The notes beneath the pieces are model-generated. The model did no database searches. It saw nothing but the letters and a program-made list of their open reading frames with translations, and was not told the origin of the DNA. A stretch of DNA of 64,000 nt from Sporosarcina sp. HYO08 (GTDB lineage: Bacteria; Bacillota; Bacilli; Bacillales_A; Planococcaceae), in the NCBI RefSeq assembly GCF_001563475.1, contig NZ_LPUT01000028.1, positions 124,001 through 188,000 on the forward strand, given 5' to 3'. Below are positions 1-64,000 of this stretch, piece after piece (the stretch's first letter is position 1; each line of letters opens with the position of its first letter). A program made the position numbers and the translations under genes.

Positions 1-2
1 AT

Positions 3-311
3 GAATTGGAAGTGTTTACGATACAAGACGAATACATTGCGACGTATAGAGATGGTTCAAATTTCATAGCACCGTCACGTCCAGGAATTTATAAAGTGGC
101 AGATGGGAAAGAAGAAAAACGGTTGGTTGTCCAATTAGAACAGGTGGAGAAAGAACTTCAAAAGGGGACCTCTTATCGAATTGGACAGCTGGAGGAACAA
201 CAAGAAAACGAACAAGGCAAAAAAGGGATTGGTTGGATTTTACTGATCCCAATTTTAATGCTTTTGCTTATCGAATGGGAGGTGCAACGAAGACGTGGAG
301 TTCCGAATTGA
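3..311 (+). CDS. von Willebrand factor A-type membrane protein, C-terminal part (partial)
   Basis: Only the last 102 codons are in the window; the frame is open to the left edge, so the start lies upstream. What is visible is a beta-rich stretch (a 'rPGIYKV' segment typical of the end of BatA-like proteins), a charged Glu/Gln/Lys linker, one hydrophobic segment (GWILLIPILMLLLI) and a short basic tail (EVQRRRG). This matches the C-terminal anchor of vWA/BatA-like proteins that sit beside MoxR ATPases and DUF58 proteins. The last 17 bases overlap the next vWA gene, so the two are translationally coupled. Family assignment rests on the tail and the neighbour; the function is inferred to be extracytoplasmic and chaperone-like. 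Confidence 0.6.
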   Translation, partial: ELEVFTIQDEYIATYRDGSNFIAPSRPGIYKVADGKEEKRLVVQLEQVEKELQKGTSYRIGQLEEQQENEQGKKGIGWILLIPILMLLLIEWEVQRRRGVPN

Positions 312-2883
312 CCAACCTTATTGGCTGTTGCTCTTCATTCCCATTGGGATTTATATGTTCTATACTTGGAAATCATTCAAAAAAAGTCGATCGGGCAAAG
401 TTCTTTTTTACCTAAGGAGTGCAGCGATTCTTTTGCTTTTATTTGCACTCTCTTCTCCCTATGTAAAACTGCGTGTCTCAGAAGAGCAAATTTTATTTTT
501 AGTCGATCGTTCTGTCTCGGTTGAAGGTGCGGGGAAACAAGCCGATGAATGGATAAATGAAAGCTTGAAAAGCCGGAAAGCACACCAATCGATTGGCATC
601 TATTCATTTGCGGGCAGTTTCCGTGCGGATGTGCCCCTAACTGCTGCCCAAGTCTCGGTACCAGTCGTAGAGCCTATGGAAGGAAAAGACTCGACAGATA
701 TTGCAAAAGCGATGGATTTGGCAAGTGCGATTGGTAAAAGAGACCGCGCGACGCGGCTCGTTTTACTATCGGATGGTCTTGAAACGACAGGCTCCATCGA
801 TAACATCTTATCAAAATATAGTAGCGGAAATATACAAATTGATACAGTGTTATTAGAGAATCCACTGTCAAATGAGGCGGCAATTGAATTGTTTGAAACA
901 CCGATTCGAGCATTCGAAGGGGAACGACAGTTGCTGCGGATGGAGGTCAGCTCATCATCGAAAACAGCAGGGACATTGTTGGTATTCCAAAATGATCAAG
1001 AAATTATCCGTGAATCCATCGAGCTTGAACCGGGAAATAATGCTTTTTCCTTTCACACATCAGCTACGGGAAGTGGAATGATTAAATATGAAGCGAAGCT
1101 CATTGTACCGGACGACGCTTATTTAGAGAATAATGAAATGTTTGCCATGACAAAAATGACACAATCGCCAAACGTCCTCATCGTTCAAACAGATAGAAAT
1201 CCATCGGTAATTCCTACATTATTAGATCGGACGATTGTGAATGTTGAGGTGGTAGAAGCTAGTCATCTGCCAGAAGCGCAGTCAAGCTATCTACAGTATG
1301 ACGCGATCATTTTTGATAATGTCCCGGGACATTTCGTTGGTGAACAAAAAATGATGATGATCGAACAAACCGTTAAAAATTTTGGAACGGGCTTTATAAT
1401 GGTGGGCGGGGAAGAAAGCTTTGGACTTGGCGGCTATTTCAAATCACCGATTGAACGTCTTTTACCTGTTGAAATGGAAGTGAAAGGCAAGGAACAAATT
1501 CCATCTCTCGGTTTAATCATCGTGTTAGACCGTTCAGGCAGTATGGCGGGAAACAAAATTGCACTTGCAAGAGAAGCAGCGGCTCGTTCCGTTGAACTAC
1601 TTCGTGACGATGACACTTTCGGTTTTACTGCTTTCGATGATCGGGTGTGGGAAGTCATTCCTGTCGGCCCTTTAACAGATAGAGAAGAAGCAATCGATCA
1701 AATACTGTCCATACCGGCCGGCGGGGGAACGAATATTTTCCCAGGTGTAGAAAAAGCATATGAGGCATTGGCCGACTTAAAACTGCAAAGAAAACATATT
1801 ATATTGCTCACCGACGGACAATCAGAAATGCCCCCTGGTTATGAAGAGCTGATCGAAGCTGGAAAAGAAAATAGCGTAACATTAACAACCGTCGCAATTG
1901 GTTCGGACGCCGATGGAAATTTGCTGGAGGACATGGCTGAAAGCGGTGGGGGACGTTTTTATAATGTCATTGACGAGTCTACGATCCCGGCCATTTTAAC
2001 GCGTGAAACGTCAATGATGACCCGCACCTATATTGTAGATGATCCTTTTTATATGCAAGTTGGGAACGTTCCTGAATGGACAGCACTTTTCAGTGAAGGT
2101 GTGCCGCAAATGAATGCGTACATCGCAACGACCGCGAAGCGGGCAGCGACTATTGTTGGAGAGAGTCCTCAGGAAGATCCCATAATAGCAGAGTGGATGT
2201 ATGGTCTTGGGAGAACAGTTGCCTTTACATCGGATTCAACGGGGAAGTGGACAGGAGATTTTGCAAGATGGGCACACTATCCTGAATTTTGGAATACGGC
2301 TTTAACAAGGGTATTGCCAAATTACGAAGTCGTTCCATATGTCATTAAGCACGAACGAGGCGGTACATTTACTATCACAGACAGCACGCGAAAAGCGGCA
2401 TTTCTAGAGGTTGCAGTGGTTAATGAAAATGGACAGGAAGTGCCATTTACATCCGAACCGCTGGCACCTGGTAAACTTCGTGTCACAGTTGATGCGAAAC
2501 CGGGTCTTGTGTTTTTTAGTGTGAGTGACGACAAAGGCGGATTATCCGAGGCAGGTGTTTCTATTCCATACAGTGAGGAATATAAGCTAAAAGCTCCTAA
2601 TATTAACGTTATGGAAAAAATTGCTGATCGAACGGGTGGAGAACTTCTCGAAAATCCATCAGAGGCATTTCGTTCACTGCCTGCCGTCAGTAGCGAAAAA
2701 CGCCCCATCACGAATTGGCTCGTGCTCACAGCAATGATTCTGTTTTTTCTTGACATCACTTTACGGCGGTTCGGCTTTTTCAAAACATCACTTGGCAATC
2801 GCGAACATCCTGTGGTCCAAGAGGAGCCAACGGTGGCGGAAGGACATCTTGAACAATTGTTAAAGTCGAAAAAACGCAGATAA
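295..2883 (+). CDS. Membrane-anchored vWA-domain protein with two MIDAS-like motifs
   Basis: 862 residues, GTG start overlapping the upstream vWA gene. Two hydrophobic helices lie near the N terminus (about 8-25 and 38-57) and one near the C terminus (about 808-827), followed by a basic tail. A first vWA-like region begins at LFLVDRSVS (about 65-74); the middle (about 290-390) resembles the glutamine-amidotransferase-like fold of this family; a second, classic vWA domain begins at VLDRSGSM (about 410-417) with the DxSxS metal-binding motif and later a LLTDGQSE segment. Proteins of this build belong to MoxR-associated loci in Bacillales. No catalytic Cys triad is evident, so the amidotransferase-like part is probably structural. 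Substrate unknown. Confidence 0.7.
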   Translation: MEFRIDQPYWLLLFIPIGIYMFYTWKSFKKSRSGKVLFYLRSAAILLLLFALSSPYVKLRVSEEQILFLVDRSVSVEGAGKQADEWINESLKSRKAHQSIGIYSFAGSFRADVPLTAAQVSVPVVEPMEGKDSTDIAKAMDLASAIGKRDRATRLVLLSDGLETTGSIDNILSKYSSGNIQIDTVLLENPLSNEAAIELFETPIRAFEGERQLLRMEVSSSSKTAGTLLVFQNDQEIIRESIELEPGNNAFSFHTSATGSGMIKYEAKLIVPDDAYLENNEMFAMTKMTQSPNVLIVQTDRNPSVIPTLLDRTIVNVEVVEASHLPEAQSSYLQYDAIIFDNVPGHFVGEQKMMMIEQTVKNFGTGFIMVGGEESFGLGGYFKSPIERLLPVEMEVKGKEQIPSLGLIIVLDRSGSMAGNKIALAREAAARSVELLRDDDTFGFTAFDDRVWEVIPVGPLTDREEAIDQILSIPAGGGTNIFPGVEKAYEALADLKLQRKHIILLTDGQSEMPPGYEELIEAGKENSVTLTTVAIGSDADGNLLEDMAESGGGRFYNVIDESTIPAILTRETSMMTRTYIVDDPFYMQVGNVPEWTALFSEGVPQMNAYIATTAKRAATIVGESPQEDPIIAEWMYGLGRTVAFTSDSTGKWTGDFARWAHYPEFWNTALTRVLPNYEVVPYVIKHERGGTFTITDSTRKAAFLEVAVVNENGQEVPFTSEPLAPGKLRVTVDAKPGLVFFSVSDDKGGLSEAGVSIPYSEEYKLKAPNINVMEKIADRTGGELLENPSEAFRSLPAVSSEKRPITNWLVLTAMILFFLDITLRRFGFFKTSLGNREHPVVQEEPTVAEGHLEQLLKSKKRR

Positions 2884-2896
2884 TAAGTCCAGTGTA

Positions 2897-2956
2897 AAAA
2901 AGCTGAGGTTGTCCAAAACGAAGAGCTAGGCACTTCTAGGACAACCCCAGCTTTTA
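2897..2956. terminator. Bidirectional terminator/hairpin with a conserved loop (copy A)
   Basis: Perfect or near-perfect arms 2897-2914 and 2939-2955 (AAGCTGAGGTTGTCC against its complement) lie between the convergent vWA and MFS genes, with A- and T-runs on either side so that both strands can terminate. The loop contains, on the minus strand, a 22-base block that recurs in the hairpin at 24928-24971. Confidence 0.8.
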
Positions 2957-4153
2957 TTCTGTTCTAATTGTCGCTAACAATCCAACATTTTGTTTTGCCC
3001 AAACAGATGCGATGCCAAAGCAAATGAGTAAAATAAGAGTGCCAAGAATATAAGGATACGTAATGTTCAGATCAAAAATGATTCCAGCGAGTGCAGGACC
3101 TACCATATTCCCTAAGCTCATATAGGCATTCATCATACCAGCCGCAAATCCTTGCTCTTGTCCCGCAAGCTTTGAGACTAATGTATTGACGGCAGGGCGT
3201 AATAGAGAAGTCGCGGTTGAAAAAATAGCAGCAACAAATAAAATGGATAAAAATGCATCGACAAATAAGATGCCTAACATTGAAAAGGCTGCAATGACTA
3301 AATTCACAAGAATGACCCGCATTTCACCAAATCGTTTAAACAACGGATTAATGACAAACGTTTGAACGATAACCCCAATAAATCCACCGACAGTAATTAA
3401 GATGGCAATTTGAGAAGGTGTATAACCATATTTATGATCGACATATAAAGCAATCGTTGCTTGGAAGTTCGCTAGCCCGAATGAAAAGACGAACATCACG
3501 ATAAGTACAACGAAGTAAGTCGTTTTTGTTGATCGTTTAAGCTGTTGTAAGAGATTTTCGCTTTTTTGTTTCATCGCTTGTTTAGACACGTCAGGCTTCG
3601 GATTCGGTAAAATCCATAAAGAAAGCAGCGCAGCAAATAAAGCAGCCGCAGTCGCGAAATAGAATGGAAACAACAGGCTGATTTTTGATAGGAATCCGCC
3701 AATCCCCGGCCCAATCATAAAGCCTAGCGACATCGAAGCGCCTAATAATCCCATGCCGCGTCCTCTCGTTTCCAATGTTGTAATATCTGCAACAAAAGCC
3801 ATAAGAGGAGGGACGATAAACGCTGCACCAAGACCGGAAAAAAATCGGGCAATGTAAAGCATCCAAAGATGTGTTGCCAAGCTAAAAGCAAGTTGAGAAA
3901 ATCCAAAGATGACTAACCCGATAATAATAATTTTCTTTCTTCCGTGCCGATCGGATAATTCACCAGCGAATGGAGAAAAAATAAATTGTGCAAATGAAAA
4001 AATGGCAATTAAAAAACCAAGTGCTTGTCCAGCAACACCAAAAGTTGCTAAGTATTCCGGCATAATAGGGATGATGAGTCCAATCCCTGCCATCGCGATA
4101 AACATATTAAACATTAATATGTATAAAGCAAATTGATTCGTCTTTTCTGCCAA
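2954..4153 (-). CDS. MFS multidrug/tetracycline-type efflux transporter
   Basis: 399 residues with about 12 hydrophobic helices. The loop after helix 2 reads GELSDRHGRKK, the MFS motif A, and helix 5 carries the GPGIGG antiporter-type motif C, so this is a drug:H+ antiporter of the 12-TM family (Bmr/NorA/TetA(L)-like). The TTG at 4153 is chosen as start because GGGGGTGAAAAT precedes it by the right distance; an upstream ATG (4171) would put the Shine-Dalgarno inside the gene. Single gene, convergent with the vWA gene. The substrate cannot be told from sequence. Confidence 0.8.
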   Translation of the reverse strand: MAEKTNQFALYILMFNMFIAMAGIGLIIPIMPEYLATFGVAGQALGFLIAIFSFAQFIFSPFAGELSDRHGRKKIIIIGLVIFGFSQLAFSLATHLWMLYIARFFSGLGAAFIVPPLMAFVADITTLETRGRGMGLLGASMSLGFMIGPGIGGFLSKISLLFPFYFATAAALFAALLSLWILPNPKPDVSKQAMKQKSENLLQQLKRSTKTTYFVVLIVMFVFSFGLANFQATIALYVDHKYGYTPSQIAILITVGGFIGVIVQTFVINPLFKRFGEMRVILVNLVIAAFSMLGILFVDAFLSILFVAAIFSTATSLLRPAVNTLVSKLAGQEQGFAAGMMNAYMSLGNMVGPALAGIIFDLNITYPYILGTLILLICFGIASVWAKQNVGLLATIRTE

Positions 4154-4240
4154 ATTTTCACCCCCAATCAAAACTTCGTAATACTAAATATTTTAGCACA
4201 GCATTTTTAGGATTACATCTTCAGGAGCTTTTAAAAGATC

Positions 4241-4277
4241 AAAAAGATTCCTCCGCATAAATAACGGAGGAATCTTA
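4241..4277 (-). terminator. Terminator of the polyamine transport operon
   Basis: 12-bp inverted repeat 4244-4255 / 4265-4276 (AAGATTCCTCCG and its complement) just after the potD stop; the minus strand continues into a T-run. Confidence 0.85.
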
Positions 4278-5351
4278 TCAATTCATATTCATTTTAACTT
4301 CTAAAAACAATTCATTGTAAATACCGAGCATTTCAAGTCCCAAGTTTTTATATACTTCTAAGTGACTCCGAGTTTCCTCATCCGGGTAAAAACGTTCGTC
4401 TTCAATGACCTCGGGATCCATTAATGTTAAAGCCGCTTCGTTAGGCGTTGAATAGCCTACATAGTCCGCATTTTGTGCAGCAACTTCAGCATCGAGCATG
4501 AAATTGATGAAGGCATGTGCACCATCGATATTTTTGGCTGTGCGTGGAATGACCATATTATCAAACCATAAATTCGATCCTTCTTCTGGCACAATGTAGT
4601 CAATGTCTTCATTTTCATACATCATGTCCGCAGCCTGCCCAGACCATGTAAGTGAGATTGCCGCTTCGTTGTTCACCATTAACTGCGTCACTTCATCACC
4701 AATGACGGCTTTCACATTCGGAATAAGTGTATTAAGTTTATCTGTCGCCTGCCGCAGCTCACGTAAATCAGTTGAATTTAATGAATACCCTAGCGAATTT
4801 AATCCCATACCAATTGTTTCACGTGCACTATCGACGAGAACCACACGTCCTTTAAGAGACGGATCCCACAGACTATCCCAACTTTCAAATGTTTGTCCTT
4901 CTAGTAGCGTTGGGTTAAACGCAATCCCAAGCGTTCCCCAAAAATAAGGAATCGAGTATTTATTTTTGGGATCAAACGGCAAATCTAAAAAATAGGGATC
5001 GATGTTTTGGATATTCGGCACTTTATCATAATCAATCGGAAGAAGGAGATCTTTTTCTGCCATCATTTCAACCATGTATTCGGAAGGCATCGAGATGTCG
5101 TAAGACGTTCCACCTTGCTCAATTTTCCCCATCATTCCTTCATTTGAATCAAATGTTTCATATATCACTTTGATGCCAGTTTCTTGTTCAAATTGCTTAA
5201 GCAGATCAGGATCGATGTATTCGCCCCAATTATAGACAGTAATGGAATCCTTACTCGATCGGCTTCCGCCTTCACCAAGCTTTGAATTAATGACCATTAA
5301 AACAAATGAAATGATGACGATCAGAATGACTCCACGGATTAAGTCTTTCAT
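4278..5351 (-). CDS. potD: Spermidine/putrescine ABC transporter substrate-binding protein
   Basis: 357 residues. An N-terminal hydrophobic signal/anchor segment (about 5-22) is followed by the PotD-type opening YNWGEYIDPDLL and QFEQETGIKVIYETFDSNE, typical of polyamine-binding proteins. There is no lipobox cysteine, so it may be held by an uncleaved signal anchor, which is unusual for a Gram-positive binding protein. Good Shine-Dalgarno (GGAGGTG). The start overlaps the potC stop by 4 bp (ATGA), the last gene of a regulator-potA-potB-potC-potD operon. It captures polyamines outside the membrane and delivers them to PotBC. Confidence 0.9.
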   Translation of the reverse strand: MKDLIRGVILIVIISFVLMVINSKLGEGGSRSSKDSITVYNWGEYIDPDLLKQFEQETGIKVIYETFDSNEGMMGKIEQGGTSYDISMPSEYMVEMMAEKDLLLPIDYDKVPNIQNIDPYFLDLPFDPKNKYSIPYFWGTLGIAFNPTLLEGQTFESWDSLWDPSLKGRVVLVDSARETIGMGLNSLGYSLNSTDLRELRQATDKLNTLIPNVKAVIGDEVTQLMVNNEAAISLTWSGQAADMMYENEDIDYIVPEEGSNLWFDNMVIPRTAKNIDGAHAFINFMLDAEVAAQNADYVGYSTPNEAALTLMDPEVIEDERFYPDEETRSHLEVYKNLGLEMLGIYNELFLEVKMNMN

Positions 5352-6148
5352 CTTTTCACCTCCGCAAGCGGTGCTTTAGCTTTGCGGCTAATTGCATAAT
5401 AACCGAGAACAATAAGGACCGTGACAACAAAAATTAGACCTGATAATGCATTGATCGTAAGGGTAATGCCGGTACGTGCCATTGAATAAATTTCAACGGA
5501 AAGTGTTGAAAATCCGTTCCCAGTGACAAAAAATGTGACGGCAAAATCATCTAGCGAATACGTGAGAGCGAGGAAGAATCCAGCAAAAATACCTGGTTTA
5601 ATAAATGGAATAATAACACGTGTTAAGACATCTCGCTTCGTTGCACCGAGGTCAAGCGCCGCGTCAATTAAAGTTGGGCTCATTTCAAATAGCTTCGGTA
5701 AAACCATAATGACGACGATTGGGATACTAAATGCAATATGCGAAAGTAATACCGATGTAAACCCAAGCTTAACCCCTGCAATTGTAAATAAAATAAGGAA
5801 TGATGCACCGATAATGACATCTGGACTAACGATTAAAATATTGTTTAATGATAGTACTGCTTTGCGCATCGATTTGTTCTTCATAAAGTAAATCGCTAAT
5901 GCACCCAGCACACCGACTACGGTTGATAAGAGGGCAGAAAGCAACGCAATGATAATTGTATTAAGTGTAATGACGATTAACCGCTTATCTTCAAAAACAG
6001 CCGCGTAATGCTCCAAAGTAAAATTCTCAAAATTCGACATCCCGCCGCCGGAGTTGAAGGAGTAATAAATTAAATAAAAGATTGGCGCATATAAAATCAT
6101 GAAGACGACCGCCAAATAGATCTTTGGAAGCTTACTTAACTTTTCCAA
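5348..6148 (-). CDS. potC: Spermidine/putrescine ABC transporter permease PotC
   Basis: 266 residues from the TTG at 6148, which has GGGGGACG upstream; a GTG at 6175 in the same frame would place that Shine-Dalgarno inside the gene. Six hydrophobic helices; the cytoplasmic EAA loop reads AALDLGATKRDVLTRVIIP (about residues 170-190), the ATPase contact of binding-protein-dependent permeases. It pairs with PotB to form the transmembrane channel. Its 5' end overlaps potB and its 3' end overlaps potD. Confidence 0.9.
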   Translation of the reverse strand: MEKLSKLPKIYLAVVFMILYAPIFYLIYYSFNSGGGMSNFENFTLEHYAAVFEDKRLIVITLNTIIIALLSALLSTVVGVLGALAIYFMKNKSMRKAVLSLNNILIVSPDVIIGASFLILFTIAGVKLGFTSVLLSHIAFSIPIVVIMVLPKLFEMSPTLIDAALDLGATKRDVLTRVIIPFIKPGIFAGFFLALTYSLDDFAVTFFVTGNGFSTLSVEIYSMARTGITLTINALSGLIFVVTVLIVLGYYAISRKAKAPLAEVKR

Positions 6149-6956
6149 CTTTAGTCGTCCCCCTTTCGCCTCCACTAGTAATGATCATAATAAGAAACAT
6201 GAATAGGGTTAGGAAAACAGCAATCGTTGAGCCCATGCCCCAGTTTTGAGTAACAAGAAATTGCTGCTCAATCGCTGTACCAAGTGTAATGACTTTGTTA
6301 CCTGCAATTAGTCGAGTGATCATGAATAACGACAACGCAGGAATAAAAACAACTTGAATCCCAGATTTCACACCATTCATCGTTAACGGTAAAATTACCC
6401 GTCTAAATGTCGTCCAAGCATTTGCCCCGAGATCCCGGGATGCGTCAATGAGCGCAGGGTTTAACTTGTCAAGCGCGTTAAAGATCGGCAATATCATGAA
6501 AGGAATAAAGATATAGACGGAAACAAAAACAAAACTAAAATCTGTGAACAAAATTTGCTGTTTGCCGATTCCAATCGTCTCTAGAAAGGCATTAAGCGGT
6601 CCATATAATCCCATCAATCCGATAAACGCATACGTTTTAAGCAGTAAATTGATCCAAGATGGGATGATAATAAGCAGTAACCAAAGCTGTTTATGTCTCG
6701 TCTTCGTTAAAAAGTAAGCCGTTGGATAAGCAACAAGCAGTGAAAATAGCGTAATTAGAAAGGCGTACCAGAACGAGCTAATCGTTAGTTTTAAATAGAC
6801 CGATGAGAAAAAGTTTGCATAGTTGCTGAGCGTAAACTGACCTGTTAAATCAAAAAATGAATAATAGACAATTAGCGCAATGGGGGCTATGACAAATAAT
6901 AGGACCCACGCCGTATACGGGATCAAATAAATCGAACGAAGCGGCTTATTGTTCAT
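6132..6956 (-). CDS. potB: Spermidine/putrescine ABC transporter permease PotB
   Basis: 274 residues from the ATG at 6956 (MNNKPLRS...), which follows a GAGGT Shine-Dalgarno by 8 bases; the frame is open further upstream to 7010, but that extension is highly basic and has no ribosome site. Six hydrophobic helices and an EAA loop [19 protein letters not shown]. The start overlaps the end of potA by 11 bp, so the pair is translationally coupled. Confidence 0.9.
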
Positions 6957-8052
6957 GGGCAGAAACCTCATATGCCTCAAGTCTTGCATCAAATTCCTCT
7001 TCCGTTTCATTCAGACGCATGACGTGAATGTCCGTTGGTTCAAAGTCGAGCCCAACTTTGGTGCCGACTTCCGCTTTTTTTGTTGAATGGACGAGCCACT
7101 CGTTGCCGTCTTCATCATACGTAGAGAGTTCATAATGAACGCCGCGGAATAGTTGCGTATCAACTGTAACGTTAATTTTCCCTTTATTGACCGCTGTTAA
7201 CTCCAAGTCTTCTGGACGAATGACAATGTCTACTTTTTCATTTGGATTAAGGCCAGCATCGACGCATTCAAAAGTTTTCCCCGTAAATTGAACGACATAG
7301 TCTTCAATCATCGTGCCCGAAACGATATTCGATTCTCCGATAAAATCTGCAACAAAACGATTAATCGGTTCATCGTAAATATCTAGCGGTGTACCGGACT
7401 GTTGAATTTCCCCGGCATTCACCACGAATATTTCATCGGACATGGCAAGCGCTTCTTCTTGGTCATGCGTTACAAAGACAAAAGTTTTTCCAAGTCGCTG
7501 CTGCAATTCCCGCAGCTCATATTGCATTTCTGAACGAAGTTTTAAATCCAACGCAGATAACGGCTCGTCTAGTAAAATGACTTCGGGATCATTAATGATC
7601 GCTCGTGCGATGGCAACGCGCTGTCGTTGTCCGCCTGACATCTCGGCTATTTCGCGCTGTTCATAGCCCTCTAAGTTGACGAATTTTAATGCTTCACGTA
7701 CGCGGCGGTCAATTTCATTTTTTTTCACTTTTTTAATACGAAGACCGAAAGCGATGTTTTCATAAACGTTTAAGTGAGGGAATAGTGCATAATCTTGAAA
7801 CACTGTGTTCACTTGGCGCTCATTGGCAGGAACTTCATTAATTTTTTTCCCATTAAAATAAATGGCACCTTCAGTAGGCTCAGTAAAGCCCGCAATGAGT
7901 CTAAGAATAGTCGTTTTTCCACAGCCGGAAGGTCCGAGCAGCGTATAAAATTTTCCGCGCTCCATTTCAAAAGAAACACCATTCAAAATAGTTGTATCTT
8001 CTTGATATTTTTTAGTTACATTTTCAAAACGAATGATCGGTTGGGCTGTCAT
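6946..8052 (-). CDS. potA: Spermidine/putrescine ABC transporter ATP-binding protein PotA
   Basis: 368 residues. Walker [10 protein letters not shown] (about 40-48), Q-loop [10 protein letters not shown], signature MSGGQRQR, Walker [12 protein letters not shown] and H-loop VTHDQEEAL are all intact. A C-terminal TOBE-like beta domain starts near residue 240. It hydrolyses ATP on the cytoplasmic face to drive polyamine import. The Shine-Dalgarno (GGAGGGTC) is strong and the gene starts 25 bp after the regulator, so all five genes should form one transcript. Confidence 0.92.
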
Positions 8053-8077
8053 GGATGACCCTCCTTAATAGTAGTTG

Positions 8078-8620
8078 TTACAAGTACGATTCAGTAGCTA
8101 CGAGTATAAATTTACTCGTTCCGCTATGTGCATTAAAAATCCGGTGGCTTTCGGATGCCTCATAATAACAAGCATTTCCTTCAACAGCTAACCAAGTTGT
8201 ATCGCCAATCTCAATTTCGATTTTGCCTTTTAATACATAGATGAATGTTTCAGCTAGCGATGGTTCAAATCTTTTGAATTCTCCTTCGGAAGAAAATGTG
8301 ATGAAAACAGGCTCCATTTCATTTTCATTGGATCGTGGGACGAGCCATCGAATGCTGTATTTTAATTCATCGTCCGTATAGGTTGTTTGCTCATCTGGGG
8401 TATAGACGACTTTCAGATTTTTCTTAGGCTCATCAAAAAATTCTTTTGGCGTTGTCCCTAGCACCTCAAGTAAGGAGAATAAGGTTTCAATAGATGGTGA
8501 GTTTAACTCACGCTCTAATTGTGAAATATAACCTTTTGTTAAATCTGTTCGCTCTCCAAGCTCTTCCTGCGTGAGACCTTTCTTTAAACGAAGGCTTTTA
8601 ATTTTACTGCCTATTTGCAT
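8078..8620 (-). CDS. XRE-family regulator with C-terminal cupin (PuuR-like), probable polyamine regulator
   Basis: 180 residues. Residues about 5-60 form a helix-turn-helix (IKSLRLKKGLTQEELGERTDLTKGYISQLE...); residues about 105-178 form a cupin sensor domain (ETFIYVLKGKIEIEIG). This two-domain build matches PuuR-type repressors, which sense polyamines. It is the first gene of the potABCD transcript with a 25-bp gap, so it likely regulates its own operon; paired direct repeats lie in its promoter. Shine-Dalgarno AAAGGAGAG. The ligand is inferred from context. Confidence 0.8.
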   Translation of the reverse strand: MQIGSKIKSLRLKKGLTQEELGERTDLTKGYISQLERELNSPSIETLFSLLEVLGTTPKEFFDEPKKNLKVVYTPDEQTTYTDDELKYSIRWLVPRSNENEMEPVFITFSSEGEFKRFEPSLAETFIYVLKGKIEIEIGDTTWLAVEGNACYYEASESHRIFNAHSGTSKFILVATESYL

Positions 8621-8665
8621 ACCATCTCTCCTTTAGTATAAGAGAACCGATGTTTATTATTACTA

Positions 8666-8685
8666 TACTTTAAGTTTACTTTAAA
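8666..8685 (-). promoter_or_regulatory. Direct-repeat operator candidate upstream of the XRE-cupin/pot operon
   Basis: TACTTTAA (8666-8673) and TACTTTAA (8677-8684) start 11 bp apart, one helical turn. On the minus strand they overlap a plausible promoter (TTTAAA, 17 bp, TAATAA). The position fits an autoregulatory operator. Confidence 0.45.
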
Positions 8686-8808
8686 CCTTTTTAATTATAC
8701 AAAATCCCAAATGGAAATCAACCCCTTTTTTTCAACATTAAATTACAAAATTGAATTGAAACATTGCGCTGAAAATAGAAGTTTGCAAATGGTATACGAT
8801 GAAGCCCG

Positions 8809-8817
8809 TGGTATAAT
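8809..8817 (+). promoter_or_regulatory. Extended -10 promoter of the zinc-ribbon protein gene
   Basis: TGGTATAAT is a perfect TGnTATAAT extended -10, 25 bp before the ATG at 8842; AAAAAAAGGGGG follows as ribosome site. No good -35 is present. Confidence 0.6.
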
Positions 8818-8841
8818 TGATTAAAAAAAGGGGGATTACGT

Positions 8842-9165
8842 ATGGGGGAGAAAAAGGTTTTTTATTTGGATCCAGATGATCGTAAATGGATAGTGAAAAA
8901 CTTTGAAGAATACTTGGGTTCCCTTGCCGATATCGATGAATCTAAAACGATTGAGGGAACATTTCTATTGAAAAATGGCAAAATGATTGAACGGTCCGAG
9001 TTATTCAACCATTGTCACGTATGCCTCGAAAAGCTGCACTATCATGACGAATATGATTCTTTATATTGCAAAGTGTGTGATGAATGGCGGGAGGAATCTT
9101 GCTCAGATCCCACTTGTGAATATTGTTTAGGAAGACCTGAAAAGCCTTCCAAGTGTGAAGAATAG
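8842..9165 (+). CDS. Small acidic zinc-ribbon-like protein of unknown function
   Basis: 107 residues; I do not recognise the family. The N-terminal half is an acidic alpha/beta stretch (FYLDPDDRKWIVKNFEEYLGSL). The C-terminal half carries four cysteine pairs: CHVC (about 57-60), CKVC (about 76-79), then CSDPTCEYC (about 87-95) and a last Cys near the end, a spacing suited to binding one or two zinc ions. It has its own extended -10 promoter and ribosome site and is followed by a hairpin before ykuU. Proximity to the thiol-redox genes ykuU/ykuV may be accidental. Confidence 0.65.
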   Translation: MGEKKVFYLDPDDRKWIVKNFEEYLGSLADIDESKTIEGTFLLKNGKMIERSELFNHCHVCLEKLHYHDEYDSLYCKVCDEWREESCSDPTCEYCLGRPEKPSKCEE

Positions 9166-9258
9166 TACAATACTCATTCCTTAATAATAACGAATTTAAA
9201 GAATTAAGTTTTCTGTCATTAATTCGCCATAATTGCCGATATTTGACCTTTTTACGAG

Positions 9259-9284
9259 CTCTCTGTTTGAATTATAGAGGGCCA
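9259..9284 (+). terminator. Weak terminator-like hairpin before ykuU
   Basis: GCTCTCT and AGAGGGC form a 7-bp stem with one G-T pair around an 11-base loop, in the 192-bp gap between the zinc-ribbon gene and ykuU. Only a short T-rich tail follows. Confidence 0.35.
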
Positions 9285-9357
9285 TTTGTTATTCTGGATA
9301 AGGATTGTACAGGATGGTTATCCTAGTTAATAGAAATTTTTTTGGAGGGGTTTTCTA

Positions 9358-9903
9358 ATGGTAGTAGCACGTATGGTAGGTAAACAAGCTCCAGCATTCT
9401 CAATGGACGCGGTTCTAGCTGATAAGTCTTTTGGTAAAGTGAGCTTGGAAGAAAACATGAAAAATGACAAATGGACAGTATTGTTCTTCTATCCAATGGA
9501 CTTCACGTTCGTATGTCCAACGGAAATTACAGCAATGTCTGACCGTTATGATGAGTTCGAAGATCTTGATGCAGAAATTATCGGTGTATCTACAGATACA
9601 ATTCACACACACTTAGCTTGGATCAATACAGACCGTAAAGATAATGGACTTGAGCAGTTGAAATACCCACTAGCAGCGGATACAAATCACCAAGTTTCAA
9701 AAGACTATGGTGTTTTAATTGAAGAAGAAGGTATCGCACTTCGTGGTCTATTCATTATCAACCCTGAAGGTGAATTACAATATCAAACGGTTTTCCACAA
9801 CAATATTGGCCGTGATGTAGACGAAACGCTTCGCGTTCTTCAAGCACTTCAAACTGGCGGACTTTGCCCGGCAAACTGGAGACCAGGTCAGAAAACTCTA
9901 TAA
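9358..9903 (+). CDS. ykuU: 2-Cys peroxiredoxin (YkuU/AhpC family)
   Basis: 181 residues, very strong ribosome site (TTTTTTGGAGGGG). The peroxidatic cysteine lies in DFTFVCPTEI (about Cys52); the resolving cysteine is in the C-terminal GGLCPANWRPG (about Cys169), where typical 2-Cys enzymes have it. It reduces hydrogen peroxide and organic peroxides in the cytoplasm using a thioredoxin-like donor. The next gene is the thiol-disulfide protein YkuV, as in Bacillus, which suggests a functional pair. No PerR-type box is evident upstream. Confidence 0.92.
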   Translation: MVVARMVGKQAPAFSMDAVLADKSFGKVSLEENMKNDKWTVLFFYPMDFTFVCPTEITAMSDRYDEFEDLDAEIIGVSTDTIHTHLAWINTDRKDNGLEQLKYPLAADTNHQVSKDYGVLIEEEGIALRGLFIINPEGELQYQTVFHNNIGRDVDETLRVLQALQTGGLCPANWRPGQKTL

Positions 9904-9925
9904 TTAGATTCAACTTTAACAGTTC

Positions 9926-9964
9926 AAATCCCCACGCAAAATTGTGCTGTGGGGATTTTTTTCA
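9926..9964 (+). terminator. Terminator between ykuU and ykuV
   Basis: Stem AATCCCCAC / GTGGGGATT (9927-9935, 9949-9957) followed by six T. It ends 20 bp before the ykuV start, so it may attenuate rather than separate the genes completely. Confidence 0.8.
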
Positions 9965-9982
9965 AAACGAGGAGGAAATAGC

Positions 9983-10441
9983 ATGAAATTACGCGAACCA
10001 ATGCCAGAACTTGATGGCGCAACTACATGGTTAAATGGTGAAAAAGCAAAAGCAGATTTAGTTGGAGAAAAGCCAACATTATTCCATTTTTGGTCAGTGA
10101 GCTGCCACCTTTGTAAAGAAGCGATGCCAGACGTCAATGACTTCCGTGACCGTTTTAAAGAAGACTTAAATGTCGTTGCGATTCATATGCCACGTTCGGA
10201 AGATGATCTAGATTTAGAACAGATTAAAGCTGTTGCAGCGGAGCATGATATTACACAACCAATTTTTGTAGATAGTGAAGCGAAGCTGACAGACAAATTC
10301 GATAATCAATATGTACCGGCCTATTATGTCTTCGACAAAGACGGACAGCTTCGTCATTTCCAAGCTGGTGGCGGCGGTATGAAAATGCTCGAAAAACGAG
10401 TGAATCGTGTATTAGATGAAATGAAAAAAGCAACAGAGTAA
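9983..10441 (+). CDS. ykuV: Thiol-disulfide oxidoreductase YkuV (thioredoxin-like)
   Basis: 152 residues from the ATG at 9983, chosen because GAGGAGGAAATAGC lies directly upstream; an upstream in-frame extension to 9944 covers the terminator and is not credible. Thioredoxin fold with active site SCHLCKEAMP (about Cys39/Cys42). There is no signal peptide, so it acts in the cytoplasm, unlike membrane-anchored ResA. The sequence follows B. subtilis YkuV closely over its whole length (MKLREPMPEL start, HFQAGG and LEKRVNRVL near the end). It probably reduces the adjacent peroxiredoxin or related partners. Confidence 0.9.
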   Translation: MKLREPMPELDGATTWLNGEKAKADLVGEKPTLFHFWSVSCHLCKEAMPDVNDFRDRFKEDLNVVAIHMPRSEDDLDLEQIKAVAAEHDITQPIFVDSEAKLTDKFDNQYVPAYYVFDKDGQLRHFQAGGGGMKMLEKRVNRVLDEMKKATE

Positions 10442-10448
10442 TGATGAT

Positions 10449-10476
10449 CCCGAAGTCTAATGCTTCGGGTTTTTTC
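10449..10476 (+). terminator. ykuV terminator
   Basis: Stem CCCGAAG / CTTCGGG with a 7-base loop followed by T6. Confidence 0.85.
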
Positions 10477-10546
10477 TTTCAACAATGGAAGGACCCCCAG
10501 GTAAAGAAGAGGAATTTCCGTAAACTAGGAAAAGATCTGCCTACAA

Positions 10547-10575
10547 TTGAGGTGCAGGAAACGATATGATACACT
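10547..10575 (+). promoter_or_regulatory. Candidate sigma-A promoter of ktrC
   Basis: TTGAGG (10547-10552), 17 bp, TACACT (10570-10575), 36 bp before the ktrC start. Confidence 0.5.
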
Positions 10576-10611
10576 AATCGCATCTATGATGGGGATAGGG
10601 GAGAGGTCGTA

Positions 10612-11271
10612 ATGAAAAAAGAATTTGTCGTCATCGGACTCGGCCGTTTCGGTGGGAGTATTGTAAAAGAACTTGTTGAACTAGGTGCCGATGTGATGGC
10701 AATTGATATTTCAGCCGAAAGAGTGGACGAATATGCATCCATTGCAACGCAAGCAGTGACAGCCGATACGACGGATGAGTCTGCTCTACGTTCACTCGGC
10801 ATAAGAAATTTTGATCATGTCGTTGTTGCAATTGGTGAAAATATCCAGGCGAGCATACTGACAACGCTCATGTTAAAAGAGATTGGTGTGGAGCGAATCA
10901 CCGTAAAAGCACAAAGTGATTATCATGCCAAGGTGTTACAAAAAATAGGAGCAGATCAAGTCGTCCATCCAGAACGCGATATGGGTATTCGAATTGCTAA
11001 TAATTTACTTTCAAATAATATACTTGATTATTTAGAGTTGTCGGATGAATATTCGATTGTTGAAATCAGGGCCAATGAAATGCTGGCGGGCTATACATTA
11101 ATTGACTTAGATATCCGAGCTAAATATGGTGTGAATATTGTAGCAATTAAACGGGGCAATCAAATTCTTGTCTCTCCTCAAGCGATTGAAAAAATCCAAT
11201 TAGACGATGTACTAATCGTCATTGGCTCCGATTTGGATATACACCAATTCGAAAAGAAAGCATTACATTGA
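10612..11271 (+). CDS. ktrC: Potassium uptake regulatory subunit KtrC/KtrA (RCK domain)
   Basis: 219 residues. An N-terminal Rossmann RCK_N domain opens with VVIGLGRFGGSIVKEL, the GxGxxG nucleotide-binding loop, with an acidic residue ending strand 2 (MAIDI). A C-terminal RCK_C (TrkA_C) domain spans about 135-217. It forms the cytoplasmic octameric ring that gates a KtrB/KtrD K+ channel in response to ATP/ADP and c-di-AMP. The channel subunit is not in this window. I call it ktrC rather than ktrA because it sits beside rnjA as in B. subtilis. It converges on rnjA across a shared terminator. Confidence 0.85.
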   Translation: MKKEFVVIGLGRFGGSIVKELVELGADVMAIDISAERVDEYASIATQAVTADTTDESALRSLGIRNFDHVVVAIGENIQASILTTLMLKEIGVERITVKAQSDYHAKVLQKIGADQVVHPERDMGIRIANNLLSNNILDYLELSDEYSIVEIRANEMLAGYTLIDLDIRAKYGVNIVAIKRGNQILVSPQAIEKIQLDDVLIVIGSDLDIHQFEKKALH

Positions 11272-11315
11272 AAAAATCCCGCAAATGCGTTTTATGCGCA
11301 TTTTGCGGGATTTTC
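11272..11315. terminator. Bidirectional ktrC/rnjA terminator
   Basis: Long inverted repeat AAAAATCCCGCAAAATGCG-type: arms 11272-11290 and 11297-11315, flanked by A/T runs, between convergent genes. Confidence 0.9.
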
Positions 11316-12983
11316 TTATACTTCCATTACAACCGGCAGAATCATTGGTTTTCGTTTTGTTTTTTCATATAGATAAGGAACGAGTTCATCGATCATATCA
11401 TTTTTTAAGCCAGGAAGTTCAGTATTTCCATTGGAAAGTCTTTTTTGAATTTGTCTGGATAGCATTTGCTGTGCTTCATAAATCATCGATCCTGATTCAC
11501 GCATATAAACAAATCCACGTGAAATGATATCAGGACCGGAAACAATTCTATTGCGTTTTGTATCAATTGTCGTGACGACAATGACGAGCCCGTCTTCAGA
11601 GAGAATTCGTCGATCCCGCAATACAACATTTCCGATATCTCCAATTCCACTCCCGTCAATATACACATCACCGGATGGAATACGACCAGAAAGTCTAGCC
11701 TCATCTTGGGTCAAGGCCAAGATGTCACCATTGCCCATAATAAAGGTATTTTCCCTCGGAACATCACAATCAACGGCTAGATTTGAGTGCATTTTCAACA
11801 TGCGATATTCTCCGTGGATCGGCATAAAGAATTTTGGCCTCATCAAACGGAGCATGAGCTTTTGCTCTTCTTGAGAACCATGCCCAGATGTATGGATATT
11901 GTTTAATGACCCGTGTAAGACCTCTGCACCCGCACGGAACAAAGCGTTAATCGTCTTGTTTACACTAAGTGTATTTCCTGGTATTGGTGAAGAAGAAAAA
12001 ATAACGGTATCGCCGGGTTGTATTTGAACTTGGCGGTGCGTACCATTTGCGATTCTAGAAAGTGCTGCCATTGGTTCGCCCTGGCTTCCTGTGCAAAGGA
12101 TCATGACTTCATTCGCAGGCAATCGATTGAGCGACTGAGAATCGACAAAAAGCTCTTTTGGTGCATCAATATACCCGAGCTCGCGACCAATCGTAATGGC
12201 ATTGTCCATACTGCGGCCGAAAACAGCAATTTTACGATTGTAAGTGAGTGCAGCTTCAATGACTTGCTGAAGTCTGTGTATATTAGAAGCAAACGTCGCA
12301 AATATAATTCTACCTTGTACTTTACGGAAGATATCATTTAGGCTTTCACCTACTTTTCTTTCCGACATCGTAAAGTTTGGAATTTCGGCATTCGTACTGT
12401 CGCTTAATAAGCAAAGGACACCGTCATTTCCGATTTTCGCCATTTTAGTTAAGTTGGCTGGTTCTCCAACAGGTGTAAAGTCAAACTTGAAATCTCCTGT
12501 GTGAACAATATTGCCAGAAGGCGTTTTAACGACTACACCAAAGGCATCGGGAATACTATGTGTTGTACGGAAAAAAGAGACGGAAGTTTTCCGAAACTTA
12601 ATCACATCGTCTTCTTGAATCGGGATCATTTTCGTTGTTCTAAGCAACCCATGCTCCTCGAGCTTATTGCGAAGAAGACCGAGTGCAAGTTTTCCACCGT
12701 AAATCGGCACGTTTATTTTCCGCAGTAAGTAGGGAATACCGCCAATATGATCTTCATGTCCATGAGTGATAAAAAGACCTTTAATTTTATCTGCATTGCG
12801 TTCGAGGTATGAATAGTCTGGAATGACGTAGTCAATTCCTAGTAGCTCATCCTCGGGAAATTTAATACCAGCGTCAATTAAAATAATTTCGTCTTGAAAT
12901 TGTACGCCGTACGTATTTTTACCGATTTCACCTAGTCCGCCTAAAGCGAAAACGGCTGTTTCATTGTTTTTGATCGATCTCAT
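11316..12983 (-). CDS. rnjA: Ribonuclease J1
   Basis: 555 residues, full length for RNase J1. Beta-lactamase fold with the zinc motif [10 protein letters not shown] (about 73-82), a beta-CASP insertion and the HGEYRML segment near residue 390. It is a 5'-3' exo- and endoribonuclease of mRNA decay and rRNA maturation. It starts 4 bp after rpoY, so the two are cotranscribed as in other Bacillales. Ribosome site GAGAAGG. Confidence 0.95.
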
Positions 12984-12986
12984 TCG

Positions 12987-13196
12987 TTAAACCTTCTCAA
13001 TCTCGAAATGCGGATCGGCCTGTTCGTATTCCAAGTGTTCGCCTTCAATTAATTGGATAAATTCAATATTATATCCGCGGCTTTTCAATTTCTTCCGAAC
13101 AGCTCTCTCCGAATCTGCTTCTACGTACATGCTTTTTGTATTTTCGCGGACAGGAATTTGATGCATGTTTTCTTGATAGTAAATTTTGTAAATCAT
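12987..13196 (-). CDS. rpoY: RNA polymerase epsilon subunit RpoY
   Basis: 69 residues, the family length. Starts MIYKIYYQENMHQIPVRENT and contains the ERAVRKKLKSRGYNIEFIQ helix-strand typical of DUF1447/YkzG. It is a small accessory subunit of Firmicute RNA polymerase and is invariably next to rnjA. Strong ribosome site AAAAAGGAGCG. Confidence 0.93.
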   Translation of the reverse strand: MIYKIYYQENMHQIPVRENTKSMYVEADSERAVRKKLKSRGYNIEFIQLIEGEHLEYEQADPHFEIEKV

Positions 13197-13269
13197 GATT
13201 TGCGCTCCTTTTTCAAACGATCATTTTCATTCTCTATATAATATCACGACATTTCCTTAAAATAAAGAA

Positions 13270-13294
13270 AAGCCCACCATGCATATGGTGAGCT
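13270..13294. terminator. Hairpin downstream of the 23-residue peptide gene
   Basis: CACCAT/ATGGTG stem inside AGCCCACC...GGTGAGCT; A-run on the 5' side gives a T-run on the minus strand. It would terminate the peptide transcript ahead of rpoY. Confidence 0.6.
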
Positions 13295-13302
13295 GATTAG
13301 TT

Positions 13303-13374
13303 TTAGGCTATTGTTTTTTTACCGAGAATGCCATTTAGACGCTTTAATAACTTTTTTTTCAGGCGTTTATACAT
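13303..13374 (-). CDS. Very small basic peptide (23 residues), unknown function
   Basis: ATG at 13374 with AGGGAGTG 8 bases upstream; the frame codes for MYKRLKKKLLKRLNGILGKK plus TIA and then stops. Ten of 23 residues are Lys/Arg and they alternate with Leu/Ile, so a helix would be amphipathic and strongly cationic. A good ribosome site, a compact size and a hairpin after the stop argue that it is expressed. It sits between def and rpoY on the same strand. It could be a membrane-active peptide, a nucleic-acid-binding peptide or a leader; I cannot tell which. Confidence 0.5.
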   Translation of the reverse strand: MYKRLKKKLLKRLNGILGKKTIA

Positions 13375-13432
13375 GGCTATATCACTCCCTAAATATATTA
13401 TAGCCTTTTTTGAATTATCTGTCAAGAAGCTG

Positions 13433-13990
13433 TCAGTCTCGATCAAATGGAATCGCATTTGGAATGTCCTTGAATGGACTTTTTTTGTCGATATGATCAA
13501 AAAACATAATACCGTTCAAGTGATCAAGCTCATGTTGAAATGCAATGGCCGGAAGTCCTTTTAACCTTTTTTTGAACTCTTTCCCATCCGTATCATAAGC
13601 TTTTATCGTAATCCGTGCATAACGGGGAACATAGCCCTCTACGTCCCGATCCACGGATAGACAGCCCTCGCCAGACGTTAAATACGTTTTTTCGACAGAA
13701 TGACTTATGATTTTCGGATTGATCGCAACGAAGCTTAAGGGATCCTTTCCGGTTTCAGGAATATGAAGAGCGAAAATTCTTTTGGACTCATCAACTTGCG
13801 GGGCAGCAAGTCCAATTCCGGGTCGCAGACCATACCGTTCGCTTAGCTCGATGTCTTGGCTGTTTTTTACATATTCAAGTAAATCGTCGCATAGTTTACG
13901 ATCTTCTTTTGCGAGTGGAAAAGGGACTTCTTGCGCACGTTTTCGAAGAGCGGGATGACCTTCTCTGACGATGTTTTTCATTAAAATCAT
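13433..13990 (-). CDS. def: Peptide deformylase (type II)
   Basis: 185 residues from the ATG at 13990 (MILMKNIVREGHPAL, matching the usual DefB start and preceded by AAAGGAAG). Motif 1 GIGLAAPQV, motif 2 EGCLSV and motif 3 FQHELDHLNG give the metal ligands Cys, His, His and the catalytic Glu. The insertion typical of Gram-positive type II enzymes is present. It removes the formyl group from nascent proteins. In-frame sequence up to 14026 lacks a ribosome site. Confidence 0.94.
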   Translation of the reverse strand: MILMKNIVREGHPALRKRAQEVPFPLAKEDRKLCDDLLEYVKNSQDIELSERYGLRPGIGLAAPQVDESKRIFALHIPETGKDPLSFVAINPKIISHSVEKTYLTSGEGCLSVDRDVEGYVPRYARITIKAYDTDGKEFKKRLKGLPAIAFQHELDHLNGIMFFDHIDKKSPFKDIPNAIPFDRD

Positions 13991-14162
13991 GTTTACGCTT
14001 CCTTTCGACAGTGTTCGTTTACACAATAGTATAATGCAATCGCAAATTGGGTGAAAGAAATTCCCATTGATTTATTCGTCCACCGCTTCATCTATAGGGA
14101 AAGCACCTTGAATTGAAGATATGGAAACGTTATAGTTTATTCATAATTGGAGGGGTTTGACT

Positions 14163-14789
14163 GTGAAACAAAAAATATTTTACTGCTTAATTTTGTCAAC
14201 ATTCATTTTATCTGGTTGTTTCGGTCGATCAGTTGAAAGTGAGTTGTCTTCAGTGATCAATGATCTGAATAAAGCGGAAACAAAATATAATGAAACGCAA
14301 GTTCTTCTAATAGATATGGAAACAAAAGAGCAAAAATTCTTTAATGATGTTATGGGGTTAACGCAAAAGCAATATGACCAGCTGTTAATGAAAGTTGTGG
14401 AAATGGAAGAAATGCTTGTGAAAAGGGTCCAGCTAATTGAACAAGAAAAAGCTTCAATGGAAGAAGCGCATAAGTTGCTGAAGGAGTTTGATCCGATCAT
14501 ATCAACATTGGAAGGCCAAGAAAAAAGCAAAGTGGAACAACTAAAAGAAGCTTTTGATGACCGATATGCGCTACATTCGACATTCGTTATTGCCTATGAA
14601 AAATTGACAACTCTTCAAAAAGAATTGTATGAAATGATCGCAGTGAAAGACACACATTTACCTAAACTTCAAGAAAAAGTAAAGCAGGTAAATGATCAAA
14701 ATGAACGTGTGCAATCAGCGATTGACGCTTTCAATAATTCGACTGTAAATATCAATCAATTAAAAGATGAGGTATTCAGTGTTTTTTGA
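14163..14789 (+). CDS. ykyA: YkyA-like lipoprotein
   Basis: 208 residues from the GTG at 14163 (GGAGGGG 8 bases upstream; a TTG six bases earlier is too close). Signal peptide with lipobox LSGC (Cys about 19). The rest is almost wholly helical and charged, a predicted coiled coil rich in Glu, Lys and Gln from about 30 to 200. It matches YkyA, described as a putative cell-wall-binding lipoprotein, and lies between def and pdhA as in B. subtilis. Function unknown; it would face the outside of the membrane. Confidence 0.82.
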   Translation: MKQKIFYCLILSTFILSGCFGRSVESELSSVINDLNKAETKYNETQVLLIDMETKEQKFFNDVMGLTQKQYDQLLMKVVEMEEMLVKRVQLIEQEKASMEEAHKLLKEFDPIISTLEGQEKSKVEQLKEAFDDRYALHSTFVIAYEKLTTLQKELYEMIAVKDTHLPKLQEKVKQVNDQNERVQSAIDAFNNSTVNINQLKDEVFSVF

Positions 14790-14811
14790 CAAAAGAGAAT
14801 AAGGAAATGAT

Positions 14812-14843
14812 GAGTAGGGAATAGTCATTCTCTGCTCTTTTTT
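14812..14843 (+). terminator. ykyA terminator
   Basis: GAGTAGGGAAT / ATTCTCTGCTC stem with two wobble pairs and a 4-base loop, then T6. Confidence 0.75.
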
Positions 14844-15024
14844 CGTCTTTTTCCCCGATTTTCATCGAATGGGAACCGCTTCTAATTTGTAAAACAGCAA
14901 CAAGATTTAATTCATATATGATGAAATCTATTATAATACAGATCTCCACTTGTGCTAATACAGTATTGTAATATTCGAAAAGTCATTCTATTACCAGATA
15001 CTTAGAAAAGGGGAGATACGGGGA

Positions 15025-15053
15025 TTGACCAATAAGATTTGATTAAGTATACT
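15025..15053 (+). promoter_or_regulatory. Sigma-A promoter of the pdh operon
   Basis: TTGACC (15025-15030), exact 17-bp spacer, TATACT (15048-15053). It gives a leader of about 65 bases before pdhA. Confidence 0.8.
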
Positions 15054-15110
15054 GAAAGTAGAAAGACATTGTATCAATAGATTCATCACTGAATCATAAT
15101 ACAGTTATAA

Positions 15111-16241
<1,131 letters not shown>

Positions 16242-16244
16242 CCG

Positions 16245-17222
16245 ATGGCACAAATGACGATGATTCAAGCAATTACCGATGCGATGCGCACGGAGTTAAA
16301 AAATGATGAAAACGTCCTCGTCTTCGGTGAAGACGTTGGGAATAACGGCGGGGTATTCCGCGCAACAGAAGGTCTTCAAAAAGAATTTGGTGAAGAACGA
16401 GTTTTTGACACTCCGCTTGCGGAGTCGGGAATCGGTGGTCTGGCAATAGGTCTTGCATTTACAGGCTTCCGTCCAATTATGGAAATCCAGTTTTTTGGCT
16501 TTATATATGAAGTGATTGACTCGGTAAGTGGTCAATTAGCCCGTATGAATTTCCGAAGTGCAGGACGTTTCAACGCACCGGTGACAATTCGTTCTCCATT
16601 CGGAGGCGGAGTGGCAACACCTGAAATGCACGCTGATAGTCTTGAAAACCTTGTTGCGTCACAACCAGGTATTAAAGTTGTCATCCCTTCAACACCATAC
16701 GATGCAAAAGGTTTACTTATTTCCGCTATCCGCGATGAGGATCCAGTTGTTTTCCTTGAGCATATGAAGCTTTATCGTTCATTTAGACAAGAGGTTCCGG
16801 AAGAAGAGTACACAATTCCATTAGGTAAAGCGGATATTAAGCGAGAAGGTAAAGATTTGTCTGTCATTACTTACGGTGCGATGGTACACGAAAGCTTGAA
16901 GGCAGCTGAGGCACTTGAAAAAGAAGGGTACTCACTAGAGGTAATTGACCTTCGTACTGTACAACCAATTGATATTGAGACAATTCTTGCGTCTGTCGAA
17001 AAAACAAATCGTGCAATTGTCGTTCAAGAAGCGCAAAAACAAGCTGGAATTGCAGCGAACGTTGTAGCTGAAATTACAGAGCGAGCGATTTTAAACCTTG
17101 AGGCTCCTGTTCTGCGCGTCACGGCGCCGGACACAGTCTATCCATTTGCCCAAGGTGAAAACGTATGGCTTCCAGATGTAAACGACATTATTGAAACAGC
17201 TAAAAAAGTCTTGACGTTTTAA
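16245..17222 (+). CDS. pdhB: Pyruvate dehydrogenase E1 component beta subunit
   Basis: 325 residues. Transketolase-like pyrimidine domain ([15 protein letters not shown]..., [15 protein letters not shown]) and a C-terminal transketolase domain (about 190-320). Forms the E1 heterotetramer with PdhA. The ribosome site is the GAAGGAG inside the end of pdhA, so the genes are coupled. Confidence 0.95.
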
Positions 17223-17343
17223 TTGTTAGAATAAGGGGGCGGCTGGGGCTTCTGCTGCAAGCTCCTAACGCCGTTCTGATGTGAAATGCTAACAACTCGT
17301 TTGAAAATAACTAAACGTAACAATATATGAAAGGGTGAATCGC
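17223..17343 (+). other. pdhB-pdhC intergenic region with a stable hairpin and possible internal promoter
   Basis: 121 bp. A bulged hairpin at 17237-17273 pairs GGCG with CGCC and GGGGCTT with AAGCTCC around a CTGCTGC loop; no T-run follows, so it is not a clear terminator. Downstream, TTGAAA (17301-17306) with a weak -10 could start a pdhC-pdhD transcript. Confidence 0.45.
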
Positions 17344-18672
17344 GTGGCAGTTGAATTCCGATTACCTGATATTGGAGAAGGTATCCATGAAGGTGAAATT
17401 GTAAAGTGGTTCGTAGCAAAAGGCGATAAAATCAATGAAGATGACACACTTCTTGAAGTGCAAAACGATAAAGCGGTTGTTGAAATCCCATCTCCAGTAA
17501 CTGGAACTGTTAAAGAAATTGTTGTTGCAGAAGGAACGGTTGCGGTTGTTGGCGATGTGTTAATTACATTCGACGCACCAGGCTATGAAGGTGCAAAGTC
17601 TTCTGATGCAGATACAACGACAACAGAAGCAGAGCAGCCAAAAGCTGAAGAAGAAAGCCAAGTTACTGTAGAACAAAACGTTGCAACACCTGCTTCTGCG
17701 GCGCAAGCAACTGGTGACGTTGATCCGAACCACCGTGTTATTGCAATGCCATCTGTGCGTAAATATGCACGTGAGCAAGGGATTGACATTCGTCAAGTAT
17801 CCGGCACAGGGAAAAATGGACGTGTTTTAAAAGAAGATATTGACACATTCCTTGGCGGGGGCCAAGTGCAAGTTGAAGCACCATCTGCTGAAGAAACTGT
17901 TCAAACGGAAAATATCGCAACGGAACAAACAGCGGCACCTACACCTGCTCCTGTTCATCTTGAAGGAGATTTCCCAGAAACGCGTGAAAAAATGTCTGGA
18001 ATCCGTAGAGCAATTGCTAAAGCAATGGTCAACTCGAAGCATACAGCGCCACATGTTACATTACTCGACGAAGTAGATGTGACGGAGCTTGTCGCACACC
18101 GCAAGAAGTTCAAAGATATTGCGGCTGAGAAAGATATTAAATTGACGTATCTACCGTACGTCGTCAAAGCGCTTGTATCGACGTTGCGTGAATACCCTGC
18201 GTTAAATACGTCGCTTGATGATGAAACGCAAGAAATTATTCAAAAGCATTACTACAATATTGGAATTGCAGCGGACACTGAGCGCGGTTTACTCGTTCCG
18301 GTCATCAAGCATGCAGATCGTAAATCGGTCTTTGCAATTTCTGATGAAATTAACACACTTGCTGTCAAAGCGCGTGAAGGCAAATTATCACCCGCAGAAA
18401 TGAAAGGTGCTTCATGTTCAATTACGAATATTGGTTCTGCTGGCGGCCAATGGTTCACGCCAATTATTAACCATCCAGAAGTAGCAATTCTAGGAATTGG
18501 CCGAATTGCTGAAAAACCAATTGTAAAAGATGGTGAAATTGTAGCAGCTCCTATGTTAGCATTATCATTAGTGTTCGATCACCGAGTAATTGATGGTGCA
18601 ACCGGCCAAGCGGCATTAAACCACCTGAAAAAATTACTCGGAAATCCAGAACTATTATTAATGGAGGCATGA
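17344..18672 (+). CDS. pdhC: Pyruvate dehydrogenase E2, dihydrolipoamide acetyltransferase
   Basis: 442 residues from the GTG at 17344, preceded by AAGGGTG. One lipoyl domain (about 1-77) with the lipoylated Lys in QNDKAVVEI; an Ala/Pro/Glu/Thr-rich linker; a peripheral subunit-binding domain (about 130-165, [15 protein letters not shown]); a second Ala/Pro linker; and a catalytic domain with [11 protein letters not shown] near the end, the His-Asp pair of E2 transferases. It forms the core that carries acetyl groups to CoA. Confidence 0.95.
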
Positions 18673-18676
18673 TGAA

Positions 18677-20089
18677 ATGGTAGTAGGCGATTTTCCAATA
18701 GAAGTAGATACGCTCGTCGTAGGATCCGGTCCTGGAGGCTACGTAGCTGCAATCCGTGCTGCACAATTAGGTCAGAAAGTAACAATTGTTGAAAAAAATA
18801 CACTAGGCGGTGTGTGCTTAAACGTAGGATGTATTCCTTCTAAAGCGCTAATCGCTGTTGGGCATCGCTATGCATCTGCAAAAGAATCAGATGCAATGGG
18901 AATTACAGCAACTGACGTTAAGCTAGATTTTTCCAAGGCGCAAGCATTTAAAGACGGCGTTGTGAAAAAGTTAACAGGCGGTGTTGAAGGGCTGTTAAAA
19001 GGCAATAAAGTCGACATCGTTAAAGGTGAAGCGTATTTTGTAGATAGTGAAACTGTTCGTGTAATGGATGAAACTTCTGCACAAACGTATAAATTCAAAA
19101 ATGCGATTATCGCAACAGGCTCACGTCCAGTTGAAATTCCAACTTTCAAGTTTTCAAAACGTGTTCTTAGTTCAACGGGTGCACTCAATCTGCCGGAACT
19201 ACCAGGCAAGCTCGTTGTAATCGGCGGCGGATATATCGGTACGGAGTTAGGTTCTGCTTATGCGAATCTTGGTTCTGAAGTGACGATTATTGAAGGTGCG
19301 GATGACATCCTTGCTGGCTTCGAAAAACAAATGACACAAATGGTTAAGAGAAGTTTGAAGAAAAAAGGCGTCGAAGTTGTCGTGAAAGCATCTGCTAAAG
19401 GTGTTGAAGAGACAGAAAACGGTGTAACAGTAACGTACGAAGCAAAAGGCGAAGAAAAGAAAGTAGAAGCAGACTACGTACTTGTTACAGTGGGTCGTCG
19501 TCCAAACACAGACGAAATCGGTCTGGAAGAAATGGGCGTTAAATTCTTGGATCGCGGTTTGATCGAAGTTGACGGACAGTGCCGTACAAGCCTTCCAAAC
19601 GTTTATGCGATTGGTGACATTGTTCCTGGTCCGCAGCTTGCGCATAAAGCTTCCTATGAGGCGAAAATTGCGGCTGAAGCGATTGCCGGGGAAGCGTCCG
19701 AAGTAGATTACTTGGCAATTCCAGCAGTTTGCTTTACAGACCCTGAACTTGCAACAGTTGGTTTGAACGAAAAGCAAGCGAAAGATGAAGGTTATGAAGT
19801 TGTAGGCGGGAAATTCCCATTTGCTGCAAACGGCAGAGCTTTGTCTCTTGATGCAACAGATGGATTCGTGAAGCTTGTTGCACGTAAAGAAGACGGCCTT
19901 CTATTAGGTGCGCAAATTGTTGGTGAAAATGCATCCGATATGATCGCAGAGCTAGGTCTGGCAATTGAGGCTGGCATGACGCTAGAAGATATCGCAATGA
20001 CCATCCATGCGCACCCAACATTGGGAGAGATCGCGATGGAAGCAGCGGAAGTTGCTTTAGGCAAACCGATTCATATGATGGCAAAATAA
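18677..20089 (+). CDS. pdhD: Dihydrolipoamide dehydrogenase (E3)
   Basis: 470 residues. FAD-binding [10 protein letters not shown], redox disulfide [14 protein letters not shown] (about Cys47/Cys52), NAD-binding [10 protein letters not shown] and C-terminal HAHPTLGE with the catalytic His-Glu pair. It reoxidises the lipoyl group of PdhC and is shared by other 2-oxoacid complexes. It starts 4 bp after pdhC and ends at a strong terminator. Confidence 0.96.
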
Positions 20090-20103
20090 TAAGGTTGAAA
20101 AAG

Positions 20104-20146
20104 GGCGTCTATCTAGTAATTTGATTACTGGATAGACGTTTTTTTG
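20104..20146 (+). terminator. pdh operon terminator
   Basis: CGTCTATC..AGTAAT and ATTACT..GATAGACG form a long stem followed by T7. Confidence 0.88.
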
Positions 20147-20347
20147 TGTCCGTTATGAGTAATTGCTAAATGGTGGAAGTCCACTACAGGCTAGGACCAT
20201 GCACTTGTGATTTTTCTGCGACCAATCATAAAAGATGGTTCGTAAGATAATTTATAGCAAACAAAATATAAAAAAGTCACTATTTCATAAAAATATAACT
20301 GAACTTTCTATATATAATGAAATTACAAACAAATAGGAGGCGTTTTT

Positions 20348-22027
20348 ATGAAAACGGTTGCAGGGGCAAAAGTGATTCGCTATAGAGGGACAGAATTGAA
20401 TACAAAAGGCTGGCAACAAGAAGCAGCGCTGCGTATGTTGATGAATAACTTAGATCCGGAAGTAGCAGAGCACCCGGAAAAACTAGTTGTTTACGGCGGA
20501 ATCGGAAAAGCTGCAAGGAACTGGGAGAGTTTTGATGCGATTGTAAGATCATTAAAAGAACTGGAAAATGATGAAACGCTACTCATTCAATCGGGTAAAC
20601 CGGTTGCTGTTTTTAAATCGCATACCGATGCACCGCGTGTTCTCATTGCCAATTCAAATATCGTTCCGGCTTATGCAAACTGGGAGACGTTCCATGAGCT
20701 CGATAAAAAAGGGTTGATGATGTATGGACAAATGACAGCGGGAAGCTGGATCTACATCGGTTCACAAGGGATTGTGCAAGGGACATATGAGACTTTTGTG
20801 GAGCTAGCAAAAAAGCATTTCAATGGTAGTTTACAAGGAACGATTACGGTAACGGCTGGACTTGGCGGCATGGGCGGCGCACAACCGCTTGCAGTGACGA
20901 TGGCAGGCGGTGTCTGCATCGGTATCGAGGTGGATGAGACGCGGATTGACCGCCGCATTGAAACACGCTATACAGATGTGAAAACAGATTCATTGGATGA
21001 GGCGATCCGTTTGGCAGAAGAAGCGAAAAAAGAAGGTAAAGCTCTATCCATCGGATTATTAGGGAATGCATCTGATATATTACCTGAAATGATTGCCCGG
21101 AACTTCATTCCAGATGTACTGACAGATCAAACTTCGGCACATGATCCGTTAAACGGTTACATCCCTTCAAAAATGTCATTAGAAGACGCTGAAACACTTC
21201 GTACGAATGATCCCGATGGCTATGTAAAACTGTCCAAAGCATCGATGGCTACACATGTCCGGGCAATGCTTGAAATGATGGATAAAGGAGCCATTACATT
21301 TGACTATGGCAATAACATCCGACAAGTCGCGAAAGATGAAGGCGTTCAAAATGCATTCGATTTCCCGGGGTTTGTCCCTGCTTATATCCGTCCGCAATTT
21401 TGCGAAGGGAAAGGTCCTTTCCGTTGGGTGGCGTTATCAGGTGATCCGGAAGATATTTATAAATTAGATGAAGCAATTTTACGTGAGTTCAGCTATAACG
21501 AACATCTTTGCAACTGGATTCGTATGGCGCAAGGAAAAATCGAATTTCAAGGACTTCCATCCCGCATCTGTTGGTTCGGTTACGGGGAACGTGCGCGCTT
21601 TGGGAAAATTATCAATGATATGGTGGCGAGCGGTGAATTAAGTGCGCCCATTGTTATTGGGCGCGACCACCTTGATTCAGGTTCTGTTGCTTCTCCGAAC
21701 CGTGAAACAGAAGCGATGAAAGACGGATCGGATGTCGTTGCGGATTGGCCGATCTTGAATGCCATGATCAATGCAGTGGGCGGTGCGACTTGGGTTTCCT
21801 TACATCACGGGGGAGGCGTCGGAATGGGCTATTCTATTCATTCCGGGGTGGTCATCGTAGCGGATGGAACGAAAGAGGCGGAAATTCGACTTCAGCGCGT
21901 ATTGACAACAGATCCAGGAATGGGGATCGCGCGTCATGCGGATGCCGGCTATGAAATAGCAGAACGAACGGCACGTGAAAAAGGGGTTCACATTCCAATG
22001 TTGGCTAAAGGAAATGATCAACAATGA
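20348..22027 (+). CDS. hutU: Urocanate hydratase
   Basis: 559 residues, full length for urocanase. Typical blocks include [35 protein letters not shown] (NAD binding), [12 protein letters not shown] and the C-terminal [17 protein letters not shown]. It converts urocanate to imidazolonepropionate with NAD as electrophile, the second step of histidine degradation. The stop overlaps the hutI start by 4 bp. Strong ribosome site (AGGAGGCG). A near-cre sequence covers the first codons. hutH, hutG and hutP are not adjacent. Confidence 0.96.
20349..20362 (+). promoter_or_regulatory. Candidate CcpA cre site at the hutU start
   Basis: TGAAAACGGTTGCA matches TGWAANCGNTNWCA at all but one position (G for W at position 12). 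It overlaps the start codon, where a bound repressor could block elongation. The codons may produce the match by chance. Confidence 0.35.
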
Positions 22028-23283
22028 CGAAACCGCTTTGGATTAAACACGCAACCCAGTTGGCGACACTTGCATCTTCCGGGAAAGGACCTCGCTCAAA
22101 AGAAGCGATGTCCGATCTTGGCTTAGTAGAAGATGGTAGCTTATGGATTGAAGACGGTATGATTCAATCGGTTGGAACGACAGCAGACCTTGAAAACCGT
22201 TATGCAGAACGGTTGCATGAGGCAGAGGTCGTGGATGCAACGGGTCATCTTGTTACTCCCGGGTTGGTAGACCCCCATACACATGTAGTATACGGAGGCA
22301 GCCGTGAACGTGAATTTGAGATGCGGCTTGAAGGGGCTACATATATGGAAATTATGAATGCCGGCGGTGGCATTCATGCCACAACGAGAATGACGCGTGG
22401 GGCATCGGAAGAAGAATTGATGGAGCAAACAACGAGGCGTCTCGATTTGTTCTTGGCACATGGCGTTACTACGATCGAAGGAAAAAGCGGCTATGGCATG
22501 GATTTGGAAACGGAGTTGAAGCAACTTCGGGTCATGAAGGCCTTGCAAGAAACACATGCCATCGATATTGTGCCGACATTTATGGGGGCGCATGCCATCC
22601 CGGTTGAATACAAAGGGCGGGAAGATGAATTTGTTGATTTATTAACCGATGAAATGCTGCCTGTAGTTGCCAAGGAAGAGCTTGCTGTCTTTAATGATGT
22701 TTTTTGTGAAAAAGGAGTCTATACACCTGAACAATCAGAGCGTGTATTGGAAGCGGGCAAGCGTTTGGGACTGATTCCGAAAATCCATGCCGATGAAATT
22801 GAATCATACGGCGGGGCAGAGCTCGCAGCAAAGGTCGGTGCCATTTCAGCGGAGCATTTACTAAAAGCTTCCGATGAAGGGATCAAGGCAATGGCGAAAG
22901 CAGGCACAATTGCTTGCCTGCTTCCGGCCACTGCGCTGTATTTGCGTGAACAAGCAGCGGCCGGACGGAAAATGATAGATGAAGGCGTTGCTGTCGCCAT
23001 TTCTACGGACTGTAATCCAGGTTCATCACCAACGACGTCCATGCCGCTTGTTATGAACTTGGCCTGTATTTCGATGCGACTGACGCCGGCTGAAGCATTG
23101 ACCGCAGCAACATACAATGCAGCTTGTGCAATTAAGTGCGAAGACAAAGTAGGCTCGCTTGAAGTGGGGAAACAGGCGGATATCGTCCTATGGAATGCGA
23201 AAAATTATCAAGAAATCCAATATTTCTTTGGTGTTAATCATGTGAAGTCTGTGTGGAAAAAAGGCGTGCAGGTAGTGGGATGA
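22024..23283 (+). CDS. hutI: Imidazolonepropionase
   Basis: 419 residues of the amidohydrolase family. Metal ligands are seen in [13 protein letters not shown] (about 80-90), [12 protein letters not shown] (His and Glu) and [11 protein letters not shown] (Asp). It opens imidazolone-5-propionate to N-formimino-glutamate, the third step of histidine degradation. Translationally coupled to hutU by a 4-bp overlap. Confidence 0.95.
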
Positions 23284-23310
23284 TGAAACAGCGGCGTGCT
23301 GTTTGTTAAA

Positions 23311-23342
23311 GGGGAAACCGTGAAAATGGTTTCCCCTATTTT
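23311..23342 (+). terminator. hutUI terminator
   Basis: Perfect 9-bp stem GGGGAAACC / GGTTTCCCC with an 8-base loop; the T-run is short (TATTTT). Confidence 0.65.
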
Positions 23343-23435
23343 AGTACGTGTTGGTATACAATAAAAGTAGTGACTGATAGAAACGGTTCGATTGAATACG
23401 TAGCTGAATCAAGTTAAATACTTCGTAAAAGTGAT

Positions 23436-24917
23436 GTGATTGACTTGCAAATCCATTTGGTGGCAAAGGATAGGCTGGAAGCGGAAGGAATCCGGTGGAT
23501 TGTTGAGACTCATTTGTCTGGTGTGGTGATGACGACGTTTGCTTCATTGGAAGAATACGTTCAACAGGTCCAGAAAAATATACCGGACTTACTGCTTTTG
23601 GATATGGATGCATGGACAACCCAAAATAAAAACATTGAAGAGCAATTGCAACAAAAGAATATTCGCTGGATAGGAATTTCCTCTGAACGCATTTTTCAAA
23701 CTGCCTACCGAGGACTGCGCTTTCATGCGGAAGATGTGCTTTTCCGCCCATTTTCCCCAACAGAACTAATTAAGCAAATTCAACAGATCCGCTATCAGTT
23801 ACGAAATGAACAGCGTCAACACACGATGAGGATGAACAGTGAAGCAACGGTTACTCCCATCGACTATGCCGATCTGTTCTTTTCGGAACGCGTACAAATA
23901 GAGCCAATAACGATGGCTGCATTTTTACCGAAACAGTCATCGATGCTTCCTTTAATCTATGATGACTTGAAAAAATTCCCATTTACAAAAACACATCAGT
24001 TTTTTGCGCTTACTGATTTTATCCTCTGTGTCCATGACACAAAGGATAAGGATTTTTTCCAAGAAGAATACCGCAAGTTTCTTGGACAATGGAAAGAGCG
24101 GGTCGGGGAGCCGTTAGCGATTGTCTATCATGAACTTACAACAGCCCAATCGATCAAGGAAACCTACGAACAAACGAAACAGCGAACGGAAGAAATTTTT
24201 TTCGAAGGCTATGATATTATTCTATCGAATGAACAGCAAGTGCAGTGGCTTCCGATGGACCCATTTCTCACGCCGCTCGAACAGCGGGAATGGATTGAAA
24301 TGTTGGAAAAGCGGGATGCGAAAGAAATTCGTCATTGGGTGGAAAAAGAATTTCTGACTTATAAAAGACCGTATCCCGATCCGGAAATGGTCCGCATTCG
24401 CCTAACGAGTGTCCTTGCGCAAATCCGGCGTTATATGAAATCTCACAAACTGCAAACGGATGAATGGGAAGTGGCTTATTATGTAGTTTTCCAACAGATT
24501 ATCCGAGGTCCAATTATTTACGAAATGGTACAGGAATTGCTTGCGTTTACAATTCGACTCATTTCGGATGAAACCGCCAAATTACATTTGCGGGATGACA
24601 AGCAATCCCTCGTAGAAAGGACAAGATCCTTAATTGAAGCAAATTATTGGGATCCCGGGTGGGGCTTGGCAAACTGCGCAGAAGCATTGCGCATTAACAA
24701 AAGTACATTGAGTCGCCGATTCGCGGCGGAGTCTGATCAATCATTTCGCATCACGTTGCACCGTATACGTATCGGAGAAGCAAGAAGACTGCTTAAGGAA
24801 ACAGATCTCTCCATCGAGGAAATATCCCGTTTAGTCGGCTATACTCACCAAAGTTATTTCACTGCCAAATTTAAGCAGTTTGAAAACTGTACGCCGTTCG
24901 CCTATCGAATGGGATGA
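23436..24917 (+). CDS. AraC-family regulator with N-terminal receiver-like domain
   Basis: 493 residues. Residues about 1-125 fold like a response-regulator receiver, with the likely phospho-acceptor in DLLLLDMDAW (about 49-58) and the PFSPTELIKQI ending. A long middle region (about 130-380) has no family I recognise. The last 100 residues are an AraC/HTH_18 DNA-binding domain (ANYWDPGWGLANCAEALRIN...SIEEISRLVGYTHQSYFTAKFKQF). The GTG at 23436 is the best available start but its ribosome site is weak. It follows hutUI after a terminator and is a candidate regulator of histidine use; no sensor kinase is nearby. Confidence 0.72.
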   Translation: MIDLQIHLVAKDRLEAEGIRWIVETHLSGVVMTTFASLEEYVQQVQKNIPDLLLLDMDAWTTQNKNIEEQLQQKNIRWIGISSERIFQTAYRGLRFHAEDVLFRPFSPTELIKQIQQIRYQLRNEQRQHTMRMNSEATVTPIDYADLFFSERVQIEPITMAAFLPKQSSMLPLIYDDLKKFPFTKTHQFFALTDFILCVHDTKDKDFFQEEYRKFLGQWKERVGEPLAIVYHELTTAQSIKETYEQTKQRTEEIFFEGYDIILSNEQQVQWLPMDPFLTPLEQREWIEMLEKRDAKEIRHWVEKEFLTYKRPYPDPEMVRIRLTSVLAQIRRYMKSHKLQTDEWEVAYYVVFQQIIRGPIIYEMVQELLAFTIRLISDETAKLHLRDDKQSLVERTRSLIEANYWDPGWGLANCAEALRINKSTLSRRFAAESDQSFRITLHRIRIGEARRLLKETDLSIEEISRLVGYTHQSYFTAKFKQFENCTPFAYRMG

Positions 24918-24927
24918 ATTGCGGGAT

Positions 24928-24971
24928 GGGGTTGTCTCGGAAGTGCCAGGCTCTTCGTTTGGAGACAGCCG
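24928..24971 (+). repeat. Hairpin repeat with a conserved loop (copy B)
   Basis: Arms GGTTGTCTC (24930-24938) and GAGACAGCC (24962-24970) enclose GGAAGTGCC..GCTCTTCGTTT, nearly identical to the loop of the terminator at 2897-2956 read on the minus strand. It lies directly after the AraC gene stop; no clean T-run follows. Confidence 0.65.
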
Positions 24972-25112
24972 CGTTGTTTTCATGTTTCCCGACATTGTCG
25001 GCTGCCTGCTAGCAAAGGCAATATGAATTCGTTAACTATATAATCAAGAGATTATACAGCAGGTTTTAACGATGTGGGTGAAGAAAGAAATAGGGAGCTG
25101 GGGGGATGAAGA

Positions 25113-26075
25113 ATGGAATTTCAAACAAGAGTAACTGAATTACTAGGCATCCAATATCCAATTATTCAAGGGGGATTAGCGCATCTTGCATACGCTGAGC
25201 TTGCCTCGGCAGTATCTGAAGCAGGCGGGTTAGGGCAAATTACAGCAATGAGCCTAGAGTCACCAGAAGCCTTAAAACTAGAAATTCAGAAGGCGAAAGA
25301 AAAGACAGACAAGCCCATTGGCGTTAATTTTGCAATTGGACAACATGGTCGTCCTTTTGAACATATGATGGAAGCTGCACTAGAAGCAGGCGTTAACATT
25401 ATGTCAGTCACTGGAGGAAATCCCGCACCATTCTTCAAAAGACTTGAAAACACCGATGTCAAGACGCTTGTGCTTGTTGCGGCTAAGAGACAAGCGCAAA
25501 AGGCCGAATCTTTGGGTGCTGATGCCGTCATGGTAGTTGGGCATGAAGGCGGCGGGCATTTAGGACGAGATGATGTAGGAACAATGGTTCTTGTGCCTCG
25601 AGTCGTAGATGCGGTTAAGATTCCTGTCATTGCATCAGGAGGCATTGGGGATGGCCGTGGGTGGATGGCGGCGCATGCGCTGGGAGCTGAAGGAATTGAG
25701 ATGGGGACGCGGTTTATCGCGACAGCAGAGTGTGTTCATGCCTCGAAAGCCTATAAAGATGCTCTCTTAGCAAGCAGCGAAACGGATACAACCATTATTA
25801 AAAGAACGATTGGCGCACCTGCGCGCGTTTTGACAGGCAGTTGGGTAGATCAAATTCTAGCGCTTGAGGAAAAAGGTGTAGGGTATGAAGGGTTAAAAGA
25901 TTTTATAAGCGGTCAAGCAAATTGTCGTTTTATTTACGATGGGGATGCCGAGAATGGCTTTGGATGGGCAGGGCAAGTGGCGGGACTGATTCAAGACGTT
26001 CCGTCCGTCGCTAAGCTATTTGAACGAATGGTCAAGGAAGCGATCGCCATTCGAAATAACTGGAATTTTAAATAA
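25113..26075 (+). CDS. FMN-dependent nitronate monooxygenase-like protein (YrpB family)
   Basis: 320 residues of the TIM-barrel 2-nitropropane dioxygenase/FabK-like superfamily. The N-terminal IQYPIIQGGLAHLA, the central VVGHEGGGHLGRDD with its His, and the FMN-phosphate-binding ASGGIGDGRG are conserved. Enoyl-ACP reductase FabK is the main alternative, but the GHEGGGH motif and the C-terminal layout look like nitronate monooxygenases, which detoxify alkyl nitronates. Followed after 13 bp by the UPF0223 gene. Confidence 0.8.
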   Translation: MEFQTRVTELLGIQYPIIQGGLAHLAYAELASAVSEAGGLGQITAMSLESPEALKLEIQKAKEKTDKPIGVNFAIGQHGRPFEHMMEAALEAGVNIMSVTGGNPAPFFKRLENTDVKTLVLVAAKRQAQKAESLGADAVMVVGHEGGGHLGRDDVGTMVLVPRVVDAVKIPVIASGGIGDGRGWMAAHALGAEGIEMGTRFIATAECVHASKAYKDALLASSETDTTIIKRTIGAPARVLTGSWVDQILALEEKGVGYEGLKDFISGQANCRFIYDGDAENGFGWAGQVAGLIQDVPSVAKLFERMVKEAIAIRNNWNFK

Positions 26076-26088
26076 GGGAGTTTAAGAC

Positions 26089-26367
26089 ATGGAATATAAT
26101 TATCCACTTCGATACGATTGGTCGACAGATGAAATGATTCAAGTCGTTTCTTTTTTCGAAGCTGTTGAAAAAGCGTACGAATCAAGTGTTGAACGAAATC
26201 AATTGATGGATGCGTATCGCAATTTTAAAAAAGTTGTACCATCGATGGCAGAGGAAAAAACACTCTTTAAAGAATTTGAGCAGGTGAGCGGCTATGGAAG
26301 TTATCCTGTCGTAAAGGCTGCAAAAGCCGGTAAAGATGGGGATAGGATACAAGGCGTACAGCGTTAA
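26089..26367 (+). CDS. yktA: UPF0223 family protein (YktA-like)
   Basis: 92 residues. Begins MEYNYPLRYDWSTDEMIQVVSFFEAVEKAYE and ends with the GYGSYPVVKAAK block, both typical of UPF0223. Small helical cytoplasmic protein of unknown function. Ribosome site AAGGGAG. In B. subtilis yktA likewise precedes yktB and suhB. Confidence 0.88.
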   Translation: MEYNYPLRYDWSTDEMIQVVSFFEAVEKAYESSVERNQLMDAYRNFKKVVPSMAEEKTLFKEFEQVSGYGSYPVVKAAKAGKDGDRIQGVQR

Positions 26368-26480
26368 GCTGTATGCCTTAGCCAGGTGACAAACGCTCGG
26401 GCTCGCAGGATGCGACGAACTTAGGCTGCCTTCCTTGGCACAAGCGTTTTCAATCAGGCTGAGGGGGTTTTAGTAACATA
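26352..26480 (+). other. Structured intergenic element after yktA
   Basis: The yktA stop is followed by AAGGCGTACAGC / GCTGTATGCCTT (12-bp stem, one wobble) without a T-run, then a region with AAACGCT (26391-26397) paired to AGCGTTT (26443-26449) and an inner TCGCA/TGCGA hairpin, ending in GAGGGGGTTTT. It has more pairing than a simple terminator and is more GC-rich than its surroundings. Confidence 0.4.
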
Positions 26481-26539
26481 TTTCCGCCTTTTACTTCCAT
26501 TTCTTTAATCACTCACAGGCTACAATTCTCCATTTGAAG

Positions 26540-27166
26540 TCATTTTCCAATGACAACATCGTATACTGTAAGTAAACGATCGAAAGTCTCTTCTACAAAG
26601 CTAAAAAACTGCTCGTTTGTCAGTGAGGCGGCTTTGTCGCGCGCTAAGTGGCGACCTACGAGAAATTCTGCTTTTTTAACTGTTTGCAAACGGCAAAGCA
26701 AATTTTCCAATCCTTGTTCTCCGATTTCTTGGATGATTTCCGCCTCCGGTTTCATGTGATCGCCAGAGACAATATATGTTTCCGGCAGCGTTGTTAGCAC
26801 TTCCATCCTCTTCAGCAATCTTTCCGCTATCTCAGGTTTATTTGGATTTTCATAAATGATCGCTAAAATAATGAATAAATGTGTGTTCCAAAGCCCAATC
26901 TGGAAATGAGGCATCGCTTTATAACCCCGCTTCGCTGGAGAGAAAGCAACCCAACTATCATTTGGCGGATTTACTGTCCTTCTTGCATGTTTGGCGATAT
27001 GTGGAAAAAACTCATCCGTTCCATGTGAAGATAATTGAAGTGAAAAATGCTCACCTAAAGTAGCAAATTTCGGTTGAACCAAACGTTGAAGGGCACTCAT
27101 TCGATTTTCGAGTCCGGGAATCGAAAAAACATCAAAATCTTCACTGTTCCAAAAATTAATATCCAT
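26540..27166 (-). CDS. yktB: DUF1054 family protein (YktB-like)
   Basis: 208 residues, the family length. WNSEDFDVFSIPGLENRM near the start and RHARRTVNPP-type central block are typical of DUF1054. Cytoplasmic, unknown function. Ribosome site ATAGGGGG. Convergent with yktA. Confidence 0.88.
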   Translation of the reverse strand: MDINFWNSEDFDVFSIPGLENRMSALQRLVQPKFATLGEHFSLQLSSHGTDEFFPHIAKHARRTVNPPNDSWVAFSPAKRGYKAMPHFQIGLWNTHLFIILAIIYENPNKPEIAERLLKRMEVLTTLPETYIVSGDHMKPEAEIIQEIGEQGLENLLCRLQTVKKAEFLVGRHLARDKAASLTNEQFFSFVEETFDRLLTVYDVVIGK

Positions 27167-27322
27167 TTGAATCCCCCTATTGGCAAAGATACGTTTATCG
27201 TAACAGAAAAAGGGGAATAATTTCAGTAAGGATGGCTAATAACTAGTTCTAAGTATTAGTGTAGCATAACTTATTAATAAGTAACTGAAAATTGACGTTA
27301 TTCAATAAAAGGGGTGTTTCCT

Positions 27323-27520
27323 ATGAAACAAGTTGTACATGTAATTCGTAAAACAGACGTGGAAAAGGAATATGTGAAGATGCTAAATCTTGAACTTGAT
27401 TATGAATTGGCAACCCTGTATGATGCGATCCAACAAGAAGACGAAGAACAAATGATGAAAAGCAAAAAAAGACTTATGGAAATCCGCCACGAGTTGGAAG
27501 TTTTAAATGGTTTCGCGTAA
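27323..27520 (+). CDS. Small conserved acidic/helical protein, unknown function
   Basis: 65 residues from the ATG at 27323, placed 6 bases after AAAGGGGTG. After a short basic strand (KQVVHVIRK) the rest is a charged helical region, EKEYVKMLNLELDYELATLY to KKRLMEIRHELEVL, likely a helical hairpin or coiled coil. It sits between yktB and suhB, where small unnamed genes occur in other Bacillales. A terminator follows. Confidence 0.7.
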   Translation: MKQVVHVIRKTDVEKEYVKMLNLELDYELATLYDAIQQEDEEQMMKSKKRLMEIRHELEVLNGFA

Positions 27521-27536
27521 ACCATGCTGCTTGTCA

Positions 27537-27592
27537 AAAGAGGCATTCGTGCACCTTTCTCGGAAGAGAATGTGCAACGGAATGCCTTTTTG
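27537..27592 (+). terminator. Terminator after the small helical protein gene
   Basis: AGGCATTC / GAATGCCT and inner GCAC / GTGC pairings, then T5. Confidence 0.75.
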
Positions 27593-27595
27593 TTA

Positions 27596-27604
27596 TGCTA
27601 TAAT
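27596..27604 (+). promoter_or_regulatory. Extended -10 promoter of suhB
   Basis: TGCTATAAT, a perfect extended -10, 60 bp before the suhB start and immediately after the preceding terminator. Confidence 0.55.
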
Positions 27605-27663
27605 GTAGGTTAAGTCCTTTCTTTGAAGTTGAAAATATTTTGACTGGAAGAGGTGGAAGTGCC

Positions 27664-28455
27664 ATGAACTGGGGAATTATTGACCGCTATGCAAAATCGC
27701 TTATTAAAGAAGCCGGGCATAAAATACGTGTATCTTTTTTCAGTCACATTGATATCGATTCGAAAGCACATGCGAATGACTTGGTGACGAATATTGATCG
27801 GGATATCGAGCGGTTTTTTGTTAAACGGATTGGCCGTGATTTTCCTGATCATAAAATTTTGGGTGAGGAAGGGTACGGCAGTGAACTTGAGTCTTTAAAA
27901 GGAATTGTATGGATACTTGATCCGATTGACGGGACGATGAATTTTGTTCATCAAAAACGAAACTTTGCCATCTCACTAGGGATTTATGCCGATGGGATTG
28001 GCATGCTTGGGTACATATATGATGTCATGCGGGATGATTTTTATCACGCGGCTAAAGGAGAAGGCGCTTATTTCAATGATGAACGGTTACCTACATTGGA
28101 AACGACTCCGCTTCGTGAAGCGATAATTGGTATTAATGCAAGCTGGGTTGCCCCTAATCGATATGTAGAGCATGAGCCAATAATAGAATTGGTGAAATCT
28201 TGTAGAGGGACGAGATCTTATGGATCAGCAGCCATTGAACTTGCCTATGTTTCCTCGGGGAAAATTGATGCTTATCTGTCCATGAGGCTATCGCCGTGGG
28301 ATATTGCAGGCGGAATGATTATTGCTCAAGAAGTTGGCGCACTCACTACGACTATGAAAGGCGAAAAGCCGCGTCTGCTTGGACAAGAAACCTTTATCGT
28401 CGCTAGACCTGGTCTGCATAAAGAAATAATGGAAAAGTATATCTGCTTAAAATAA
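27664..28455 (+). CDS. suhB: Inositol monophosphatase family protein (SuhB/YktC)
   Basis: 263 residues from the ATG at 27664 (GAGGTGGAAG upstream; an in-frame TTG at 27640 would place this inside the gene). Metal-binding signature WILDPIDGTMNF (about 84-95), upstream LGEEGYG Glu pair and C-terminal WDIAGGMIIAQE are intact. It hydrolyses sugar or inositol phosphates with Mg2+; the real substrate in Bacillales may differ from inositol phosphate. Confidence 0.9.
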   Translation: MNWGIIDRYAKSLIKEAGHKIRVSFFSHIDIDSKAHANDLVTNIDRDIERFFVKRIGRDFPDHKILGEEGYGSELESLKGIVWILDPIDGTMNFVHQKRNFAISLGIYADGIGMLGYIYDVMRDDFYHAAKGEGAYFNDERLPTLETTPLREAIIGINASWVAPNRYVEHEPIIELVKSCRGTRSYGSAAIELAYVSSGKIDAYLSMRLSPWDIAGGMIIAQEVGALTTTMKGEKPRLLGQETFIVARPGLHKEIMEKYICLK

Positions 28456-28458
28456 TAG

Positions 28459-28499
28459 GGACTATTCGATCGTTGTAAAACAGATCGAATAGTCCTTTT
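28459..28499 (+). terminator. suhB terminator
   Basis: Perfect 13-bp stem GGACTATTCGATC and complement with an 11-base loop, then TTTTA. Confidence 0.88.
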
Positions 28500-28527
28500 A
28501 GAAATTTTGGGTACACTAATCTGGACG

Positions 28528-28713
28528 TTATAATAATCCTTGCTCACGCATATTCTTTTTCGTCTTAAAGCCGTTGCCCATAATGAACATAAGTGCAAAA
28601 AATGCGATGAATGCGAATAAGAAGCTGCGCATCGCAACAGCGATCCCAATTGCAGACATGGCAGCAATTGCGGCAATGGAGTAAAAAACGAAAACCCATT
28701 TTACGTTTTTCAA
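28528..28713 (-). CDS. ylaF: Small membrane protein YlaF (DUF5325)
   Basis: 61 residues from the TTG at 28713, which follows GGAGGGTG; an ATG at 28728 overlaps that Shine-Dalgarno. Two hydrophobic helices (about 5-22 and 27-46) and a basic tail GFKTKKNMREQGLL. Its place divergent from typA matches ylaF in Bacillus. Unknown function. Confidence 0.78.
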   Translation of the reverse strand: MKNVKWVFVFYSIAAIAAMSAIGIAVAMRSFLFAFIAFFALMFIMGNGFKTKKNMREQGLL

Positions 28714-28778
28714 AAAAACACCCTCCATTTTTTATTTATCAAATTATCGAGAAAATAATTTTGCATTGAAAGCCTATG

Positions 28779-28787
28779 TGCTATAAT
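28779..28787 (+). promoter_or_regulatory. Extended -10 promoter of typA
   Basis: TGCTATAAT, 43 bp before the typA ATG; TTGCAT upstream could be a -35 with a short spacer. Confidence 0.55.
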
Positions 28788-28829
28788 AACACAGTTAACC
28801 ATCCGAAAAAAGACTAATGGAGTGAAACG

Positions 28830-30674
28830 ATGTTAAAAGAACGTGAAGATTTACGTAATATTGCAATTATCGCACACGTTGACCACGGAAAAACAACACT
28901 TGTCGACCAGCTTTTAAAACAATCAGGGATTTTCCGGTCGAATGAGCAAGTCGATGACCGGGCAATGGACTCGAATGATATTGAACGTGAACGTGGAATT
29001 ACAATTTTAGCAAAGAATACTGCGGTGCATTATAAAGAAACAAAAATCAACATATTAGACACGCCGGGACATGCCGACTTTGGCGGTGAAGTCGAGCGGA
29101 TTTTAAAAATGGTAGATGGTGTCGTGCTTGTTGTTGATGCCTATGAGGGGTGTATGCCGCAAACCCGCTTCGTTTTGAAAAAAGCGCTTGAAGAAAATAT
29201 AAAACCGATCGTCGTTGTCAATAAAATAGACCGGGATTTTGCGCGTCCGACAGAAGTTGTTGATGAAGTGCTTGAATTATTTATTGAACTGGATGCGAAT
29301 GATGAGCAACTTGAATTTCCAGTTGTTTATGCATCCGGATTCAATGGAACGGCAAGTCTTTCCCCGGATCCAGAAACGCAAGAAGAAACGCTTAGAGTTC
29401 TATATGATTCCATTATTGAACATATTCCCGCGCCAATAGACAATCGAGAGGAGCCGCTGCAATTCCAAGTCTCGTTACTCGACTACAACGACTACGTTGG
29501 CCGTATTGGGATCGGACGGATTTTCCGTGGAACGATGAAAGTCGGACAGCATGTTTCCGTTTTAAAACGGGACGGGTCGATCAAAAATTTCAGAGTAACA
29601 AAAATGGCTGGATTTTTAGGATTGAAGCGTGTCGAGATTGAAGAAGCATTTGCTGGAGATCTTGTCGCCGTTTCCGGAATGGAAGCGATAGATGTTGGTG
29701 AAACGATTTGTCCGGTAGATCATCCAGAAGCACTTCCGGCACTGCATATTGATGAACCTACACTTCAAATGACGTTTCTTGTCAATAATAGTCCATTTGC
29801 AGGGAAAGAAGGTAAATGGGTGACAGCAAGAAAAATTGAAGAACGCCTAGAAGCTGAGTTGGAAACGGACGTTTCACTGCGAGTTGAACCGACCGATTCT
29901 CCAGACGCCTGGGTTGTTTCGGGACGCGGTGAACTGCATCTTTCCATTCTGATCGAAAACATGAGACGCGAAGGATATGAACTGCAAGTATCAAAACCAG
30001 AAGTCATTATCCGTGAGATTGATGGTGTCAAATGTGAACCATATGAGCGTGTTCAGATCGATACACCTGAAGCATACACAGGCGCTGTCATTGAATCGCT
30101 TGGTGCACGAAAAGGCGAAATGCTTGATATGATTAATAATGGAAATGGACAAGTTCGTCTTGTTTTCCAAGTGCCGGCACGTGGATTAATTGGTTATACA
30201 ACGGAATTTTTAACAATGACACATGGTTACGGAATTTTGAATCACACGTTCGACACGTATAAACCAATCGTGCACGGAAAAGTTGGCGGCCGGCGTAATG
30301 GCGTGCTTGTGTCAATGGAAAATGGCGCTGTGACTCCGTATAGTATCTCGCAACTAGAAGATCGAGGTACGATGTTTGTCGAAGCCGGAACACCTATTTA
30401 TGCAGGAATGATCGTTGGTGAAAATACACGGGACACTGACCTAACGATTAACTTAACACGTGCAAAACAAGCCACAAATGTTCGTTCGGCGACGAAAGAT
30501 CAAACGGTCACAACTAAAAAGCCACGTATCATGTCATTAGAAGAAGCACTGCAATATTTGGATGACGATGAATACTGCGAAGTTACACCAGAATCGATTC
30601 GACTTCGTAAAAAAGTTCTGGATAAAAATGAACGCGAGCGAATTCAGAAAAAGAAAAAACTTGCCGAATCTTAA
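28830..30674 (+). CDS. typA: Ribosome-associated GTPase TypA/BipA
   Basis: 614 residues, full length. G1 HVDHGKTT, G2 region with RERGITI, G3 DTPGHADFG and G4 NKIDRD are complete; domains II, III, V and the BipA C-terminal domain follow. It binds the 70S ribosome like EF-G and supports ribosome assembly and stress/cold adaptation. Followed by a strong terminator; ylaH is transcribed separately. Confidence 0.95.
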
Positions 30675-30717
30675 GTTGGCTAACAAAAAGGCCAAATGAA
30701 TACCTACAATTAATAAA

Positions 30718-30756
30718 GGCAGCATTGTGTCGAAATTCGAACAATGCTGCTTTTAT
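30718..30756 (+). terminator. typA terminator
   Basis: GCAGCATTGT / ACAATGCTGC with inner TCGAA/TTCGA pairing, then TTTTATT. Confidence 0.85.
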
Positions 30757-30851
30757 TAAAGCGAATGAAACATTTTGAATGCAGCAGTATGTTAATATGG
30801 TATAAGTATTTCGCTTCTATGTAGTGAGGTTAAGAAAGGAATGTATATGGA

Positions 30852-31190
30852 ATGAAAGTAGAGGATACAGAGTTCGTTTTTGGCAGAATGTCTGGGATTG
30901 CGCGCTTTATTTATGAAGTGATGCCTTCCTATACAATTGCGGGCTATATCTTGTTTGGTCTCGTTCTTCTGATGTCTGCGATCGTTTACAAACTAGGTTT
31001 TGCGAAAAAGCTTCATCCTCTTCAAAGCCTTGTCATTTATATATTTTTGTTTTTCGGCTGTCTCGTTTTAACTTTCCTCGCCTTTTTCCTGCCAATTGTA
31101 GAAGGACTTATTGTAGCAGCACTTATTTTGATCATCTACCGTGTTCGAAGGTTAAAAGAATACAAAGGGGAAAACGACCCGGTTGCGTAA
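30852..31190 (+). CDS. ylaH: YlaH-like membrane protein
   Basis: 112 residues with three hydrophobic helices (about 25-45, 53-76, 79-97) and a basic C-terminal tail (YRVRRLKEYKGEN). YlaH-like in size, topology and location directly after typA. An ATG five bases upstream in another frame stops after two codons. Unknown function. Confidence 0.78.
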   Translation: MKVEDTEFVFGRMSGIARFIYEVMPSYTIAGYILFGLVLLMSAIVYKLGFAKKLHPLQSLVIYIFLFFGCLVLTFLAFFLPIVEGLIVAALILIIYRVRRLKEYKGENDPVA

Positions 31191-31212
31191 GGCAACCGAG
31201 TCGTTTTTTACT
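31177..31212. terminator. Bidirectional ylaH/ylaI terminator
   Basis: ACGAC.CGGTTGC / GCAACCGAGTCGT stem with a short loop, then T6; the 5' arm overlaps the last ylaH codons. Confidence 0.8.
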
Positions 31213-31215
31213 TCG

Positions 31216-31419
31216 TTAAAAATCCTCTTCCGTTGGATGTGAGCTGCGTCTGAATATAAAATTGCCGGTGGCGATTCGTGCGATTGTTTTTTCAGTAATG
31301 CGATCATGGCACTGCTCACACATATAAGTATGAATCGGACGATTTCTTAGTTTCTTTGCAAGCGGAGCGTGGTCGGGTAGCTGACCTACTTGTTCGCAAA
31401 TGACGCATTTCACACGCAT
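31216..31419 (-). CDS. ylaI: YlaI, small zinc-binding protein (DUF2197)
   Basis: 67 residues. Two cysteine pairs, CVIC (5-8) and CEQC (about 34-37), form a probable zinc knuckle, with basic surroundings and a EKTIARIATGNFIF segment. Matches YlaI in size, motifs and place. Ribosome site AAGGAGAG. Function unknown. Confidence 0.85.
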   Translation of the reverse strand: MRVKCVICEQVGQLPDHAPLAKKLRNRPIHTYMCEQCHDRITEKTIARIATGNFIFRRSSHPTEEDF

Positions 31420-31431
31420 AAAAATCTCTCC

Positions 31432-31932
31432 TTATTCAACTCGGATTGCCATTATATTTCGAATGGGATGGTCTTGATTGGAACCGTCTTTTAAGAGTAA
31501 ATGAACAGGTCCGTCATCAACTAGCGGTTTTCCTTCCTGACTAAATTTAAAAATGATCTCTTCTCTTTGATCATAAGGAAAACGATGCTCTTTGCCCTCC
31601 GATGTTTCAAAAACTAATGTTTTCGCATGTTCATCCGGTTCTGCAATTTTTAAGAAATTATGTAGAAAAATCCCGAAAGTTCCCGTTAACATTTTTGTTT
31701 TCTCGTAAATCTTTTCTGTTTTCAATGTCGGCGGGAAAGTAGCGCCTTCCATTATTTCACGGGACCAGTGACTGCCCATGTCTTTTTTATATTCTTCTAT
31801 TTCATCGACTTCGCTACGTAGCTCCGAAAAGTACGTATTTAAGTCAATTCGACGATCATCAAAAATCCAGACGGTCGGATCGAGTGTGATTGAATAACGC
31901 ACATTGCCTTTGATCGGTATAATTGTTTCCAA
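31432..31932 (-). CDS. Conserved Bacillales protein, probably YlaL-like
   Basis: 166 residues, TTG start 9 bases after GGGGGTAA. Mixed alpha/beta with an N-terminal VRYSITLDPTVWIFDDRRIDL block, a helical middle and a beta-rich second half (KTLVFETSEGKEHRFPY, GPVHLLLKDGS). No membrane segment or catalytic motif is visible. It lies between ylaI and ylaN, where B. subtilis has ylaJ-ylaK-ylaL-ylaM; size and place suggest ylaL, but I cannot confirm it. A structured element lies 65 bp upstream. Confidence 0.6.
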   Translation of the reverse strand: METIIPIKGNVRYSITLDPTVWIFDDRRIDLNTYFSELRSEVDEIEEYKKDMGSHWSREIMEGATFPPTLKTEKIYEKTKMLTGTFGIFLHNFLKIAEPDEHAKTLVFETSEGKEHRFPYDQREEIIFKFSQEGKPLVDDGPVHLLLKDGSNQDHPIRNIMAIRVE

Positions 31933-31996
31933 ATGATGTTACCCCCATATAAAAGGTTCTATGTTCATAAAGAACACGAATGCTAATCAAAATCTG

Positions 31997-32060
31997 TGGC
32001 ATCGGCCGGAGGCTTTACTTACCCCGGAAAATGTATTTGTCAAGGTAAGTAAAAATGCCA
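31997..32060. ncRNA. Structured element between the ylaL-like gene and ylaN (possible leader RNA)
   Basis: Outer arms TGGCAT (31997-32002) / ATGCCA (32055-32060) and inner 10-bp arms TTTACTTACC (32014-32023) / GGTAAGTAAA (32044-32053). One side has an 11-base GC-rich bulge (CGGCCGGAGGC); the 20-base loop starts with CCGG, which could pair with the CCGG of the bulge. No T-run follows on either strand. It sits 65 bp before the minus-strand ylaL-like gene and 160 bp before ylaN. Confidence 0.45.
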
Positions 32061-32219
32061 TTTCTCCTAGTATAGCGTTTTCAGCCGTTTGGGAAAAGTT
32101 TTTCTTCTTAAGAGCAAATGTGAAGAAAGGGAAAAGCTTGCATTTTTTCCTATCAAAAGATACAATTTATTCAACAAATGTATCAATCAAGCGATAAAAG
32201 GTTGGTGGGGGGCGTCCTC

Positions 32220-32501
32220 ATGGATATAGAATTGCAAGAAACCTATCAAGAAAAGGCATTGAAGCAGCTTCAGGCTGATGCTGATAAGATTGCTCAACTG
32301 ATTAAAGTGCAAATGGATCATTTGACGATGCCGCAATGCCCACTTTATGAAGAAGTGTTAGATACACAAATGTACGGGCTGTCCCGTGAAATTGATTTTG
32401 CTGTAAAACTTGGACTAATTGAGCGTGCGAAAGGAAATGAGATTCTTTCCTTGCTAGAAAAAGAAATGAACGTCTTACACGAATTATATACGAGGGAATA
32501 A
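32220..32501 (+). CDS. ylaN: YlaN, iron-homeostasis protein (DUF1507)
   Basis: 93 residues from the ATG at 32220, with GGTGGGGGGCG upstream. Helical throughout; [35 protein letters not shown]-type opening and the central [28 protein letters not shown] block are hallmarks of DUF1507. B. subtilis YlaN is needed under iron limitation and has been linked to Fur. No Fur box is obvious upstream. It precedes ftsW as in Bacillus. Confidence 0.93.
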
Positions 32502-32507
32502 GCTGAA

Positions 32508-32543
32508 AACTCAAACTGACAAAAAGGTTTGAGTTTTTTGTTT
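32508..32543 (+). terminator. ylaN terminator
   Basis: Perfect 9-bp stem AACTCAAAC / GTTTGAGTT, then T5GTTT. Confidence 0.85.
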
Positions 32544-32691
32544 AACTTGTTGCGGTTGAAAAAACAAGCGCCTCAAAACGAGCAGTTCGATAAATGAACT
32601 TTATAGGAAGAAAAATCAACATTTTATAGCAGTAAAACTTATATATAATAGTAGAACTTATAAAAGTAAGATTAAAAATGGGGTTTGAATT

Positions 32692-33858
32692 ATGAAGAAT
32701 TATGCTAAAAGAATCTTGCGCTATTTTGACTTTCCACTTTTCTTTGTCTATTTAGTCCTTTGTCTTTTTGGGCTTGTTATGATTTATAGCGCGAGTATGG
32801 GAACCGCTGTCAATCTTTATAAGGGAGAGGCAAACTTGTTCTTTCGTAAACAAATAGTCAATCTTTGTTTAGCCTTACCTGCCTTTTTTTTGGCAGCTTT
32901 CTTTCCCTATAAAAATTATAAGAGAAAAGTAATTATGGTGACGATGGTCACGATCATGTTTGTTTTGCTGCCACTTGTCCATATTATTGGGACAGGAGAT
33001 CATGTAGGGGCAAATAGTTGGATTAACACACCTTTCGGAAGTTTGCAGCCATCCGAGGTGGCAAAGCTTGTAATGATCGTCTATTTCTCAAGTGTTTTCG
33101 CGAAAAAATATGAGTCGGGCATGATCGACAGCATAAACAAATCAATTGGACCGCCAATGACCATTCTTGCAATTGTCATCGGATCGATTATGTTGGAAAC
33201 CGATATAGGTACATCATTCATTATTGTCATGACGGCATTATGTGTCATGGCGGCAAGTGGTATTAAGGCAAAAACCTTTGCGAAATTAAGCGGATTTGTT
33301 GCGATCTTCATGATTCCGGTGGCGATTATTATCTACTACTTTGTGTGGGACAAAGTCATGACGCAGAGTAGAGTAGGACGATTGCTATCATTCCTAAATC
33401 CTTTTGATTATGTACAAGGCTCGGGTTATCAAATTGCCAATGGGTATATCGCGATTGGTGCTGGCGGTGTTAAGGGGCTGGGGCTTGGCAACTCCGTTCA
33501 AAAAATGGGTTATTTACCGGAACCGCATACCGATGTCATTATGGCGGTTATTTCTGAAGAGTTAGGCGTATTAGGGACCTCTATTGTCATAGGGGGATTA
33601 GGTTTTATCGTTTTAAGGGCATTTGTTATTGCTTTGAGGGCAAAAGATCCCCATGCCCGCATGTTAGCGGCAGGAATTGGCAGTGTAATTGGAATTCAAA
33701 CATTTGTGAATTTGGGCGGCCTAACAGGGTTGATACCGCTTACAGGGGTACCCCTGCCGTTTATTAGCTATGGCGGAACTTCAGTTATTCTGTTATCTTT
33801 GTCTTTAGGAATATTGATGAATGTATCAATGTTCGTGAAATATGAAAAAAACAAATAG
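32692..33858 (+). CDS. ftsW: Lipid II polymerase FtsW
   Basis: 388 residues with about ten hydrophobic helices. SEDS-family motifs: YSAS(M) near residue 35, QPSEVAKL (about 120), the large loop with GSGYQIANGYIAIGAGG, and VPLPFISYGGTS near the end. Its site between ylaN and pyc supports ftsW rather than rodA or spoVE. It polymerises glycan strands at the division septum with a class B PBP. The last 17 bases overlap the reading frame of pyc upstream of its likely start. Confidence 0.9.
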   Translation: MKNYAKRILRYFDFPLFFVYLVLCLFGLVMIYSASMGTAVNLYKGEANLFFRKQIVNLCLALPAFFLAAFFPYKNYKRKVIMVTMVTIMFVLLPLVHIIGTGDHVGANSWINTPFGSLQPSEVAKLVMIVYFSSVFAKKYESGMIDSINKSIGPPMTILAIVIGSIMLETDIGTSFIIVMTALCVMAASGIKAKTFAKLSGFVAIFMIPVAIIIYYFVWDKVMTQSRVGRLLSFLNPFDYVQGSGYQIANGYIAIGAGGVKGLGLGNSVQKMGYLPEPHTDVIMAVISEELGVLGTSIVIGGLGFIVLRAFVIALRAKDPHARMLAAGIGSVIGIQTFVNLGGLTGLIPLTGVPLPFISYGGTSVILLSLSLGILMNVSMFVKYEKNK

Positions 33859-33877
33859 AGAAGGAAGTGCCTTGTGG

Positions 33878-36800
33878 ATGGAAAAGATTAAGAAAATTCT
33901 TGTTGCTAACCGCGGAGAAATCGCCATTCGTATTTTCCGTGCTTGTACCGAGCTGAATATTTCGACAGTTGGAATTTATTCAACTGAAGACAGTGGGTCA
34001 TTCCATCGATACAAGGCGGATGAGTCGTACCTTGTGGGGAAAGGGAAAAAACCAATCGATGCCTACCTAGACATTGAGGGCATTATTGCGATTGCAAAAG
34101 ACTCTGGGGCAGATGCGGTTCACCCGGGCTATGGTTTCCTTGCAGAGAATAGGGAGTTTGCTCGTCGCCTTGAAGAAGAGGGAATTATCTTTATCGGACC
34201 AACATCCGAACATCTTGATATGTTTGGGGATAAAGTGAAAGCAAGAACGCAAGCGATTAATGCGGGAATCCCGGTTATTCCTGGCAGTGATGGGCCAGTT
34301 TCCTCCGTCGACGAAGTTGTATCGTTTGGTGATGCGTATGGCTATCCAATCATCATTAAAGCTTCCTTAGGCGGCGGTGGTCGCGGTATGCGAATCGTGA
34401 ATAACGCGGACGAGGTCGTCGAAGCGTATGAGCGTGCCAAATCAGAAGCAAAATCAGCTTTTGGTAGCGATGAAATGTACGTTGAAAAATTTATCAATAA
34501 GCCAAAGCACATTGAAGTGCAAATTCTTGGCGATTCATTCGGTAATGTCGTTCATCTTTACGAACGCGATTGTTCGATTCAACGCCGTCACCAAAAAGTG
34601 GTTGAAATTGCACCATCCATTTCACTTCCTGATGGCTTAAGTGAAAAAATTTGTAATGCTGCTGTGCAATTGATGGAAAACGTAAAATATCTGAATGCAG
34701 GTACAGTTGAGTTTCTTGTAGCTGGCGATGAGTTTTACTTCATTGAGGTAAACCCTCGTATTCAAGTTGAGCATACGATCACGGAAATGGTAACCGGAAT
34801 TGATATCGTTCATGCACAAATTCGCATTGCAGATGGACAAAACTTGCATGAAGGGGATTCGAAAATTCCATCACAAGATCAAATTCCTTTGTTCGGCTAT
34901 GCAATTCAATCCCGCGTAACGACTGAAGATCCATTGAATGACTTTATGCCTGATACAGGTAAACTAGCTGTTTATCGCTCGGGCGGAGGTTTTGGTGTTC
35001 GTCTAGATGCAGGAAATGGCTTCCAAGGTGCTGTTATTACACCGTACTACGATTCTTTACTTGTTAAAGTATCTACTTGGGGCAATACATTCCAAGAAGC
35101 GGCAAATAAAATGAACCGAAACTTAGTGGAGTTCCGTATTCGAGGTATTAAGACAAATATTCCTTTCTTGGAAAATGTCGTTAAACATAAGAAATTCTTA
35201 GCGGGCGATTACGATACAAGCTTTATCGATACAACACCTGAACTATTTTTGTTCCCGAACCGTAAAGACCGCGGAACGAAATTGTTAAATTACCTAGGAA
35301 ATGTAACAATCAATGGATTCCCTGGACTAGAAAAACAGTCTAAGCCAGTATTCCATCCAGTACGCAAGCCGGTTGTTGATCTATTAACACCGCCGCCGGC
35401 AGGTACAAAACAAATTTTAGATGAACGCGGTGCAGAAGGTCTCGTTAATTGGATTAAAGAGCAAAACGACGTCTTATTAACAGACACTACTTTCCGTGAT
35501 GCGCACCAATCATTGCTTGCTACTCGTTTGCGTACAGCAGATATTACTGCGATCGCATCTGAGTCGGCTAGATTGATGCCTGATCTATTTTCTTTCGAAT
35601 TATGGGGCGGAGCAACGTTTGACGTCGCGTACCGTTTCTTGAAAGAAAGTCCATGGGATCGACTGCTCAAACTTCGTGAGCAAATTCCAAACGTCATGTT
35701 CCAAATGCTTGTTCGCGGTGCAAATGCGGTTGGCTATACAAACTACCCAGATAATGTGATCCGTGAATTTATTAGCGAATCAGCGGAAGCTGGCGTAGAC
35801 GTTTTCCGTATTTTCGACAGCTTGAACTGGATTAAAGGAATGGAAGTTGCGATTGATGCAACTCGTCAATCAGGGAAAGTTGCAGAAGCAGCTCTTTGCT
35901 ATACAGGAGACATTTTGGATGATTCCCGTGCGAAATACACGGTCAATTATTACAAAGAAATGGCAAAAGAATTAGAAGCTGCAGGTGCTCATATCCTTGC
36001 GATTAAAGATATGGCGGGACTGTTAAAACCTGAAGCGGCTTACCGACTCATTTCTGAACTGAAAGAAACGATTGATATTCCAATTCACTTGCACTCTCAT
36101 GATACGAGCGGCAACGGCATCTTTATGTACGGCAGAGCGATTGAAGCAGGTGTTGACATTGTCGATACAGCGCTTGGCGCGATGTCTGGATTGACATCAC
36201 AACCTTCAGCAAGCTCGCTTTACTATGCAATGCAAGGTAATGAGCGTAAAGTACGTGCAGACGTTAAAGCGCTAGAAGATCTATCCTACTATTGGGAAGA
36301 TGTTCGTAAATATTATCAGCATTTCGAAAGTGGGATGATTAGCCCACATTCTGAGATCTATGTGCATGAAATGCCAGGAGGCCAATACTCGAACTTACAG
36401 CAACAAGCGAAAGGTGTAGGTCTTGGGGAGCGTTGGGAAGAAGTTAAAAATATGTATTCCCGTGTGAACATGCTATTTGGTGATATTGTTAAAGTGACAC
36501 CATCATCAAAAGTTGTAGGTGATATGGCGCTATTCATGGTTCAAAATAATTTGGACGAAGAAAGTGTTATTACACGCGGCGAAACAATTGACTTCCCGGA
36601 ATCAGTTATTGAATTCTTTGAAGGGTATATTGGACAGCCTTATGGCGGTTTCCCGAAGGAACTGCAGAAAGTTGTCTTAAAAGAGCGTGAAGCCATTACA
36701 GTTCGACCAGGCGAACTTTTGGAAGAAGTTGACTTTGAGAAGCTGCGCGGTGAATTGAACGAGAAGCTAGGGCGTCCAGTGACAAGTCATGATGTATTGG

Positions 36801-37315
36801 CTTATGCACTTTACCCGAAAGTCTTTGAAGAGTATTCCACGATGAATAAGCAGTTTGGGGACGTTTCCGTTATTAGTACGCCTGAATTCCTATATGGAAT
36901 GCGTATAGGAGAAGAAATCGAAGTTGAGATTGAAAAAGGAAAAACATTAATCATCAAACTTGTTTCCATCGGAGAACCGCAATCTGATGCTACACGTGTT
37001 ATTTACTTTGAATTGAACGGTCAGCCACGTGAAATTATTATTGAGGATCTAAGCGTGGAAACGGATCAAGTTCGAAAAGTAAAAGCGGATCCTGCCAACA
37101 GATCACATATTGCGGCGACAATGCCTGGAATGGTATTGAAGGTAGCAGTAGATGTTGGAGCGAAAGTAAAACGCGGTGAGCACCTGCTCATTACAGAAGC
37201 AATGAAAATGGAAACAACGATTCAGGCGCCATACGATGGGGTTGTGAAAGATATTTATGTGACAGCTGGCGACTCGATCGTAACAGGAGATTTATTAATC
37301 GAGTTAGAAGACTGA
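33878..37315 (+). CDS. pyc: Pyruvate carboxylase
   Basis: 1145 residues. N-terminal biotin carboxylase (KILVANRGEIAIRIFRAC, ATP-grasp GGGGRGMRI, ERDCSIQRRHQK), carboxyltransferase domain (TFRDAHQSL metal and substrate site, HLHSHDTSGNG), allosteric/tetramerisation region and C-terminal biotin domain with EAMKMET. It makes oxaloacetate from pyruvate and bicarbonate, refilling the TCA cycle. The ATG at 33878 gives the common N terminus; a TTG at 33872 is nearer to the AAGGAAG ribosome site and could add two residues. Confidence 0.95.
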   Translation: MEKIKKILVANRGEIAIRIFRACTELNISTVGIYSTEDSGSFHRYKADESYLVGKGKKPIDAYLDIEGIIAIAKDSGADAVHPGYGFLAENREFARRLEEEGIIFIGPTSEHLDMFGDKVKARTQAINAGIPVIPGSDGPVSSVDEVVSFGDAYGYPIIIKASLGGGGRGMRIVNNADEVVEAYERAKSEAKSAFGSDEMYVEKFINKPKHIEVQILGDSFGNVVHLYERDCSIQRRHQKVVEIAPSISLPDGLSEKICNAAVQLMENVKYLNAGTVEFLVAGDEFYFIEVNPRIQVEHTITEMVTGIDIVHAQIRIADGQNLHEGDSKIPSQDQIPLFGYAIQSRVTTEDPLNDFMPDTGKLAVYRSGGGFGVRLDAGNGFQGAVITPYYDSLLVKVSTWGNTFQEAANKMNRNLVEFRIRGIKTNIPFLENVVKHKKFLAGDYDTSFIDTTPELFLFPNRKDRGTKLLNYLGNVTINGFPGLEKQSKPVFHPVRKPVVDLLTPPPAGTKQILDERGAEGLVNWIKEQNDVLLTDTTFRDAHQSLLATRLRTADITAIASESARLMPDLFSFELWGGATFDVAYRFLKESPWDRLLKLREQIPNVMFQMLVRGANAVGYTNYPDNVIREFISESAEAGVDVFRIFDSLNWIKGMEVAIDATRQSGKVAEAALCYTGDILDDSRAKYTVNYYKEMAKELEAAGAHILAIKDMAGLLKPEAAYRLISELKETIDIPIHLHSHDTSGNGIFMYGRAIEAGVDIVDTALGAMSGLTSQPSASSLYYAMQGNERKVRADVKALEDLSYYWEDVRKYYQHFESGMISPHSEIYVHEMPGGQYSNLQQQAKGVGLGERWEEVKNMYSRVNMLFGDIVKVTPSSKVVGDMALFMVQNNLDEESVITRGETIDFPESVIEFFEGYIGQPYGGFPKELQKVVLKEREAITVRPGELLEEVDFEKLRGELNEKLGRPVTSHDVLAYALYPKVFEEYSTMNKQFGDVSVISTPEFLYGMRIGEEIEVEIEKGKTLIIKLVSIGEPQSDATRVIYFELNGQPREIIIEDLSVETDQVRKVKADPANRSHIAATMPGMVLKVAVDVGAKVKRGEHLLITEAMKMETTIQAPYDGVVKDIYVTAGDSIVTGDLLIELED

Positions 37316-37333
37316 TTGTAAAAAGCCATAAAG

Positions 37334-37368
37334 AAAAAGGAGTGCCGAGATACAGGTACTCCTTTTTC
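37334..37368 (+). terminator. pyc terminator
   Basis: AAAAAGGAGTGCC / GGTACTCCTTTTT stem with one wobble and a 9-base loop. Confidence 0.85.
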
Positions 37369-37497
37369 CAATGGGCTAATACTCCCTTTAAAAATATTCG
37401 TGTTCATACACAATTCGAAAGTTCACTAGATAGACAAAAGTTATAAAACTTTTACAACTTTTATTTCTTATCTAAATAACGGAACACATATATTAAA

Positions 37498-37523
37498 AAA
37501 GACCGCCGCAATGGGCAGTCTCT
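37498..37523 (-). terminator. ctaA terminator
   Basis: On the minus strand GACTGCC / GGCGGTC (one G-T) around CATTGC, followed by T6. Confidence 0.65.
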
Positions 37524-37530
37524 CCGTAAG

Positions 37531-38430
37531 TTATTTACTCCTGGAAACTAGTAAGAGCATATAAGTTAATAGTCCGAACATAAGTGTGATAAATAACGAA
37601 TGTAACAGTGTAACGTATAAGTTAAGCTTCGTGAGAACGACAGTCATTCCGGTTAACAATTGAAGCGTGACGAGCGCAAATGTAGTGAGCCAACCCCAAT
37701 AGATTGCACGCTGATCGCGATAATGTCGGATGACATGCAATGCAATGATACCGATCCAAAGGAATATTAAAAACGCTGCTGCACGATGTCCCATTTGGAT
37801 CCATTCATACATATCGCCCGGTAATTCAAATGTATTTCGACATAGCGGCCAGCTGGCGCAAGCCAATTCTGATTCGGTGTGCCGCACAAGGGCACCTGTA
37901 TAGACAACAATATAAGAATATACAGAGACACCGATCGTATGCCATTTCAACTTATTGCCGATATTGATTTTGTCCGTATCAAATTTCTGATCTACTTCAA
38001 ATACTAGAAGCGTTAATAGAAATACGGAAGCAAAAGAGATTAGGGATATACCAAAGTGGAGCGCAAGGATAAAGTCACCTTGTCCCCATAAAACTTGAGC
38101 CGCACCGATTAACGCTTGCAGGATGAGGAAGAACACAGCCATGAATGCTAAAAATTTAGTTTCGCGTATGTGTCCAATTGCTTTCCAAGACCAAATTGAC
38201 AATACGAGAATGAAAATCCCAACCGCGCCCGTGACAAGACGATGAGAAAATTCAATTAAAACTTCAGGGGTAATTTCGTCTGGAATAAGATTTCCATTAC
38301 AGCCAGGCCAATGTCTTCCACACCCGAGACCGCTATCTGTTTTTGTCACAAGAGCGCCGCCAAGAAGGATCAAAAGCATCCCGATCGTTGAAGCAACTGC
38401 AAACCATTTCAAGAATTTATTATACTGCAA
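37531..38430 (-). CDS. ctaA: Haem A synthase
   Basis: 299 residues, eight hydrophobic helices. Contains the four haem-ligand histidines of CtaA (for example EFSHRLVT near residue 56, HFGISL near 122, HRAAAF near 216, and one near 276) and the Cys pair GLGCGRHWPGC (about 35-42) with a second pair around LACASWPLC. It oxidises haem O to haem A for the aa3-type oxidase. TTG start 9 bases after AGGTG. Divergent from ctaB. Confidence 0.92.
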   Translation of the reverse strand: MQYNKFLKWFAVASTIGMLLILLGGALVTKTDSGLGCGRHWPGCNGNLIPDEITPEVLIEFSHRLVTGAVGIFILVLSIWSWKAIGHIRETKFLAFMAVFFLILQALIGAAQVLWGQGDFILALHFGISLISFASVFLLTLLVFEVDQKFDTDKINIGNKLKWHTIGVSVYSYIVVYTGALVRHTESELACASWPLCRNTFELPGDMYEWIQMGHRAAAFLIFLWIGIIALHVIRHYRDQRAIYWGWLTTFALVTLQLLTGMTVVLTKLNLYVTLLHSLFITLMFGLLTYMLLLVSRSK

Positions 38431-38770
38431 AAATAAGACACCTACTTTTCATAATAACGATCGTAAGTTACTTTTTGAGAAGTTTCTAGCACTTCAATAA
38501 TACCTCTGCAATTTTGATAATAGCGAAAAAGGCTTGAAATAACAATGAAAAACGGTTAAAAAGGAGATGTGTAACCCTTATTTCACAAAATGTTCATAAA
38601 AAAGACCCTTTGACTTCACAAATGACCTATTGAAATGATCTATCATAGACATTAGAAGGAGTAGCAGTGTCAATGTTCCGCGGAATATAGGTTATTTTGG
38701 ATAAAAATGACTTAATTCCAATTTGTAATGGCAATTTACATCTTGGACCATGTAGGAAAGGAGGGGTACT
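38431..38770. promoter_or_regulatory. Divergent ctaA-ctaB control region (340 bp) with two ResD-like sites
   Basis: TTCACAAA occurs at 38582-38589 and 38615-38622, 33 bp apart (three helical turns). On the minus strand both read TTTGTGAA, matching eight of nine bases of the ResD-binding motif TTTGTGAAT known from B. subtilis, where ctaA is ResD-activated. I cannot assign a convincing sigma-A promoter to either gene; no ORF is present. Confidence 0.45.
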
Positions 38771-39688
38771 GTGACAAATGGGCGAATTGTTTCGACGTCG
38801 GTTCAGACAGAAGTTGAAACAAATTCTGTGCTAAAGGACTTCCTGGCACTTATAAAAATTGGTATTGTCAATTCAAATCTCATAACAGTTTTCACAGGTT
38901 TGTTTTTGGCGTTTCAGTTAACGGGTAAAAGCTTCGTGCAGCATATCGATATCCTTGTCTTTACGCTTGGAGGATCGGCACTCATTCTCGCAGGTTCCGC
39001 GGCGCTAAACAATCTAATTGACCGTGATATTGACCCGATTATGACAAGAACAAAATCACGGCCGACGGTAACAGGAAGATTTAATGCATCGGCTGTACTC
39101 ATTCTTGCCCTAACATTTGTCGTTGTTGGTGAGGTTCTCTTGTTTTTAACTTCAACAGCAGCTGGTGTGTGGGGATTGATCGGTGTATTTAGTTATGTTG
39201 TGCTGTATTCCATGTGGTCTAAACGAAAGCATGTAAGCAATACTGTTGTTGGCAGCATCTCTGGTGCGATTCCGCCGCTAATTGGCTGGGCAGCAGTTGA
39301 ACCATCGCTTGGTGCAGGTGCATGGGCGCTGTTCCTTATTATGTTCATTTGGCAACCGCCTCACTTTTACGCACTTGCGATGCGGCGCACGGAGGAGTAC
39401 CGGGCGGCGAACATTCCTATGTTGCCTGTTGTAAAGGGATTTGCCAGAACGAAAAAATCAATGTTAGGATGGGTGTTGCTCTTATTCCCATTACCATTCT
39501 TACTATCTGACCTTGGTATCGGCTTTATCATTCTAGCTACAGTATTAAATGCAGGATGGCTATATTTAGCGTTGAAAGGTTTTAAAGTAAAAGAAGATTT
39601 GAAATGGGCAACATCGATGTTTATTTATTCCCTGAATTACATGACGATTTTATTTGTTGCGATGATTATTTTCTCGATATTCATCTAA
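38771..39688 (+). CDS. ctaB: Protohaem IX farnesyltransferase (haem O synthase)
   Basis: 305 residues, GTG start with AAAGGAGGGG. UbiA-family membrane protein with about nine hydrophobic helices and the prenyl-diphosphate/Mg motif NNLIDRDIDPIMTRTKSRP (about 78-96); second conserved loop YSMWSKRKHVSNTVVGSISGA. It adds the farnesyl tail to haem B, the step before CtaA. First gene of the ctaBCDEF cluster. Confidence 0.94.
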   Translation: MTNGRIVSTSVQTEVETNSVLKDFLALIKIGIVNSNLITVFTGLFLAFQLTGKSFVQHIDILVFTLGGSALILAGSAALNNLIDRDIDPIMTRTKSRPTVTGRFNASAVLILALTFVVVGEVLLFLTSTAAGVWGLIGVFSYVVLYSMWSKRKHVSNTVVGSISGAIPPLIGWAAVEPSLGAGAWALFLIMFIWQPPHFYALAMRRTEEYRAANIPMLPVVKGFARTKKSMLGWVLLLFPLPFLLSDLGIGFIILATVLNAGWLYLALKGFKVKEDLKWATSMFIYSLNYMTILFVAMIIFSIFI

Positions 39689-39787
39689 AAAATTCGGAAT
39701 TCTTTCTTTATTAATAAGAATTCATCATAGAGAGGTCAGCAGTCTCCAGGATTAGAAAACAATTTTCAGAAAGAGAGGTATCATTAC

Positions 39788-40852
39788 GTGATGAAAAGAC
39801 TCAAAAATTGGCGTCTCTTTTCTCTATTAGCAGCGCTTACTGTCTTCCTTGCTGGCTGTGGACAAGAAGAACTTTCCACGCTTCTACCGGCAGGTCAAGT
39901 TGGTCAAGATCAATTCAATTTGCTGTTATTGTCGTCTGCAATTATGTTACTCGTAATCATTGTAGTCGTTATCATCTACTTAATTTCACTCGTTCGTTTT
40001 AGACGTTCGAAGGTAGGTGAGGATCACATGCCGGAGCAAGTTGAAGGAAGTCATACGTTAGAACTTATCTGGACAACAATTCCGATTATCCTCGTTCTAA
40101 TTCTTGCAGTGCCAACGGTTTACTATACTTATAAACTGGGTGATGTAACAGCTATGGGCGCTGTGGATGAAGATGGAAATGCAGAAAACCTTGTCGTTGA
40201 TGTAACGGCGAAATTATATTGGTGGGAATTTGAATATCCTGATCTAGGAATTGTGACAGCGCAAGAACTAGTTGTCCCAATGGATGAAAAAGTTTATTTC
40301 AATTTACTCGCTGCGGATGTGAAGCACTCATTCTGGATTCCAGCTGTAGGCGGTAAACTTGATACGAACGTAGAGAACGTCAATAAGTTTTATCTAACAT
40401 TTGAAAAAGACTCGAAAAATCTTAAAGATGGTGTGTTTTACGGTAAATGTGCTGAGCTATGCGGACCCTCTCACGCATTAATGGACTTCAAGGTGAAAAC
40501 GATGCCTCGTGCAGAATTTGATCAGTGGGTTGTCGCAATGCAAGCAACTGACGGTCAGATGGCAGATGCCGATGCAACTGACGGAGAAGCACTCTTTGCA
40601 CAAAGTTGTATTGGGTGTCACGCGGTATCTGGTGTCGGAACGACAGGCGCTGCTGGACCGAACTTGGCAACATTTGGTGACCGTAACCGTGTAGCGGGTT
40701 ACATGGATCATACTGAAGAGTCAATAAAAGAATGGATTAAAGATACACAGAAATACAAACCTGGCAATACAATGCCATCTTTCCCACAATATTCAGAAGC
40801 AGAGCTAGATGCACTTGCAGTTTACTTGATGGGATTAAAAGTTGAAGAATAA
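39788..40852 (+). CDS. ctaC: Cytochrome caa3 oxidase subunit II
   Basis: 354 residues. Lipoprotein signal with LAGCG lipobox (Cys about 24), two membrane helices (about 46-68 and 92-110), a cupredoxin CuA domain with KCAELCGPSHALM near residue 222 and a C-terminal cytochrome c domain with CIGCH (about 274-278) and a later NTMPSF Met ligand. This is a caa3-type subunit II with its own electron-entry haem. GTG 39788 and ATG 39791 are both possible starts; GTG is better spaced from GAGAGGT. Confidence 0.95.
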   Translation: MMKRLKNWRLFSLLAALTVFLAGCGQEELSTLLPAGQVGQDQFNLLLLSSAIMLLVIIVVVIIYLISLVRFRRSKVGEDHMPEQVEGSHTLELIWTTIPIILVLILAVPTVYYTYKLGDVTAMGAVDEDGNAENLVVDVTAKLYWWEFEYPDLGIVTAQELVVPMDEKVYFNLLAADVKHSFWIPAVGGKLDTNVENVNKFYLTFEKDSKNLKDGVFYGKCAELCGPSHALMDFKVKTMPRAEFDQWVVAMQATDGQMADADATDGEALFAQSCIGCHAVSGVGTTGAAGPNLATFGDRNRVAGYMDHTEESIKEWIKDTQKYKPGNTMPSFPQYSEAELDALAVYLMGLKVEE

Positions 40853-40887
40853 TTTATTAATGTGAATTAACAGAGGAGGTAAACACA

Positions 40888-42762
40888 TTGAGTTCAGTTG
40901 CTCAAAAAAGAAGTTTTGGCGCAACGGTTTGGGACTGGATGACGACAGTTGACCATAAGAAGATTGGAATTCTTTATCTCCTTGGCGGATTGTTTTTCTT
41001 TGTCCTCGGAGGAATTGAAGCACTAATCATTCGTCTACAGCTCCTTAAGCCGAACAACGATCTCGTCAGTGCAGGTCTTTTTAACGAATTGATTACGATG
41101 CACGGAACGACGATGATTTTCTTAGCGGCCATGCCGATCTTGTTTGGTTTAATGAACGCCATTATGCCGCTCCAAATTGGGGCACGGGACGTTGCTTTCC
41201 CATTTATTAACTCATTAGGCCTATGGATGTTCATTTTTGGTGGAATCTTTTTAAACTTATCATGGTTTTTCGGGCAAGTTCCAGATGCAGGATGGACATC
41301 TTATACATCACTTGCAATTACATCTGAAGGACATGGAATTGACTTCTATGCCATCGGACTTCAAATTGCCGGCGGTGGTACGTTAATGGCAGGGATTAAC
41401 TTCCTTGTTACAATTATTAACATGCGTGCACCTGGGATGACTTACATGCGTATGCCGCTATTTACTTGGACTACGTTTGTTGCATCAGCACTTATTTTAT
41501 TCGCATTCCCGCCGTTAACAATTGGTTTGTTCATGTTAACATTTGACCGTTTGTTTGGCGGAAACTTCTTTGACCATACGATGGGTGGAAATACAATTAT
41601 TTGGGAGCATATTTTCTGGATTTTCGGTCACCCTGAAGTATATATTCTAATTTTACCGGCTTTCGGTATTTTCTCTGAAGTATTCCCGATTTTTGCACGT
41701 AAACGTCTATTCGGTTATGCTTCAATGGTTTTCGCAACAGTATTAATCGGTTTCTTAGGTTTCATGGTATGGGCTCACCATATGTTCACAGTTGGTCTTG
41801 GACCGACAGCGAACGCAATCTTCGCGGTTGCTACAATGGCGATTGCTGTACCAACAGGTGTTAAAATCTTTAACTGGCTACTAACCATTTGGGGCGGAAG
41901 CATTAAAGTTACTGTACCAATGCTTTATGCACTTGGTTTTATCCCATCTTTCGTTATGGGTGGCGTTACGGGGATCATGCAAGGGGCAGCACCTCTTGAC
42001 TATCAATTGCACGATTCTTACTTTATTGTTGCGCACTTCCACTACGTAATCGTAGGAGGGGTTGTTCTAGGAATTTTCTCTGGAATGACGCTTTGGTGGC
42101 CGAAAATGTTCGGTGTCATGTTAAGTGAAACACTTGGTAAATGGACATTCTGGTTTTTCTTCATCGGCTTCCATCTGACATTCTTAATCCAACACTGGTT
42201 AGGGTTCTGGGGAATGCCGCGTCGTGTTTGGACGTATATGGATGGTCAAGGCTGGAACTCGGCCAACTTCATCAGTACAATAGGTGCAATGTTAATGGGT
42301 ATTGGGGTCATTATCTTCTTGATTAACGTGATCAAATCTCATGTGCAGAAGAAACCAGTTCCAAACGATCCATGGGGTGATGGACGTACACTTGAGTGGG
42401 CAATTCCGTCTCCGCCGCCATTCTATAACTTTGCTCAAACACCACTTGTTCGTGGACTTGACTCTGTTTGGATTGAAAAGCAAGAAGGGAACGAATCTGG
42501 TTTAACACCAGCCGAGCCAGTTCAAGATATCCACATGCCAAATGGTTCGATTATCCCATTCCTTATGACATTAGGGATATTCGTAGCTGGGTTTGGTGCA
42601 ATGTATCGTTTAGAGACATCATGGGGACTGCCAGTACTTGTTCTAGGTCTATTCTTCACATTTGCGACAATGTCTGCACGTTCACTGAAAGACGACTTAG
42701 GTTTCTATGTTAAGAAAGAACAAGTTCTAAAAGATTTAAAGGAAAAAGGGGGTAAAATTTAA
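40888..42762 (+). CDS. ctaD: Cytochrome caa3 oxidase subunit I
   Basis: 624 residues, TTG start directly after GAGGAGGT. Haem-copper oxidase fold with the low-spin haem ligand in ITMHGTTMIF, the CuB/Tyr cross-link segment WIFGHPEVYIL, the HH pair WAHHMFTVG, and haem ligands HDSYFIVAHFHYV. The C-terminal extension (about 540-620) adds two helices as in Bacillus caa3 subunit I. Catalytic subunit that reduces O2 and pumps protons. The ctaE ATG shares the base of its stop codon. Confidence 0.97.
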   Translation: MSSVAQKRSFGATVWDWMTTVDHKKIGILYLLGGLFFFVLGGIEALIIRLQLLKPNNDLVSAGLFNELITMHGTTMIFLAAMPILFGLMNAIMPLQIGARDVAFPFINSLGLWMFIFGGIFLNLSWFFGQVPDAGWTSYTSLAITSEGHGIDFYAIGLQIAGGGTLMAGINFLVTIINMRAPGMTYMRMPLFTWTTFVASALILFAFPPLTIGLFMLTFDRLFGGNFFDHTMGGNTIIWEHIFWIFGHPEVYILILPAFGIFSEVFPIFARKRLFGYASMVFATVLIGFLGFMVWAHHMFTVGLGPTANAIFAVATMAIAVPTGVKIFNWLLTIWGGSIKVTVPMLYALGFIPSFVMGGVTGIMQGAAPLDYQLHDSYFIVAHFHYVIVGGVVLGIFSGMTLWWPKMFGVMLSETLGKWTFWFFFIGFHLTFLIQHWLGFWGMPRRVWTYMDGQGWNSANFISTIGAMLMGIGVIIFLINVIKSHVQKKPVPNDPWGDGRTLEWAIPSPPPFYNFAQTPLVRGLDSVWIEKQEGNESGLTPAEPVQDIHMPNGSIIPFLMTLGIFVAGFGAMYRLETSWGLPVLVLGLFFTFATMSARSLKDDLGFYVKKEQVLKDLKEKGGKI

Positions 42763-43388
42763 TGGATTTAAATAAGAAGTTTACCCCTGAAACGTGGCCG
42801 GCTAATCCGGAGCGGGCTACGCTAGAAGCAAAGAACAAGTTCGTTGGTTTCTGGCTATTCATAGCTGGAGAGGTTATTCTATTCTCGACGCTGTTCGGTG
42901 TTTACATTGCACTGAAAGACAAAGGAATTTCTGGCCCAGAGTTTTCGGCACAGGAACTCTATGAGTTGCCGCTTGTATTCGTCATGACGATGCTATTATT
43001 AACATCCTCATTGACAAGTGTGTTTGCGATGTATCATATGAAAAACTATAACTTCAAAAAGATGCAAATTTGGCTTTCTGTTACGGCGTTTTTAGGCTTA
43101 GGCTTCTTAATGCTAGAAGTTTATGAGTTCGCACATTACGCACAGTTAGGTTTTACGTATAACAATAGTGCATTCAGTTCTGCATTCTTTACATTGGTTG
43201 GAACGCACGGTTTCCACGTCGCAATCGGTCTTGTTTGGATTACGTTACTAATCTTCCGTAACGCGAAGCGTGGACTAAACTTGTATAACGCGACGAAGTA
43301 TTATACATTCTCGCTATACTGGCACTTTATTGACGTCGTCTGGGTATTTATCTTCACTGTAGTCTACTTGATGGGAGTGGTAGGTTAA
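42762..43388 (+). CDS. ctaE: Cytochrome caa3 oxidase subunit III
   Basis: 208 residues with five hydrophobic helices (KNKFVGFWLFIAGEVILFSTLF; VGTHGFHVAIGLVWI; YWHFIDVVWVFIF). It stabilises subunit I and its proton uptake. Start overlaps the ctaD stop by one base; ctaF begins 1 bp after its stop. Confidence 0.95.
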   Translation: MDLNKKFTPETWPANPERATLEAKNKFVGFWLFIAGEVILFSTLFGVYIALKDKGISGPEFSAQELYELPLVFVMTMLLLTSSLTSVFAMYHMKNYNFKKMQIWLSVTAFLGLGFLMLEVYEFAHYAQLGFTYNNSAFSSAFFTLVGTHGFHVAIGLVWITLLIFRNAKRGLNLYNATKYYTFSLYWHFIDVVWVFIFTVVYLMGVVG

Positions 43389-43389
43389 T

Positions 43390-43737
43390 ATGGCGGACAT
43401 CCAAATTTATAAAAAGTCACCGGTTGAATATGAATTGGAGAAAAGACGAGCGAAAAAATCTATGCAAGCGCAAATCATTATGTTTTCGCTTATGATTTTC
43501 CTGACGCTTGTATCGTTTACAATGGTTGTCGCATTTAATGCAGATATCCTTGGGTTTTCCAAATATTTTGTAATTCCTATTTTGCTACTATTTGCAGCAG
43601 TTCAAGTCGGTTTACAATTGTATTATTTCATGCATATGAATGAAAAAGGACATGGCTTTGCGAAGTTATTTATGTACACAGGTATGTTGCTCGCATTTAG
43701 TATGCTCCTTGGTTATATCGTAATTACTTGGTGGTAA
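43390..43737 (+). CDS. ctaF: Cytochrome caa3 oxidase subunit IV
   Basis: 115 residues with three hydrophobic helices after a basic N terminus (KKSPVEYELEKRRAKKSM); LQLYYFMHMNEKGHG loop as in COX4_pro/CtaF proteins. Small structural subunit that ends the oxidase operon, followed at once by a strong terminator. Confidence 0.92.
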   Translation: MADIQIYKKSPVEYELEKRRAKKSMQAQIIMFSLMIFLTLVSFTMVVAFNADILGFSKYFVIPILLLFAAVQVGLQLYYFMHMNEKGHGFAKLFMYTGMLLAFSMLLGYIVITWW

Positions 43738-43744
43738 TTACCGT

Positions 43745-43778
43745 AAAACCTGCGGACGATGGGGATCCGCAGGTTTTT
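43745..43778 (+). terminator. ctaBCDEF terminator
   Basis: Perfect 12-bp stem AAAACCTGCGGA / TCCGCAGGTTTT, T5 tail. Confidence 0.9.
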
Positions 43779-44241
43779 CAAGTTGTTTTATGCCTGCTGC
43801 ATCTCGGTAGGCGCCCTCCGCTTGGGTCGTTTCGGTCTTGTTGATAAAGGCAAAAAGCACCTTTATCCCCAAGCCCTCCAACGCCTGTCGCAGCTCCCAG
43901 GCCGCTTCCGCTTTTCTATTGTCTAGCTACAGCGGCCAGCTGCTCGGGTCGTTTCGGTCTTGTTGATAAAGGCGAAAAGCACCTTTATCCCCAAGCCCTC
44001 CAACGCCTGTCGCAGCTCCCAGGCCGCTTCCGCTTTTCTATTGTCTAGCTACAGCGGCCAGCTGCTCGGGTCGTTTCGGTCTTGTTGATAAAGGCAAAAA
44101 GTACCTTTATCCGCAAGCCCTCCAACGCCTGTCGCAGCTCCCAGGCCGCTTCCGCTTTTTTATTTTGTCAAAGTTCGTTCATTGTGTTCATATAACATAC
44201 GTTCTATAATAAAGGGGAGACTTTTTGAAGGAGAGAGCGTA
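43779..44241. other. ctaF-ctaG intergenic region (about 460 bp) dominated by repeats
   Basis: Apart from the 122-bp repeat array it holds a 5' flank (43790-43823) with partly similar GC-rich sequence that may be a decayed copy, and at 44205-44211 a CTATAAT box that may be the ctaG -10. Confidence 0.6.
43824..44170. repeat. Tandem array of 122-bp repeats (2 full + 1 partial copy)
   Basis: Units begin at GGGTCGTTTCGG at 43824, 43946 and 44068, exactly 122 bp apart; the third breaks off at about 44165. Copies differ by only a few substitutions (for example GGCAAAAAGCACC, GGCGAAAAGCACC, GGCAAAAAGTACC). Each contains the hairpin GATAAAGG...CCTTTATC and a GC-rich stretch with CAACGCCTGTCGCAGCTCCC. 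No stop-free protein frame of interest spans it. Similar long GC-rich intergenic repeats are common in Bacillales genomes. Confidence 0.93.
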
Positions 44242-45168
44242 ATGATGCCTTTAAGTATATTCGGATTTAGAGCGTTATGGAGTCCGTACTTTTTACTTTC
44301 TATCGTACTTTTGTGTGTATTGTACTTTCTATTTACTATGAAGTGGAGACACCGTTTCGTTGGAAGTGAACCTGTCACACGTAAGCAGATTAGTTATTTT
44401 ATAGCGTCTATGATTGTTCTATATATTGTTAAAGGGTCCCCTGTCGACTTACTTGGACATATTTTGTTCTCTGTTCACATGGCACAAATGGCAATTTTAC
44501 TCTTAATGTCTGCTCCTTTTTTGATCATAGGAATTCCGAACTGGATGTGGAGAAAAGTCTTGGATATTTCAATTTTAAATTGGATCATCCGTCTTTTCAC
44601 GAAACCAGTTATCAGTTTACTCGTCTTTGCCTTAATGTTTTCTATGTATCATCACCCGTTTGTTCTCGATCAAGTAAAACTTAACATTGTTCTGCATGCA
44701 TTTTTTACGATAACGTTATTTATTTCTGCACTTTTTTTATGGTGGCCAATTGTCAATACATTGGAAGGTCAGCCGCGTCTGCACGGTCTGAAGAAGATTG
44801 GTTATGTTATTTTAAGTGCGATTTTGATTACGCCTGCTTGTTCACTTATTATCTTCGTCGATGTTCCTGTATACGAAACGTATAGTTCGGGAGAAGCATG
44901 GTTAAAGGCAATGGCATTATGTGTGCCTGCTAGCACGCTTTCTGGCTTATCTGGATTAGGTATTTCAGGTCCGGAACTGTTTACAAATATGCCGACATTA
45001 TATGACCAGCAATTAGGCGGTATTTTAATGAAGGTGATCCAGGAAGTAATTTACGTTGTCGTCATCGGTAAAATTTTCATCGCTTGGTATCGACACGAAC
45101 GAGAAAATGCCGATGAAATTACAAAGCGTGATTTGCTCGAGCGCCAAAAATTGACAATGCATGGATAA
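44242..45168 (+). CDS. ctaG: Cytochrome c oxidase assembly factor CtaG
   Basis: 308 residues from ATG 44242, 8 bases after AAGGAG (sequence in frame back to 44182 has no ribosome site). Seven hydrophobic helices; conserved HMAQMAILLLMSAPF and MYHHPFVLD segments of the caa3_CtaG family. In B. subtilis CtaG is needed for active caa3 oxidase, probably in CuB insertion. Separated from ctaF by the repeat array, so it is probably transcribed on its own. Confidence 0.92.
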   Translation: MMPLSIFGFRALWSPYFLLSIVLLCVLYFLFTMKWRHRFVGSEPVTRKQISYFIASMIVLYIVKGSPVDLLGHILFSVHMAQMAILLLMSAPFLIIGIPNWMWRKVLDISILNWIIRLFTKPVISLLVFALMFSMYHHPFVLDQVKLNIVLHAFFTITLFISALFLWWPIVNTLEGQPRLHGLKKIGYVILSAILITPACSLIIFVDVPVYETYSSGEAWLKAMALCVPASTLSGLSGLGISGPELFTNMPTLYDQQLGGILMKVIQEVIYVVVIGKIFIAWYRHERENADEITKRDLLERQKLTMHG

Positions 45169-45190
45169 AATGAAAAGTAGTTCATTTTGC

Positions 45191-45232
45191 CTTATCTGGA
45201 AGATCAATTGATCGTGCAATCTTCGTGATAAG
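45191..45232 (+). repeat. Hairpin between ctaG and ctaM
   Basis: CTTATC / GATAAG enclosing GAAGAT / ATCTTC; no T-run on the + strand. Could slow or stabilise the transcript ends. Confidence 0.4.
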
Positions 45233-45250
45233 TTTAAAGGGGAATCGTTC

Positions 45251-45712
45251 ATGAGTGTACCATTCCTGCCCACAATTAGTACGTTTTTTATCGTTCTTTC
45301 GGCTGTATTAGTTGCAATTGGGTGGAACTTAATAAGAAAAAGGAAAATTGAGGCGCATAAAAAAACAATGATTGCTGCCGCGGGATCAGCACTATTGTTC
45401 TTTATCATTTACATGTCTAGAACAATTTTAGTTGGCAACACTGCGTTCGGCGGTCCGGAACACTTAAAAATTTACTATACCGTGTTCCTCGTTTTTCATA
45501 TCGTTCTTGCAACGATGGGAGCGGTTCTTGGCGTCATGACAATATATCTAGGCTTAAAAGATCGACTTGAGAAACACCGGAAACTTGGCCCTGTGACAAG
45601 CATTATATGGTTTTTCACAGCCATCACCGGTGTGGTAGTCTATTTGCTGCTCTATGTTATTTATACTGGCGGAGCGACAACGTCAACGATCAAGGCGATT
45701 TTTGGCACATAA
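45251..45712 (+). CDS. ctaM: DUF420 membrane protein CtaM/YozB, cytochrome oxidase assembly
   Basis: 153 residues with four hydrophobic helices. Conserved DUF420 blocks: HKKTMIAAAGSALLFFIIYMSRTIL, FHIVLATMGAVLGVMTIYLGLKDRLEKHRKLGP-type. CtaM of Staphylococcus is required for aa3/caa3 oxidase assembly; the position next to ctaG supports the same role. A terminator follows. Confidence 0.88.
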   Translation: MSVPFLPTISTFFIVLSAVLVAIGWNLIRKRKIEAHKKTMIAAAGSALLFFIIYMSRTILVGNTAFGGPEHLKIYYTVFLVFHIVLATMGAVLGVMTIYLGLKDRLEKHRKLGPVTSIIWFFTAITGVVVYLLLYVIYTGGATTSTIKAIFGT

Positions 45713-45713
45713 T

Positions 45714-45747
45714 GAAAACACACCTTCAATAGAGGGTGTGTTTTTTA
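45714..45747 (+). terminator. ctaM terminator (may serve both strands)
   Basis: AACACACC / GGTGTGTT stem with AATAG-type loop, T6 tail; A-run on the other side. Confidence 0.8.
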
Positions 45748-46803
45748 TATTCTGAAATTTAATTTGATAATACCAGCTTCACGCGCGGTCGTGAACAAGA
45801 TCACAATAAGTGGTCCTACAAAGAAACCGAGAAATCCAATTAGCTTTAAACCGATAAACATGGCAATTAGCGTAGGAAGTGGATGTAGTCCAATTTGTGT
45901 TCCCATTACTTTTGGTTCGACTGTTCTCCGAATGATGAGTAGAATGACTGCCAGGATTGCTAGTTTTGTTCCCGTCGCAATATCCCCGCTTATAAATTGA
46001 TACAAAAACCATGGGGCAAGAATAATAATAGATCCTAAAATAGGAATCACATCAATGATCCATATAACAATTGACATAATGACTGCATATTTAGGGGCAA
46101 TCCAGAGTAAACCGATAAATGTTACGGCGAGGATAATGAGGCTGACAAGTAATTGTGCTTTCATAAAGCCGAAAAGGACAGAATTTAATCTAGCAATCAT
46201 AATACGTACTTTTTCAGCTGTCGCCGTCGTAAGATGTCTAAAGAGCATTTTTTTCAACTCTGGTAACTCTAGCATAAAAAGGAACAAAGCAATCATAAAG
46301 ACAATCAGGCTTACGATAAAATTAGGGATATCCGTCATTAAGGCAAGAATTTTTTTATAGCTTAAAAAACTAAGAATAGCTTCTTGCATAGAGTCGAAAA
46401 TTGTTTCGAGTTCTATTTGGATTGCTAAAACAACTTCAGAAGGCATATCGGCTGTGTACTGAAATAGTTTACTCTGCATATCAATCCAAACACCTGATAG
46501 AGAGTTAAAGTAATCAGGCGCCTCTTTGGTGAATTGAATAATTTTTCCGAAAAGGGAAGTGACTGAATAATAAAGAATGGCTGTTAAAATTGCTAAAATG
46601 AAGATAAAAACAGATATGACAGAAATTTTACGATTCCCTTTGAATTTTTTTTGTGCAAGAACAACAAGGGGATCAATTATAATCGCGGTTAAAAGAGCTA
46701 AAATAATTGGAATTGATACAGGTACGATAAATACAGAGATTAGGATGATCAATAGAATAGTAAGCGCTACGATCAAATTACGCTTTGTAAGCCATCTAGA
46801 CAA
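45745..46803 (-). CDS. AI-2E family transporter/permease
   Basis: 352 residues from the TTG at 46803, 9 bases after GGGGG; the ATG at 46824 would put that site inside the gene. About seven to eight hydrophobic helices in the AI-2E/PerM pattern: two pairs at the N terminus, a soluble helical middle (about 75-140), then a cluster including VIWIIDVIPILGSIIILAPW and GLHPLPTLIAMFIGLKLIGFLGFFVGPL. Members export small molecules or act as Na+/H+ antiporters. Substrate unknown. B. subtilis lacks a gene of this kind here. Confidence 0.82.
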   Translation of the reverse strand: MSRWLTKRNLIVALTILLIILISVFIVPVSIPIILALLTAIIIDPLVVLAQKKFKGNRKISVISVFIFILAILTAILYYSVTSLFGKIIQFTKEAPDYFNSLSGVWIDMQSKLFQYTADMPSEVVLAIQIELETIFDSMQEAILSFLSYKKILALMTDIPNFIVSLIVFMIALFLFMLELPELKKMLFRHLTTATAEKVRIMIARLNSVLFGFMKAQLLVSLIILAVTFIGLLWIAPKYAVIMSIVIWIIDVIPILGSIIILAPWFLYQFISGDIATGTKLAILAVILLIIRRTVEPKVMGTQIGLHPLPTLIAMFIGLKLIGFLGFFVGPLIVILFTTAREAGIIKLNFRI

Positions 46804-46882
46804 AAAAACATTCCCCCAGACCATTCAATAATTTAATTATAACCAAAATAGAGACGTCTTAGTAGTCGTGAAAATCGGGGTG

Positions 46883-46910
46883 AAAAAAACCGGAGAATGG
46901 GCTCTCCGGC
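46883..46910 (-). terminator. ylbA terminator
   Basis: Minus-strand stem CCGGAGA / TCTCCGG around CCCAT, then T7. Confidence 0.85.
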
Positions 46911-46917
46911 AGTGGGA

Positions 46918-47283
46918 TTATTTTTGAAGGTTATAGGGTTGAAGAACTTCGTAGACAGCTTTTAGCGTTGTCTCACAGTCCTTCACAAGGCTTTCTGGAA
47001 AGATCTCATCATCGCCGTATTCAACGCCGAATGGATAATAATATTTTCCAAGCACAGGTTTTTTTAGTTTGATTGTTGCCTTGCGTGTATCGACATCTCC
47101 TTCAATAGCGACACCAAACACTCTTAAATAGTATGTACCTTCTTTTACAACATATTTTTTATCGTATGTTACACGTTCATAATCCCATTGTCCCGCACGG
47201 ACAAGGTCGTGCTTTAGCATGATTTCATCAAGTACGGATAAATCGGTAACGAAATTTTCCAGCTCTGTATTTTCAATATACAT
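46918..47283 (-). CDS. ylbA: YugN-like protein YlbA
   Basis: 121 residues. Begins MYIENTELEN, central GQWDYERVTYDKKYVVKEGTYYLRVFG and FGVEYGDDEIFP blocks as in the YugN family. Mostly beta, cytoplasmic, unknown function. Ribosome site AAAGGGGG. Position after the cta genes matches B. subtilis ylbA. Confidence 0.85.
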   Translation of the reverse strand: MYIENTELENFVTDLSVLDEIMLKHDLVRAGQWDYERVTYDKKYVVKEGTYYLRVFGVAIEGDVDTRKATIKLKKPVLGKYYYPFGVEYGDDEIFPESLVKDCETTLKAVYEVLQPYNLQK

Positions 47284-47568
47284 AATACTTGTCCCCCTTT
47301 TTAGTTCATTCAGACAAATTACTATACCTCTTCATCATAGATCATATTCCAAGCAGTTGCAATGACAACATTGTGTCACATAAAATTCCAAAAAACTTCA
47401 CTTGAACGTATGGAGTCCTTTCCTTTAGAAGGATCGGCCGCTATAAAAGAAATGGAAGACTTTTACTGAAACAATTAACGAATAAGGTATAATAAAAATA
47501 TATAATTACTTTTATTTTTTGAAATGTAAGTTTTATGCCTAATAAATAGTATGAAAGCAGGAATACAA

Positions 47569-48645
47569 ATGAAAGTCCTTTTGAGGGTCAGTGTATTACT
47601 TCTAATCGTTCTTATCATTATTTACTATATGGAGAATCGCGTAAAAGAAAACAAGCCGCTTGAATCACCGGTTCAGCATGGCACTGCTCTTCCTGTTCCG
47701 GATATGGGAGAAAGTAATGGCGGAGAGAGAACTGCTCGCCCGGAGAAAGGCTTATCGACTTGGGTTGGAAAAAGTGCAGAAAGTCTTTCCAAGGAGATCG
47801 GAAAACCGAATCGGATAGAGCCGTCAGAATTTGATTATGACTGGTGGATTTATACAAATATACCGAAAATGATGGTTGGCGTAAAAGATGGAAAGATTAA
47901 TCAAGTTTACAGTGCTGATTATGCGGCAATGGTTGAGCCGTTTGAAATTGGTCAAAGTGTAGAAGATATTTATCGTTTTACGATCGTAGAATCAGAAATC
48001 AATGTTGAAATCGATGGAAGTGTGTACACTTTTACGCTGAATAGTGAGGATAGGAAAAACCGTTTACTCATTGCGTATGAAAATCTATATGCCCATCTTT
48101 ATATCGATGATGAAGATGGAGAGCTGGAGGCGATTCGTTTTATCGATCCTGTGACACTTGTCATCCACCAGCCGTATGATATGACATATATGGGGGAAAT
48201 CATTACATTTATTCGTCCATCCTCAACTGTTCAATTAGAAGTTGACCGAGCGATGGAACGGCAAATATTTGAATTGACGAACGTATATAGAGAAAAACAT
48301 GGATTTGCTAAGTTGAAAAAAAATGATCAACTGGAGTTGATCGCGAGAGCACATAGTAAGGATATGGCTCTAGAAAATTACTTCTCTCATGAATCACCAG
48401 TAGCTGGCAACCTGGCTGATCGATTGAAAGAAGTGGCGGTAGAGCAAAAGAAAGCCGGAGAAAATATTGCTTTCAACTATATTGATGCGATTGATGCAGT
48501 TCATGGCTGGCATAATTCTCCGGCACATCGGAGTGTCTTACTCGATAAAAATTTTACGCATTTGGGAACGGGTGCTTACGGACATTATTACACACAAGTT
48601 TTTGTTCGGATGAACGCTGCCGAAAAGAATAACCAAAAGAAATAA
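47569..48645 (+). CDS. ylbC: YlbC-like membrane-anchored CAP/SCP-domain protein
   Basis: 358 residues from the ATG at 47569. One N-terminal hydrophobic anchor (about 4-20), a linker, a CAP-associated domain (about 70-215) and a C-terminal CAP domain (about 235-350) with HSKDMALENYFSHESP, AGENIAFNY and HNSPAHRSVLL, the usual His/Glu positions. It would sit outside the cell. YlbC proteins are of unknown function; related CAP proteins such as YkwD are sporulation-linked. A second ATG at 47551 is possible. Confidence 0.82.
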   Translation: MKVLLRVSVLLLIVLIIIYYMENRVKENKPLESPVQHGTALPVPDMGESNGGERTARPEKGLSTWVGKSAESLSKEIGKPNRIEPSEFDYDWWIYTNIPKMMVGVKDGKINQVYSADYAAMVEPFEIGQSVEDIYRFTIVESEINVEIDGSVYTFTLNSEDRKNRLLIAYENLYAHLYIDDEDGELEAIRFIDPVTLVIHQPYDMTYMGEIITFIRPSSTVQLEVDRAMERQIFELTNVYREKHGFAKLKKNDQLELIARAHSKDMALENYFSHESPVAGNLADRLKEVAVEQKKAGENIAFNYIDAIDAVHGWHNSPAHRSVLLDKNFTHLGTGAYGHYYTQVFVRMNAAEKNNQKK

Positions 48646-48647
48646 GG

Positions 48648-49379
48648 CTATGGTAAAATCCAAGTTCCTTTTTCTGTCCCCGCGATTCCTCTAATATATA
48701 GGGGAATCGCTTTTTTAGAAGCAAATTTCGCGGCGCGTATTTGAATGATCGGTCGATCACAATTTAATAGGGGCATAAATTGATCCATTTTTAGGACATC
48801 TAACTTCACACTATTAGCAACTTTATGTGGGTCACTTGTCATTACGCCCGGAACATCTTTGAAAAATTCAACGTGAGAGGCTTCCAACGCAGCTGCAAGT
48901 GCAATCGCTGTTAAATCGCTTCCGCCTCTTCCAAGCGTCATTACTTGACCTGACTGATTCATTCCTTGAAATCCAGGGATAATTAAGCAATTGGTTTTCT
49001 TCAGTGTACGATTTATTGCTGTCGGATCAATTCGGTCGATTGTTCCATCCCCAAATTCTCCTTCTACTAAAATACCTGTTTTATATCCGTGAAGAACGGT
49101 ATTTGAAACGCCTTCCCTTTTCAGTTCCGCCGAAAGGACTGCTGCCGCAATCAGTTCTCCGCAAGAAGCGGCAAGGTCACTTGCTTCTTTTGAATAGGAA
49201 AAAGCATCCGTAACACGTAAGAGGCTATCGGTTGAGTAAGGATTGCCGTATCGTCCAATTGCAGAAACGACAACTACGACAACTCCATACTTGTCTAGTC
49301 CATCTTTAATATGGGCTATGCATTTCAATCTTGTTTGTTCATCGCCCATGGCGACACCACCAAACTTTTGGATGATCAT
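48648..49379 (-). CDS. Short aspartate kinase lacking ACT domains
   Basis: 243 residues, against 400-450 for usual aspartokinases. The amino-acid-kinase core is complete: KFGG (about 5-8), a SAIGRYGNPYSTDSLL substrate loop, LGRGGSDLTA (about 150-160) and FKDVPGVMTSDP (about 174-186). It ends where the regulatory ACT domains should begin, so feedback inhibition by lysine or threonine is not expected. It makes aspartyl phosphate, the first step to diaminopimelate, dipicolinate, lysine, threonine and methionine. Divergent from a MurE-type ligase across 112 bp with mother-cell-like promoter boxes. ATG 49379 is preferred over an in-frame TTG at 49391. Confidence 0.82.
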   Translation of the reverse strand: MIIQKFGGVAMGDEQTRLKCIAHIKDGLDKYGVVVVVVSAIGRYGNPYSTDSLLRVTDAFSYSKEASDLAASCGELIAAAVLSAELKREGVSNTVLHGYKTGILVEGEFGDGTIDRIDPTAINRTLKKTNCLIIPGFQGMNQSGQVMTLGRGGSDLTAIALAAALEASHVEFFKDVPGVMTSDPHKVANSVKLDVLKMDQFMPLLNCDRPIIQIRAAKFASKKAIPLYIRGIAGTEKGTWILP

Positions 49380-49400
49380 ACGGATTCCCAACTTTCTTCG

Positions 49401-49437
49401 TGACGTTTAACGCATTTTTTTCATACGATAAAGTATG
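49401..49437. promoter_or_regulatory. Divergent sporulation-type promoters between aspartokinase and MurE-like genes
   Basis: CATAC GATAAA GTATG (49422-49437) is an inverted repeat that gives a -10 on each strand. On + it reads CATACGATA, fitting the sigma-K -10 CATAnnnTA, with AC exactly 17 bp upstream (49403-49404). On - it reads CATACTTTA, seven of eight to the sigma-E -10 CATACAnT, with GAATATA 12 bp upstream as a possible -35. No sigma-A promoter is seen in this gap. Confidence 0.5.
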
Positions 49438-49491
49438 TTTCGCTCTCAATATATTCGTCAGAAGTTAAAATGTTCGGGAAGGGGGAAAGAG

Positions 49492-50925
49492 ATGTTATTT
49501 TTACCTGAGCTCTTGAAAGATTGGCCTTGTACAGTTTTCGGGGGAGAGTTTAGGATTAATGTGAATGGAGTGTCAGAATGCTCTTCCAGGGTGCAAGAAG
49601 GCTTTATCTTTGTTGCAAGAAAAGGGGGACGAATGGATGGTTTGGAACATATAAAGGAAGCGATTGAAAATGGGGCAGTGGCAATCGTCGTCGATCGTGC
49701 TACATTGCAAGTGGATTCCATAAATGTTCCAATCATTCAAGTGCCGAACTGCCAAAAATTTCTTGCATATGCCAGTGCGCAATTTGCCAATAATCCTTCC
49801 AAACGGTTAACAATGATCGCTGTAACAGGGACGAATGGTAAAACAACTGTCACGCATCTTATTGGACAGTTGCTTCAAAAATTAGGGATTCAAGCAGCTG
49901 TAATTGGCACGACAGGCTGCTGGATTGATGGCGTGAAGGTGGAAGCGGATATCCCCGAGATGACGTCATTGCCAGCGGAGTTTTTACATCCTTTACTCGC
50001 AACATGTGAGCAGCGCGGTGTGAGCCATATCATTTTGGAAGCATCATCTATAGGGCTTGCTTCTGGTCGATTAGATGCATGTGACCTAGATATTGGGATT
50101 CTATTAAACATTGGGCTCGATCATTACGAAGAGCATGGGGGAAAACAAGCGTATATTGAGGCGAAAAAGCAGCTGATTTCAATGGTCAATACAATGATTG
50201 TGAATGAGGAAGATCCGTTATGCATGCAAATGATAGAAGGTGCCACAGTTCCGATTACCTATTTTGGTGAGCATAAGATTGCCGACAAAATAGCACCAAA
50301 TTTAAACATTCCTTTTCCGGGTTATTATAATCGTTTGAACTTATTTGCGGCGATGAGTGCACTCATTTTGCTTGGCTATCGAATTGAAGAGCTTATTCCA
50401 CATATAGCATCGTTAAGGCTTCCAGAAGGACGTTTACAGCGTTTAGAGCGCGACGGGGTCACTGTTTATATTGACTATGCACATACGCCGGATGCACTTC
50501 AGGCTGTACTTCAAACGTTATGTGGTGTTTGTTATGGGAAGCTTATTACAGTTTTTGGCTGCGGCGGGGAGCGAGATAAAGGGAAACGCAAAGAAATGGG
50601 CGAACTGGCTGTGTATTATTCTTCAAATGTATTCGTAACTTCAGATAATCCAAGAAATGAGGATCCTTCAGCAATTATTGCTGATATTTTAGTTGGATTT
50701 GGTGGTGATTGCTCTGCGATTGAAGTTGTACCCAATCGGAAGAATGCCATTCGACAAGCGATTTTTAGTGCAGCGCCGGGAGATATTGTGCTGATTGCAG
50801 GGAAGGGGCATGAAAAAACACAGCATACTGCAGAAGGAATTTTTCCGTTTTCTGATTTTGACGAAGCAAAGCAGGCATTGACGGAAAAAACATATATTGA
50901 CATTAAAGATTTAAATAAGGGATAA
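49492..50925 (+). CDS. MurE-type UDP-MurNAc-tripeptide ligase, diaminopimelate signature (probable second MurE)
   Basis: 477 residues from the ATG at 49492, after AAGGGGGAAAGAG. Mur ligase with ATP loop AVTGTNGKTT (about 112-121), the carbamylated-Lys region and a C-terminal domain with TSDNPRNEDPSA (about 385-396) and AGKGHEKTQ. DNPR plus GKGHE is the substrate pocket of meso-diaminopimelate-adding MurE; lysine-adding enzymes have other residues in place of Arg. The usual murE belongs to the mraZ-ftsL-pbp cluster that normally follows bshC, just beyond this window. Divergent from the short aspartokinase. I infer a role in spore-cortex precursor synthesis. Confidence 0.82.
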   Translation: MLFLPELLKDWPCTVFGGEFRINVNGVSECSSRVQEGFIFVARKGGRMDGLEHIKEAIENGAVAIVVDRATLQVDSINVPIIQVPNCQKFLAYASAQFANNPSKRLTMIAVTGTNGKTTVTHLIGQLLQKLGIQAAVIGTTGCWIDGVKVEADIPEMTSLPAEFLHPLLATCEQRGVSHIILEASSIGLASGRLDACDLDIGILLNIGLDHYEEHGGKQAYIEAKKQLISMVNTMIVNEEDPLCMQMIEGATVPITYFGEHKIADKIAPNLNIPFPGYYNRLNLFAAMSALILLGYRIEELIPHIASLRLPEGRLQRLERDGVTVYIDYAHTPDALQAVLQTLCGVCYGKLITVFGCGGERDKGKRKEMGELAVYYSSNVFVTSDNPRNEDPSAIIADILVGFGGDCSAIEVVPNRKNAIRQAIFSAAPGDIVLIAGKGHEKTQHTAEGIFPFSDFDEAKQALTEKTYIDIKDLNKG

Positions 50926-50991
50926 ATGGAAAGGTGCATCCCAACCATTCAATCTGTTATGATAGAAAGTGATGGGAGGGATCACTGTATA

Positions 50992-51432
50992 ATGATGACC
51001 GATGAATGGATTACCATCATTGAAAAAGCAGAAGAGTTAACCGATATGTTGCTGTTGTCAGAAGCTGCGGCGGAATATCGTCAATCATATAACACTGTCT
51101 ATTCGAATAAAGAATTGACTAATCATATCCGTACGTTTACTACTATGAAAGAACGTTATGAAGAAGTACAGCGATTCGGAAGGTATCACCCGGATTACCA
51201 GACTGTCATGAAAAACATTCGCGTACAAAAAAGAGAACTTGATCTCAACGAGAAAGTTGCAGCGTTAAGATTAGCAGAAAATGATTTACAAGAACTTTTT
51301 GATGAAATTAGCCTGCTAATCGGAAAATCTGTATCGGATTCAGTAAAAGTACCTACGGGCAATTCATTTTTCTCAAGTTCTTCCTGTGGCAGTGGATGCG
51401 GTTCGGGCGGAAGTTGTTCCTGTTCGGCCTAG
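50992..51432 (+). CDS. ricF: RicF (YlbF), subunit of the Fe-S RicAFT complex
   Basis: 146 residues from ATG 50992 (GGGAGGG upstream; frame open back to 50926 without a ribosome site). Helical core with [35 protein letters not shown]-type YlbF signature and a Cys-rich tail [13 protein letters not shown] that helps hold [4Fe-4S] clusters. With RicA and RicT it assists RNase Y-dependent mRNA maturation and promotes competence, sporulation and biofilm in B. subtilis. Confidence 0.93.
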
Positions 51433-51440
51433 TAATTCAA

Positions 51441-51495
51441 AAAAGGTTGCATGCCTGTCTTTTATGACATGCTATGTAACCTTTTCTTTTTGCTT
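51441..51495 (+). terminator. ricF terminator/attenuator
   Basis: AAAAGGTTGCATGCC..GTC and GAC..GCTATGTAACCTTTT pair over about 17 bp, then a T-rich tail. Confidence 0.8.
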
Positions 51496-51589
51496 CATGA
51501 ATTCCATAATGACAGAAGTTTGGCTATACGTGGTTGCAGGTCATTTCGCTCATGTGGTATTGTATGTGGTAGGAAAAGAGGGGAATGCA

Positions 51590-51862
51590 ATGGTTGATCG
51601 ACAAGGAATTATTATTTATCTTCATCATTTAAAACAAGCAAAATCATTTCGTAAATACGGTCACGTGCACTATATATCCCGCAGAATGAAGTACATTGTC
51701 CTTTATTGCAACCAGGAAGATGTAGACATTACGATGCAAAAAATTGAGCGGCTTCCATCTGTGAAAAAAGTATTACCGTCGTATCGACCATTTGTGAAAA
51801 CAGAATATGAAAATGCAAAACCAGATAAAGCAAAAGAATATGATTACAAAACAGGTCTTTGA
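51590..51862 (+). CDS. ylbG: UPF0298 protein YlbG
   Basis: 90 residues from the ATG at 51590 after AGAGGGG; frame open far upstream but that part overlaps ricF and a terminator. [38 protein letters not shown] is the UPF0298 signature. Small cytoplasmic protein, unknown function, next to ylbF in Bacillales. Confidence 0.92.
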
Positions 51863-51887
51863 TTCACTTTAAAGTAGCCGCGTTCCA

Positions 51888-52280
51888 TTACTGGAGCGGC
51901 GGCAATAAGTGATTTAGACGAAGGATTCCGGTTACGTATTGATAAAAAAGTTCTCGATCAGAGAATTCTGAAGAGTTTTTTAGTTCGATGTAAATAGGAG
52001 TCGTGCCCAATTGCTCGGCTGCTTCTTCGAATAATCGTCTTCTTTTTGATTTTATATCGTCTGTTTGAATGATGCCTTCACGACAGACATAGATCGGCAT
52101 AAAATTACTTACGGTTGCCGGTTTAAAGGCAGCGGCAAGCGTTAGAGCATGTCCATTTGTTACTGGAGCGGCGAAAATAAATGCATGATGAAGCCGGGCT
52201 GCATTTGTTTTCATTAGTTCGCATAATTCGTAAACGTCGCCGTAGCCTTCGCCAAGTTCGATGAAACGTTGATGAAGCAT
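51888..52280 (-). CDS. DUF7147-like conserved protein, unknown function
   Basis: 130 residues, ribosome site AAAGGAAG. Begins MLHQRFIELGEGYGDVYELCELMKTN and has a HHAFIFAAP strand and a KRRRLFEEAAEQLG helix. Similar proteins are sometimes labelled methylthioribose kinase, but no kinase motif is visible and the protein is far too short. It lies between ylbG and rsmD on the opposite strand. Confidence 0.65.
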   Translation of the reverse strand: MLHQRFIELGEGYGDVYELCELMKTNAARLHHAFIFAAPVTNGHALTLAAAFKPATVSNFMPIYVCREGIIQTDDIKSKRRRLFEEAAEQLGTTPIYIELKNSSEFSDRELFYQYVTGILRLNHLLPPLQ

Positions 52281-52427
52281 ATGGAAATACTTCCTTTCTT
52301 TTACAGTATAAGTAGGTGAATTGGGTATTTGTCTATCGAGACAACCTAGATCATATCATAAATTGTTTCTTCATTCCTTCTATAATAATAAGTAGGTGTA
52401 ATTAATGACACTAAAGGTGGTGAATCG

Positions 52428-53480
<1,053 letters not shown>

Positions 53481-53482
<2 letters not shown>

Positions 53483-53530
53483 TAATGGTTATGATGAATG
53501 GAACACTTCATCATAACCATTATTATTTTA
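53481..53530. terminator. Bidirectional coaD/ylbJ terminator
   Basis: Perfect 18-bp inverted repeat 53481-53498 / 53507-53524 (AATAATGGTTATGATGAA) with an 8-base loop, between convergent genes. Confidence 0.92.
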
Positions 53531-53531
53531 G

Positions 53532-54419
53532 TTAATAAATAAAATACAATAGTAACGGAACGAGAGCAATGCTCCACATGCGCCCGAAAATATAGGGCAT
53601 AATAGAAATATTGGCAGATTTGGCGATCACAAACACTTGCATATGAATACTAAGACCATTTAACGATACGATTGCTGCGATGAGATAAGGATAAATAAAA
53701 AAGCTTGAAAAATGATCAGTTGCAGATTGGACGCCAGAAGTCATTTCAAAAATGGCTAAGGTAATTGTCTTTGTGATCCCCATGTCAAATGAAAATGCAG
53801 AAGTTGCAACGGTTGTTAGAACATTCCCAAGCGATGAAAAAAAAATGACCGTTGTTGCAACAAGAACAATGACCGAAGAACTCTCTTTTAGCGCATCTAA
53901 TAGCGGCATACTTTTCTTAGCGGGCTCCAATTTTACATCTGTAGGCCCAGAGTCATTACTTGTAAAAAGAAATAGCAGCGTAATAAGGAAAAATAAGATG
54001 TTTGCTAAATGAATCGCAATTAATAATTTCCAACCGGCGCTTGTGCTATTAAATAGTTCGGTTCCGATAAAACCGATGATGAACATTGGTCCTGGTGCAT
54101 GGCAAGCAGCTAGAAGGAGACTGCTTTGTTTCCTTGTCAACTCCCCATTTTTCATCATTTGTGTAACAGTTACGGCACCAACTGGAAACCCTCCAAAAGA
54201 GCCTAGAACATACGCTTTTAAATACTTTTTCCATTTTCTTTCCCTTTTTTGCGAGGTTGGCATTTTCAATAACCATTGTGTCAAAATAATGTATGGGAGC
54301 AAGTATGGAAGCAGCGCATTGATAAACAGGTACGCTCCCGTTTCCGCTCCATCATGTGCGATGCCAGGATACAAAATAAATAAAATAATAAGCGCCCAAA
54401 TAATTGAAATGTTTACCAT
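53532..54419 (-). CDS. ylbJ: YlbJ-family sporulation/nucleoside-gate membrane protein (short form)
   Basis: 295 residues, shorter than the roughly 400 of B. subtilis YlbJ. About eight hydrophobic helices; LFINALLPYLLPYIILTQWLL, YVLGSFGGFPVGAVTVTQM and HAPGPMFIIGFIGTELF resemble the gate-domain repeats of YlbJ/SpoIIIAE-like nucleoside-recognition proteins. In B. subtilis YlbJ is made in the mother cell and needed for heat-resistant spores. The start ATG has no ribosome site of its own; it overlaps the stop of a 15-codon ORF that does. An in-frame TGA precedes it. Confidence 0.72.
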   Translation of the reverse strand: MVNISIIWALIILFILYPGIAHDGAETGAYLFINALLPYLLPYIILTQWLLKMPTSQKRERKWKKYLKAYVLGSFGGFPVGAVTVTQMMKNGELTRKQSSLLLAACHAPGPMFIIGFIGTELFNSTSAGWKLLIAIHLANILFFLITLLFLFTSNDSGPTDVKLEPAKKSMPLLDALKESSSVIVLVATTVIFFSSLGNVLTTVATSAFSFDMGITKTITLAIFEMTSGVQSATDHFSSFFIYPYLIAAIVSLNGLSIHMQVFVIAKSANISIMPYIFGRMWSIALVPLLLYFIY

Positions 54420-54460
54420 TCAACATAAGCATGTATGTAGTAATCACAAACAAGGTCCAT
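54413..54460 (-). CDS. 15-codon upstream ORF coupled to ylbJ
   Basis: ATG at 54460 is preceded by AAAGGAGTG at ideal distance and codes for MDLVCDYYIHAYVEW; its TAA (54415-54413) overlaps the ylbJ start in ATGGTAA. This would let ribosomes load here and re-start on ylbJ, which lacks its own site. Confidence 0.5.
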   Translation of the reverse strand: MDLVCDYYIHAYVEW

Positions 54461-54611
54461 ACACGACACTCCTTTCACGTTCCAACCGATGAACAAAGGA
54501 TAGTTGGAAGGAGAGATGATTGATCTGAAACTAAAAATGGAAGGAAAAAATCACTGGATTTACTAATATATATGTTATGAAAGTACAGGCTATTAACGGA
54601 GGTATTGTATA

Positions 54612-55658
54612 TTGAGAAAAAAAAGACTTGGACTACTAGGCGTAATAATCGTCCTGCTCGTCTTATTATTCGCTTATCCACTTGATGCCTATATTACAAA
54701 GCCAGGGGGAGCGTATGAATTGTCTCCATTGGTTCAAGTCATTGGCGGAGATAAGGACGATCAAGGAATATTTAGTTTATTAACGATTTCGGTCGCTAAA
54801 GCAACCCCTTTTTTATATTCAGTTGCAAAATTGTCGGATTATCAAAACATATTGCCCGTGCACAAAGTAAGAAGGGTAGGAGAAAACGATAAGGAATACA
54901 ATATTAGGCAGAAAAGGTTAATGTCCGATTCCCAGTTTAATGCGCTTACAGTCGCGTATTCAAAAGTTGGACTTCCGGTTGATATTGGTTTTAATGGTGT
55001 ATTTATATCTGGAATTGTTAGCGGAGGCGCATCTGATGGGCGCTTGGAAGTTGGCGATCTGATTCACGCGGTCGATGGAGCCGAACTTACAGAATCTGGT
55101 CAGTTTTATCACGCGATTGCCGATAGAAAATTAGGAGACGAATTAACGCTTACGGTTGAGCGAAATGATCAGAAGCTTGACGTAGAAATTATTTTAGCGG
55201 AAATTCCAGAAAGCGATGGCCGCGTCGGGCTCGGCATTCAATTTGAAGAAGACCGTACCGTGAAAACAGATCCGGAAGTGCAATTTGATACATCTGAGAT
55301 TGGCGGTCCGTCAGCAGGTTTGATGTTCACGTTAGAAATCATGAATCAGTTGCTTGACGAAGATTTAACAAAAGGATATAAAGTCACTGGTACTGGTGAA
55401 ATGTACGAGGATGGAACAGTCGGCCGGATCGGGGGAGCAGATTTCAAAGTTGTTGCAGCGGATCGAAAAGGTATGGAAATTTTCTTTGCACCTGCAGATG
55501 ATTTACCCGAAGAAGTGCGCCAAGCAAATCCAGGCATTAAGACCAACTACGAGGAAGCAGTTGAAATGGCAGAAAAAATCGGCACAAAGATGAAAATTGT
55601 GCCGGTTGTGACGGTTGACGATGCCATAGCTTATTTGGAAGCATTACAAGAAAAGTAA
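54612..55658 (+). CDS. ylbL: PDZ/Lon-type membrane protease YlbL (SepM-like)
   Basis: 348 residues, TTG start after ACGGAGG. One N-terminal membrane helix (about 7-23), a PDZ domain (about 120-205) and a C-terminal Lon S16 protease domain with the catalytic Ser in GGPSAGLMFTLE (about 234-245) and Lys in the GGADFKVVAADRKG segment. The active site faces outside. SepM-family proteases process peptides at the cell surface; B. subtilis YlbL is linked to the DNA-damage response by cleaving YneA. Its stop abuts the tmcAL stop with no spacer. Confidence 0.9.
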   Translation: MRKKRLGLLGVIIVLLVLLFAYPLDAYITKPGGAYELSPLVQVIGGDKDDQGIFSLLTISVAKATPFLYSVAKLSDYQNILPVHKVRRVGENDKEYNIRQKRLMSDSQFNALTVAYSKVGLPVDIGFNGVFISGIVSGGASDGRLEVGDLIHAVDGAELTESGQFYHAIADRKLGDELTLTVERNDQKLDVEIILAEIPESDGRVGLGIQFEEDRTVKTDPEVQFDTSEIGGPSAGLMFTLEIMNQLLDEDLTKGYKVTGTGEMYEDGTVGRIGGADFKVVAADRKGMEIFFAPADDLPEEVRQANPGIKTNYEEAVEMAEKIGTKMKIVPVVTVDDAIAYLEALQEK

Positions 55659-56873
55659 TTATTGAAGGATAACTGGGTGCATTTGATAATCCATACCCAC
55701 TTTATTCGCTTCGCCAATCCCAAGCATATAAAGATCGGCAGCTTGGGTATCAAAAGTAAAAGAGGGATCCGAAAAAGCGGCAGCCCTGCTAATAATGGGC
55801 AGCTTTAACTCTTTTTTAGTTTCATTTAAATAAGACCGGCCTTTAGGTGTCATGCCTAAAAGTCGTAAATAGGCGGGTTTTTCACTGTTTTTGCGCATAC
55901 TATACGTAAATCCAGTGAAAATATGGGTAAGCATACGTTGAATTCTTGTCCACGTGTAACGTTTTGATTTTACTTCATTCATAAAGCTTTCGAAAGTTTC
56001 ATGGCGAATAGCTGCACGGTAAATTCGATTTTCAATACCTTCCGTGACATCTGCAATTTGGGCAAGTTGTTCTGGCTTGGATCGTAATATGGTGTAACGA
56101 AGTAAAGGGTAAAAAGCATCCCAGCTCCCGAAAGATTTACCCTCGCTTTGCCAGTTGAAGAGCATTTCCACTGTCTTTTGAGGGAGGAAATCTGTTACTT
56201 CATCTAACTGTTCAGATTCAAATAAAACTTTTCTAATGCCTGTCGCACTTGCGATACGATTCCCAACGATTGGCGTATCGTGGTACTGGGCGGTCTTTCG
56301 GGGAATTGTTGCAGCACTCATTTTTGTATTTATTGTTTGCGCTGCCTGCATATAGTGAAAGCCTAAAATATTATTGGGCAGCTTCAAATCTACAACCGTT
56401 TGCGCTTCGACATTCGCTGCATTTAAGATCGTATGGTAAGCTTCATTTAAAGCTTTTGGATAACTCATCCCATTTTGAACAGCTTCTTTGATAGACTGTT
56501 CGTATCGCTCGCTCGTTTCTTCGATGAGACGAAGACTGTTTTCAAAAGGCGCAACTTGCCCATTTTCGCTGCCGAAGCAAAATGCATCACAGCAGAGGGC
56601 ATCTAATAATTCAATCGCTCCCTTTGCGAACACGGGTGCATTTGCCGTCGCGAAAGCATAAGGAAGTTCAAAGATGAGATCTACCCCATGATGGATCGCC
56701 ATACGGGTTCGTGTCCATTTATCGACCAATGCGGGTTCTCCCCGCTGAAGAAAATTGCCGCTCATTATGGCAATGATCACATCGGCACCGGTCGTTCGCT
56801 TTGCTTCCTTCACATGGTGCAAATGCCCATTATGAAATGGATTATATTCCACGACAATTCCAGTTGCTTTCAA
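55659..56873 (-). CDS. tmcAL: tRNA(Met) cytidine acetate ligase TmcAL (YlbM)
   Basis: 404 residues from the TTG at 56873, four bases after AAAGGAGTGAC; frame open back to 56933 but without a ribosome site. Nucleotidyltransferase-like N terminus GIVVEYNPFHNGHLHHV with the HxGH motif, IMSGNFLQRGEPAL and NNILGFHYMQA blocks. It activates acetate with ATP to form N4-acetylcytidine at the elongator tRNA(Met) anticodon. Convergent with ylbL. Confidence 0.9.
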   Translation of the reverse strand: MKATGIVVEYNPFHNGHLHHVKEAKRTTGADVIIAIMSGNFLQRGEPALVDKWTRTRMAIHHGVDLIFELPYAFATANAPVFAKGAIELLDALCCDAFCFGSENGQVAPFENSLRLIEETSERYEQSIKEAVQNGMSYPKALNEAYHTILNAANVEAQTVVDLKLPNNILGFHYMQAAQTINTKMSAATIPRKTAQYHDTPIVGNRIASATGIRKVLFESEQLDEVTDFLPQKTVEMLFNWQSEGKSFGSWDAFYPLLRYTILRSKPEQLAQIADVTEGIENRIYRAAIRHETFESFMNEVKSKRYTWTRIQRMLTHIFTGFTYSMRKNSEKPAYLRLLGMTPKGRSYLNETKKELKLPIISRAAAFSDPSFTFDTQAADLYMLGIGEANKVGMDYQMHPVILQ

Positions 56874-56942
56874 TACCGTCACTCCTTTGATACAATTAGT
56901 TTTAGTATAATGTCCAAGGCGTACAACTGACAAGAAATTATC

Positions 56943-56971
56943 TTGACATCCTTTTTACCGCATTATATAAT
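56943..56971 (+). promoter_or_regulatory. Consensus sigma-A promoter of ylbN-rpmF
   Basis: TTGACA (56943-56948), exactly 17 bp, TATAAT (56966-56971): a perfect match to consensus. Confidence 0.92.
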
Positions 56972-56998
56972 TTACAGTGTTGTCTTGAGGTGATAGAC

Positions 56999-57532
56999 AT
57001 GAAATGGTCGATCCATCAATTGCAAAGATACAGACAAGGTGCGATGCCGTTTGACGAATCGGTCAACCTTGAAGCCGTCAAAAAACGGAATCCGGAAATC
57101 CGGGAAATTAAGCCTGTCCATGTTACCGGAAGCTGCACGATTGGATCAAAAAAAATATCGTGTCGATTCAAATTGGAAGGAACAATGATTTTACCTTGTT
57201 CTCGCACTTGGGAAGATGTAGAATTTCCTTTTTCAATTGAATCGGATGAACAGTTTAGTTGGGATGAAGATACACTTGCAACAGATGATGAAATTCATCC
57301 GGTTGTCGGTGACGTCATTGATCCGACGCCCGTTTTTGAGGAGCTGATTCTCCTTGAAGTGCCGCTTCAGGTTTTTAGTGAAAACGCTGATGATCTAAAG
57401 AAGGCAACGGGAAAAGGCTGGTCGTATGCAACTGATGAAGAATACTATGCCAAGTTACGGAAAGAACAGGAAACGAAAATCGATCCTCGACTTGCCGGAT
57501 TAGCAAAGTTTTTTGAAACTGAGGACAAATAG
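56999..57532 (+). CDS. ylbN: DUF177/YceD family protein (YlbN)
   Basis: 177 residues from the ATG at 56999 after TTGAGGTGA. The [37 protein letters not shown]-type block (about 38-75, two Cys) is the DUF177 core; the C terminus ends with [11 protein letters not shown]. Family members precede rpmF across bacteria and are tied to 23S rRNA/large-subunit maturation. Cotranscribed with rpmF from a consensus promoter. Confidence 0.9.
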
Positions 57533-57555
57533 GCGATTATAAGGAGGTGCCTTCA

Positions 57556-57729
57556 ATGGCTGTACCAAAAAGAAGAACATCCAAAACAGCAAGAGACAAA
57601 CGCCGTACACATTTCAAGCTACAAGTTCCAGGTATGACAACTTGCGATAACTGTGGAGAAATGAAATTGGCTCACCGCGTGTGCAAATCTTGCGGTCATT
57701 ACAAAGGAAAAGACGTTGCAGGCGAATAA
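57556..57729 (+). CDS. rpmF: 50S ribosomal protein L32
   Basis: 57 residues from the ATG at 57556, with AAGGAGGTG upstream. [21 protein letters not shown] start and a zinc ribbon CDNC...CKSC, so it is the zinc-containing (C+) form. Part of the large ribosomal subunit. Confidence 0.97.
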
Positions 57730-57762
57730 TACGTTTCGCTTACACGAAGAGTACTAGCTCTT

Positions 57763-57803
57763 AAAAGGCTATCATGAGACCATGGCTCATGATAGCCTTT
57801 TTG
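57763..57803 (+). terminator. rpmF terminator
   Basis: Perfect 16-bp stem AAAAGGCTATCATGAG and complement with a 7-base loop, T5 tail. Confidence 0.93.
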
Positions 57804-57970
57804 CGTTTAGAAATATCAGTGACCCGTACTAAGTGAGTGGTGCCATGAAATTTATCGGTATTTTAGCGCTCATTTGTATATATTGATGAGATGCAGTTGT
57901 TCATATTTGCTGAAACTTGAAATTATTTTAGTTACACTGAATAAAAGTTAATGATTAAGGTGGAATGGAT

Positions 57971-58729
57971 ATGGCTTATCGAATTCAAATTGAAAATGAT
58001 GTTGCAAAGTTTACCATCGATCGTCCGGAAGTGCGCAATGCCATTAATGGGGAAGTGATGGAAGGTCTAGAACGTTTTTTAGAACAAGTTGAAAACAATC
58101 CATCGATCGCCTATACGGTCATTACGGGTGCAGGGGATCGGGCATTTTGTTCAGGAGGAGACTTATCCGAATTTCATCGTTTGCGAACGGCCGACGAAGC
58201 GGTCCCGATGTTAAGTAAAATGGCAGGCTTACTTTACCGTCTAGCTACTTTACCGATGCCTGTCATTGCCCTTGTTAACGGCGCAGCGGTAGGGGGCGGC
58301 TGTGAAATTGCCATCGCATGCGATTATCGGATTGTCTCTTCAACAGTAAAAGCGGGATTCGTGCAAGGGACACTAGCCATTACAACTGGCTGGGGCGGCG
58401 CAACGCTTCTTTTTGAAAAAGATGGAAAACATGATCGTGTTTTTCGTATGCTTTCAGAGGCTGAGGTATTAAATGCCGAACAATTATTGGAAGTTGGCTG
58501 GGCAACTGAAATTTTTGAAGGTGATGCAAATGAAGGTTTGGAGCAGTTTCTTGCAAAAATGGTGAAGATTCATCCATCTGTTCACCGTGCCTATAAAACG
58601 ATCGCTTTACGAAAGTGGACGGCTGACTTCATGCGTGATCGCATGCTGGAAGAAGCAAGGCAATGCTCACTACTATGGGAAAGCAAAGCCCATCACGATG
58701 CAGTCGATCTATTTTTATCCGGAAAATGA
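57971..58729 (+). CDS. Enoyl-CoA hydratase/isomerase family protein (YngF-like)
   Basis: 252 residues from ATG 57971 (AAGGTGG 7 bases upstream; ATG 57965 is too close). Crotonase fold: RPEVRNAINGEVM, oxyanion-hole GAGDRAFCSGGDL (about 57-69) and NGAAVGGGCEIAIACD (about 102-117). The usual catalytic Glu region (VQGTLAITTGWGG) has Thr/Gly in place of a clear second Glu, so hydratase activity is uncertain. It lies 5' of biotin carboxylase genes as in the yng cluster, where YngF is a probable methylglutaconyl-CoA hydratase. It has its own transcript or reads into the carboxylase operon. Confidence 0.8.
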   Translation: MAYRIQIENDVAKFTIDRPEVRNAINGEVMEGLERFLEQVENNPSIAYTVITGAGDRAFCSGGDLSEFHRLRTADEAVPMLSKMAGLLYRLATLPMPVIALVNGAAVGGGCEIAIACDYRIVSSTVKAGFVQGTLAITTGWGGATLLFEKDGKHDRVFRMLSEAEVLNAEQLLEVGWATEIFEGDANEGLEQFLAKMVKIHPSVHRAYKTIALRKWTADFMRDRMLEEARQCSLLWESKAHHDAVDLFLSGK

Positions 58730-58808
58730 GGTGTTTTAGGGAATCGATGACAGTCACTCGCTGATTGTTATAGAAATCTATTGAAAAGATTAATTTTTCA
58801 GTCAAAGG

Positions 58809-58836
58809 TTGAAAACGTTTACAAGTATCGTATAAA
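58809..58836 (+). promoter_or_regulatory. Sigma-A promoter overlapped by a perfect CcpA cre site
   Basis: TTGAAA (58809-58814), 16 bp, TATAAA (58831-58836). TGAAAACGTTTACA (58810-58823) matches cre TGWAANCGNTNWCA at every position and covers the -35 and spacer, so bound CcpA should block polymerase and repress the carboxylase genes on good carbon sources. Confidence 0.75.
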
Positions 58837-58885
58837 CTAAAAGGAGCACGATGTTCACATTCATTCGTTTTGAGGGGGGATTGTT

Positions 58886-60241
58886 CTGAAAAAGATCCTA
58901 ATTGCGAACCGGGGGGAAATCGCTCTTAGAATTATAAAAACGTGTAAAAGGCTTGGCATTGCAACAGTTGCCGTTTATTCGGAAGCAGACCGTGACATGC
59001 CATTCGTCAAGGAAGCTGATGAAGCATTTTTACTTGGGAATGCACCTGTAAAAGAATCATACTTGAAGGCGGATGACATTGTGCAGCTTGCAGTCCAAAC
59101 CGGCGCTGATGCAATTCACCCTGGCTATGGTTTACTATCCGAAAAAGCTGACTTTGTGAGGAAGATAGAAAAGGCAGGTATTCGATTTATCGGGCCAGAT
59201 GCAGCGACGATCGAAAAAATGGGGGATAAGATCGGTTCACGCGTGACGATGCAACAGGCTGGGGTGCCTGTTATTCCGGGAACAGATAAAGGGGTCGGCA
59301 CTTTGGAAGAAGCACTTCAAAGCGCCCCGTCAATTGGCTACCCGCTCATGTTAAAAGCGAGCGCGGGTGGAGGTGGCATTGGCATGGTGCGCTGTGAAAA
59401 TGAACAAGCGCTCAGTCAACATTTTAATTCTGTTAAAGCGAGGGCGAAAGCTTATTTCGGTGATGATGTCGTCTTCCTTGAAAAGTTTATTGCGGACGCT
59501 CGACATATTGAAGTACAGATCTTTGGTGATCATTATGGGAATATTGTTCATTTACACGAGCGGAATTGCTCCGTTCAAAGACGTAATCAGAAAGTGATTG
59601 AAGAAGCGCCATCACCACGCTTAGCGGACGATGTGCGCGGACGTCTGCATGAAGCGGCGGTGCGGGCCGCGAAAGCCGTCAACTACAAAAATGCAGGAAC
59701 TGTTGAATTTATCGTAGATGAAAATGATGAGTTTTACTTCTTAGAAATGAATACAAGATTACAAGTTGAGCATCCCGTTACTGAAAAAGTGATGGGGTAT
59801 GATTTAGTAGAATGGCAAATTGAAGTCGCGAAAGGAAATCAGTTGCCTGAATCAGATCAGTCGAAGATGGGGGTCAACGGTCATGCGATTGAATACCGTA
59901 TTTACGCCGAAGATCCAGTGAAGTTTTTACCTTCTCCGGGCATCATTCAACGATTGGACTGGGGGCAGTTAGATGATGTGCGGATCGATTCGGGCTACGT
60001 CGAAGGAGGAAGAGTCACTCCTTTTTATGATCCATTGATCGCGAAGGTAATTGTCTATGCTTCAACAAGGGAAGAGGCGATTGACAAATCGCGGGAATTC
60101 CTGACAAATGTAAAAGTAGAAGGGATTAAAACGAATGTCCCATTTTTTAATCAATTCATTCAAACAGATGAATTCATTTCAGGAAAGTATACAACGAACG
60201 TATTAAATCATTTTCAGTTAACGGCGAAGGGGGAAATATAA
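58886..60241 (+). CDS. Acyl-CoA carboxylase biotin carboxylase subunit (YngH/AccC2-like), CTG start
   Basis: 451 residues. The conserved N terminus KKILIANRGEIALRIIKTC begins right after CTG at 58886, which lies 6 bases behind GAGGGGGG. An in-frame TGA at 58871-58873 rules out an upstream start, and no ATG, GTG or TTG occurs before 58997, which would cut off the ATP-domain N terminus. ATP-grasp AGGGGIGMVR, ERNCSVQRRNQK and EMNTRLQVEHPVTE are intact. It carboxylates biotin on the adjacent BCCP; with the downstream transferase it forms an acyl-CoA carboxylase, probably for methylcrotonyl- or propionyl-CoA. The catabolic cre control argues against the fatty-acid-synthesis AccC. Confidence 0.85.
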   Translation: MKKILIANRGEIALRIIKTCKRLGIATVAVYSEADRDMPFVKEADEAFLLGNAPVKESYLKADDIVQLAVQTGADAIHPGYGLLSEKADFVRKIEKAGIRFIGPDAATIEKMGDKIGSRVTMQQAGVPVIPGTDKGVGTLEEALQSAPSIGYPLMLKASAGGGGIGMVRCENEQALSQHFNSVKARAKAYFGDDVVFLEKFIADARHIEVQIFGDHYGNIVHLHERNCSVQRRNQKVIEEAPSPRLADDVRGRLHEAAVRAAKAVNYKNAGTVEFIVDENDEFYFLEMNTRLQVEHPVTEKVMGYDLVEWQIEVAKGNQLPESDQSKMGVNGHAIEYRIYAEDPVKFLPSPGIIQRLDWGQLDDVRIDSGYVEGGRVTPFYDPLIAKVIVYASTREEAIDKSREFLTNVKVEGIKTNVPFFNQFIQTDEFISGKYTTNVLNHFQLTAKGEI

Positions 60242-60457
60242 ATGGCGGCAGTGAAATCAACGATGGCAGGAACAGTTTTTACAGTCAATGTGGCGGTTGG
60301 GGAAGAAGTGTCCGTAGGGCAAGTCGTATTAGTGCTTGAATCGATGAAAATGGAAATTCCTATTGAGGCAGACATTGCTGGAAAAGTTTCCGCAATCAAT
60401 GTCCAAGTTGGCGATTTCGTCAATGAAGAAGATACGCTGCTGACAATTGAATCGTAA
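60242..60457 (+). CDS. Biotin carboxyl carrier protein (YngHB-like)
   Basis: 71 residues, all biotinyl domain, with the attachment Lys in ESMKMEIP (about 35). It starts at the base after the biotin carboxylase stop, so translation is coupled. Size matches the single-domain B. subtilis YngHB rather than the larger fatty-acid AccB. Confidence 0.9.
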   Translation: MAAVKSTMAGTVFTVNVAVGEEVSVGQVVLVLESMKMEIPIEADIAGKVSAINVQVGDFVNEEDTLLTIES

Positions 60458-60493
60458 GGGAAGACGGGGAGAATGGACGGAAGGGGAATGGGT

Positions 60494-62026
60494 GTGACAA
60501 ACTATAATGAAAAACTAGACAAGAAATTGTCCAATATATTTGCTGGCGGACACTCAAAATACCATGAAAAGTTAAAAGAGCAAAAAAAGTTATTTGTAAG
60601 AGATCGTTTGAAGTTGCTATTTGATGAAGGAGAATATACAGAAGACGGCCGATTTGCGAATTGTGAAGCTGAAGATTTACCAGCGGATGGCGTCGTGACG
60701 GCTATGGGGAAAGTGAATGGCCAAACAGTCTGTGTGATGGCGAATGATTCAACGGTCAAAGCAGGGTCTTGGGGGGCGCGTACCGTTGAAAAAATTATTC
60801 GTATTCAAGAAATTGCGGAGAAACAACGTGTGCCAATGCTCTACCTAGTCGATTCAGCAGGTGCGCGCATAACTGACCAATTGGATATGTTTCCGAACCG
60901 CAGGGGGGCGGGGAGAATTTTTCATAACCAGGTGAAGCTTTCAGGATTGATCCCGCAGATTTGTTTACTTTTTGGCCCGTCTGCGGCGGGTGGTGCCTAT
61001 ATCCCGGCGTTTTGCGATATCGTCATCATGGTCGAGGGGAACGCCTCCATGTATTTAGGTTCACCGCGGATGGCGGAAAAAGTAATTGGCGAAAAAGTAA
61101 CGCTTGAGGAAATGGGCGGTGCGCGGATGCATTGTTCAGTAAGTGGCTGCGGAGATGTGCTAGCAGAAAGCGAGGAGCAGGCAATCATAGAGGCGCGACG
61201 CTACTTAAGTTATTTCCCGGCCAACTATACGGAAAAACCGCAAATAACTGAAACGCTCCCGGCAAAAGCGGGAAGAAGTTTGGAAGCGATTATTCCTGAA
61301 AATCAAAATGCTCCATTTGATATGTACGAAGCAATTGACGGACTGATTGATGAAGGCAGTTTTTTTGAAATCAAAAAACTTTTTGCGTCTGAAGTAATTA
61401 CGGGATTGGCTCGGATTGAAGGACAGTCCGTTGGAATCATTGCCAATCAGCCGAAGGTAAAAGGTGGAGTGCTTTTCGTTGACTCTGCTGATAAAATGAC
61501 AAAGTTTATCAATTTATGTGATGCCTTTTCTATCCCGCTTTTATTCCTTGCAGATGTGCCAGGATTTATGATTGGTACGAAAGTGGAACGGGCTGGAATT
61601 ATACGCCATGGGGCAAAGCTCATTATGGCGATGAGTTCTGCTACTGTCCCAAAGATTTCAGTCATTGTAAGAAAAGCATATGGAGCAGGACTATATGCGA
61701 TGGCAGGCCCGGCATTTGAGCCGGATGTATGCATTGCCCTGCCGACCGCACAAATTGCTGTTATGGGACCGGAAGCTGCAGTCAACGCAGTCTATTCCAA
61801 TAAAATTGAAGCGATTGAAGATCCGAAAGAACGAATTGCCTTTGTGCAGGAAAAACATCGAGAGTATAAAGAGGAAATCGATATTTATAAGTTGGCTTCG
61901 GAGCTTATTATCGATGAAATTGTAAAACCTTCCGACTTAAGAAAAGTTCTTGCTGATCGAATTCGTCTCTATTCAACAAAAGAAGTTCCATTACCACCAA
62001 GAAAACATCCTGTCTATCCTGTATAA
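60494..62026 (+). CDS. Acyl-CoA carboxylase carboxyltransferase (YngE-like)
   Basis: 510 residues from the GTG at 60494 (GGAAGGGG 7 bases upstream; ATGs at 60473 and 60488 are also in frame). Two crotonase-like halves of the PccB/MccB family: FANCEAEDLPADGVVTAMGKVNG and GPSAAGGAYIPAFCD in the first, IANQPKVKGGVLFVDSADK and DVPGFMIGTKVERAGIIRHGAK in the second. It moves carboxyl from biotin to an acyl-CoA. The combination with the enoyl-CoA hydratase points to methylcrotonyl-CoA (leucine breakdown), with propionyl-CoA as the alternative. Confidence 0.88.
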   Translation: MTNYNEKLDKKLSNIFAGGHSKYHEKLKEQKKLFVRDRLKLLFDEGEYTEDGRFANCEAEDLPADGVVTAMGKVNGQTVCVMANDSTVKAGSWGARTVEKIIRIQEIAEKQRVPMLYLVDSAGARITDQLDMFPNRRGAGRIFHNQVKLSGLIPQICLLFGPSAAGGAYIPAFCDIVIMVEGNASMYLGSPRMAEKVIGEKVTLEEMGGARMHCSVSGCGDVLAESEEQAIIEARRYLSYFPANYTEKPQITETLPAKAGRSLEAIIPENQNAPFDMYEAIDGLIDEGSFFEIKKLFASEVITGLARIEGQSVGIIANQPKVKGGVLFVDSADKMTKFINLCDAFSIPLLFLADVPGFMIGTKVERAGIIRHGAKLIMAMSSATVPKISVIVRKAYGAGLYAMAGPAFEPDVCIALPTAQIAVMGPEAAVNAVYSNKIEAIEDPKERIAFVQEKHREYKEEIDIYKLASELIIDEIVKPSDLRKVLADRIRLYSTKEVPLPPRKHPVYPV

Positions 62027-62032
62027 TGAAAG

Positions 62033-62069
62033 AAAAAAGGCCGCCTTATTTAAGAGGGAGGCCTTTTCC
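62033..62069 (+). terminator. Carboxylase operon terminator
   Basis: AAAAGGCC.CC / GG.AGGCCTTTT pairing with an A/T-rich loop and a TTTT end. Confidence 0.7.
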
Positions 62070-62093
62070 ATTAGGAGGAAGGATGGATCTGGG

Positions 62094-62996
62094 ATGGACA
62101 TTGTTATTGCGGGGGCGGGATCGATTGGGCTATTGGTAGGGTCCTATTTATCTGAAGCGGGCTTTCACGTGACTTTTTATGTCCGCAGGGAAGAGCAGGC
62201 GAGGCTTATTCGAGAAAATGGAGTATGCCGTGTGAACCAGGATCATTCAGAAACTATTGTTCCGGCAGACGCATCTACAGAACTGTCAAAACTGCCCGCC
62301 TCGGCATTATGGATCGTTGCTGTGAAATATGCCCACCTGCAAAGCTTGCTAAAATCAATGGGAAAAGTAAATAACAAGAATCCCATATTATTTTTGCAAA
62401 ACGGTATTGGTCATGTGCCCTTAATACGAGAAACTGGGTTGTGTCATGTTGCGTTTGCGACTGTTGAACATGGTGCAAAAAGGATGAATGATTGGACAGT
62501 TTCCCATAATGGTGTTGGAATGATTGCAATAGCTGCTGAAAAAGGAAATGATCAGTTATTCACTCTTATTGGACAAGCGGCGTCAGCCCAGTTTCCGATA
62601 CTCTTTAAAGAAAACGCAGAGCGGATCTTAATGCGTAAAGTATTGATCAATTGTATGATCAATCCATTGACAGCCATTTTGGGTGTTGAAAATGGCGACC
62701 TGATCGAAAATCCATACTGCTTAACCCTTTTCCAAAACTTATACGAAGAGCTAATAGGTGCGTTTCCTAAAATGGCATCAGACCTTTCCTATGAGGATGT
62801 CGTGGCGGTTTGTCGCAACACGGCAAGAAACCAATCTTCGATGTTAGTTGATCGATTGGCAGGGCGCCAAATGGAAATTGACACAATCGTGTCTGCCGTC
62901 ATTGAAAGGGCAAATGATCAAGGAAAGCAGCTGCCGATTTTGCAGACATTTGAACAAATGCTGTATGCGATCAATCAGAAAGGGGAGAGTTTATGA
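62094..62996 (+). CDS. 2-dehydropantoate 2-reductase family protein (PanE/YlbQ-like)
   Basis: 300 residues from ATG 62094. Rossmann opening DIVIAGAGSIGLLVGSYLSEAG, a conserved Lys in LWIVAVKYAHLQ, VEHGAKR segment and the C-terminal KVLINCMINPLTAILG block typical of ketopantoate reductases. It would reduce ketopantoate to pantoate with NADPH for CoA synthesis; several PanE paralogues of unknown specificity exist in Bacillales. The Shine-Dalgarno GGAGGAAGG is about 13 bases away, rather far. Followed by DUF3397 with a 4-bp overlap. Confidence 0.82.
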   Translation: MDIVIAGAGSIGLLVGSYLSEAGFHVTFYVRREEQARLIRENGVCRVNQDHSETIVPADASTELSKLPASALWIVAVKYAHLQSLLKSMGKVNNKNPILFLQNGIGHVPLIRETGLCHVAFATVEHGAKRMNDWTVSHNGVGMIAIAAEKGNDQLFTLIGQAASAQFPILFKENAERILMRKVLINCMINPLTAILGVENGDLIENPYCLTLFQNLYEELIGAFPKMASDLSYEDVVAVCRNTARNQSSMLVDRLAGRQMEIDTIVSAVIERANDQGKQLPILQTFEQMLYAINQKGESL

Positions 62997-63382
62997 ATTC
63001 GGTCATCTCAATTATTTTGGGAACGCTGATTTTCTTCCCGTTTTTGGTGACAGTTCTATTTTTACTCATTATGAGAAAGAGAGGAAAGGCGCCGGCTGTG
63101 GTAATAGGTCAAGCTGCGGATTTGACGACGCCTTTTTTATTTTTAGCTGTATATATTGCAGTTTGGCTCATTTTCGATGAAGGGGTTGGCATTTATATCA
63201 TCATGATTGCGATTGTGATCGCAATTATGATGATCATCTTAGAAAGGATTCGAAAGAAAGAATTTCATCTATTCCGACTGCTAAAAAGGGCATGGCGGTT
63301 ATATTTTCTTATTTTATGCGCTGCTTACAGCATGCTTTTGTTAGTTGGAATCGTATTGAAAGTAATGGAATATGTTACTTGA
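62993..63382 (+). CDS. DUF3397 family membrane protein
   Basis: 129 residues with four hydrophobic helices (about 5-26, 42-60, 63-82, 100-122) and short basic loops. DUF3397 proteins occupy this site upstream of bshC in Bacillales; function unknown. Start overlaps the preceding stop by 4 bp; ribosome site AAAGGGGAG inside the upstream gene. Confidence 0.8.
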   Translation: MNSVISIILGTLIFFPFLVTVLFLLIMRKRGKAPAVVIGQAADLTTPFLFLAVYIAVWLIFDEGVGIYIIMIAIVIAIMMIILERIRKKEFHLFRLLKRAWRLYFLILCAAYSMLLLVGIVLKVMEYVT

Positions 63383-63472
63383 TTAGCTTGAGGATGAGCT
63401 TTTGCTTTTCAAACACTCCGGGTGAAGTGTTATACTCGTGTCATACTTTAAGGGGCAAAGGGGCAGGGAATA

Positions 63473-64000
63473 ATGGAATTGGAAACATTGGCATTACAAG
63501 AAAAAAACGAAGTAATGCTATCTTATAACAATGATCAACAATTTCTACAAAAATTTTTCGATTATCCTTATTCTGACGATTCTTATGTGAATAGGTTGCA
63601 GGAGCTCGAAAAACGTACAATTCAAAGACAGCAGCTTGCCGAAACGATCCAACGTTTTATGACGCCATTTGGCATTTCGACACATGCACAGCGGCATATC
63701 GATGAACTGGCGGATAACGGCGTTGTCGTTATTGGCGGTCAACAGGCTGGTGTTTTAACAGGTCCTATGTATTCCGTACATAAGGCTATTACGGTCATCC
63801 TCCTTGCTAGAAAACAGCGAATAGAGTTAGGTGTACCAGTAATACCGGTGTTCTGGGTTGCTGGGGAAGATCATGATTTGAATGAGATTAACCACGTTTA
63901 CACAGAAACAAATGGCAGGGCCGTTAAAAATCAATATTATGAGAGATATGTTATGAAGCTGACTGCATCAGATACCGTGTATGATCAAGTACAAATGGCT
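63473..64000 (+). CDS. bshC: Bacillithiol biosynthesis cysteine-adding enzyme BshC (partial)
   Basis: First 176 residues; the frame is open at the right edge (full length is about 540). MELETLALQEKNEVMLSYNND start, a helical N-terminal region, VVIGGQQAGVLTGPMYSVHKAITVILLA and VFWVAGEDHDLNEINHVY are hallmarks of BshC (YllA), a nucleotidyltransferase-like fold. It is thought to add cysteine to GlcN-malate in bacillithiol synthesis. Ribosome site AGGGGCAGGG is moderate. The mraZ/dcw cluster is expected to follow. Confidence 0.92.
   Translation, partial: MELETLALQEKNEVMLSYNNDQQFLQKFFDYPYSDDSYVNRLQELEKRTIQRQQLAETIQRFMTPFGISTHAQRHIDELADNGVVVIGGQQAGVLTGPMYSVHKAITVILLARKQRIELGVPVIPVFWVAGEDHDLNEINHVYTETNGRAVKNQYYERYVMKLTASDTVYDQVQMA

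Follow-up and report, generated by a model that had tools for sequence, protein, structure and literature searches.

The question raised by this locus is what a complete Mur ligase, hereafter MurE2, and a divergently oriented aspartokinase core are for, and whether both serve one process. They lie in the window, that is, the whole 64-kb stretch of DNA analysed here.

Locus layout and the aspartokinase partner

In B. subtilis, ylbD and ylbE are placed between ylbC and ylbF; since the same neighbours flank the pair described here (Table 1), the aspartokinase and MurE2 occupy the ylbD/ylbE position. Open reading frames, Pfam matches and neighbouring genes thus confirm the first-pass annotation, which had described a 243-residue aspartokinase core and a complete Mur ligase head to head at this place. 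Chance does not account for the pair: all 45 genomes sampled from the window's genus have MurE2, and all 31 searched for the aspartokinase have it. The MurE2 frame (49435-50925, forward strand) is open from 49435, giving 496 aa; the start is more likely ATG 49492, because ATG 49435 overlaps a conserved promoter palindrome (49422-49437).

Table 1. Features of the aspartokinase-MurE2 locus, in positions of the window.
Feature	Position	Strand	Remarks
ylbC, CAP-domain protein	47551..48645	+	conserved left neighbour
ACT-less DapG-like aspartokinase core	48648..49379	-	243 aa from ATG 49379; 247 aa from in-frame TTG 49391
-35-like GTGACG for MurE2	49400..49405	+	16 nt upstream of the -10 box
-10-like CATACGATA for MurE2	49422..49430	+	CATANNNTA, mother-cell sigma type; starts 70 nt upstream of the MurE2 start
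-10-like CATACTTTA for aspartokinase	49429..49437	-	overlaps the MurE2 -10 box within palindrome CATACGATAAAGTATG
MurE2, complete DNPR-type Mur ligase	49492..50925	+	477 aa from likely start ATG 49492
ylbF	50926..51432	+	conserved right neighbour

CATANNNTA is of the -10 type of mother-cell sigma factors, fitting σK and σE alike. Its 26 occurrences in the 64 kb of the window are not significant (30 expected), and significance within a single sequence was abandoned as a measure in favour of conservation across loci. With start codons called by a crude ribosome-site score, a few of them clearly off, the motif was found upstream of MurE2 in 45 of 50 regions against 2.0 expected (regions identical over 110 nt merged; 29 of the 50 from one genus), three g3 matches and one far match (144 nt) being off the aligned place. 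Of the 45 regions that carry the strict box, 35 have GTGACA, GTGACG, GTGTCA or GTGTCG at a spacing of 15-16 nt. The motif also precedes MurE2 in all 11 scored loci lacking the aspartokinase, the flanking DNA of which differs, and in two further loci that were read. Upstream of MurE1, the other MurE of the genome, it was found in 0 of 13 regions (0.8 expected), and the flanking genes gave 7 of 50 (ylbC, 4.3 expected) and 3 of 51 (ylbF, 1.7 expected). The positive control, spoIVA, yielded 10 of 16 regions against 0.65 expected by first-order resampling rather than exact shuffles; four of its 20 loci had no start called and were unscored. A row labelled AKfull (7 of 9) was ignored, being judged a cross-match to the truncated aspartokinase. 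The mother-cell role proposed earlier for the MurE of the window hence gains a conserved motif of the appropriate type, and that interpretation as a whole is partly supported.

AA_kinase (6.4e-33, residues 2-230) is the sole Pfam match of the aspartokinase, which means that an ACT domain was not detected. Of the NCBIfam models, PRK08210 (DapG) fits best, with residues 1-241 aligned to model positions 3-245 of 405; the protein therefore ends at about the start of the regulatory part. Comparison with TIGR00656 and PRK08210 shows the kinase core to be present (core alignment of 18 copies), at scores below the curated full-length cut-offs (187.9 versus 402.25 and 224.7 versus 474).

The first-pass annotation had joined aspartokinase and ligase in one module. 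They are paired here, but not in every system: the aspartokinase occurs in 73 of the 150 genomes with MurE2 and is missing from the other 77, indicating that MurE2 systems do not require it. This distribution leaves some room for the tentative alternative that MurE2 is sporulation-linked and DAP-adding while the aspartokinase stands outside the module, either as a mere neighbour or with aspartyl phosphate going to a different purpose in sporulation, dipicolinate for instance. Two further observations favour such a separation, namely the presence of the strict motif in 24 of 38 regions upstream of the aspartokinase (1.4 expected), mostly from the window's genus, and the closeness to DapG, whose gene is part of the B. 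subtilis dipicolinate operon spoVF-asd-dapG-dapA. However, divergent, closely spaced pairing with MurE2 is seen in loci of all six genera that have the aspartokinase, its state changes only once among the MurE2-bearing rows of the species tree, and it decays together with MurE2 in genus g2. Dipicolinate use is further complicated by the detection of DpaA_N, which marks spoVFA-type dipicolinate synthase A, in 0 of 200 genomes of the window's family; the earlier suggestion of aspartyl phosphate for dipicolinate is thus unlikely to hold for a route through SpoVFA. The aspartokinase, often found beside MurE2, may feed the same pathway.

Two MurE ligases in one genome

A second MurE had been anticipated in the same genome and is present (MurE1), but not, as supposed, in the dcw cluster, in which spoVD is directly followed by mraY; MurE1 is encoded some 4 kb away from prfC. 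MurE2 contains all three Mur ligase Pfam domains and exceeds the cut-offs of the MurE model TIGR01085 (400.5 versus 257.3 bits) and of the curated DAP-ligase model PRK00139.1-4 (404.6 versus 373). MurE1 passes the NCBI DAP-ligase cut-off as well. As both copies are called DAP ligases, wall type cannot be read from model-based annotation in the window's family. Neither enzyme passes the L-Lys model PRK14022 (cut-off 536; MurE2 241.6, MurE1 400.7). Among solved structures, MurE2 is closest to the DAP ligase of M. tuberculosis (250.5 bits, versus 161.1 for the S. aureus L-Lys ligase). For MurE1, the S. aureus L-Lys ligase ranks first at 446.3 bits, ahead of the next chain at 299.6.

In the window, MurE2 has the motif DNPR, as expected of DAP-specific MurE enzymes, from residue 404 and GKGHE from residue 456 (numbering of the 496-aa frame). 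DNxR occurs in 29 of 29 MurE2 sequences, 24 of them with strict DNPR, and DDPR in 13 of 13 MurE1 loci, so the difference between the two enzymes is Asn to Asp. The Arg of this motif, at which comparison with the genome's other murE had been proposed, is kept in both enzymes and was rejected as the discriminating residue. According to PMC3829189, the Asn and Arg of DNPR contact the DAP carboxylate.

Retention of the Arg and passage of the DAP-ligase model by MurE1 would also fit two DAP enzymes (or two Lys enzymes), the duplication splitting dose or timing rather than chemistry. Moreover, a DDPR enzyme of Thermotoga that adds Lys in vivo also accepts DAP in vitro (PMC9434261), implying that MurE1 may not be lysine-exclusive. 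Identical chemistry is nevertheless improbable in view of the phylogeny, in which MurE1 forms one clade (support 100/100) with the staphylococcal-like MurE of genome G237; the latter has DNPA, scores 645.4 against the L-Lys cut-off of 536 and is likewise encoded beside prfC. Among the other MurE sequences, 35 of 36 have DNPR or DNSR, and the lone DDPR belongs to the MurE1-like second copy of genome G336, located near prfC in a genome whose dcw cluster holds a DAP-type MurE. For Lysinibacillus, Lys is reported in the wall of growing cells (PMC6971209).

MurE2 sequences constitute a clade of their own (support 100/99) on a long branch, confined to the window's family among 299 sampled Bacilli genomes. 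Descent by relocation of the Bacilli dcw murE is neither favoured nor disfavoured (AU p = 0.106). Prior to tree building, the set of 81 sequences was thinned by 7. Among 39 further loci, the pattern used found no MurE frame in 3, of which G237 was then included manually. An order-level search returned only members of the window's family, and a contig scan (80 loci, generic MurE patterns) gave one close relative, Sporosarcina highlanderae, with a region nearest to the loci of the window's genus.

Distribution of MurE2 with SpoIVA

In a survey of 200 genomes of the window's family, with SpoIVA as marker of the sporulation state, 150 contained both SpoIVA and MurE2 and 46 neither (a number obtained by subtraction, 20 being listed by name), whereas four, all of genus g2, had a SpoIVA match without a MurE2-level score. 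MurE2 was thus found only in SpoIVA-positive genomes and in 0 of 46 negative ones, which supports the first-pass annotation on this point. Within g2, genome G020 has a 489-aa SpoIVA frame, and its MurE2 and aspartokinase frames, though diverged, are still open; G001, G038 and G053 have weak SpoIVA matches and only fragments of MurE2.

On the species tree (47 rows), the sporulation state changed at least seven times, and MurE2 was concordant in 7/7 independent pairs (p = 0.016). For this test, G020 counted as positive and the remaining three g2 genomes as negative, and each row took its SpoIVA label as its MurE2 label too, since the two coincide in the survey. Coding g2 as entirely negative gave 6/6 (p = 0.031), its omission 5/5 (p = 0.0625), and adverse coding (SpoIVA present, MurE2 absent) 4.7/5 on average (p = 0.0625 to 0.125). 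The tree contrast leans partly on this decaying genus.

Since the contrast without g2 falls short of 0.05 and MurE2 is complete, it could be a general or stress-time backup MurE whose association with sporulation is a by-product of lineage. We regard this as very unlikely, given that no contrast opposes the agreement of SpoIVA and MurE2 under any coding, that a mother-cell-type motif lies upstream, and that MurE2 remnants persist where SpoIVA is weak. Least likely of all is ligation of neither DAP nor Lys in a role outside peptidoglycan, as might be imagined from the divergence and long branch of MurE2, its EASSxGL in place of the EVSSHGL of MurE1, and a moss MurE paralogue that has DNPR and showed no MurE action in preliminary tests (PMC9434261), for the ATP-binding motif, the usually carbamylated lysine, GKGHE and the DAP-contacting Asn and Arg are invariant across 21 aligned sequences.

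A candidate switch in wall chemistry and its known relatives

MurE2 is probably a DAP-adding ligase specific to sporulation, with cortex precursor as its product; the cortex of these bacteria is generally described as DAP-type. As a whole, the best explanation, at a probability of about 0.8 as judged from sequence comparison, is that MurE1 serves the growth wall and MurE2 acts as the DAP ligase of sporulation, with the aspartokinase as supplier where present. From gene content, domains, motif difference, phylogeny, the association with SpoIVA including joint decay, and the conserved promoter motif, we infer the following course. Growing cells would make wall precursor through MurE1, which belongs to the L-lysine ligase lineage common to staphylococci. 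MurE2 would be switched on in sporulation by a mother-cell sigma factor (σK or σE) and, as a UDP-MurNAc-L-Ala-D-Glu:meso-DAP ligase, would divert UDP-MurNAc-dipeptide so that it receives DAP for the spore cortex. Where the ACT-less aspartokinase is present, as in about half of the MurE2 genomes sampled and in that of the window, it would be transcribed divergently from an overlapping promoter, most likely giving aspartyl phosphate, and hence DAP, free of feedback inhibition at times of abundant lysine.

With somewhat better than even confidence, we further propose a two-gene, developmental switch of wall chemistry, in which a mother-cell-specific, feedback-free aspartokinase and a DAP-adding MurE2 under one overlapping divergent promoter would be ancestral in the family's spore formers. 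The aspartokinase would have been lost once later (clade g10, g13, g14, g15, g18, g19), both genes would have been discarded whenever sporulation was lost, and G336 would represent an intermediate state.

With this locus, a compartment-specific peptidoglycan switch gains a candidate gene, and the idea of two walls of different chemistry in one cell simultaneously becomes testable. In addition, murE2 may serve as a marker for sporulation programmes that are live or were lost only recently.

Like the DAP-adding MurE enzymes of E. coli (1E8C) and M. tuberculosis (2WTZ), MurE2 combines three Mur domains with GTNGKT, DNPR and GKGHE; it differs from them and from PRK00139 as a second copy outside dcw, in a clade of its own and linked to sporulation. 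The S. aureus L-Lys MurE (4C12) shares its clade with MurE1, which also has the prfC neighbourhood of the staphylococcal-like G237 gene, whereas MurE2 has neither; at the motif, DNPA of the S. aureus enzyme is replaced by DDPR in MurE1. DapG (PRK08210) resembles the aspartokinase in its kinase core, but the latter is without ACT domains and is the divergent partner of murE2 rather than, like dapG, a member of the spoVF-asd-dapG-dapA operon.

Enzymology of the 1970s reportedly distinguished Lys- and DAP-adding activities in sporulating Bacillus sphaericus, the DAP being destined for the cortex; the portions of the literature that we found name no gene for either. Two specificities in one organism would have their parallel here in MurE1 and MurE2, and MurE2 may be the missing gene for the DAP-adding activity of that biochemistry.

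The two MurE ligases and their loci

Within the 3.05-Mb genome, the window (C28:124001-188000, C28 being contig NZ_LPUT01000028.1) carries the gene order ylbC, aspartokinase core, Mur ligase, ylbF, ylbG, rsmD, coaD, ylbJ, ylbL, ylbM. Of these, ylbC, ylbF and ylbG were identified with Pfam; rsmD, coaD, ylbJ, ylbL and ylbM were identified by sight, their names following the B. subtilis gene order. Both genes of the pair are as the first-pass annotation described them: the aspartokinase core covers PRK08210 positions 3-245 of 405 and has no ACT domain match, and the Mur ligase (MurE2) is complete and scores over the cut-off of the DAP-ligase model (PRK00139.1-4). The downstream start of MurE2 is the likely one, because the upstream ATG falls inside a conserved promoter palindrome.

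Positions of the features discussed (bare numbers, window positions; L, fetched loci)
Feature	Position	Strand	Basis or remark
Aspartokinase core	48648-49379	-	243 aa; Pfam, NCBIfam
Mur ligase MurE2	ORF 49435-50925, probable start 49492	+	Pfam, NCBIfam
Overlapping -10 boxes of MurE2 and aspartokinase	49422-49437	both	palindrome CATACGATAAAGTATG in the window
MurE1	C28 ~94-96 kb		500 aa
spoVD-mraY (dcw)	L011:3443-6442, C28 ~193-196 kb		mraY directly after spoVD
Further Mur-type ligase cluster	L009:2961-13383, C28:41-51 kb
G336, two MurE copies	L291:6453-7943 and L292:5971-7464		DAP-type in dcw; DDPR, MurE1-like, near prfC

A second murE was expected in the genome and is present: MurE1, the sole other MurE found with the full-length window protein as query (PF08245 has nine matches in the genome). 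Its expected place in the division/cell-wall (dcw) cluster proved wrong, as no murE lies between spoVD and mraY; MurE1 is instead ~4 kb from prfC, and the distance is within ~4 kb in the 13 MurE1 loci examined (six genera: g1, g5, g7, g9, g10, g11). The region of Sporosarcina highlanderae has its nearest counterparts in the g1 loci, so we treat g1 as Sporosarcina. In a staphylococcal-like genome (G237), MurE is also beside prfC, has DNPA and passes the NCBI L-Lys model (PRK14022). This protein and MurE1 are grouped in the MurE tree (support 100/100), and MurE2 forms a separate clade (100/99) on a long branch; an AU test (p = 0.106) does not reject a common ancestor of MurE2 and the dcw MurE of Bacilli. 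A genome of another Bacilli family (G336) still carries a DAP-type MurE between spoVD and mraY, together with a MurE1-like second copy that has DDPR and lies ~3.5 kb from prfC; this looks like the state before loss of the dcw murE copy.

Elsewhere on C28, three more Mur-type ligases lie in a cluster. One of them is a fusion with a YheC/D ATP-grasp domain, and the cluster also encodes a separate YheC/D protein and two ATP-grasp proteins that resemble L-amino-acid ligases.

Association of MurE2 with sporulation

The survey comprised 200 family genomes, at least 90% complete and drawn evenly. SpoIVA, the sporulation marker, was found in 154, and MurE2 was searched with a 21-row profile, whose best scores are bimodal (E ≤1e-160 vs ≥1e-120). 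The suspected co-occurrence with sporulation is supported, as judged by the SpoIVA marker: 150 genomes have both, 46 neither (SpoIVA-negative genomes being counted by subtraction, with 20 of them listed by name), and four, all of genus g2, a SpoIVA match without a MurE2-level score. Scores at the MurE2 level (≥539 bits) are reached in 18 of 299 sampled Bacilli genomes, all 18 belonging to the same family; elsewhere the best score is 447 bits.

The ylbF locus was retrieved from 14 SpoIVA-negative genomes of six genera, and in none of them does the 1.5 kb beside ylbF contain a match to MurE2 or to the aspartokinase. ylbC is present in 13 of these loci (absent in G027), and six, from four genera, have a ~160-aa frame between ylbC and ylbF, a 4HBT thioesterase in the one case tested. 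No match to ylbJ, which in B. subtilis belongs to the sporulation genes, was found in 11 of 13 longer SpoIVA-negative loci, the 11 holding both coaD and ylbL.

Genus g2 (L251-L254) displays stages of MurE2 and aspartokinase decay, with ylbJ also weak or missing. In G020 the SpoIVA frame spans 489 aa, and the frames of MurE2 and the aspartokinase, though diverged, are still open; GKGNE replaces GKGHE in MurE2. SpoIVA matches are weak in G001, G038 and G053, where MurE2 is left only as fragments, accompanied in the latter two by aspartokinase fragments.

On a species tree of 47 loci, based on nine ylb-region proteins, sporulation state changes at least seven times, and MurE2 agrees with it in 7/7 independent pairs (p = 0.016). 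This contrast is weaker without genus g2: agreement is 6/6 (p = 0.031) with g2 coded all negative, 5/5 (p = 0.0625) with g2 left out and on average 4.7/5 (p = 0.0625 to 0.125) with g2 coded against our reading (SpoIVA present, MurE2 absent). No pair runs in the opposite direction under any g2 coding.

A mother-cell-type promoter motif

Distinct regions within 150 nt upstream of genes were scored against expected counts for CATANNNTA, a -10 box of the kind used by sigma-K and sigma-E, the mother-cell factors. This box is found in 45/50 MurE2 regions (2.0 expected), 24/38 aspartokinase regions (1.4) and 0/13 MurE1 regions (0.8); it also precedes ylbJ in 4/7 (0.4) and spoIVA in 10/16 (0.65). Counts for other genes in these loci are 7/50 for ylbC (4.3 expected), 3/51 for ylbF (1.7), 2/46 for yugN (4.7), 4/29 for ctaG (1.6), 1/21 for ytvI (1.0), 2/25 for ylbH (1.2), 1/24 for coaD (1.1) and 1/9 for ylbG (0.15), with none for ylbA (0/26, 1.1 expected), the gene at window position 51888 (0/25, 1.6), prfC (0/14, 0.4), ylbL (0/6, 0.5) and ylbM (0/1). 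On the opposite strand, genes other than the pair reach at most five regions with the box: coaD 5/24, the gene at 51888 5/25, yugN 5/46 and ylbL 5/6, ylbL being the divergent neighbour of ylbJ. The window alone is uninformative (26 sites in 64 kb vs 30 expected).

One genus contributes 29 of the 50 MurE2 regions; the strict box occurs in 20 of the 21 from other genera. Among the five regions without it, four are one base off (CATACGCTG once, CATACTCTG in two regions, CATACGATG once) and the fifth has not even a near match. In three g3 regions CATACGATG occupies the aligned position and the strict box lies elsewhere. The distance from the beginning of the box to the MurE2 start is 26-33 nt in the 11 aspartokinase-less loci and 66-74 nt in 23 of the other 34; one match, in another locus, is 144 nt from the start. 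GTGACA, GTGACG, GTGTCA or GTGTCG stands 15-16 nt ahead of the MurE2 box in 35/45.

Ahead of the spoIVA -10 box, several genera (L201-L220) have a AAACGTTTCATGC...GCATGAAACGTTT palindrome, perhaps the terminator of the gene preceding spoIVA.

Proposed role and relation to known enzymes

The aspartokinase is present in 73 of the 150 MurE2 genomes, namely in all sampled members of g1, g3, g4, g5, g11 and g17 and in none of g10, g13, g14, g15, g18 and g19. Its state changes once among the MurE2-bearing rows of the species tree, most simply by one loss. The only other aspartokinase found in the genome (458 aa) matches PRK09034 over its full length (623.7 bits). Because the ACT domains are missing and the promoter is shared, the core is probably free of feedback and linked to DAP supply. 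The additional role in dipicolinate supply suggested at first is unlikely to operate via SpoVFA, because DpaA_N (PF16924, dipicolinate synthase subunit A) matched 0/200 family genomes, including the 154 with SpoIVA, and did match the B. subtilis control. Spores of the family may make dipicolinate by another route, a candidate parallel being EtfA in Clostridium perfringens, from a title cited in PMC3533761.

What we observed directly is the gene content, the sequence motifs, the grouping in the tree, the association with SpoIVA, the decay in g2 and the promoter motif; from these we infer a scheme, with a probability of roughly 0.8 as a whole, that assigns MurE2 a likely specificity, sigma factor, compartment and destination, and the aspartokinase a likely role in flux. 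During growth, with lysine abundant, MurE1 would be used; in sporulation, sigma-K or sigma-E would turn on murE2, plus the aspartokinase where present, and MurE2 would attach DAP to UDP-MurNAc-dipeptide for cortex synthesis. An ordinary enzyme family would thereby be put to developmental use. B. sphaericus biochemistry of the 1970s reportedly distinguished a Lys-adding from a DAP-adding activity and described a DAP-type cortex. We found no description of murE2 or of the pair in the literature searched, which covers a minority of subscription papers and so does not prove absence; the main text of a 2012 sporulation gene survey does not contain murE, and the survey set the Lysinibacillus genome aside as insufficiently reliable (PMC3533761).

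The substrate-pocket motif is D-N-x-R in 29/29 MurE2 (strict DNPR in 24/29) and DDPR in 13/13 MurE1, which thus keeps the Arg once proposed as the discriminating residue; in DAP enzymes both Asn and Arg contact the DAP carboxylate (PMC3829189). The NCBI DAP-ligase cut-off is passed by MurE1 as well as MurE2, the L-Lys cut-off by neither. Among solved chains, MurE1 scores best against 4C12, the L-Lys ligase of S. aureus (446.3 bits; next chain, 299.6). MurE2 reaches 250.5 bits against the DAP ligase of M. tuberculosis and 161.1 against 4C12. The Thermotoga MurE (4BUB) has, in the alignment, DDPR as in MurE1, and is described in PMC9434261 as using L- and D-Lys for the wall in vivo and accepting DAP in vitro; DDPR is therefore the sign of a Lys-capable enzyme and not of a DAP-excluding one.
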